Shown here piece after piece: positions 1 through 32,602 of a stretch of 32,602 bases of DNA; within the stretch, counting starts at the first letter, position 1; each line of letters begins with the position of its first letter. The notes under the pieces are model-generated. The model had not been told where the DNA came from. It saw nothing but the letters and a program-made list of their open reading frames with translations, and did no database searches. A program made the translations under genes and the position numbers. The DNA is taken from assembly GCA_021809885.1 (NCBI GenBank), contig JAJZJY010000005.1, positions 1 through 32,602 of the forward strand, written 5' to 3'. This stretch comes from Actinomycetes bacterium (GTDB taxonomy: Bacteria > Actinomycetota > Acidimicrobiia > Acidimicrobiales > Palsa-688).

Positions 1-179
1 GCACGGACGTCACCGCCGTGCCGGCCATGGGGGTGGTGGCCGAGACCATGACTGCATGGGTGCTCGCCGTCGAGACGCTGCGCAAGTTCGGAGGCGACTC
101 GGTGGCCGAGCTGCAGCGCAACTGGCAGGGTGCCACCGATGCCCTGGGCACCGCCCCGTCCGCCGCCGGTGCCGGCTGA
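1..179 (+). CDS. aroC: chorismate synthase, C-terminal end (partial)
   Basis: The gene enters from the left edge; the reading frame starts at base 3 and ends at TGA 177-179, leaving 58 residues. The fragment contains [16 protein letters not shown] and [10 protein letters not shown], which match the conserved C-terminus of chorismate synthase, the FMN-dependent enzyme that removes phosphate from EPSP to make chorismate in the last common step of aromatic biosynthesis. An Ala/Gly-rich tail follows the conserved part, as is common in actinobacteria. It lies 59 bases upstream of aroKB on the same strand, the usual actinobacterial aroC-aroK-aroB order, so the two are probably one operon. It was absent from the ORF track because its start is outside the window. 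Confidence 0.9.
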
Positions 180-238
180 GCGGCGCGCCTGCACCCGAGA
201 CCCGTTCGGTTCCGGTTCCGCGGCCGACGCGCAAGGAG

Positions 239-1837
239 ATGACCAGGTTGCTCGTGGTGCTCATGGGGTTCATGGGGGCGGGGAAGACCACCATCGGCTA
301 CCTGCTGGCCGAGAAGCTGGGCCTGCCGTTCGTCGACATCGACATCCTGATCGAGCACCGAACGCGTCGGCGGGTGGTGGACATCTTCGCCGAAGACGGC
401 GAGGTCGCCTTCCGGCAGATGGAGCACGACACGATCGTCGAGGCCCTCGGCGGCCCCCCTGCCGTGGTGGCGCTGGGGGGCGGAGCAGTCGAGCACTCCG
501 GGACCCGGGACGCCCTGGCGGGCGTGATGGGCATCCACCTCGAGGTGAGCTACGAGGAGGCGCTGCTGCGCATCGGCAAGGATGCCCTTCGTCCCATGAT
601 GCGGCGGCCGGACATCGGCGAGATCTACGAGCGTCGGCTCCCCGTGTACCACGACGCCGCCAAGCTGGCCGTCCGGACCGACGGCCGGCGGCCCGAGGAC
701 ATCGTCCTCGAGCTCCTGGAGCACCTGGTCGCGCCGCGCTCGGTCCCCGCTGGGTCGAGGAGCGTCCTCGTCGCCCCCATGGGCGGTGCGCACAAGGTCC
801 ACATCGGCGGCGGCATCGCCACCCAGCTCGCCTGGTTGTTGCCGCAGGCGAGTTCGACGGGCAGGTGCTTCGTGGTTTCGGCCGGCGCAGACCGCAGTGC
901 CGCCGAAGCGCTCGTCCGCCACCTGGCCGACGACACCGACCAGGAGCCGGCCCATGTCGACGTGCCCGCCGGCGAGTCCGCCAACCCTTTCGCTGTCGTC
1001 GAACAGCTGTCGCAGTGGCTCGCCGCGTCCGAGGCCCGGCGCGACGACCTGCTGGTGGGCGTGGGTGACGAGGACCTCTGCTACCTGACCGGCTTCGTCG
1101 CTGCAATCTACAACCGCGGCATGCCGCTCGCCCTGCTGCCGACCACCCTGCACGGCCAAGCCGACGCCGCCATCGGCGGCAAGAACGGCGTACACCTTCC
1201 CGGCGGCGGGAACCTGTCGGGGACCATCCACCAGCCGGTCGTCGTCGTGAACGACGTGGATCTCGCCGTCGCACACCGCGGCCACGGGTTCCGCACCGGG
1301 TTGGCCGAGGTGGCGAAGCACGCCATCATTGCCGACCAGGTCTTGCTGGCGGCGCTGGAGCATCGGTCCGAGCGGGCTGTCGAGGGCGACGTGGACGTGC
1401 TGGTCGACCTGTTGGCCCGGTCCACCGCGGTGAAGGCGGCCATCGTCACGGCGGACCAGCGCGAGCAGGGCGAGCGCGTTCAGCTCCACTACGGACACAC
1501 CTTCGGCCGGGCTTTCGAGCAGCTGCTCCCCCCGGGACCCGACCGCCACGGCGATGCGGTGTCGCTGGGGATGGTGGCAGCCGGATTCCTGGCGGCCCAT
1601 CTCGGCCGGATCGACCTGTCCGTCGTTGAGTTGCACCGACGCGTCCTCGGGGCGCTCGGCCTGCCCACCCGCCTGGCGGTGTCGCTCGAGGAGATGGAGC
1701 GCGCCTGGCGCCGCAGCCGGAGGGCCGGCAGCGAGCTGCGCTTCGTCCTGCTGAACGCAGCGGGGGTCGCCGAGGGCAACGTAGGCGCCGCTCCCAACCA
1801 GGTGGCCGCCGCCCTGGCCGATCTTGCTGCCGACTAG
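239..1837 (+). CDS. aroKB: bifunctional shikimate kinase / 3-dehydroquinate synthase fusion, DHQS half divergent
   Basis: 532 residues. Residues 1-165 are shikimate kinase: P-loop GFMGAGKTT, the DID shikimate/Mg site, FRQMEHD arginine, a GGG loop, RPMM lid and RRLPVYHDAA. Residues ~175-530 align to 3-dehydroquinate synthase: zinc ligands are kept (Glu in GLAEVAKH, His in HYGHTFG, His in RHGDAV) and so is the IGGK lysine. However, the NAD-loop GGGVxGD is GDEDLCY, the GKNL lysine is Gly, and the second His of GHxxGH is Arg. The kinase half looks active; the synthase half may be altered. The start is uncertain: AAGGAG (233-238) abuts ATG 239, so TTG 248 with a 9-base spacer is an equally good start. 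It follows aroC; aroQ or efp, often next in actinobacteria, are not seen downstream. Confidence 0.88.
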   Translation: MTRLLVVLMGFMGAGKTTIGYLLAEKLGLPFVDIDILIEHRTRRRVVDIFAEDGEVAFRQMEHDTIVEALGGPPAVVALGGGAVEHSGTRDALAGVMGIHLEVSYEEALLRIGKDALRPMMRRPDIGEIYERRLPVYHDAAKLAVRTDGRRPEDIVLELLEHLVAPRSVPAGSRSVLVAPMGGAHKVHIGGGIATQLAWLLPQASSTGRCFVVSAGADRSAAEALVRHLADDTDQEPAHVDVPAGESANPFAVVEQLSQWLAASEARRDDLLVGVGDEDLCYLTGFVAAIYNRGMPLALLPTTLHGQADAAIGGKNGVHLPGGGNLSGTIHQPVVVVNDVDLAVAHRGHGFRTGLAEVAKHAIIADQVLLAALEHRSERAVEGDVDVLVDLLARSTAVKAAIVTADQREQGERVQLHYGHTFGRAFEQLLPPGPDRHGDAVSLGMVAAGFLAAHLGRIDLSVVELHRRVLGALGLPTRLAVSLEEMERAWRRSRRAGSELRFVLLNAAGVAEGNVGAAPNQVAAALADLAAD

Positions 1838-1989
1838 CCGGGGCTGGTCGTCTTTGGCCCGCCACGCGCTCGAGGCAGCCGTGCCGCGGCGTGACCGGCG
1901 GGGTCGGCACCGCAGGGCGTGCTGAAGTGGCCTGATCCGCCGGGGGCGGAGCTCAGCTTCGATCGGCGCGCCATGCCCTGGGTCGGGGG

Positions 1990-2004
1990 CAGGGCTCAGC
2001 CCTG
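1990..2004. terminator. short GC hairpin between convergent genes, possible bidirectional terminator
   Basis: CAGGGC-TCA-GCCCTG is a perfect 6-bp stem with a 3-base loop. It sits between the 3' ends of aroKB (+, ends 1837) and the hypothetical gene (-, ends 2027), where a shared terminator is expected. No T-tract follows on either strand, so it is not a canonical Rho-independent terminator. The rest of 1838-2026 shows no gene. Confidence 0.3.
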
Positions 2005-2026
2005 ACCCGGTTCGGGCTCGGGCGCG

Positions 2027-2476
2027 TCAGGGCAGTGGGTGTGGCGGATCGGCGACGGTGTCAGACGCGGCGGTCCGCAGGGTTCCGGGAACCGGGTCGG
2101 CGGGGTGCGCCCGCTCTGGCACCTCGGGCGCCGGGTCGCTGCCGAACACCGGTCGGGCGCTGCCTGCGGGGTCCTCCGCCAGGTCCTCTCGGGGAACCTC
2201 GGAACCTCGGCACGCGATGCCCCTGCTCGGCGGTCCCCGGCGGGGCGTGGTCGGAGCGTCGGGCGGTCCGGCCCAACTCGAAGGAGCGTCGCTGGCGGGG
2301 AACGACTCCACGCTCCGGCGGTCCGCCTCGGCGGCCGGCTCCAGGTCGGCTCCCTGCGCTGCCTCACCGCTCGCCGGACCTCCCGTCTCGGCGAGGCCGC
2401 GTTCCATCACGTCTTCCTGCAGCTCACCGTCGTCCTGCTTCATGACCGCGATGCGGTGCGAGTCGGACGTGGGCAT
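2027..2476 (-). CDS. small hypothetical protein with an ESFPASD motif
   Basis: 149 residues, acidic and rich in Pro, Ala, Ser and Glu, probably largely disordered. The only recognisable element is RRSVESFPASDAPSSWAG near residues 53-70. It resembles the short SxEESFPASDPPxW segment found in many small uncharacterised bacterial proteins; I know no proven function for it. No signal peptide or membrane segment is visible. The ATG at 2476 is preceded on the reverse strand by AAGGGGGTG with about 6-8 bases of spacing, a good ribosome binding site. An internal ATG (MKQDDGEL) is an alternative start. The gene points toward aroKB and is flanked on both sides by gene-poor DNA. Function unknown; the coding call rests on the motif and the RBS. 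Confidence 0.55.
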   Translation of the reverse strand: MPTSDSHRIAVMKQDDGELQEDVMERGLAETGGPASGEAAQGADLEPAAEADRRSVESFPASDAPSSWAGPPDAPTTPRRGPPSRGIACRGSEVPREDLAEDPAGSARPVFGSDPAPEVPERAHPADPVPGTLRTAASDTVADPPHPLP

Positions 2477-2884
2477 CTACGGCACCCCCTTCGTCGACTG
2501 CGTGGGCTTGACGCGTGCTCCGGTTGCCTGCTCCGGGGTCCTAACCGCCGCTGCGAGCCGGCCAAACCGGCGGCGCCGCCCCCGACCCGGCGATGACGGC
2601 GGCTCCCGGCACCTGGCGCCCGATCCGGCCGCGTCCAGCCCGCGGCACCCGGGCCAGCTGTCCACCCAATGGTGCTGCCCGCTGGTGGCCAGGAGCGGGT
2701 GCCCGAAGAGCGGAGCGTCGGGCGGGCTAGGCGCCCGACGGCGCGGCCGGGGGATCGCCTCCCACGAGGCCGGTGTAGATGGGCAGGGCGAAGCGGGGCA
2801 TGGGTCCTTTGACAAAACTGGCTGCCGCGTCCCATCCGTGGGGCGGATCCTTCCGTAGCGCCCAGAAATAATCATGTCGTCAGG
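2477..2884. other. gene-poor stretch, nothing recognised
   Basis: Open frames exist on both strands (for example 2477-2896 on the minus strand), but their translations are Arg/Pro/Gly-rich, low in complexity and match no family I know. No tRNA-like cloverleaf, repeat array or transposase fragment was seen. Base composition becomes more AT-rich from about 2860, where the promoter of the next operon begins. It lies between the aro genes and the catabolic cluster and could mark an insertion boundary. Confidence 0.5.
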
Positions 2885-2913
2885 TTGACAGGTCATACGT
2901 ATAGGGCTATGAT
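2885..2913 (+). promoter_or_regulatory. near-consensus sigma-70-type promoter of the thiolase operon
   Basis: TTGACA (2885-2890), 17-base spacer, TATGAT (2908-2913). This is a perfect -35 box and a 5/6 match to the -10 box at optimal spacing, in a locally AT-rich island. The spacer contains GGTCATACGTATAG with the 8-bp palindrome ATACGTAT, a possible operator covering the promoter. Predicted transcription starts near 2920, giving an untranslated leader of about 110 bases before the thiolase ATG at 3032. Confidence 0.7.
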
Positions 2914-3031
2914 CAATGTCGATGTCGCCGTTCTTCTCGGCCAGCGCGTCCGGCGCCGATGAGGTCGCCCCTCGATGGCGCGGTCTGCTCGGTCCCCCTC
3001 GTACCGTCGGCGCGTGATCGTGTCAGTGCTG

Positions 3032-4240
3032 ATGCGGCAGGCCGTCATTTGCAACGCGGTTCGGACGCCGGTGGGCCGCATGGGTGGCGTCTTCCGCGAC
3101 CTTCCGGCGGCCACGTTTGGTGCCCTTGTGGTTCGGGCTGTGGTCGACCGCAGCGCTATCGCTGACGAAGCAGTGGACGACGCGATCCTCGGGCAGGGGT
3201 ACCCCAACGGGGAGGTGCCGTCGGTGGGTGGGGTCGCCGCTCTCGACGCCGGCCTCCCAGCCACAGTGCCGGGAATGCAGATGGACCGCCGCTGCGGCTC
3301 TGGGCTGCAAGCGGTGCTCCAAGCGGCCATGCAGGTGCAGACCGGGGTAAGCTACGTTGTGATCGTCGGCGGTGTAAAGAGGATGAGCCAGGTCGAGCAC
3401 TACGCCCCGGCACTGCGATGGGGTACGAGAGGAGAGGGCGTCGGTTTGCACGATCGTTTGGCGAGAGCTCGCGTCACTGCCGGAGAGATCCACCAGCCGG
3501 TCCCCGGCGGCATGATTGAAACGGCCAAACGGTTACGGGCCGACTACGGCAACAGTCGTGAGGAAGAGGACACCCTGGCCGTCGAGTCGCACCGCCGGGC
3601 GGTGTCGGCGCAGGACGCCGGGCGCTTCGCTGCAGAGATTGTGCCGGTGCCCGTTTGTACCCGGTCTGGCACGGAGATGGTCGATGCCGACGAGCATCCC
3701 GGCGAGACTGTACTCTACAGAAACTGGCTCGGTCGCGCCGGGCGCGCCATGTCGTCGATTTGTCGTCGACGGTCACGGCGGGCAACGGCATTGAGTAGCA
3801 CGACGCCAGCGCGGCTTGTATCGTTACCGACCCGAATTGTGCGGAGACTGCTGGTCTGCGGCCACTGGCTCGCCTGGTGTCGTGGGCGGTGGTCGGCGTC
3901 GAGCCGGGCCGGATGGGGCCTCGGACCGGTCCCAGCGACACAGGCAGCGCTGGGACGGGCCGGGTTGGCGATGGCAGACATGGACTTGATCGAGTTCAAC
4001 GAGGCGCTCGCTGCCCAGGTCCTGGCGCTCACGCGGGACTGGCGTTTCGGCAGCCACGACTTCGCCCGCATGAACGTGAACGGCTCGGGTATCTCGCTCG
4101 GGCACCCCTTCGGCGCGACGGGTGCCAGGATGCCGGCCACCATGCTGCACGAGATGGACCGTCTTCAGGCGCGCTATGGGCTGGAAACGATGTGCATCGG
4201 CGGTGGTCAAGGCCGGGCGGCCGTGTTCGAGCGAATTTGA
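3032..4240 (+). CDS. thiolase (acetyl-CoA C-acyltransferase family), centre apparently frame-shifted
   Basis: 402 residues from ATG 3032 (MRQAVICNAVRTPVGR, the typical thiolase start; the ORF track start at 2975 is too early). Thiolases split 3-oxoacyl-CoA with CoA to acyl-CoA plus acetyl-CoA, the last beta-oxidation step. The nucleophile Cys (DRRCGSGLQA), the His of NGSGISLGHPFGATGAR and the second Cys (MCIGGGQGR) are present and the overall length is normal. Bases about 3716-3920, however, encode an Arg/Ser-rich non-thiolase segment in this frame. The +2 shifted frame reads STVTAGN...GLRPLARLVSWAVVGVEP, conserved thiolase sequence, but with an in-frame TAG near 3796. Two compensating indels plus a stop imply a decayed gene or sequence errors. 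It is first in an operon with enoyl-CoA hydratase and 3-hydroxyacyl-CoA dehydrogenase, 11 bases ahead of the hydratase. Confidence 0.75.
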   Translation: MRQAVICNAVRTPVGRMGGVFRDLPAATFGALVVRAVVDRSAIADEAVDDAILGQGYPNGEVPSVGGVAALDAGLPATVPGMQMDRRCGSGLQAVLQAAMQVQTGVSYVVIVGGVKRMSQVEHYAPALRWGTRGEGVGLHDRLARARVTAGEIHQPVPGGMIETAKRLRADYGNSREEEDTLAVESHRRAVSAQDAGRFAAEIVPVPVCTRSGTEMVDADEHPGETVLYRNWLGRAGRAMSSICRRRSRRATALSSTTPARLVSLPTRIVRRLLVCGHWLAWCRGRWSASSRAGWGLGPVPATQAALGRAGLAMADMDLIEFNEALAAQVLALTRDWRFGSHDFARMNVNGSGISLGHPFGATGARMPATMLHEMDRLQARYGLETMCIGGGQGRAAVFERI

Positions 4241-4251
4241 CGGAGGTCTTG

Positions 4252-5001
4252 ATGGCCGAGGATGCAAGCTACAAGACCATCAAGGTCGACCATCACGGCA
4301 CCCATGTCCAGGTAACACTATGGCGTGCCGACGTGCGCAATGCCATCGATGCGGTGATGGTAGCCGAGCTGCACGATCTGTGCGCCCGCCTCGAGGACCG
4401 GCCGAGTGCGCTTATCGTCACCGGTGCCGGAACGGTGTTCGCCAGCGGAGCCGACCTGAGAGAAATGCGCGAGCGGGGTCGGGCCGACGCCCTGCGGGGG
4501 ATCAACAGCGGTCTCTTCGATCGCTTGGCCCATCTGCCGATGCCGACCGTAGCCGCAGTGAACGGGCCCGCCATCGGCGGTGGCGCGGAGCTGGCGTACG
4601 CGTGCGATTTCCGGGTGGCTTCGAGTTCGGCGCGCTTCGGCAACCCCGAGGTAAGCCTGGGCATCATGCCCGCTGCCGGGGCGTGTTGGCGGTTGCGCGA
4701 GTTAGTCGGTACCACCGTGGCGCGTGAGGTGCTCCTGGCCGGCCGGGTCCTCGACGCTGCCGACGCGCTGCGCACGGGGCTGGTCAGCTCGGTGGTCGAA
4801 CCTGATGATCTGATATCGGCGGCAGAGGAGCTGGTGGAGCGCATATCCCGCGGTGTACCGCTGGCTATCCAGCTCACCAAACTGGCCCTGGCGGCCCCGG
4901 CCGAAGCCCATCCCAGGTTCGACGACGTGGCGCAGGCTGTCTTGTTCGAGACTGAGGAGAAACGTTGGCGCATGACGGCATTCCTCGAGAGGAGAGCCTG
5001 A
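4252..5001 (+). CDS. enoyl-CoA hydratase/isomerase family protein
   Basis: 249 residues, the usual crotonase length. It would hydrate a trans-2-enoyl-CoA to the 3-hydroxyacyl-CoA. The first oxyanion-hole segment is TVFASGADLREM and the second is NGPAIGGGAELAYACDF. Glu 113 (GGGAEL) and Glu 133 (FGNPEV) are 20 residues apart and match the two catalytic glutamates of rat mitochondrial enoyl-CoA hydratase, so true hydratase activity is plausible. ATG 4252 has GGAGG at 4242-4246 with a 5-base spacer; the longer ORF in the track starts inside the thiolase. The gene follows thiolase by 11 bases and precedes a 3-hydroxyacyl-CoA dehydrogenase, a standard beta-oxidation set. Acyl-chain specificity cannot be told. 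Confidence 0.88.
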   Translation: MAEDASYKTIKVDHHGTHVQVTLWRADVRNAIDAVMVAELHDLCARLEDRPSALIVTGAGTVFASGADLREMRERGRADALRGINSGLFDRLAHLPMPTVAAVNGPAIGGGAELAYACDFRVASSSARFGNPEVSLGIMPAAGACWRLRELVGTTVAREVLLAGRVLDAADALRTGLVSSVVEPDDLISAAEELVERISRGVPLAIQLTKLALAAPAEAHPRFDDVAQAVLFETEEKRWRMTAFLERRA

Positions 5002-5030
5002 TGGAGGAGAGCATGGAGGTCCGGGCGTGA
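5001..5030 (+). other. 9-codon minigene bridging two genes (possible translational coupler)
   Basis: The stop of the enoyl-CoA hydratase (TGA 4999-5001) overlaps an ATG as TGATG. That ATG opens MEESMEVRA, whose stop TGA (5028-5030) overlaps the GTG start (5027) of the next gene as GTGA. A GGAGGT ribosome binding site (5015-5020) lies inside it. A ribosome could pass from one gene to the next through this mini-ORF. Whether it is translated is unknown. Confidence 0.3.
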
Positions 5031-5896
5031 CGGTCGGTGGTCGACCCAATGGTGCACCTGCGTCCGTCGGCGTCGTTGGCGCTGGGGCCATGGGCACCGG
5101 GATCGCCCATGCGTTTCTGGTGGCCGGCAGCCGGGTCGCACTGGTCGACGTGGGCGAAGACGTGCTGCCTCGCAGCGTGGAGCGGCTACGGACGCTGCTC
5201 CAGCAGACGCATTACCGTGGCCAGCTCGACGGCGCTCCGGACCAGGTGGAGCGCCGGTTGCAAGTGGGGACCGACTTGGCCGCCGTGGCCGCGAGCGCCC
5301 TTGTCGTGGAAGCGGTGCCCGAGGTGCCGGCGGTCAAGATAGGCGTGTTGGGAGCGGTCGAAGCAGTCGTGGCGGCCGATACCGTGCTGGCGACCAACAC
5401 GAGCAGCATCTCGGTAGGTGAGCTGGGCCAGGTGCTCGAACACCCGGAGCGATTTCTGGGCCTGCACTTCTTCAATCCCGTCCCGGCAAGTCTGATGGTG
5501 GAGGTGGTGGTGGGGCCGTGCACTGCGCCCGAGTTCCGGGACCGGGCCGTGACAAGTGTGCAACTGATCGGGAAGGAACCGGTGCTCGTTCGTGACGCGC
5601 CGGGCTTCGCCAGCAGCCGACTCGGTGTAATGCTCGGGCTGGAAGCGATTCGAATGGTCGAGGAGGGCGTCGCCACGCCGGAGGACATCGACAAGGCGAT
5701 GACGTTGGGATACAAGCATCCCATCGGGCCGCTCCACCTCACAGACCTGGTCGGTTTGGACGTGCGGCTTGCCATCGCCGATTACCTGTCCGTGGCACTG
5801 GGCCCGCGTTTCGCTCCTCCGACTCTCTTGCGGACCATGGTCGAGCAGGGATATGTGGGCCGGAAGTCGGGCAGGGGCTTCTTCTCGTATGAATGA
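5027..5896 (+). CDS. 3-hydroxyacyl-CoA dehydrogenase (3-hydroxybutyryl-CoA dehydrogenase type)
   Basis: 289 residues, the normal length of stand-alone Hbd/PaaH/FadB2 enzymes that oxidise (S)-3-hydroxyacyl-CoA to 3-oxoacyl-CoA with NAD. The N-terminal Rossmann fold shows GVVGAGAMGTGIA. The catalytic segment is ATNTSSISV followed by GLHFFNPVP (His ~147, Asn ~150). The C-terminal domain has APGFASSRLG, the variant common in actinobacterial members, then EAIRMVEEGVATPEDID and GRKSGRGFFSYE at the end. GTG 5027 is supported by GGAGGT at 5015-5020 with a 6-base spacer. It completes a hydratase-dehydrogenase-thiolase set with the two upstream genes. Confidence 0.9.
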   Translation: MTVGGRPNGAPASVGVVGAGAMGTGIAHAFLVAGSRVALVDVGEDVLPRSVERLRTLLQQTHYRGQLDGAPDQVERRLQVGTDLAAVAASALVVEAVPEVPAVKIGVLGAVEAVVAADTVLATNTSSISVGELGQVLEHPERFLGLHFFNPVPASLMVEVVVGPCTAPEFRDRAVTSVQLIGKEPVLVRDAPGFASSRLGVMLGLEAIRMVEEGVATPEDIDKAMTLGYKHPIGPLHLTDLVGLDVRLAIADYLSVALGPRFAPPTLLRTMVEQGYVGRKSGRGFFSYE

Positions 5897-6215
5897 TCCT
5901 CGACGTCGCGATGCCTGGGCGGTTATCGGCTCTCGGCTCGGGCACGATGTCCCGGTGCCAGCGCGGAGAGCGCTTTGGCGATCGCGTGGGTTCCAGAGCG
6001 ACCTCTTTGCAAATGGCGCGTCAGTCGGAAGCCTTGGTAGTCCCGCACATTCTGGGCGACCCGGAGGACGCAGAGGCCGGTCGCTCGAGACCCGACGCTG
6101 ACCGGCCCGATCCTGGGGCAATCTCGAGTCGAACAAGTGACAACTACATCATACGGTCAACCGAGCAACCGAAGGTCATTATGTTACTCTACTCAGAGAC
6201 GACGCGAGGAGGGAC
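5897..6215. other. intergenic region with an inverted repeat and tandem CAACCGA sequence
   Basis: No gene was recognised. GGCCGGTC (6075-6082) and GACCGGCC (6100-6107) form a perfect 8-bp inverted repeat with a 17-base loop; no T-run follows, so it could be a weak terminator or an operator. Bases 6130-6195 are AT-richer and hold CAACCGAG/CAACCGAA in tandem (about 6159-6174) and a possible -10 box TATGTT (6180-6185) without a clear -35. This probably contains the promoter of the SDR gene that starts at 6216. Confidence 0.4.
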
Positions 6216-6995
6216 GTGGGACGCCCGTTGGCAGAGCAGGTCGCCGTCGTGACGGGTTCGACTCGGGGCATCGGTCTGGCCATCGCTACCCGGTTGACCG
6301 AGCACGGTGTCACCGTGGTTGTGAACGGGCGCGACCCCGAACGGGTCGAGGTCGCTGTCCACGCCCTGGGTCGACGGGCATACGGCGTTCCCGCCGACGT
6401 CACGACGTTGGCAGGAACGGCGCGGCTGGCAGCGGAGGCCGCCCAACGGTTCGGGCGGGTCGACCTGCTGGTCAACAACGCCGGGATGGCACAGGCGAAG
6501 CCGACATTGGACGTGTCGATCGAGGAGTGGCAGACATGCCTGGACACGAACCTGACGGCGACGTTCCTGTGCTCACAGGCGTTCGGCCGGATCATGCTCG
6601 GGACGGCCGAGAAAGGAATCGCTGCAGGAGGGGCCATCGTCAACGTCTCCTCGATGGTCGGTGGGGTCACGGGATCGCCGATGCGTGCGGCCTATGCTGC
6701 GGCCAAAGCCGGTGTCGTAGCCCTGACGAAGGTGTTGGCGGCCGAATGGGGTCCCGCAATTCGATGTAATGCCGTTGCCCCAGGCTACGTGGAGACGGAC
6801 ATGACAGCGTTGCTCGACGCTGAGGGTCGGATCGATGTCGAGGCTATTGGGCGCAAGACACCGATGGGCCGGATGGCATTCCCATCGGAGATCGCCGACG
6901 CGGTCGTGCTCCTGGCATCGCCGGCGGCGGCATTCGTCACCGGCGCCACGCTGGTCGTAGACGGTGGCTTCATGGTGGGCGCGCCATGGGCGTGA
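6216..6995 (+). CDS. short-chain dehydrogenase/reductase (FabG-like)
   Basis: 259 residues, classical SDR. The cofactor motif TGSTRGIG lies near the N-terminus, NNAG near residue 90, the catalytic Ser is in NVSSMVGG, and Tyr/Lys are in YAAAKAG. The C-terminal ATFVTGATLVVDGG-type ending is represented by FVTGATLVVDGG. NGRDPE after the second strand places Arg where NADP(H)-preferring enzymes often have one, so NADP use is possible. It probably oxidises or reduces a hydroxyl/keto group of a catabolic intermediate; the substrate is unknown. GTG 6216 follows GAGGAGGG with only 2-3 bases of spacing, so the start is moderately certain. It is the first of four SDRs in the window and stands between the beta-oxidation genes and the GntR regulator. 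Confidence 0.87.
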   Translation: MGRPLAEQVAVVTGSTRGIGLAIATRLTEHGVTVVVNGRDPERVEVAVHALGRRAYGVPADVTTLAGTARLAAEAAQRFGRVDLLVNNAGMAQAKPTLDVSIEEWQTCLDTNLTATFLCSQAFGRIMLGTAEKGIAAGGAIVNVSSMVGGVTGSPMRAAYAAAKAGVVALTKVLAAEWGPAIRCNAVAPGYVETDMTALLDAEGRIDVEAIGRKTPMGRMAFPSEIADAVVLLASPAAAFVTGATLVVDGGFMVGAPWA

Positions 6996-7068
6996 GCCGG
7001 CGCCCGTGCACCAGGATGCGGGCGGCGCTGGCATGTCCCCACCGCGAGCCGCGGCGTACTGCTAGCGA

Positions 7069-7084
7069 GAGTCGATCGCGACTC
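7069..7084. promoter_or_regulatory. inverted repeat upstream of the GntR gene, possible operator
   Basis: GAGTCG-ATCG-CGACTC is a perfect 6-bp inverted repeat with a 4-base centre. It ends 7 bases before the AAAGGAG ribosome binding site of the GntR-type regulator, a common location for autoregulatory sites. I found no second clear copy in front of the other operons, so its role is a guess. Confidence 0.3.
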
Positions 7085-7106
7085 GTTGGCAAAGGAGCGA
7101 GGGTCC

Positions 7107-7934
7107 ATGGTTCGTGACGATGGTCGGCCGAACGCGGATCTGCGGGCGGACGGAAACAAAGTGGCGGCCAGCGTCATGACCGACGCGGGTTCCCCCGTCC
7201 CTCTCTACTACCAGGTCTTCGGCGTGCTCCGACAGCGGATGATCGACGGAGTTTACCCGCCCGGGCATCGGCTCGTCTCCGAGGACGAATTGGCCGCCGA
7301 GTTCGGGGTGAGCAGGGCCACCGTCCGCCAAGCGGTCGGCGAACTCGTCCGCGAAGGGGTGGTGAGCCGCCAACAGGGTCGTGGGACCTTCGTCAACGCC
7401 AGCGTGGCCCATTCGCTCGGCTTACGATTCCGTGGGTCGCTGCGGGACCTCATCAGTGAGACGACTCGGGCGGGGATCCTCAGGGTCGAGGTGCAGAGGG
7501 ATGCGCCGGTTCAGCAGCGAATCGCCGAAGCGCTGGGTCTCGAAGTACCGCGCGCCACTGTGGTGCGACGCACGCGGACGATGGACCACCGCCCGTTCGC
7601 GTATACCGTGAACCACCTGCCGCCGCCGCTCAACGATCTCATCAGCGAGAAGGAACTGAAGCGCGTCGGCATGATGACCCTGCTCGAGCAGAAGGGCATC
7701 GTGTTCGGTGGGGCGACCCAGTCGATCCGGGCACAACTCGCCGACGTTCAAGTCTCACGCGCTCTTGACGTCGAGTTCGGGGCACCGGTGCTCTTCGTCG
7801 AGCGGTTGCTGCTCAAGAAGGACGGCCAACCGTGCGAGTTCGTCCAATCCTGGTACCGGGGTGATATCTACGAGTTCAGGGTCCATCTTGACATCGTGGG
7901 GGACGTTCGCGACCTCCGGTCGCACCTGGCCTGA
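7107..7934 (+). CDS. GntR-family transcriptional regulator, HutC subfamily (UTRA domain)
   Basis: 275 residues. Residues ~27-95 are the winged helix-turn-helix: PLYYQVFGVLRQRM, LVSEDELAAEFGVSRATVRQAV and VSRQQGRGTFV, all typical of GntR proteins. Residues ~110-265 match the UTRA ligand-binding fold of the HutC/FarR subfamily (ALGLEVPRATVVRRTRTM, LLLKKDGQPCEFVQSWYRGDIYEF). Such regulators usually repress a catabolic operon and release DNA when they bind a pathway intermediate. ATG 7107 has AAAGGAG at 7091-7097 with a 9-base spacer, better than the TTG used in the ORF track. It is the only regulator in the window and sits between the beta-oxidation cluster and the seven-gene operon, so it is the leading candidate to control both. 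The ligand is unknown. Confidence 0.9.
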   Translation: MVRDDGRPNADLRADGNKVAASVMTDAGSPVPLYYQVFGVLRQRMIDGVYPPGHRLVSEDELAAEFGVSRATVRQAVGELVREGVVSRQQGRGTFVNASVAHSLGLRFRGSLRDLISETTRAGILRVEVQRDAPVQQRIAEALGLEVPRATVVRRTRTMDHRPFAYTVNHLPPPLNDLISEKELKRVGMMTLLEQKGIVFGGATQSIRAQLADVQVSRALDVEFGAPVLFVERLLLKKDGQPCEFVQSWYRGDIYEFRVHLDIVGDVRDLRSHLA

Positions 7935-8116
7935 GGCATCACGGCGCGCGGGATGGCGCCTGTGCTTGTCCACTCCCTCTTCGCTTCGCCCGTGGGCCGC
8001 TTGATGGTGGCGGTCCGCTGCTGCCTGCCGTCATCCGCTCCCGTTGCCTGCGGCCATCGAACGGTCTTCTTCCTGAATCTCCCTGTGGTCGCGACGCCAG
8101 GTTTCACACCATCCGG

Positions 8117-8145
8117 TAGACAGGTGGTCCGGTTGTTAGTATGAT
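8117..8145 (+). promoter_or_regulatory. promoter of the seven-gene catabolic operon
   Basis: TAGACA (8117-8122), 17-base spacer, TATGAT (8140-8145). The -10 hexamer is identical to those at 2908 and 28245. The ATG in the -10 box is the start chosen by the ORF track (8141), which supports the later GTG at 8174 as the true start. The preceding bases 7935-8116 show no gene. Confidence 0.6.
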
Positions 8146-8173
8146 ATGTGCAGTTCCGTGGGGGAGGCTGAAG

Positions 8174-9934
8174 GTGACGAAGAGAAGTGGTGCTCAGGCG
8201 TTGGTCCGAGTCCTTGCCGCGCACGGTGTGGAGCATGTCTTCGGACTGTGCGGTCACACGATCGTGCCGGCACTCGCTGCGCTGGAGTCCTCGAAGATCC
8301 GCTTCGTCGGCGTGCATCATGAACAGGCGGCTGCGCATGCCGCCGATGGCTATGCCCGGGTGACGGGCGAGCCGCAGGTTGTCCTGTGCCACCTGGGGCC
8401 CGGCATGACCAATGCCCTGACCGGAGTTGCCAATGCATGTCTTGACGATGTCCCGATGGTCGTCGTTGCCGGGAACGTGCAGAGCTACTTCCAGGGCCGA
8501 CATGCACACATGGAGACGACGCTGCATGCCGACGCCAGTCAGTCAGAGGCGTACCGACCATGGTGCAAGCGTGTCTGGCGCGTGGAGCGTCCTGAGGCGC
8601 TGGTCCCCGCCCTCGACGCCGCCTTCGTCGTGGCGCGCAGCGGGCGCCCGGGCCCCGTCCTAGTTGACGTGGCTATGGATGTGTTCTCGTCGCCCGTGGA
8701 GATCCCGGACGAGTTCGTCCCGCGCGTGATCCGCTCGGCGACAACTATCGATCCCGGGATGGCGGAGGTCACTGCCGACCTGTTGTTGTCTGCGCGACGT
8801 CCCGTCATCTACGCCGGCGAAGAGGCCGGCCGGCGCCGGGCTGGCGGCGCGTTGGTGGTGCTGGCCGAGGCGTTGGGAGCGCCACTGGCCTACGCCTTGA
8901 TGGCGAAGGGGGCCGTTCCCGACTCGCACCCCTTGTGTGTGGGGATGTCCGGCTTCTGGGGGACGCCGGCTGCCAACGCCGCCTGTCGAGAGGCAGATGT
9001 GCTGTTCGCCGTGGGTGCCACCTTCTCGGAACTCGATGCCAGTTCCTGGGAGCCGGGCAAGACCTTTGCCATCCCACCCACGCGGCTCGTGCATAGTCAC
9101 GAGGACGCTTCCGAGATCGGCCGGAGCTATCCTGCTGCTCTCGGGGTGTGCGCTCCGGCTGATGCCTTCGCCGTAGCGGTAGCCGAGCGCGTCCTGGCCC
9201 GGATGGCTACGCAGACGGTCATAGTGGAGCTACCCAGCGCGCTGCGGGACCTGAAGCGGCAGTTCGCCGATCAGCTGGCCCCCGCCCGGGCGGCTGACGA
9301 CATGCCCCTTCGACCAGAGCGGGTGCTGGCCGAAGTCGAGCGGCTGATGGCGTCAGGCAACATCGTCCTAGTGGGCGACACCGGCTGGAACAAGAACGGG
9401 GTGGGCCAGCAAGTCTGCCTCGACGCGCCGGGGCGGTTCGTGGTCGCCGGCGGCTACGCCACCATGGGCTTCGGGCCAGCGGCCGCGCTCGGCGTGGCTT
9501 TGGCGGCGCCGGAACGGTCGGTGATCGCAATGGTCGGTGATGGTGCATTCCTGGCCAACCCAGCTGTCGTGGTCACTGCCGTCGAGGAGCGAATCCCGGT
9601 CGTGTGGGTCGTGATGAACAACGGAACCTACGCCACAATCAGTGGGATGCAGGGCCGGCACTTCGGGAGTGATTACGGCTCGAGCTTTGACGCGAGCCGC
9701 ACGGACTATGCGGCACTGGCCAGCGCCGTTGGGGGCGTGGGGGCGCGGGTGGAACGCGCCGATCAGCTTGGACCTCTGATTGCTGAGGCGCTTGCATCAC
9801 GCAAGCCATGGGTGATCGATGTCCCTTGCTCCCGGGAGAATGTCCCGACCACCGGTGCCTGGGAGATCAACGAGTTGTTCGGGTCAGGGATCGCGGTCGA
9901 CGCTGCAGCGGAAAGGGTCAGAAATGCCGAATGA
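8174..9934 (+). CDS. thiamine diphosphate-dependent enzyme (acetolactate synthase/decarboxylase superfamily)
   Basis: 586 residues, usual for the POX/AHAS superfamily. The order is Pyr domain with the catalytic Glu 50 (VHHEQAAAHAADGYARV), central TH3-like domain, and PP domain with the ThDP/Mg motif GDGAF (455-459) ending in NN (482-483). Members decarboxylate 2-oxoacids, cleave 2-hydroxyacyl-CoA, or join two-carbon units. This one resembles uncharacterised acetolactate-synthase-like proteins (FGLCGHT start, ACLDDVPMVVVAGNV), so the reaction is not assigned. An aldehyde product is suggested by the next gene, an aldehyde dehydrogenase. GTG 8174 has GGGGAGG at 8161-8167; the ATG at 8141 falls in the -10 box. 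It is first in a seven-gene operon and overlaps the next gene by 11 bases. Confidence 0.85.
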   Translation: MTKRSGAQALVRVLAAHGVEHVFGLCGHTIVPALAALESSKIRFVGVHHEQAAAHAADGYARVTGEPQVVLCHLGPGMTNALTGVANACLDDVPMVVVAGNVQSYFQGRHAHMETTLHADASQSEAYRPWCKRVWRVERPEALVPALDAAFVVARSGRPGPVLVDVAMDVFSSPVEIPDEFVPRVIRSATTIDPGMAEVTADLLLSARRPVIYAGEEAGRRRAGGALVVLAEALGAPLAYALMAKGAVPDSHPLCVGMSGFWGTPAANAACREADVLFAVGATFSELDASSWEPGKTFAIPPTRLVHSHEDASEIGRSYPAALGVCAPADAFAVAVAERVLARMATQTVIVELPSALRDLKRQFADQLAPARAADDMPLRPERVLAEVERLMASGNIVLVGDTGWNKNGVGQQVCLDAPGRFVVAGGYATMGFGPAAALGVALAAPERSVIAMVGDGAFLANPAVVVTAVEERIPVVWVVMNNGTYATISGMQGRHFGSDYGSSFDASRTDYAALASAVGGVGARVERADQLGPLIAEALASRKPWVIDVPCSRENVPTTGAWEINELFGSGIAVDAAAERVRNAE

Positions 9935-11396
9935 ACCAGCGACGACCGATCGCCTGCACGCGTTCCGCATGGTCGTCGGTGGCGAGCGCCGGGCTGGGCG
10001 TGGCGAGCAATCGGTTCTTGTCGAACCCTGGTCTGGTCAGCCGTTCGCTACTGTCGAAATGGGCACGACCGACGACCTCGACGACGCGGTCTTCGCGGCA
10101 GCTGCCGCCTTTGATGGTTCCGGATGGGCGACGGGGCGTCCCCTGGACCGGGCGGCCGTCCTGGGCCAGGTTGCCTCCACGTTGCGCGCGCGTACGGAGG
10201 AGATCGGTGCACTCGAGGCCCGCAACGTCGGCCGTCCCTTGGCAGAGTGCCGTCACAATGTCGAATTGGCGGCAGATGCATTCGCCTACTTCGCCTCGTT
10301 GTCCACGCATTTGCGGGGTGCCAGCATTCCGATCGGATCGGGGTTGCTCGATTACTCGCTTCGGGAGCCGTACGGCGTTTGCGGCCTGATCACGCCGTGG
10401 AACAACCCGATCGTGCTCTCGTCATGGAAGATCGCTGCTGGCCTGGCGGCAGGGAACGCCCTGGTCGTCAAACCTGCCAGCGCCACACCGCTGTCGGTGC
10501 TCATCATGGCCGACCTGTTGGAAGAGGCCGGCTTACCCGGGGGCATACTCAACGTGGTCCCCGGCCCGGGCGGCCAGTTGGGTGACCACCTGGCGGCACA
10601 CCCAGGAGTTCGCAAGGTCAGTTTCACGGGTTCGACGGCCACGGGAATCCACGTGTTGCAGCGGGCTGCACCGAACCTTGCCAAGGTCTCGCTCGAGCTC
10701 GGTGGGAAGTCGCCGTCGCTGGTGTTCGCTGATGCAGAGATGGACGCAGCCATCTCCGGCTCGGTGCCCGCCATGTTCTCGAACGCGGGACAGATGTGCA
10801 CGGCCCGAAGCCGGATCCTGGTGCAGCGATCACGCTACGACGAGTTCCTCGATCGCTTCGTCGACCGAGTCGGGCAGCTCAAGATGGGTAGCCCCTTCGA
10901 TGACGCTGTGACGCTGGGCCCTCTGATCTCGCCCGCCCAGGTCGACACCGTGCTCCGGTTCATTGAACGGGCGAAGGCCGACGGGGCCCGGATCGTCTGC
11001 GGCGGAGGCCGCCCGTCGGACCCCATGCTGGCCGCGGGGAACTTCGTGGAGCCCACCGTGATCACCGGTGTCAAAGACGACATGGAGATCGTCACGGAGG
11101 AAGTGTTCGGTCCGGTGGTGGTCGTCGAGCAGTTCGATGACGAAGACGAGGTCGTCCGGCGCGTCAACGCATCGAGGTATGGCCTGGCCGCCACCGTGTG
11201 GACCAGGGACCTCGCGCTCGCTCACCGGGTGGCTGCCGTGCTCCAGGCGGGCACGGTGACCATCAACACCACGAAGGTGAGTCACGTGTACGCGCCATTC
11301 GGTGGCTACAAGCAGAGTGGGCTCGGGCGTGAGCTCGGGCTCGAAGGATTGGACGAGTTCTTGCAGGTCAAGAACGTCATCGTGAGCACAGTGTGA
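9924..11396 (+). CDS. aldehyde dehydrogenase family protein
   Basis: 490 residues, standard length for NAD(P)-dependent aldehyde dehydrogenases that oxidise an aldehyde to the acid. The oxyanion Asn is in PWNNP, the cofactor Lys in VVKPAS, the general-base Glu 258 in LELGGKSP, and the nucleophile Cys 292 in NAGQMCTARSR. PFGGYKQSGLGRELG is the usual C-terminal segment. ATG 9924 lies inside the end of the ThDP gene (11-base overlap), so the two are translated together; the earlier start in the ORF track is an upstream extension. It probably takes the aldehyde made by the ThDP enzyme, and its acid product would feed the acyl-CoA synthetase encoded next. Substrate not determined. Confidence 0.92.
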   Translation: MPNEPATTDRLHAFRMVVGGERRAGRGEQSVLVEPWSGQPFATVEMGTTDDLDDAVFAAAAAFDGSGWATGRPLDRAAVLGQVASTLRARTEEIGALEARNVGRPLAECRHNVELAADAFAYFASLSTHLRGASIPIGSGLLDYSLREPYGVCGLITPWNNPIVLSSWKIAAGLAAGNALVVKPASATPLSVLIMADLLEEAGLPGGILNVVPGPGGQLGDHLAAHPGVRKVSFTGSTATGIHVLQRAAPNLAKVSLELGGKSPSLVFADAEMDAAISGSVPAMFSNAGQMCTARSRILVQRSRYDEFLDRFVDRVGQLKMGSPFDDAVTLGPLISPAQVDTVLRFIERAKADGARIVCGGGRPSDPMLAAGNFVEPTVITGVKDDMEIVTEEVFGPVVVVEQFDDEDEVVRRVNASRYGLAATVWTRDLALAHRVAAVLQAGTVTINTTKVSHVYAPFGGYKQSGLGRELGLEGLDEFLQVKNVIVSTV

Positions 11397-13570
11397 TGGT
11401 TGGCAGCGCAAGTGGCGGTGGGGCCATTACCCGCACCGAGAGCAAGCGGCTCCGATCGCTGGCGCAGCAGCACCTGGCGTCGGGCACGACGAGTATGTCG
11501 GAGCACGAGGTCCGCCGATGGCTGGGGGAGGTCGTGCCCTTCGGGTCAGCGATCACGTGCCGGAATGCCCGAGAAGCGGGTGTGGCCGCCCGGTCTCTTG
11601 GCGGCCTTACCGTGGTAAAGCTTCTCTGTCCTGGGATACTCCACAAGTCGGACCTGGGATTCGTTCGCACTGGCCTGCAGTCGGCCGAAGACGTGGAGCA
11701 GGCGGCCTCGGAGCTTCTGCGGAGGGCGAGCGAGATGGGCTTGCCCGAGGCTGAGCTCAGCGTTCAGCAACAGTTGACGGGCGTCGAGATGGCAGTTGGC
11801 GTACGGCTCGATCCGCTCGGGGTGATCCTGATGGTGGCGGCCGGCGGCGAGCTGATCGAAGTGACGCAGGACCGGGCACTCGCAATGGCGCCGGTTGCCC
11901 TGGATGAGGCGATGGACCTCATCGCGCAACTGCGTGTAGCCCGGGTCCTCGGCGGCTACCGCGGACGTGCTCGGGTGGACAGCGAAGCATTGGCACGCCT
12001 GCTGATAGTGGTCGGCGAAGTGGCCACCGCCATCCCGGAGATCGCTGAGCTCGACATGAATCCAGTGTTCGTGAATGAGCGAGGCGCCTTCGTTGCCGAT
12101 GCTGTCTGTGTACTGGAGCCGGCAGCCCCCGAAGAGGAGGACGTCGAGTTTCCTGATCTGCACCGGCTGTTTGCACCAAGGCGCGTGGTAGTGGTCGGGG
12201 GGAGCAGCGACGAGCGGAAAGTCGGTGGGCGGATCCTGCGCTACCTGCGCCAAGGCGACTTTGGTGGCGAGATCCTCGTCGTCAACCCGAAGGCAATGGA
12301 CGCGGACGATGTTACAAGTGTCCCGAGCGTAGCTGACGTGCGTCGGCCGGTGGATTTGGCGTGCATCGCCGTGCCGGCGTCGGCCGTGGCCGCCGTGGTC
12401 CGGGAGTGCGCGTCGGCCGGTGTCTCCTACGCGATCGTCTATTCCTCGGGGTTCGCCGAAGCCGGTCCGCCGGGTGCAGAAGCGCAATCCCAGCTTGTCG
12501 ACACCGCGGGGAACGTCCGGATCATCGGGCCGAACACGATTGGGATCGCCGCGCCGAGCCGAAAGCTGTTCGCTACCTTCGGCATGGCGCTCGAGAGAGA
12601 CGGCTTGCTGTCCGGCCCCGTGGCACTGGTCTCCCAGAGTGGAGCCATCGCCAGCTCGCTGTTTAGCCGTACAGCTGACTTCGGCGTGGGACTCAGCCAC
12701 TGGATCAGCGTCGGGAACGAAGCCGACCTGGGGATCGAAGATTTCGTCGCTCACCTTGCCGATGATTCGAGCTGCGAGATCATCTGCCTCTTCATCGAGG
12801 GGATCCGGCGCCCCGCTGCGTTCGCCGCAGCGGTGGCCCGGGCCCACGACGCAGGGAAGCCGCTCATCGCTGTGAAGACGGGGCGCTCGGAGGCCGGTAG
12901 AAAGGCAGCAGCGTCTCACACAGGTGCGATGACCGGTGTGGACAGCAGCTACGACGCGTTCTTCCGCCGACACGGGATCATCCGCGTCGATGGGCTCCCG
13001 GACCTATTCGTGGCTGCCAAAGGAGTGATGACCCTCGGTCCGGTGACGGGCCAGCGTGTCGGCATCGTCTCAATGTCGGGCGGTGCATGCTCGTTGCTGG
13101 CCGACCGGTGTGTTGCTGCCGGGCTCGAGGTGCCGACCCTGGACGTGAAGGTGCAACAGGCTCTGCTCGGTGTGCTACCCGAGTTCAGCGCCGTGACCAA
13201 TCCCGTCGACGTGACGGCCGTCGGTGTTGAGCGCCCACACCTAGTGCGCGACGTGGTCGACGTCCTGCGCCGTAGCGGCGCTGTCGATCTCGTCTTGGTG
13301 CAACTCAGCACCAATGCCGACCCCGGGGCGGCAGCGATGGCTACCGACCTGGTGGAGCTCCATTCCCATCCAGGAGTGCCGTTCCTGGTAGCGCGGCTCG
13401 GCTCGCCCGCCCTTGCTCCGGAAGCGATGGGGATCTACGGCCGAGCCGGGATGCCAGTGTTCACCTGGCCCGAAGAGCTGGTCGTTGCAGCGAGCGCAGC
13501 GGTGCAGCACGGTTGCGTGCTATCCAAGCAGAAGGTGGCAGGGGAGGCCGAGCTGTGGACTTCCGCCTGA
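11396..13570 (+). CDS. NDP-forming acyl-CoA synthetase, beta-alpha domain order
   Basis: 724 residues. Residues ~35-240 are the ATP-grasp (beta) domain: VVKLLCPGILHKSDLGF and ELDMNPVFV. Residues ~255-380 are the CoA-binding Rossmann domain (VVVVGGSSDERKVGGRILRYL, IGPNTIGI). Residues ~405-700 form the ligase part (VALVSQSGAIASSLFSR) with the phospho-His 508 in SHTGAMTG. It makes an acyl-CoA from a free acid, ATP and CoA, releasing ADP and phosphate. Many fused family members have alpha first; here beta comes first. ATG 11396 overlaps the aldehyde dehydrogenase stop as TGATG; the track start is a GTG one codon earlier. It would activate the acid made by that enzyme. Substrate unknown. Confidence 0.88.
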   Translation: MVGSASGGGAITRTESKRLRSLAQQHLASGTTSMSEHEVRRWLGEVVPFGSAITCRNAREAGVAARSLGGLTVVKLLCPGILHKSDLGFVRTGLQSAEDVEQAASELLRRASEMGLPEAELSVQQQLTGVEMAVGVRLDPLGVILMVAAGGELIEVTQDRALAMAPVALDEAMDLIAQLRVARVLGGYRGRARVDSEALARLLIVVGEVATAIPEIAELDMNPVFVNERGAFVADAVCVLEPAAPEEEDVEFPDLHRLFAPRRVVVVGGSSDERKVGGRILRYLRQGDFGGEILVVNPKAMDADDVTSVPSVADVRRPVDLACIAVPASAVAAVVRECASAGVSYAIVYSSGFAEAGPPGAEAQSQLVDTAGNVRIIGPNTIGIAAPSRKLFATFGMALERDGLLSGPVALVSQSGAIASSLFSRTADFGVGLSHWISVGNEADLGIEDFVAHLADDSSCEIICLFIEGIRRPAAFAAAVARAHDAGKPLIAVKTGRSEAGRKAAASHTGAMTGVDSSYDAFFRRHGIIRVDGLPDLFVAAKGVMTLGPVTGQRVGIVSMSGGACSLLADRCVAAGLEVPTLDVKVQQALLGVLPEFSAVTNPVDVTAVGVERPHLVRDVVDVLRRSGAVDLVLVQLSTNADPGAAAMATDLVELHSHPGVPFLVARLGSPALAPEAMGIYGRAGMPVFTWPEELVVAASAAVQHGCVLSKQKVAGEAELWTSA

Positions 13571-14691
13571 GCAGCGAGCAACGGGCGTTGGCTGAATTGG
13601 CAACGGAACTGGCTCGGCAGTCGGCCCCCGACCCGTTCGTCTCCTGGGAAGAGGCCGGTCGATTCCCGTGGTCGTTTGGCACCGAGTTGGGCAAGCACGG
13701 CCTCACGGGCATCGACGTCCCCGAAGAGATTGGTGGCCAGGGTGGCTCGCTTCTGGATGCGTTGGTGGTGCTCGAATCGGTCGGGCGTGTGGCGCCCCAC
13801 CTGGCCGATGCGGTCCAAGCGACCAATTTCGGTGCGATGCGCCAGATTGCAGCTTTCGGCAGCGAACGGGTGGTGGTCGATGTGCTGAAGCCGGTGCTTG
13901 CCGGGGAGGCACTGGCGACGGTTGGTATGTCCGAGCCCGATGCGGGATCTGGTCTGGCGTCGCTGCGGACCAGGGCCAGGCGCGAAGGGCGCGACGTGGT
14001 GCTCGATGGCGCCAAGCAGTTCAATTCCAACGGGCCGCACGCCACCCACTATGTTGTGTGGTGCCGCTTCGGCCCCGAGCGGCAGGACGTGGGCGCGGTT
14101 GTGGTGCCGGCCGACGCTCCCGGGTTCGCTCGGGGAAAGACGGAACGGTTCATGTCCGGTGAGGTCTACTGCTCGCTGCACATGGACCACTGTCGCGTGC
14201 CCGTCGATTACGTCCTTCTGGACCGCGACGGCATCCGCCGCATGATGCCGATCTTCAATATCGAGCGCCTTGGGAATGCTACGCGTTCGTACGCGTTCGG
14301 CGAGCTGGCATTTCACCTGGCAACCCGCTACATGACCGAGCGGTCGGTCGGCGGCCAGCGGCTGACGGAGTTCCAGGGCCTGCGGTGGCGCGTGGCGGAC
14401 CTCCGCATCCGCCTGGACGCGGCACGGTTGCTCCTGTACCGAGCGGCCTGCGAGCTGACGGATGGTGTTCCGGACGGTGACAACGTGTCGATTGCCAAGT
14501 GCGCGGCCAATGAGGTGGGGTTCGAGGCGGCACACCAGGCACTGCAGATCTACGGCGGGTACGGCTTCGGGAGCGAGTCAGCTGTCGAATACCTGTTCAA
14601 ACGGACCCGTGGCTGGATGATCGCCGGAGGCAGCGTTGAGGTACAACGGAACCGCATCGCGCGTGAGGTCTTCAGGAGGATCGAGGGATGA
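13555..14691 (+). CDS. acyl-CoA dehydrogenase family protein
   Basis: 378 residues, normal for FAD acyl-CoA dehydrogenases that introduce the alpha-beta double bond. FAD/substrate motifs include MSEPDAGSGLASL near residue 125 and the C-terminal LQIYGGYGFGSE and GWMIAGGSVEVQRNRIA. The position of the MCAD catalytic Glu (IYEGTSQIQ) is Gly here. Glu 237 in FNIERLG aligns with the alternative base of isovaleryl-CoA dehydrogenase, which points to a branched or unusual substrate. GTG 13555 with GGGGAGG 7 bases upstream gives VDFRLSSEQ, the usual start; it overlaps the synthetase by 16 bases. The next gene overlaps its stop as ATGA. It would oxidise the acyl-CoA made by the synthetase. Confidence 0.9.
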   Translation: MDFRLSSEQRALAELATELARQSAPDPFVSWEEAGRFPWSFGTELGKHGLTGIDVPEEIGGQGGSLLDALVVLESVGRVAPHLADAVQATNFGAMRQIAAFGSERVVVDVLKPVLAGEALATVGMSEPDAGSGLASLRTRARREGRDVVLDGAKQFNSNGPHATHYVVWCRFGPERQDVGAVVVPADAPGFARGKTERFMSGEVYCSLHMDHCRVPVDYVLLDRDGIRRMMPIFNIERLGNATRSYAFGELAFHLATRYMTERSVGGQRLTEFQGLRWRVADLRIRLDAARLLLYRAACELTDGVPDGDNVSIAKCAANEVGFEAAHQALQIYGGYGFGSESAVEYLFKRTRGWMIAGGSVEVQRNRIAREVFRRIEG

Positions 14692-15185
14692 GCACGTCGG
14701 CGAGCTCCGATCCGGGAGACATGTTGGTGCGGGTGTCGGGTGACGGCTGGGCTCCACCCGTCACGGTGACGAAGACGGTCAGCGAGTCCGACATCTATCA
14801 GTTCGCCGGAATTACAGGTGACTTCTCTCCGATCCATGTCGATGCTGAGTACGCCCGGCACCAGCCGGTCGGCCAGCGAGTCGCTCACGGCGTGCTCCTC
14901 CTCGGACTGATGTCTGCCGCGTCGACAGCTTGGTGTCGGGTCGCCCAGGTCGACACATTGTCCTACGGGTACGACCACGTTCGGTTCGTGCGCGCGGTCA
15001 TGATCGGGGACACAGTCACCGTCCGGTACGAGGTCGTGGACCACTTGCCCCTGAAGCGCCAGTACCTGAGCAAGGTCGAGGCGTCGAACCAGCGCGGGGA
15101 GATCGTGGCGGTGGCCGAGCACATCCTGTGGGAGTTCCCTACGGACGACGATCCGGCGGTCCGATCCGAAGGGGGTTGGCGGTGA
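14688..15185 (+). CDS. MaoC-like enoyl-CoA hydratase (hot-dog fold)
   Basis: 165 residues, single hot-dog domain. FAGITGDFSPIHVDAEYA fits the hydratase 2 motif with catalytic Asp 45 and His 50; the usual Asn (GDxNP) is Ser. VAHGVLLLGL follows, as in other MaoC proteins. These enzymes hydrate enoyl-CoA to the (R)-3-hydroxyacyl-CoA. ATG 14688 overlaps the stop of the acyl-CoA dehydrogenase (ATGA), and its own stop overlaps the GTG of the next gene (GTGA), showing tight translational coupling. The position after the dehydrogenase fits hydration of its product. The R stereochemistry is known of the family and not shown by the sequence. Confidence 0.87.
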   Translation: MSTSASSDPGDMLVRVSGDGWAPPVTVTKTVSESDIYQFAGITGDFSPIHVDAEYARHQPVGQRVAHGVLLLGLMSAASTAWCRVAQVDTLSYGYDHVRFVRAVMIGDTVTVRYEVVDHLPLKRQYLSKVEASNQRGEIVAVAEHILWEFPTDDDPAVRSEGGWR

Positions 15186-16417
15186 CGATTCCTGCGCTCG
15201 ACGGCATCCGAGTCCTGGATATGACGCGGTTGCTGCCCGGACCGTATGCGACGTGGCTGCTCGCCGGGATGGGTGCCGATGTCGTGAAGGTCGAGCAGCC
15301 TGGACGCGGGGACTACATTCGCGAGAACTGGCCCCGTCGAGGGGGCATGAGCACGGTATTCCACCTGTACAACCAGAACAAGCGCAGTGTGGCCATCGAC
15401 CTGAAGCATCCCGAAGGCAGCACGGCCTTCCTGGACCTGGCCGGGTCCGCCGATGTGGTGATTGACGGCAATCGTCCCGGGGTCCTGGATCGACTGGGAT
15501 GTGGCTGGGACGCGTGTCGGCGCCGCACACGGGCGCTGGTGTGGTGTGCCATCAGTGGTTTCGGCCAAGAAGGCCCCTATGCGGGCCGCGCCGGTCACGA
15601 CATCAACTATCTGAGTCTATCCGGGGCGCTGGGTGCCATGCGCGACACGAGGGGGGCGCCCATCGCTCCGCGGGTCACGATCGCCGACATGGCCGGTGGA
15701 GGCTTGATGGGGGCGGTCGGTGTGCTGGCTGCCCTCGTCGGTGCGCGAGCCTCAGGCGAGGGCAGGTTCGTCGACGTCTCGATGACGGACTCGATGGTGT
15801 CCCTACAGGGGTTGCGGTTTGCTGAGGAGCTGTTCCCTGGTGAGCAACCCGGTGCGGGCGCCGACGACCGGCACCTCGTGGAGGGCGAGCGACTGCCCGG
15901 CAACGACTGGGAGCTTGGCGTCTACGAGACGGCGGATGGTCAGTTCATCAGCTTGGACCCGTACGAGCAACGGTTCAAGGACGAGCTTTGGAAGCTTGTG
16001 GAAGACGAGGGGTGCGGCGAACGCCCACCTCCAGACGCGGGACGGCTAGCAGTGAGAAGGGCGCTCGCCGACGCTATTGCCCGACGTCCGCGCTCGAGGT
16101 GGGAAGCGCTGTTCTCCACCAGCGAGGTGTGTTTCGCGCCGGTCTACGACCTCCAGGAGTTGCCAACGGATCCGAACATCTGCCAACGTGGCTTGCTCGG
16201 CACAGGGATGGATGCTACGGACCCGAGCCCGAGCATGGCCATGCCCATCCGGTTCTCGCCAACGGCGGGAGTGGTAGATCCACTGCCAGCGCCGAGGCTC
16301 GGCGAGCACACACTGACGGTTATGCGGGGGGCTGGCTGGAGCGACGAGCGCATCGAAGCGGCGTTGGCTGTCGGTGCACTTGGAGGGGCGGTGTCGACCA
16401 GCGAGGAGGTTCGATGA
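15182..16417 (+). CDS. CaiB/BaiF family protein, alpha-methylacyl-CoA racemase-like
   Basis: 411 residues. The family III CoA-transferase fold starts DGIRVLDMTRLLPGPYATWLLAGMGADVVKVE. GHDINYLSLSG is the variant typical of alpha-methylacyl-CoA racemases. His 139, Asp 169 (IADMAGGG) and Glu 249 (VYETADG) are spaced like the catalytic His126/Asp156/Glu241 of the M. tuberculosis enzyme MCR. I therefore favour epimerisation of a 2-methylacyl-CoA over CoA transfer, although Asp 140 also matches the transferase nucleophile position, so transfer is not excluded. GTG 15182 overlaps the MaoC stop (GTGA). It implies a substrate with a 2-methyl branch whose stereochemistry must be inverted before dehydrogenation. 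Confidence 0.83.
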   Translation: MTIPALDGIRVLDMTRLLPGPYATWLLAGMGADVVKVEQPGRGDYIRENWPRRGGMSTVFHLYNQNKRSVAIDLKHPEGSTAFLDLAGSADVVIDGNRPGVLDRLGCGWDACRRRTRALVWCAISGFGQEGPYAGRAGHDINYLSLSGALGAMRDTRGAPIAPRVTIADMAGGGLMGAVGVLAALVGARASGEGRFVDVSMTDSMVSLQGLRFAEELFPGEQPGAGADDRHLVEGERLPGNDWELGVYETADGQFISLDPYEQRFKDELWKLVEDEGCGERPPPDAGRLAVRRALADAIARRPRSRWEALFSTSEVCFAPVYDLQELPTDPNICQRGLLGTGMDATDPSPSMAMPIRFSPTAGVVDPLPAPRLGEHTLTVMRGAGWSDERIEAALAVGALGGAVSTSEEVR

Positions 16418-17148
16418 GTCAGAGCGACCGCGCCAGGGGTGAGGTCTTCGTGGTGACAGGCGCGGCCCGAGGGATCGGCCTCGCCGTAGCGTCGAGGTTC
16501 GCACGAGATGGGCACAGTACGCTTTGCGTCGACCTGGATCCGTCGGTCGAGGAGTCGGCGAGAGACATTCCGGGGGCGTTGTCGGCCGTGATGGACGTGA
16601 CCGACGAAGCCCAGTGGCAGGCTGTACTCGCCGAGGTCGACGACCGGTTGGCCGGACTGGTGAACTGTGCAGGCATCCTCGGATCGGAGACCGCCGTGGC
16701 GGCCCTCGACGTCGGCGAGTGGCGACGAGTCGTCGACGTGAACCTCACGGGGACGTTCGTGAGTTGCAAAGCAGTTCTACCGTACCTGCGGAGGCACGGC
16801 CGCGGCAGCGTGGTGAACATCTCCTCCATCGCCGGCAAGGAGGGCAACCCGGGCCAGGCCGCCTACAGCGCGGCCAAGGCCGGGGTGATCGCCTTCACCA
16901 AGGCATTGGCGAAGGAGGTGGCCACCGACGGGATCACGGTGAACGCCATCACCCCGACCGTCATCGAAGGGCCGTTCAGCGAGCAGATGACTTCCGACCT
17001 GCGCCAGGCCCTGCTGGCGAAGATCCCGATGCGTCGCTTCGGGCGTGCCGAGGAGGTTGCGGCCATGGTAGCGTGGATCTGCTCAGAGGAGTGCTCGTTC
17101 ACCACGGGGTCGGTATTCGACCTGACGGGGGGCAGGGCGACCTACTGA
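16414..17148 (+). CDS. short-chain dehydrogenase/reductase
   Basis: 244 residues, classical SDR. TGAARGIG binds the cofactor, CVDLDP after strand 2 carries Asp and so suggests NAD preference, NCAG replaces NNAG, and the catalytic residues are in NISSIAGKEG and YSAAKAG. FTTGSVFDLTGG ends the fold. It probably oxidises the 3-hydroxyacyl-CoA made by MaoC, or another hydroxyl of the substrate. ATG 16414 overlaps the previous stop as ATGA with GAGGAGG just upstream. It is the last gene of the seven-gene operon; a new promoter follows 97 bases later. Confidence 0.88.
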   Translation: MSQSDRARGEVFVVTGAARGIGLAVASRFARDGHSTLCVDLDPSVEESARDIPGALSAVMDVTDEAQWQAVLAEVDDRLAGLVNCAGILGSETAVAALDVGEWRRVVDVNLTGTFVSCKAVLPYLRRHGRGSVVNISSIAGKEGNPGQAAYSAAKAGVIAFTKALAKEVATDGITVNAITPTVIEGPFSEQMTSDLRQALLAKIPMRRFGRAEEVAAMVAWICSEECSFTTGSVFDLTGGRATY

Positions 17149-17244
17149 GCACGGAGCCAGACGCACGGACACCCCTGATCACCGCCGGTGCGCGAAAGCG
17201 AGGAAGACGGAGCAGAACCGGAAACAACTGGAGATAAGTACCTC

Positions 17245-17274
17245 TTGACGACCGGATGTACGGGAAGATATAGT
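17245..17274 (+). promoter_or_regulatory. promoter of the ABC transporter operon
   Basis: TTGACG (17245-17250), 18-base spacer, TATAGT (17269-17274): 5/6 and 5/6 matches. It lies in an AT-richer island between the SDR stop (17148) and the transporter genes. The spacer contains CCGGATGTACGGG. The predicted leader of about 65 bases ends at the small ORF that starts at 17345. Confidence 0.6.
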
Positions 17275-17344
17275 CGTAAAGGGCAGAGGGCTCTGGCGGC
17301 AGAGATGGGTGTGTGGAGTCGGAGCCTGCCTGGGGAGGAGACAC

Positions 17345-17467
17345 ATGCAAGCATCTGAGCGACGCCCTACGCACTATATGGCAGTCACCGGTTCGTCGGG
17401 TGGTTTCGAGCATGACCTCGACTTGCCAATAGCCGCCAGTACTGACTCGTCTCGCCAGGCCGGCTGA
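17345..17467 (+). CDS. 40-residue leader ORF ahead of the ABC permease
   Basis: This ORF is too short for the supplied track. ATG 17345 follows GGGGAGGAG (17332-17340), one of the strongest ribosome binding sites in the window, with a 4-6 base spacer. It encodes MQASERRPTHYMAVTGSSGG followed by 20 polar residues ending SSRQAG, and stops at TGA 17465-17467, 8 bases before the GTG of the permease. The permease GTG itself has a poor RBS, so translation may be coupled. There are no membrane segments or Cys residues and no family is recognised. It could be a regulatory leader peptide, a small protein, or the remnant of a longer one. Confidence 0.45.
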   Translation: MQASERRPTHYMAVTGSSGGFEHDLDLPIAASTDSSRQAG

Positions 17468-17475
17468 AGTACCTC

Positions 17476-18648
17476 GTGCGGCATGGAACGGCCCGGAATG
17501 CAGCGGCAGTGATCCCGACCCAAACGGACCGAGTGCGGGCCGAAGGAGCGCTTGACCGAGAGGTCGGGGAGTGCGGTCGACCAGCACGAGGCAGCTGGGT
17601 CGATCTCCGCTGGCGGGTGGGTCCGGTCGTGACTGCATGGGTCATCGCGGTGGTCTGGGTCGCGATCAGCATCGGCTTGTTCCCTCACTATCTGTCCTAC
17701 GCGTCGCGGTCGACCCTCACCCCGCTCATCGGGGTCTTGATCATCGCCGCCATCGGCCAGTCGTTCGTGATCGGTACGGGCGGTATCGACTTGAGCCCGG
17801 GTTCCGTGATCACCCTGTCGGGCCTGGCAGTCGGATTCATCGGGAACGGGCCAGGTGGTTCCCTGTGGCTCGGTCTGGTCGTCGCAATCCTGATCGGCGT
17901 CGGAGCGGGGGCGCTCAACGGTGTGCTGGTCGAGGTCCTGGGGCTGGACTCGATGGTGGCGACCCTCGCCACCTACGAGGGCATGCTCGGTCTGGCCACC
18001 GTGTGGACCAACTCTGCCGAAGGCACACCCAGCCCACAGGCGTGGAGCAACTTCCTCCTTCACAATTGGGACGGGTTCAGCATCGTGCTGGGCATGGCCG
18101 TCCTCCTCATGTTCGTTGTCGCGATGGTGATCGCCCACACGACCCCGGGGAGGCACCTGACAGCGGCGAGCGTCAGCTCCGTCGCCAGCTACTTCCAGGG
18201 CATTCACTACCGGCGGTACCGGTTCAGTGCCTACGTGTTCGGTGGTGTCGTCTATGCGTTCGCCGGGATCTGCCTCGTCGGCGTGGTGAGGACGCCGACG
18301 ACGGACATGGGGACCGTCTACCAGTTCGGGACCATCGTCGCTGTGATCCTGGGGGGAGCGTCACTGACTGGCGGCCGGCTCCATCCAGGCGCCACCGTTG
18401 CCGGGGCCGCATTCCTCATTGTCGTGGAGCAGGACATCTTAGCGTTCGGGTTGTCGACCGGCTTCCAGAACATCATCGAGGGCGTGATCATCGTGGGTGC
18501 GGTCGTGGCCATGGTGGGCGGCAGCGACAGCCCGATTCGACGATGGCGGACAAAGCGGTCACGTAGGGTCGGCGAGACAGACGGCGACGGCCGCGGGCTC
18601 CGCGCAGAGCATGGCCAGCTAGAGGGTAGCGAAGCACAGATCCAGTGA
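17476..18648 (+). CDS. RbsC-like ABC transporter permease
   Basis: 390 residues from GTG 17476. The first ~50 residues are polar, then come eight to ten hydrophobic segments typical of the ribose/autoinducer-2 permease family (BPD_transp_2). GTGGIDLSPGSVITLSG and ILGGASLTGGRLHPGATVAGA are the family signatures. A basic, polar tail of about 40 residues follows the last membrane segment. It would form half of the membrane pore for a sugar- or polyol-like substrate. The RBS is weak and the start uncertain; GTG codons near 17509 and 17616 are alternatives. The stop overlaps an upstream GTG of the binding-protein ORF. A second, different permease domain is fused to the ATPase at 20123. Confidence 0.88.
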   Translation: MRHGTARNAAAVIPTQTDRVRAEGALDREVGECGRPARGSWVDLRWRVGPVVTAWVIAVVWVAISIGLFPHYLSYASRSTLTPLIGVLIIAAIGQSFVIGTGGIDLSPGSVITLSGLAVGFIGNGPGGSLWLGLVVAILIGVGAGALNGVLVEVLGLDSMVATLATYEGMLGLATVWTNSAEGTPSPQAWSNFLLHNWDGFSIVLGMAVLLMFVVAMVIAHTTPGRHLTAASVSSVASYFQGIHYRRYRFSAYVFGGVVYAFAGICLVGVVRTPTTDMGTVYQFGTIVAVILGGASLTGGRLHPGATVAGAAFLIVVEQDILAFGLSTGFQNIIEGVIIVGAVVAMVGGSDSPIRRWRTKRSRRVGETDGDGRGLRAEHGQLEGSEAQIQ

Positions 18649-18671
18649 AGCGAGGAAAGGGATACGGTACC

Positions 18672-19997
18672 ATGGAGCAACCAAGTCAGCGACAGCCTCG
18701 GCGCGTGGCGCGCCGCATCTGGTGGCGGCCCATCGCCGTGTTGGCCGCGGCAGGAACACTGGTGGCGGCATGTGGGTCGACCAGTTCGTCATCGTCGGCC
18801 GTCAGGGCCAGCGGGTCGTCCAACGTGCTGTCCGGCGCGCCGAAGGCGACGGCGGCCGAGCAGTCTGCCATCCTGAAGCAGATCTACTGGGGAGGCCCCG
18901 TTCCCCCGGGCCTGTCGAAATACGTGGTCAACGGGATGGACCGACTGGCGGCAACAAAGTGGACGAGTGCGAAGGAGGCGCTGGCCGAACACTGTTTCAC
19001 GGCTGGGTCCTGCACAGTCGGTTCGGGCAAGGACACACTTGGCATCCTTTCCGCGGTCCCCCCGGACGGGTGGGTGGACATGGTCGAGATGTCGACGATC
19101 CTCGAGGCGTTGACGTACCCGCAGATCGGCAAGATCATCATCGACACCAACAATGCCGACATCAGCACGACGACGTCGCAGATTCACGCCATGATCTCTC
19201 AAGGGGTCACAGGCATCGTGTCGTTCGACGTGTTCGGTACTGCGGCGAAGGCCACGTATCAGGCGGCGACGTCCGCCGGGATCCCTGTCGTCCTCTACCA
19301 AGACATCATGGGCCCGTCGGGCAAAGGGGTCGTCGCATCGCAGGTGGCCGTCAGCTACTGCCAGCTTGGGCAGGCGCTCGCCCAGGGGGCTGCGAAGGCG
19401 CTCGGGAGCAAGGGCGGCAACGTGGCGCTCTACACTGGTGTCGCCGGTAACGCCCAAGCGTACGGATTCGGCGGCACCTCTCCCTTGGAGCGTGGTTGGC
19501 TCTCGTGTGCCAAGCAGTGGTTCGCACAGCACCAGCCGAACATTCACGCCGTGGACACGTCCCTCACCGATTGGACCGAGGGTGGTAACGTTTCGGCGAC
19601 CAGTGCCCTCATCTCCAGTGGCAAGAAGGTGAACGCCATCCTCTACGACGACGCCACCTTCACGACTGTCATCTCGACGTACCAGAATGCGCACCTGCCG
19701 GTTCCGGCCCTGATCGGATGGGGCCAAGAGAACGACGACGTCCAAGCCTGGATCGGGGCCAACAAGTCGTTCCCAATGGACTTCTCGAGTTACTACGGTG
19801 CGGTGGACGCCCCGGTGGCCGTGTCCGTGTTGATGGACAAGATTGGTGGCCAGTCCGTCCCGAACGAGGTGAACTTCCCGGTGGTCGAATACCCAGTAGC
19901 CGCGAATCTGTACAACTCAGCGTTAGCACCGCACACCCGGGTTCCGACAATCCCGGGGATGCCCTCTGCCGTCGTGAACTGGGTCTTCAGGCACTAG
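18672..19997 (+). CDS. sugar-type ABC transporter substrate-binding lipoprotein
   Basis: 441 residues. A twin-Arg-rich n-region, the hydrophobic stretch IAVLAAAGTL and lipobox LVAAC with Cys 34 indicate an outer-face lipoprotein. A Ser-rich linker follows. The body is a periplasmic-binding-protein type 1 fold like RbsB: DISTTTSQIHAMISQGVTGIV, AGIPVVLYQ, GKKVNAILYDDATF, LIGWGQENDDV. It would capture the substrate and deliver it to the membrane complex. It is longer than E. coli RbsB (about 296 residues), with an extra N-terminal region. ATG 18672 is preceded by AGGAAAGGG; GTG 18645, overlapping the permease stop, is an alternative. Ligand unknown. Confidence 0.88.
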   Translation: MEQPSQRQPRRVARRIWWRPIAVLAAAGTLVAACGSTSSSSSAVRASGSSNVLSGAPKATAAEQSAILKQIYWGGPVPPGLSKYVVNGMDRLAATKWTSAKEALAEHCFTAGSCTVGSGKDTLGILSAVPPDGWVDMVEMSTILEALTYPQIGKIIIDTNNADISTTTSQIHAMISQGVTGIVSFDVFGTAAKATYQAATSAGIPVVLYQDIMGPSGKGVVASQVAVSYCQLGQALAQGAAKALGSKGGNVALYTGVAGNAQAYGFGGTSPLERGWLSCAKQWFAQHQPNIHAVDTSLTDWTEGGNVSATSALISSGKKVNAILYDDATFTTVISTYQNAHLPVPALIGWGQENDDVQAWIGANKSFPMDFSSYYGAVDAPVAVSVLMDKIGGQSVPNEVNFPVVEYPVAANLYNSALAPHTRVPTIPGMPSAVVNWVFRH

Positions 19998-20019
19998 GGC
20001 CGGAAGGCGAATGAGTCGA

Positions 20020-20069
20020 GTGCTGGGGTGGAGTGGGTGTCGACCCGGGCGATTACTTCGCCCCAGTGC
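20020..20069 (+). promoter_or_regulatory. stem-loop between binding-protein and ATPase genes
   Basis: GTGCTGGGG (20020-20028) can pair with CCCCAGTGC (20061-20069), nine pairs including two G-U wobbles, with a 32-base loop. Such structures downstream of binding-protein genes often stabilise that part of the mRNA or reduce read-through, giving more binding protein than ATPase. No T-run follows. Confidence 0.3.
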
Positions 20070-20122
20070 CGACGGTCATTGCCGTGTGGCAGACGATAAG
20101 CGTGGCGGGGATGGAGAGGAGC

Positions 20123-22771
20123 ATGGTGGTTGACGAGGCAATGGGGGCACTCGACACAGCGTCACGCGCGAGCGGCGCGGCGGAGCCTGCGATGACTCCA
20201 GATGGGACCACAGACCGCCGGGTCGACGATCACCGTTGTGCCCTGGAGCTCAGGGGCGTCACCAAGGTCTTCGGCTCCACTGTGGCGCTTCGCAATGTGA
20301 GCTTGAAGTTCGGGGTTGGTACCGTTCACGGGTTGGTGGGCGAGAACGGCTCGGGCAAGTCCACACTGGTCAAGCTCGTGACCGGACTTCACGGCCCCGA
20401 TGCCGGAGCAATCACCAGCCCGATGCGTGCAGACCGTGTGCCGAGCCGGCGGGTAAGCGTCGGCAGTGTGTTTCAGGATGGCACGTTGATCGATGAGCTC
20501 ACCCTCGAGGAGAACATTCGGCTGATCGCCACGCGAACCGAGGGGGGCGCGCACAAGATTTCTGGGATCCTCAAGGCGCTCCGGTCCTACGGCATTCCCG
20601 TGGCAGGCCGGAGACCCGTGGCTGATCTCTCCAACAGCGTCAGGAGGGTCGCCGAGATCATCGCCGTCGCTTCGCTCGAGACGGATATCCTGCTGTTCGA
20701 CGAGGCGACCTCTGTCCTCGACGAGCGACAGGTCGCGGTCTTCGACGAGATCGTAAGGCTGGCCACCCGGCGCGGTGCGTGCGTCATCATCGTCAGTCAT
20801 CGGCTGCGGGAAGTGCTGGCAACATGTGACGACATCTCGGTGTTACGTGATGGTCAGGTGGTGTGGGCAGGTGCGAGTGACCAGGTGGACGAGCCGAAAC
20901 TCGTCGAGGCCATGGCCGGCCACGAAGTGGCGGCGTTCACCAAAGCATCCCGCGACGCGGCGGGCGACGACAGCGCTACGGCGCTGACGGCACGAGGCCT
21001 GTCCTTGGGTGATGCTGCTTTCGATGTCACCGTCCGGCGAGGAGAGATCGTCGGTATCGGGGGGCCGGCGGGTCACGGCCAGGGGGAACTGCTTCGGACG
21101 CTCGGCGGTGAGCGGTGCCACAGCGGCGCGAGCATGTTGTCCATCAGTGACCGGGTGGTGGGCAGCGTTCCCGAGGCATCGCGGGCCGGGGCTGTCATTG
21201 TCAGCTCGGACAGGCGGAGGGAGTCACTATTTCAGGGACTGTCCATCCGCGAGAATTACGGGCTGAGCCTCGTTGGGCGCATCGCCAGGAGATGGTGGAT
21301 CGTGCGCGCGGTCGAAGAGGCCCGGGTGCGGGCGCACACACGGGAGCACGGTTTGGCGTTCGGATCCATCGAGCAGCCGGCAGAGTCACTGTCGGGTGGG
21401 AACCAGCAGAAGCTGGCTATCGGCCGGGCGTTGGTACGGAGTCCGGCTGTGCTCCTGGTGGAAGCACCGACGGAGGGCGTGGACGTGCGCTCCCGCCTAG
21501 ACATCTACCGTCGGCTCGAGGAGGCAGCTGACAGCGGTGTCGCTGTGGCGTTCACGTCTACCGACGCCTCCGAACTGGCATCGCTGGCCGACCGGGTCTT
21601 GGTTATGGTCGACCGTCGCGTCGTGGCCGAGCTGAGCGGGGACGAGCTGAACGAGACGAACATCGTGCGCGCCTTTGCGAGCGCCATGAAGGAAAGCGGC
21701 GGCGGAGCCGAACGTGACCCTGCGCGCAGAGTGTCCGACGCGGCGAAAGCCGGCGGTCTGGCTGACTGGGTCCGCGCTCGACTGCTGTGGTCGAGGGGGG
21801 TGCACCGGTCGGAATTCGCCACCGTGGCGTTCCTTGCCGCCTTCCTGGTTCTGGTCTGGATTTATGGGACCGCGCAGCATTCGAGTTTCTTGTCGTCGCA
21901 CAATGTCGACGGCGTGTCGCTGGTGGCGGCGCCAATCATCTTCGGAGCGTTCGCCGAGTTCGTGGTGATCATGGTGGGCGAGATCGATATCTCTATTGCT
22001 GGGATGATGGGTCTGGTATTGGTCGTACTGTCTTTTGTCCCCGGGCAATCGTGGCCAGTGCTGCTGGTCCTTGCCCTCCTCATGGGCGTTGCGATGGGGG
22101 TGATCAACGGGCTGATCGTGATCGGGTCCGGAGCGAACGCCGTCATCATCACCATCGCCATGCTGAGCGTCTACGAGGGTATCGGCCTCTATCTTCGACC
22201 GAGCCCAGCAGGGAGCATCGCAACCGGCGCAGTGAGCATCGGAGAAGCCGCTGTTGCGAACATCGTGGTGTGGACCCTCGTGGCCGTGGCCATTGCCATC
22301 GTGGCCGACGTGGCCATCCGACGAAGCAAATGGGGCCTGAAGCTCCGCGCCGTCGGCTTCGACCGGGACCGTGCCCAACGTTTGGGCGTCGTCAGCGTTC
22401 GGGTTCGGCTCGGAGCGTTCGCCCTGAGCGGCGCGTTTGCCGGCTGGGCTGGCTTCCTGCTGGCTGCTCAGACAGGCACGGGAGACGCCACAGTCGGCTC
22501 GTCGTACCTGCTGATCGCCATTGCCGTCCCCGTCATCGGGGGTGCCTCGTTACTAGGCGGCCGAGGCACCATGATCGGGTGTGTTATGGCGGGAGTCATT
22601 CTGGCGAGCATTGAGAGTGTGGTCTCCTTCGCCAACCTGCCGAACGGCTACTACCTGGTGGCTGTTGGCGTGCTGACGCTGTTGGCGTTGGCCATCAGCC
22701 TGACGCGTCGCCGCAGCGGGCGACGAAGGGAGTACGGAGAGGTTCAGGCCAGGACACCAGGGGAGGCCTGA
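20123..22771 (+). CDS. fused ABC transporter: tandem ATPase (RbsA-like) plus permease (RbsC-like)
   Basis: 882 residues. NBD1 (~42-255): Walker A GENGSGKST, Q-loop VFQDG, signature LSNSV (degenerate), Walker B LLFDEA, H-loop VSHR. NBD2 (~288-515): degenerate Walker A GPAGHGQGE, intact signature LSGGNQQK, Walker B LLVEAPT where the usual DEPT is EAPT. A polar linker (~520-560) leads to an RbsC-type permease (~560-865) with MVGEIDISIAGMMG and IGGASLLGGRGTMIG. RbsA and RbsC are normally separate proteins of about 500 and 320 residues, so this is a gene fusion. It pairs with the separate permease at 17476 and the lipoprotein. ATG 20123 follows GGAGAGGAG; ATG 20111 and GTG 20126 are alternatives. 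The likely role is ATP-driven import of a sugar- or polyol-like compound. Confidence 0.9.
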   Translation: MVVDEAMGALDTASRASGAAEPAMTPDGTTDRRVDDHRCALELRGVTKVFGSTVALRNVSLKFGVGTVHGLVGENGSGKSTLVKLVTGLHGPDAGAITSPMRADRVPSRRVSVGSVFQDGTLIDELTLEENIRLIATRTEGGAHKISGILKALRSYGIPVAGRRPVADLSNSVRRVAEIIAVASLETDILLFDEATSVLDERQVAVFDEIVRLATRRGACVIIVSHRLREVLATCDDISVLRDGQVVWAGASDQVDEPKLVEAMAGHEVAAFTKASRDAAGDDSATALTARGLSLGDAAFDVTVRRGEIVGIGGPAGHGQGELLRTLGGERCHSGASMLSISDRVVGSVPEASRAGAVIVSSDRRRESLFQGLSIRENYGLSLVGRIARRWWIVRAVEEARVRAHTREHGLAFGSIEQPAESLSGGNQQKLAIGRALVRSPAVLLVEAPTEGVDVRSRLDIYRRLEEAADSGVAVAFTSTDASELASLADRVLVMVDRRVVAELSGDELNETNIVRAFASAMKESGGGAERDPARRVSDAAKAGGLADWVRARLLWSRGVHRSEFATVAFLAAFLVLVWIYGTAQHSSFLSSHNVDGVSLVAAPIIFGAFAEFVVIMVGEIDISIAGMMGLVLVVLSFVPGQSWPVLLVLALLMGVAMGVINGLIVIGSGANAVIITIAMLSVYEGIGLYLRPSPAGSIATGAVSIGEAAVANIVVWTLVAVAIAIVADVAIRRSKWGLKLRAVGFDRDRAQRLGVVSVRVRLGAFALSGAFAGWAGFLLAAQTGTGDATVGSSYLLIAIAVPVIGGASLLGGRGTMIGCVMAGVILASIESVVSFANLPNGYYLVAVGVLTLLALAISLTRRRSGRRREYGEVQARTPGEA

Positions 22772-22777
22772 TTACCA

Positions 22778-23590
22778 GTGGAGGCAACGCAAGACAGTCC
22801 TAGGTCGGTGGCACGAGGTGGTCAGCGCAGCGATCGATCAGGGCCGCCGGGGTGGGGCATCTCCGGTGTGGCGGTTGTGACCGGGGCGGCTCGGGGCAAC
22901 GGTGCGGCTATAGCCCGTGGGCTGGGCCAACGGGGGGCGCACGTGATCCTGGCGGATATCGACGTGGATCAGGTGAACGAGCAGGTACGCCTACTGGCCG
23001 AAGAGGGGCTCTATGTGGAATCGGTTGTCGTCGACGTGGGTGACCCGGACTCGGTGGAGGCGCTCGCTGCTGCAGCCGAACCGCACGGGCCGATAGCCGC
23101 TTGGGTGAACAACGCCGGGGTCATCCGGCGTTCAGATCTGTTGGACATAACGGTTGCAGAGTGGGACTACATCCTGGCTGTGAACGCCAGGGCTGCTTTC
23201 CTCGGCACCCAGGCGGCGGCAAGGCGGATGACCGCAGGCGGAGCCATCGTGAACGTGGCCAGCATCTCCTCGCGGGTCGCACTCCCACGGACGGCGCACT
23301 ATGGAGCGGCGAAGGGGGCTGTAGCACTCTTCACACGTCACGCGGCGCTCGAGCTGGCTCCCCGAGGTATCCGGGTGAATGCGGTGGCGCCGGGCACCAT
23401 CGCCACGGCCATGACCGAGGATCGGCTGGCGGACCCGCGCCAGCTTGAGGCGTCTCTCCGGCGCATCCCGCTCGGTCGGGTGGGCGTCCCGGAGGACGTT
23501 GCCGGCCCGGTCGGGTTCCTGTGCAGCGCCGAGGCCGCGTATGTGACCGGGGCAATCCTCTACGTTGACGGTGGATACACGGCCACCTAG
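22778..23590 (+). CDS. short-chain dehydrogenase/reductase
   Basis: 270 residues with a polar N-terminal extension of about 28 residues. The cofactor motif is TGAARGNG, with Asn in place of the usual Ile, followed by LADIDVD (Asp, NAD preference), NNAG, catalytic Ser in VASISSRV and YGAAKGA. YVTGAILYVDGGY ends the fold. GTG 22778 follows GGGGAGG with a 10-base spacer and lies 6 bases after the transporter stop, so it is probably co-transcribed with the importer. This suggests it acts early, on the imported compound, for instance by oxidising a hydroxyl. Substrate unknown. Bases 23591-23783 after it hold no recognised gene. Confidence 0.87.
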   Translation: MEATQDSPRSVARGGQRSDRSGPPGWGISGVAVVTGAARGNGAAIARGLGQRGAHVILADIDVDQVNEQVRLLAEEGLYVESVVVDVGDPDSVEALAAAAEPHGPIAAWVNNAGVIRRSDLLDITVAEWDYILAVNARAAFLGTQAAARRMTAGGAIVNVASISSRVALPRTAHYGAAKGAVALFTRHAALELAPRGIRVNAVAPGTIATAMTEDRLADPRQLEASLRRIPLGRVGVPEDVAGPVGFLCSAEAAYVTGAILYVDGGYTAT

Positions 23591-23783
23591 CCCGATATTG
23601 CTCCCATGCGATCCTCGGGTACCGGCGCTGCGGTCCGAATAGTCGCCGGATGTACGGGGGGTCGAGCTCCGGACAGGTTCGCCGTCCTGCCGTCGTCCAG
23701 CGGCTGAGGCCACGGCGTTGGGCAAGAGGTAGGGAGTTCGCAGCCGGGATGGGCAGGAGCCAGGATGGAGATGAGGTTGAGCG

Positions 23784-24557
23784 GTGAATGAAACGGATGG
23801 CGCTGAGGGCATGGTCGTCGAGGCCAGGGGATACGTTCGACTCCTGCGCTTGGCACGACCGGAAAAACTGAACGCCCTCGACCGAGCCACGAGCATCCGG
23901 TGCAGAGACTTCTTCCGCTCCGCGGCCGAAGACCCCGACGTGCGGGTCGTCATCATGACCGGATCCGGCGACCGAGCGTTCTGCGCCGGCTTCGACCTGT
24001 CCACTGTGGAGTCCGGGGCGTTCGACCAGTGGGACGTGTCCGTCGGCGGATTGGCAAAAGATGTCCTGTTTCCGAAGCCGGTGATCTGCGCCATCAACGG
24101 ATTGGCATACGGTGGCGGGTTCGAGCTCGTCTTGGCATCGGACCTGCGGGTTGCTGTGCCGTCGGCCAGCTTCGCGCTCCCAGAGGTGCGCCATGGGCTG
24201 ATCGCCGGCGGTGGAGGGACTGTTCGGCTCCCAGACCAGATACCCTGGGCGGTGGCCTCCGAGATGCTCCTGCGTTCCAGAGTCCTACATGCCGACGAAG
24301 CCATGGCTTTTGGCCTCGTGAACGCGGTGGTCGCTCCGCCAGAGCTGATGGACACCGCCTGGGCCTGGGCCGAGGAGCTCGCGGAGCGGTCCCCGCAGGC
24401 GCTCCGGTACACGAAGGAATCGATGTGGCGGAGCCGGGGCATGGACGTCATCAACGCGCTCGAGCTCGAGGAGCGGTACTCGGCGCTGGTTCAGCACAGC
24501 GACGAGGCCAAACGCGGTGTGGAGGCCTTCGTCAAGCGTCGGCGGTACCGGGCGTGA
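23784..24557 (+). CDS. enoyl-CoA hydratase/isomerase family protein
   Basis: 257 residues, crotonase fold. Oxyanion-hole segments are DRAFCAGFDLS and NGLAYGGGFELVLASDL. Glu 114 and Glu 134 (ALPEVRHGL) are both present at the 20-residue spacing of true hydratases. The C-terminus KRRRYRA-type tail follows a helical region (SDEAKRGVEAF). GTG 23784 has GAGG 7 bases upstream; the site is only fair. It is the second crotonase in the window, only distantly similar to the one at 4252, so each may act on a different intermediate. The stop overlaps an ATG as TGATG that opens a 34-codon frame of unknown status. A CoA-transferase follows 168 bases later. Confidence 0.87.
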   Translation: MNETDGAEGMVVEARGYVRLLRLARPEKLNALDRATSIRCRDFFRSAAEDPDVRVVIMTGSGDRAFCAGFDLSTVESGAFDQWDVSVGGLAKDVLFPKPVICAINGLAYGGGFELVLASDLRVAVPSASFALPEVRHGLIAGGGGTVRLPDQIPWAVASEMLLRSRVLHADEAMAFGLVNAVVAPPELMDTAWAWAEELAERSPQALRYTKESMWRSRGMDVINALELEERYSALVQHSDEAKRGVEAFVKRRRYRA

Positions 24558-24725
24558 TGGAGGGATCGAATGGCCACCCCGACTGGGACGTATGTGACAA
24601 CTCGAATCGACAGGCAGTGACGGGCCTGGCATGGGATCGGCAAACAAATGGGTCGATGTGACGATGATGGGGCGGTGGGGTGAACGGGTGGAAGGGTGAT
24701 GAGGAGCGTGAAGAGTGGAGAACGG

Positions 24726-26306
24726 ATGAGCAAGATCGTGAGTGCATCGGACGCCGTCTCGGTCGTGGAGGACGGCAACACCGTCCTCGTGGTCGGTGCC
24801 GGCGGCGGCCTGCTCGAACCGGACGCGCTCCTTCGAGCCCTTGGTCAGCGGTACGTGGAGACAGGTCACCCGCGGGATTTGACCATCGTCTATGCCGCCG
24901 GGCTTGGTGACTGGAAGACCGCACGTGGTCTGGCCCCGATCGCCCAGCGCGGGATGGTCAAGCGCGTCATCGGCGGACATTGGGGTGATTGCCCACCCCT
25001 GGCCCAGATGGCTGCCGACGAGGAGATCGAGGCCTACAACATCTCGCTTGGCGTGCTGAACCTCCTTCACCGCGAGATCGCTGGTGGCAGGCCCGGTCTG
25101 ATCACCGACATCGGCATCGGCACCTTCGTCGACCCGAGGATCGAAGGTGGACGGATGAACCAGAGCGCGAAGGACGACCTCGTGGAGGTGATCGAGATCG
25201 CCGGTCGGGAGTACCTCTTCTACAAGGCCTACCAGGTGGACGTGGCCCTGGTACGCGGGTGGAGCGCCGATGGTGACGGCTACACCAGCCTGGTCGGGGA
25301 GACGATGTGGTTGGACACGCTGGCCGCTGCCATGGCGGCACACGCCTGCGGTGGCAAGACCATCGTCCAGGTGAAGAACGTGGTGGACCCGACGGAGCTG
25401 AACCCCTGGGAGGTGAAGGTTCCCGGTGTCCTGGTGGACGCGGTCGTCCACCACCCGGGCCAGTGGCAGAGTTACGAAAGCGAGTTCGACCCTGTGTACG
25501 CCGGCCGCAAGCGGGTTGCGCTCGCCGATCGGGCACCGGCTCCGCTTGACGCCCGGACGGTGATCGGTCGCCGAGCAGCGTTGTTGCTGCGTCCCGGGGC
25601 GGTGGTCAACCTTGGTGTCGGGGTCCCCGACCGGGTCGGCAGCGTGATTGCCGAGGAGGGTTTGGAGGAGGAGGTGACCCTGACCACCGAGCACGGAGTG
25701 GTAGGCGGCGTGTCGGCTACCGGTGTCATCTTCGGGGCGTCGTCGAACTTCCGGGCGCTGATCGACGGTCCTGATATGATCAACCTCTACCACGGCGGAT
25801 GCCTCGACTACTCGTTCCTCGGCTTCGCCGAGATGGATCAGGCCGGACATGTGAACGCCAGCAAGTTCAATGGCATCATCATGGGATCGGGCGGGTTCGT
25901 GGACATCGCGCAATCGGCGCGCATCCTGGTTCTTTGTGGAACGTTCACCGCCTCCGGGCTCGACGTCCGTGTCGAGGACGGGCAGCTCGACATCCGGCGC
26001 GAGGGGAAGATCCGGAAGTTCGTTGAACGCGTGGAGCAGATCACCGTGAGCGGCCGGGACCTGCTGGCGCGAGGACACAAGGTCTACCTGGTCACGGAGC
26101 GGGCGTTGTTCGAGCTCCGGAACGGAGGCTTGGCGCTGTTGGAGGTCGCGCCGGGTGTCGACGTGGAGCGTCACGTCATCGGCCAGATGGGGTTCGCAGC
26201 ACTGGTAGGCGATCAGGTCGGCATTATGGAGCCAGCGATCTTCGACCGGACGCCGATGGGGCTGGCGAAGCACTGGGCGAAGAACGTGGCGCCGCTGAAA
26301 GACTGA
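24726..26306 (+). CDS. family I acyl-CoA:carboxylate CoA-transferase (Pct/YdiF-like)
   Basis: 526 residues, alpha and beta halves fused in one chain as in propionate CoA-transferase and E. coli YdiF. The N-terminal half starts VSASDAVSVVEDGNTV and includes GIGTFVDPR. The C-terminal half has the catalytic Glu 322 in TTEHGVVGGV, within the ExGxxGG-type motif, and NLGVGVPDRV. The enzyme moves CoA from a donor acyl-CoA to a free acid through a glutamyl-CoA intermediate. ATG 24726 with GGAG 5 bases upstream gives the conserved start; the GTG at 24696 is less likely. It offers an ATP-free way to activate the pathway's acid, in parallel with the NDP-forming synthetase. Acyl specificity unknown. Confidence 0.9.
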   Translation: MSKIVSASDAVSVVEDGNTVLVVGAGGGLLEPDALLRALGQRYVETGHPRDLTIVYAAGLGDWKTARGLAPIAQRGMVKRVIGGHWGDCPPLAQMAADEEIEAYNISLGVLNLLHREIAGGRPGLITDIGIGTFVDPRIEGGRMNQSAKDDLVEVIEIAGREYLFYKAYQVDVALVRGWSADGDGYTSLVGETMWLDTLAAAMAAHACGGKTIVQVKNVVDPTELNPWEVKVPGVLVDAVVHHPGQWQSYESEFDPVYAGRKRVALADRAPAPLDARTVIGRRAALLLRPGAVVNLGVGVPDRVGSVIAEEGLEEEVTLTTEHGVVGGVSATGVIFGASSNFRALIDGPDMINLYHGGCLDYSFLGFAEMDQAGHVNASKFNGIIMGSGGFVDIAQSARILVLCGTFTASGLDVRVEDGQLDIRREGKIRKFVERVEQITVSGRDLLARGHKVYLVTERALFELRNGGLALLEVAPGVDVERHVIGQMGFAALVGDQVGIMEPAIFDRTPMGLAKHWAKNVAPLKD

Positions 26307-26426
26307 GAGCTTCGGCGTCAGGATCGGTCGCTCGAGACGGCGGCCCTTCACTGCAATGGGCGCACTGGCATACACGCGGTTCCCGTGGAACGGGACCCGC
26401 TTCAGAACGAGGAGGAACAGAGGAAG

Positions 26427-27200
26427 ATGGGAGATGCACGCAGGGCGCTCGTGACCGGTGGCGCCGGTGGCATCGGGCGGATGATCGTGAAGCGGCTGGC
26501 AGCCAGCGGCTACCACGTGTCCGTGGTCGACATCGCCGGTGCGGAAGGTGAGAAGCTCACGGCTGAGAGCGGTGCGGTCCGGTACACGCAGGGCGACGTC
26601 ACCGATCCGAAGGCAGTGCGAGAGGCGATCGAGGATGCACGTGAGGGCCGCACACTGCACGCGGTCGTAAACTGCTCGGGCATCTCGCCCAAGAGGGACG
26701 GGAGGAACCCGCTGCTGACCGAGATCGATCTGGCCGAGTGGGAACGGGTCATGGCCGTGAACCTGACTGCTCCCTTTCTGGTGATCCAGCAGGCGGCGCC
26801 GCACCTCGAGGACGGAGTGAGCTCGATCGTGAACATCGTGTCGATCATGGCCAAGCTTGGTTCGGCAGGCCCGGCAGGGGTGGCGTACGGGCCCTTCTCG
26901 CCCTCGGGCGCGCACTACTCGGCGTCGAAGGCTGGCCTGAAGAACCTGACCGCCTCAGCGGCGAGAGAGCTCGCTCCGCGAGGTATCCGGTGCAACGCGG
27001 TGGCGCCGGGGTTCGTGGCCACCGGCATGGCGGCCGCGACGTCGGGGAAGCTCGAGGCGACTACGGTGGCCCAGGTCCCCCTCGGGCGGGCGGCGACCGC
27101 GGACGACGTGGCTGCCGCAGTTTGGTTCCTGGTTTCCGATGAAGCGCAGTACATCACCGGCGAGACGATCGACGTCGACGGGGGGTGGTGTCCCGACTGA
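26427..27200 (+). CDS. short-chain dehydrogenase/reductase
   Basis: 257 residues. TGGAGGIG, VVDIAG (Asp, NAD preference), NCSG in the NNAG position, Ser in NIVSIMAKLG, then an insertion GPAGVAYGPFSPSG before YSASKAG, and YITGETIDVDGGW at the end. The insertion between the catalytic Ser and Tyr could shape the substrate pocket. ATG 26427 is preceded by GAGGAGGAAC and AGAGGAAG. The gene lies 120 bases after the CoA-transferase and converges with the AroE-like gene, 49 bases away. It is the fourth SDR of the window and probably works on a hydroxylated intermediate. Confidence 0.87.
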   Translation: MGDARRALVTGGAGGIGRMIVKRLAASGYHVSVVDIAGAEGEKLTAESGAVRYTQGDVTDPKAVREAIEDAREGRTLHAVVNCSGISPKRDGRNPLLTEIDLAEWERVMAVNLTAPFLVIQQAAPHLEDGVSSIVNIVSIMAKLGSAGPAGVAYGPFSPSGAHYSASKAGLKNLTASAARELAPRGIRCNAVAPGFVATGMAAATSGKLEATTVAQVPLGRAATADDVAAAVWFLVSDEAQYITGETIDVDGGWCPD

Positions 27201-27249
27201 AAGCCGTGGCGCGCGGCCGGATCGGTGCCGGTGGCTGGCTCGGCGACGT

Positions 27250-28140
27250 TCAGTCGGCGTCGGATGGCGCCCGCGTGGTATCTGCGGACCACAGCGCGGG
27301 TTGCCGACCGACGACCTCGACCAGGGCGGCGAGCATCACGTCGTGGGGCGGCTCCTGCCCGGTCAGGTGCCGAAACGTCGGCATGGCTTGCTGGAACAGG
27401 TGGCCAATGCCATCGACGACCAGGGCGCCACCAGCCGCCGCCCGGATCTGGATAGCGGTTGGCCCGCTGCGACGGTAGACGAGGTCGTACAGGAGCATGC
27501 TGGGCGAGAACGCTACGCTGGGGAGCGGATCCTCGTCCTCTGTGAGCATACCGAGGGGCGTGGCGTTGATGACAAGGTCGACGGGAGTAGTCCGGGTGTC
27601 GACGGTCGCCAGCTCGACCACGCTGATGACGGTTGAGGGCGAGGACTCCGCAGCCGAGCGGGCGAGCGCCCTGCCGGCCTCGGGACGCCGGGCTGCGATG
27701 ATCAATTCCCTGGGTGGCACACGACCCAGTGCCCACGCGCAGGCAGCAGCCGCTCCGCCTGCGCCAGCGAGGAGAACGGTTCCTTTGCTGATCCGCTCGC
27801 GGACGGTTCCGAGCAATTCGGCGATGGCTAGGGCGTCCGTGTTGTGGGCATGGAGGCCGGACGGGCCAGGGACGAGCAGGTTCGCTGCGCCGCAGGCACG
27901 AACCGTTTCGTCGACGTCGTCGGCCACCTCGGTCGCCCAGCACTTGTAGGGCATGGTCACGTTTCCGCCGAGGCTGTCGGGCGCGCGCAGCGCCGACGCC
28001 GCCAGTGGCAGGTCCGGTTCATCGACGTCCAGCAGCTCGTAGTGGGCGTCGATGTCAGCGGCAGCGAAGGCGGCGCGGTACACGGGGGGGGACAGCGAAT
28101 GCGAAACGCCTTTGCCGACGAGATAGGCGATCCTGGGCAT
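27250..28140 (-). CDS. shikimate/quinate dehydrogenase-like protein (AroE family)
   Basis: 296 residues, AroE length. Shikimate-binding Ser residues are in HSLSP, the catalytic Lys 66 in NVTMPYK, and Asp 102 in HNTD; these match E. coli AroE Lys65 and Asp102. The Rossmann motif is LLAGAGGAAAACAWALG; IAARRPE has Arg residues where NADP-using members have them. ATINATPLGM-type NATPLGM is present. It should oxidise or reduce a shikimate- or quinate-like cyclic hydroxyacid. It is far from the aroC-aroKB genes and divergent to an oxidoreductase inside a catabolic cluster, so a degradative role on an alicyclic hydroxyacid is at least as likely as biosynthesis. ATG 28140 has GGGGAGGAG about 9 bases upstream. 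Confidence 0.85.
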   Translation of the reverse strand: MPRIAYLVGKGVSHSLSPPVYRAAFAAADIDAHYELLDVDEPDLPLAASALRAPDSLGGNVTMPYKCWATEVADDVDETVRACGAANLLVPGPSGLHAHNTDALAIAELLGTVRERISKGTVLLAGAGGAAAACAWALGRVPPRELIIAARRPEAGRALARSAAESSPSTVISVVELATVDTRTTPVDLVINATPLGMLTEDEDPLPSVAFSPSMLLYDLVYRRSGPTAIQIRAAAGGALVVDGIGHLFQQAMPTFRHLTGQEPPHDVMLAALVEVVGRQPALWSADTTRAPSDAD

Positions 28141-28212
28141 GGGCTCCGACTCCTCCCCGATCAGCGTGTTCAGGGCTCTCCCATCCGACCGATGACCGGG
28201 CTGAAAGAGATG

Positions 28213-28241
28213 GTCATACGTAACACCGGATAGCCTAGCAA
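28213..28241 (-). promoter_or_regulatory. promoter of the AroE-like gene
   Basis: Read on the minus strand: TTGCTA (28241-28236), 17-base spacer, TATGAC (28218-28213). The -10 box lies in GGTCATACGTA, also present in the promoter at 2891. It overlaps the forward promoter region of the divergent LLM gene, so the two directions may exclude each other or share a regulator. Confidence 0.5.
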
Positions 28242-28250
28242 TGATATGAT
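28222..28250 (+). promoter_or_regulatory. promoter of the LLM oxidoreductase-cupin pair
   Basis: TATGAT at 28245-28250 is identical to the -10 boxes at 2908 and 8140. At 17 bases upstream only AACACC is found, a poor -35, so an activator may be needed. It lies 40 bases before the ATG at 28290. Confidence 0.45.
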
Positions 28251-28289
28251 TCCGCCATCGGTCGGAGACGGCGTACCGAGGAGGACGCG

Positions 28290-29324
28290 ATGAGCGACAT
28301 TGGCGTGAAGCTCCAAGGGACGGTGCCCGTGGTGGTGAACGTCTCGTTGGCCAATTACGCCGAGATCCGCGGGCTGCGTTCCGTGTGGGTGGACGAAGTA
28401 CGCTCCCGTGACGCCCTCGCGTCGATGGCCGTGCTGGCCGCGGCCACCGAGCGCGTGACGATCGGGTCATCGATCATCCCGATCTACACACGCACCGCGC
28501 CGGTCCTCGCCATGGCGGCGGCGACGCTGAACGAGCTGGCACCGGGCAGGATTGTCATCGGGCTCGGGACGAGCTCACGGCAGATCATCGAGGAATGGCA
28601 CGGGTGTTCCCGGTCTTCGCCGGTGCAGGCCATGACCGAGTACCTGAGTGCTGTCCGCTCGGCGCTGCGCGGCGATCGGGTTGTCGTCCAGGGCGACGTC
28701 GTCCACGTGAACGGCTTCCGGCTCGAGCCGAAGTCGCTGGCCAGTGGATCTGTGCCGCTGTATGCTGCCGCGCTCGGGCCGGACATGGCCACGTCGGCCG
28801 CTCGCTTGGCCGACGGGATCCTCCTCAACATGGTGCCGGTGTCGGCCGTGGCTGGCCTCCGAGCGATGGCGCATGCAGCGTCGCGCGACCCCGGCGCTGG
28901 GCCCGGGCCCGCCAGGTTGGTAAGCGACCTGCGTGTCGGGATCGCCGAGGACGAGGTGACGCGACACATCATGCGCGAGCGGCAGCGCAAATATATCGCG
29001 CACTACGGCAATGTCGCCCCCTACCGCCGACATTTCGAGCGCATTGGCTTTGCCGAGGCCGCGCAGAAGATGCAAGCCGCGTGGCTGGCGGGAGACCGAG
29101 ATGGTGCGGTGAAGGCTGTGCCCGACGAGATGGTCGACGAGCTCGTGGCCATCGGCTCACCCCAGGACGTCGCCGGGCGCATCTGCTCGCTGTTTGCCGC
29201 GGGGATCGACGAGCTCATCCTGTGGCCGTGCACGACCGTCGACGAAGAGGTCCCGAGCGCGACGCAGGCTGTCATCGAGTTGGCGGCCGAGTTCGCCGAC
29301 GGCGCCAACAGCATGGCGCGTTGA
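28290..29324 (+). CDS. LLM-class (F420-dependent-like) flavin oxidoreductase
   Basis: 344 residues, luciferase-like TIM-barrel family. Typical segments are SVWVDEVRSRDALASMAVLAAATERVTIGSSI, LNELAPGRIVIGLGTSS, VPLYAAALGPDMATSAARLADGILLN and VAIGSPQDVAGRI. These enzymes use F420 or FMN for reduction, dehydrogenation or monooxygenation of varied substrates, and members similar to methylene-H4MPT reductase are common in actinobacteria. The N-terminus is shorter and less typical than usual, with little of the first strand motif. ATG 28290 is supported by GAGGAGG. Its stop overlaps the cupin start (TGATG), so the pair is one unit. Cofactor and substrate cannot be decided from sequence alone. Confidence 0.85.
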   Translation: MSDIGVKLQGTVPVVVNVSLANYAEIRGLRSVWVDEVRSRDALASMAVLAAATERVTIGSSIIPIYTRTAPVLAMAAATLNELAPGRIVIGLGTSSRQIIEEWHGCSRSSPVQAMTEYLSAVRSALRGDRVVVQGDVVHVNGFRLEPKSLASGSVPLYAAALGPDMATSAARLADGILLNMVPVSAVAGLRAMAHAASRDPGAGPGPARLVSDLRVGIAEDEVTRHIMRERQRKYIAHYGNVAPYRRHFERIGFAEAAQKMQAAWLAGDRDGAVKAVPDEMVDELVAIGSPQDVAGRICSLFAAGIDELILWPCTTVDEEVPSATQAVIELAAEFADGANSMAR

Positions 29325-29701
29325 TGGCGTTTCCAGCCTTTTGCGCGGCGACACCCGATGAATGGCAGTGGCGGGGTGAACGCCTGCGATTCACGCGGAG
29401 GGCAGTGGTAATACTCGCCGATCCCGAGCGCGTGGGTAACGAACATGTGCTGGTTGCCCTTGCGCGGATCCCCGCTGGGCAATGCGCCCCCTGGCACCGG
29501 CACGAGGGGCACGAGGAGTTTCTCTACATGCTCGAGGGCAGCGGTGAGTTCTGGTGCGAAGGAACCGCACCGCGCCGGGTGGAACACGGCATGGTGAACG
29601 TCGTCCCTCCCGGCTGCTGGCACATGCACCGCGCCTCTCTCCACGAGGACCTGGTCTTCCTCTGGGGATACGCACCACCAGGGACGCAGTTGCGCCAGTA
29701 A
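29324..29701 (+). CDS. single-domain cupin protein
   Basis: 125 residues, one cupin barrel. Motif 1 is PWHRHEGHEEFLYMLEGSG, giving two His and a Glu as metal ligands; motif 2 is PPGCWHMHRA with the remaining His. WCEGTAPRRVEHG lies between. Small cupins bind a metal and act as dioxygenases, isomerases or ligand-binding proteins; nothing here picks one. ATG 29324 overlaps the LLM stop by one base (TGATG), so it is translationally coupled and may act on the product of that enzyme or supply a subunit. Bases 29702-29921 after it show no recognised gene. Confidence 0.85.
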   Translation: MAFPAFCAATPDEWQWRGERLRFTRRAVVILADPERVGNEHVLVALARIPAGQCAPWHRHEGHEEFLYMLEGSGEFWCEGTAPRRVEHGMVNVVPPGCWHMHRASLHEDLVFLWGYAPPGTQLRQ

Positions 29702-29921
29702 CGAGGCGTGCGTCCTTGGCAGCACACGATGAGCAGTGGGGGTGGCGCGGTTCGAGGATAACCCACGACGACCACGAGCCTCTGGTGGACCGCGCCCTCG
29801 GTGGCTCCCCCGGCATCAAAGAACTCCCCACCGCGATCTCATCACCAGCGGCGTCCAGCACCAGCCCGCCACGTACGCAGCGCCAGGCGGTGGATCCAGG
29901 CTCAAGCGTTCCTTGATGGCA

Positions 29922-31946
29922 TCAGTCGGTCATCGGCGTGCTGGCGACAAGGGTGCGAGCGAGTTCGGCGCCGTCGGCGATGCACTCGGCGGCGCGCCCA
30001 CCGCGACCCGCTGCGTCGCCGATGACGTACACCCTGTCGGCCGTGCCCGACTTCCGGCAGGCGGCTAGCAGGGTGGTGTTGGCGACGACACCTTGTGAGA
30101 CGAGCACCGGACCCATGAGCGCTCTCGTCTCGCGTCCGTCGGCGGACTCGAGGACGAGCGTTCGTTCGGTGATGCCGGCGACGTTGGTGGCGAGACGCAC
30201 CTCCACAGCAGGGTGGTCGAGGAGCCGCGGGACGACGAGGATCTTGGCCCGGGCGCCCACATCGGGTGCTAGCTCTTCGTTGGCGCCGACGAGGAGGACT
30301 CGTCCCCCTCGCGTGGCGATGTCGTCGGCGACAGCCACCGCCTCGCGGTCCGTTCCCCATACCGTGTGGGTTGCGCCGGGGGTGATGCGCCGTCCATCCC
30401 GGATCCATTCCCGGACGTCGACGACCCGGGGCAGATCGATCCCTTCGACGTCGGGGAAATAGCCGGTCGCTCCCGTCGCCAACACGACGACGCCGGCGTC
30501 GGAGTCCCCGATGGAGGCGGCATCGACGTCGACTCCGAGGGAGACGTCGATGTGCAATCGCTGGAGCTCGTGGGCGTACCAGTCAAGGATCCGTCCGTAC
30601 TCCGGGTACTCGTGTAAGGTCGAGGCCAGCGCAAATTGGCCGCCGAGGCGGTCGGCGCGCTCCCGGAGTTCGACCCGCCAACCGTGCTCGGCGAGGGACC
30701 TGGCCACCTCGAGGCCGGCGGGACCGGCGCCGACGACCAGGGCGCTCTGGACGAGCGGCGGGCGAGGCGGCCGCGTGGAGGCCACGGCCCCGGTAGTGCT
30801 TTCGTTCCCAGTGCGGAACTCCGCCTCGCGCCCTGCGGCGGGATTCACGGTACAGGGGATCGGCTCCCCCGTACCGAGCTGGTCAATGCAGAGGTTGCAC
30901 GCGATACAAGGGCGGGGTTCGATCCCGATAAGGACCTTGGTGGCCCACTGGGGGTCGGCGTGTAGGGCGCGGGCCAGGCTGACGAAGTCGGCCTGGCCGC
31001 CGGCAACGATCTCCTCGGCTGCCTGGAGCGAATTGATACGCCCGGCGACACCGGTGACCTTCCCGAACGCCTGATAGCGGGCGGCGTGGTCGCGGAGCAG
31101 TCCCTGCGGCCACTCACCCGGTTGCACAATCCACTCGCGCCCTTCGTAGCTGCCGGCGGACACGTCAATGAAGTCCACGAGGTCGAGTCGTGCCCGACCG
31201 ATGAGATCGAACGTCCTGTCGGGGTCGAGCCCGTCGGACGGGCCTTCGAGCACCGAGACCCGCAACCCGACCGGTAAGGAGCCGGCGTTGGCCCGAACAA
31301 CGTCTATCACGGCATCGAGGAAGCGGGTGGGCTCCGCCCAGCTGTCGGTACGGAGGTTCGTTCGCGGGGAGAGGAACTGGTGGATCAGGTACCCGTGTGC
31401 CGCGTGGATGGTGAGGACGTCTACTCCCGCCTGGCGACAGCGCCTTGTGGCGGCGGCGAACGCGTCGATGATGCCGTGAATGTCTTCGTCCTCGAGCTCG
31501 ATGGGGACCTCTCCCCCCACGACGGCACAGGGGATGGGAGATGGCGCCACGGGGCGGAGGCCGCTGATGCGGGCCTGGGAGGTCCGGCCACCGTGGTTGA
31601 GCTCCACCCCGAGGAGCGCTCCATGGTGGTGGATTCGCTCGGAGAGCTTGATGAGACCGGGGATCGTACTGTCGTCGTGCACCCCCATCTGCCGGAGGCG
31701 TCCCTTGCCATCGGCCCGGACATAGCTCGCCTCGGTCTGGACGAGGGCCGCACCGCCCGCCGCCCGTGCCTCGAGGTACGCGATGTAGCGGTCGGTCACT
31801 CGCCCGTCAATCTCGCAGAGGTTCCGCTCCATCGGAGCGGAAACGATCCGGTTCCGGAGGACAACCCTGCCCAGGGCCAGCGGTCGTGCGAGGTGCAGCG
31901 GTGACGATTCCGCCGGTCGCGCGGGGATCGAAGTGTCGCTCCTCAC
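29922..31946 (-). CDS. Fe-S flavoenzyme of the 2,4-dienoyl-CoA reductase / BaiCD / TMADH family
   Basis: 674 residues. The N-terminal old-yellow-enzyme barrel (~1-340) shows HAAHGYLIHQFLSPRTNLRTD and FVSLARALHADPQW; the usual YGGSxENR after RTD is reduced to SWAEPTR. A [4Fe-4S] motif follows with Cys 347, 350, 353 and 365 (C-x2-C-x2-C-x11-C, the trimethylamine-dehydrogenase spacing rather than that of E. coli FadH). Then come an FAD site VVGAGPAGLEVARSLAEHG and an NAD-binding domain. Members reduce enoyl or dienoyl bonds of acyl-CoAs, bile acids or enones, or demethylate amines. Start GTG 31946 has no Shine-Dalgarno sequence on its strand, so the start may be wrong or leaderless. It is divergent to an MFS gene. 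Confidence 0.86.
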   Translation of the reverse strand: MRSDTSIPARPAESSPLHLARPLALGRVVLRNRIVSAPMERNLCEIDGRVTDRYIAYLEARAAGGAALVQTEASYVRADGKGRLRQMGVHDDSTIPGLIKLSERIHHHGALLGVELNHGGRTSQARISGLRPVAPSPIPCAVVGGEVPIELEDEDIHGIIDAFAAATRRCRQAGVDVLTIHAAHGYLIHQFLSPRTNLRTDSWAEPTRFLDAVIDVVRANAGSLPVGLRVSVLEGPSDGLDPDRTFDLIGRARLDLVDFIDVSAGSYEGREWIVQPGEWPQGLLRDHAARYQAFGKVTGVAGRINSLQAAEEIVAGGQADFVSLARALHADPQWATKVLIGIEPRPCIACNLCIDQLGTGEPIPCTVNPAAGREAEFRTGNESTTGAVASTRPPRPPLVQSALVVGAGPAGLEVARSLAEHGWRVELRERADRLGGQFALASTLHEYPEYGRILDWYAHELQRLHIDVSLGVDVDAASIGDSDAGVVVLATGATGYFPDVEGIDLPRVVDVREWIRDGRRITPGATHTVWGTDREAVAVADDIATRGGRVLLVGANEELAPDVGARAKILVVPRLLDHPAVEVRLATNVAGITERTLVLESADGRETRALMGPVLVSQGVVANTTLLAACRKSGTADRVYVIGDAAGRGGRAAECIADGAELARTLVASTPMTD

Positions 31947-31968
31947 GGTACTAGGAGGTATGTAGATC

Positions 31969-31996
31969 CTGACATCAGAACGAACGATACTATAAA
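31969..31996 (+). promoter_or_regulatory. promoter of the MFS transporter gene
   Basis: CTGACA (31969-31974), 16-base spacer, TATAAA (31991-31996), 5/6 matches each. It lies in the 77-base AT-rich gap between divergent genes. AAACGTATC just after the -10 resembles the ATACGT element at other promoters of the window. No good -35/-10 pair was found for the minus-strand gene. Confidence 0.5.
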
Positions 31997-32023
31997 CGTA
32001 TCTGGGTGCCCAGGCGGAGGCAT

Positions 32024-32602
32024 GTGCCGAGAGTCCAATCCGAGATCAGCCAGCGCGGCCATCGGCGGCTAGAAGCGGAGGCGACAGGGAGTGACGCGGT
32101 CTCGGCAGCGGCGCGAACGCCCTTGGGCGTGGGGGCTCTGGGCGTAGCCGCGTACTTGTGCGCCGCGTTCCAAGGCAACGCCCTGTCGGTCGGCTCGCTC
32201 GTTGCCGAGCACGGGTTCCACACCGGGGTACCGGGGCTTGCGGTGCTGGGGTCCGCGGAACCAATCACTTACGTGTTCCCGCAGTTGCCGTCGGGTGTGG
32301 GTGTAAATCGTTTCAGCCCTCGCCCCATGATCACGGCGAGCCTCACCTTCCTCACCACCGGCTCATTCGTCCAAGCCGCTGCACCGTCGTTCGCCGAGGC
32401 GATCGCCGGCCGCATCCTGGGGGGCGCCGGCGATGCCGGGATGTGGGTAAGCGTCCTGCCGCTCGCACGCGGATGGTGCCGCGGACACCGCTACGCGTTG
32501 GTCATCGGCCTGGGGTCGCTGGCGGGGTGGCTCGGGCAGGTTGCCGCCACCGAGCCCCTCGCCCTCGCCCTACAGATCAGCGGGTGGGGGACGACGTTCG
32601 TC
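32024..32602 (+). CDS. MFS transporter, N-terminal part (runs off the window)
   Basis: 193 codons are present from GTG 32024 and the frame stays open to the edge; the supplied track does not list it. After a polar N-terminus come hydrophobic segments around LGVAAYLCAAFQGNALSVGSLV, ITASLTFLTTGSFVQAA and AGRILGGAGDAGMWVSVLPLARG, then ALVIGLGSLAGWLGQVAA. The GRxLxGxGDA block and the helix layout match the major facilitator superfamily, nearest to actinobacterial members of the nitrate/oxalate-like groups. GGAGG (32016-32020) stands only 3 bases before the GTG. It probably exports or imports a compound linked to the divergent flavoenzyme. Substrate unknown. Confidence 0.75.
   Translation, partial: MPRVQSEISQRGHRRLEAEATGSDAVSAAARTPLGVGALGVAAYLCAAFQGNALSVGSLVAEHGFHTGVPGLAVLGSAEPITYVFPQLPSGVGVNRFSPRPMITASLTFLTTGSFVQAAAPSFAEAIAGRILGGAGDAGMWVSVLPLARGWCRGHRYALVIGLGSLAGWLGQVAATEPLALALQISGWGTTFV

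Follow-up and report, generated by a model that had tools for sequence, protein, structure and literature searches.

Importers of the RbsABC / CUT2 sugar type (RbsA, AraG, XylG, MglA, LsrA) combine a tandem ATPase in which the second ATPase domain (NBD) is degenerate, a BPD_transp_2 permease (TMD), and a Peripla_BP_4 substrate-binding protein (SBP), with the ATPase and the permease made as separate chains. In Bacillus subtilis RbsAC2B and NupNOPQ, one tandem ATPase works with two permeases; the second ATP site is degenerate in both RbsA and NupO, and degeneracy of one site is the rule across the CUT2 family (PMC11466899). NupNOPQ-type nucleoside importers join one tandem ATPase to two different permeases, NupP and NupQ, again with all components on separate chains. 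The locus described here lies in a window of 32,602 nucleotides (the whole stretch of DNA that was analysed) and shares the degenerate second NBD, the BPD_transp_2 permease, and the Peripla_BP_4 protein with these systems, but its tandem ATPase and one permease form a single chain, encoded by the gene at 20123-22771. No publication on an ATPase-permease fusion in the CUT2 family was found in the open-access literature that we searched.

The closest annotated locus is on plasmid NZ_CP020716.1 of Cnuibacter physcomitrellae. Its RefSeq protein WP_085021823.1 (871 aa) is likewise an NBD-NBD-TMD fusion, 36% identical to the 20123-22771 product over the matched part, and the surrounding genes have the same order of permease, SBP, fusion, and SDR as at 17476-23590, with an LLM F420-dependent oxidoreductase nearby as in our window. 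The two proteins differ in Walker B of NBD2, which is canonical in Cnuibacter (IDEPT) and reads VEAPT in the 20123-22771 product. A Thioclava sp. protein of the same fused lineage (XBA79638.1, plasmid CP155823.1, positions 3951-7493 of locus L076), with a binding protein gene just upstream, carries both permeases and both ATPases in a TMD-NBD-NBD-TMD chain of 1180 aa, i.e. a single-chain importer core.

A tandem ATPase and a permease in one open frame

The frame of the fusion gene is open without a break from ATG 20123 to the stop codon at 22769-22771 (Table 1). This ATG is preceded by AGGAGC, a good ribosome-binding site; an upstream in-frame GTG at 20033 would lengthen the protein by 30 residues but has a poorer ribosome-binding site. 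Pfam searches of the 882-aa chain identified two ABC_tran domains (1.3e-36) and a BPD_transp_2 domain (4.6e-24) spanning model positions 3-269 of 269, hence a complete permease, while residues 1 to ~500 aligned full-length with the NCBIfam models of AraG/YtfR/RbsA tandem ATPases (E down to 2e-81). Given the open frame, the two ABC_tran domains and BPD_transp_2, the linker between them, and the even coding composition, the sequence-only reading was correct in placing an RbsA-type tandem ATPase and an RbsC-type permease in one protein.

A tandem RbsA-type ATPase, a BPD_transp_2 permease, a Peripla_BP_4 gene in the operon, and a degenerate second ATP site are all found here, and are the features that define the CUT2 family. 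Our main reading, to which we assign a probability of roughly 0.87, is that the 20123-22771 product would be the energising chain of a binding-protein-dependent CUT2 (ribose/galactose type) ABC importer, in which the tandem ATPase is joined C-terminally to one of two permease subunits.

Table 1 Features of the fusion operon, with positions in the window
Feature	Position	Strand	Basis
Standalone partner permease (BPD_transp_2, 1.4e-24), in the "partner" permease clade	17476..18648	+	Pfam, tree
Lipoprotein substrate-binding protein (Peripla_BP_4, 1.2e-21; lipobox LVAAC)	18672..19997	+	Pfam
Fusion protein, 882 aa: tandem NBD (RbsA-type) and permease (RbsC-type)	20123..22771	+	ORF, Pfam
Tandem NBD region, residues 41-515	20243..21667	+	Pfam, motifs
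Linker from NBD2 to permease domain, 59 residues; holds GTG 21800	21668..21844	+	Domain borders
Permease domain (BPD_transp_2), in the "fused" permease clade	21845..22690	+	Pfam, tree
SDR dehydrogenase, 6 nt downstream of the fusion	22778..23590	+	Pfam/NCBIfam

The junction between ATPase and permease

GC3 stays at 0.70-0.85 along the whole ORF and is 0.74 over the NBD-permease junction, so that the junction reads as coding. More than 20 homologues are likewise open across it, which makes a missed stop or frameshift at this point very unlikely and bears out the earlier claim of a continuous frame; the linkers of these homologues are mostly 38-67 aa long, and 118-125 aa in one separate lineage. 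Two adjacent genes joined by an assembly or sequencing error might still be suspected in a fragmented draft genome (894 contigs, 81% complete), the more so as the two genes are apart in many relatives, some of which have only one stop codon separating them in a shared frame. However, the fusion recurs across two phyla, in many genomes and on complete plasmids, and the coding composition is uniform over the junction. On the grounds of this recurrence and composition we rejected an artefact or frameshift, which we consider next to impossible. At three other loci (L004, L024, and L035), the ATPase and permease genes lie in the same frame one stop codon apart, i.e. one mutation short of a fusion.

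A further question is whether the gene could yield a separate free permease in addition to the fusion through an internal start, which had earlier been deemed unnecessary. GTG 21800, the only start-like codon in the linker with a Shine-Dalgarno (SD) match, albeit a weak one, sits where a permease could plausibly begin, 3 nt after a GAGG, and in the unfused sister G018:C33 the split falls within this linker region, the two genes overlapping at ATGA. Yet the spacing from SD to start is short at GTG 21800, about 10 homologues have no SD-matched start codon in the linker at all, and the gene for a partner permease close by would make a free copy superfluous. Since SD-matched linker starts are absent from those members, translating the permease on its own is not something that the homologues have in common. 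In this one gene, GTG 21800 is a weak candidate internal start; production of both forms seems improbable to us, and a single fused product remains the preferred reading.

Distribution and origins of the fused architecture

The search for the same domain architecture elsewhere, suggested by the sequence-only reading, was productive. The source genome itself contains a second fused operon (G000:C165), whose fusion is 33% identical to the 20123-22771 product. This second fusion (L031, 8247-10919) has its own partner permease at 10858-12024 and sits on a long branch in the tree. The NBD-NBD-TMD chain also occurs in at least ten other genomes (G029, G005, G316, G317, G199, G223, G087, G082, G633, and G665), related to the source genome at the level of family, order, or phylum, and on annotated plasmids of Cnuibacter, Rhodococcus ruber, Mesorhizobium, Sinorhizobium, Loktanella, Rhizobium, and Aminobacter. 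The RefSeq plasmid fusions, from Actinomycetota and Alphaproteobacteria, are 841-871 aa long and named only "ATP-binding cassette domain-containing protein". Its presence in a second operon, in other genomes, and on annotated plasmids shows that the fusion is not an assembly artefact. The fused architecture is widespread and already deposited, and 20123-22771 is a further member of a fused CUT2 lineage; the view that RbsA and RbsC are normally separate is right for classic CUT2 systems, but fusion is not unusual. A scan of genome contigs with the fusion protein alone as query gave one match only, an unfused distant relative (Williamsia), and PDB sequence searches gave, among the matches listed, only generic ABC ATPases, and none for the permease domain.

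In a tree of 57 permease domains, those belonging to main-lineage fusions made up a single clade (support 100) that also took in the unfused G018 sister. The partner permeases formed a separate clade (support 97), which also included the N-terminal domain of the Thioclava chain, and the 17476-18648 permease grouped with the Cnuibacter partner (support 97). In the NBD tree, 16 fused proteins and the unfused sister G018:C33 (17 rows) fell on one side of a branch with support 100/99, and the NBD part of the 20123-22771 product lay inside this main fused (Cnuibacter-type) clade. At least L003, L039/L040, and RLEG (L078) were placed outside it. That all fusions go back to one event was also considered and rejected, the AU test excluding a one-clade constraint with p about 1e-6. 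The NBD tree branch and this rejection suggest one main old fusion and at least three others, namely G005:C13, the G006/G020 pair, and a rhamnose-type Rhizobium protein, with the unfused G018:C33 probably representing a later split of a fused gene; because the NBD tree was rooted by midpoint, we infer rather than observe the direction of these changes. The G006/G020 pair (G006:C26 and G020:C129; 3488-6385 of L039 and 3637-6633 of L040) is an independent ATPase-permease fusion with linkers of 118-125 aa, and from its NBD motifs looks like a member of the nucleoside-importer (NupO-like) branch.

A probable partner permease and a single predicted ATP site

The operon runs in the order permease, binding protein, fusion, and SDR. 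Wherever the flanking sequence is long enough, one standalone permease adjoins the fusion, its gene lying upstream of that for the SBP or else downstream of the fusion gene, the exception being Thioclava; the G029 locus is truncated by the edge of its contig. Since a partner permease adjoins the fusions (and is N-terminal in Thioclava), and since fused and partner permeases fall into two clades, we propose that the fusion, the partner permease, and the lipoprotein binding protein, in one copy each, would assemble into a complex of 2 NBD, 2 TMD, and 1 SBP. Judging from gene content and trees, the second permease half of the transporter very likely comes from gene 17476-18648, giving a 2 NBD / 2 TMD heterodimer. 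The fusion does not fix ATPase and permease at 1:1, as had been proposed: the chain itself is 2 NBD to 1 TMD, and is balanced only with the partner permease.

A homodimer of the fusion (4 NBD, 2 TMD), with the standalone permease serving another system, would be in line with CUT2 systems in which a single permease gene homodimerises, such as B. subtilis RbsAC2B (PMC11466899). Against this, the partner permease invariably lies next to the fusion and has a clade of its own, and Thioclava carries it within the same chain. We regard such a homodimer as very improbable, and to our knowledge there is no precedent for four NBDs on two TMDs. The heterodimer is the reading that we retain, and the locus is a complete three-gene importer rather than an odd single fusion.

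In tandem ABC ATPases, the two NBDs are usually arranged as a head-to-tail sandwich. NBD1 of the fusion retains Walker A (GENGSGKST), Walker B with its Glu (FDEAT), and the switch His (SHR), and has a degenerate signature (LSNSVRR). The signature of NBD2 is canonical and intact (LSGGNQQK), its Walker A lacks the Lys (GPAGHGQGELL), and its Walker B lacks the catalytic Glu (VEAPT), a loss that in our motif table goes one step beyond most fused relatives. Because the Walker motifs are kept in NBD1 and the signature in NBD2, a head-to-tail sandwich would have one competent and one dead site, with ATP predicted to be hydrolysed only where Walker A/B of NBD1 meet the signature of NBD2.

Gene neighbourhood and candidate substrates

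The fusion stayed well short of all the named substrate equivalog cut-offs in NCBIfam, the best being AraG (273.8 vs 689 bits), and RbsA stood at 254.8 bits against a cut-off of 745. The operon is surrounded by genes for a thiolase, crotonases, 3-hydroxyacyl-CoA dehydrogenase, acyl-CoA dehydrogenase, CoA-transferases, MaoC, and several SDRs, as well as an F420-type luciferase-like (LLM) oxidoreductase and an OYE/dienoyl-CoA-reductase-like enzyme. CoA-thioester catabolism genes extend over ~29 kb (2975-31946), including 3HCDH, a TPP enzyme, and an aldehyde dehydrogenase, with a GntR/UTRA regulator inside this stretch at 7086-7934; at the edge of the cluster (56-1837, + strand) is an AroKB-type fusion of shikimate kinase to 3-dehydroquinate synthase (SKI + DHQ_synthase). 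The label "ribose-type" given to the transporter is therefore apt for the fold family but not for the substrate, for which no equivalog cut-off was reached and CoA-ester and SDR genes are the neighbours.

Because this neighbourhood is one of CoA-ester catabolism, the substrate is probably not ribose. The imported substrate would be a small catabolic compound degraded via the neighbouring CoA-thioester and SDR enzymes, and a non-sugar catabolic substrate is our best guess, though a weakly inferred one. Fused loci mostly occur with aromatic or CoA catabolism genes, and maleylacetate reductase, dioxygenase, EthD, P450, and similar genes are found beside the fused relatives. An unfused CUT2 operon also adjoins aromatic catabolism genes, so gene context alone does not define the substrate. 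As a lead only, a CUT2 cluster of Rhodococcus, with its binding protein gene followed by those for the ATPase and the permease, is reported to take part in phthalate-ester use (PMC13188901).

Implications for the CUT2 family

For 17476-22771, the main gain is a corrected annotation as a three-gene importer. On a broader and more tentative view, which we hold to be possible but somewhat short of an even chance, the fused lineage would be an undescribed CUT2 subfamily that was fused essentially once, is common to Actinomycetota and Alphaproteobacteria, works as an obligate heterodimer of fusion and partner permease with one hydrolytic ATP site, has exchanged sugars for substrates that are aromatic, alicyclic, or otherwise degraded via CoA, and has reached a fully single-chain core in Thioclava. 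The covalent ATPase-permease link fixes which of two permeases pairs with which ATPase, which makes the fused lineage well suited, as a natural system, to studying the coupling of ATP to transport in importers with one active site. It is also useful for asking whether "sugar" importers carry non-sugar catabolic substrates.
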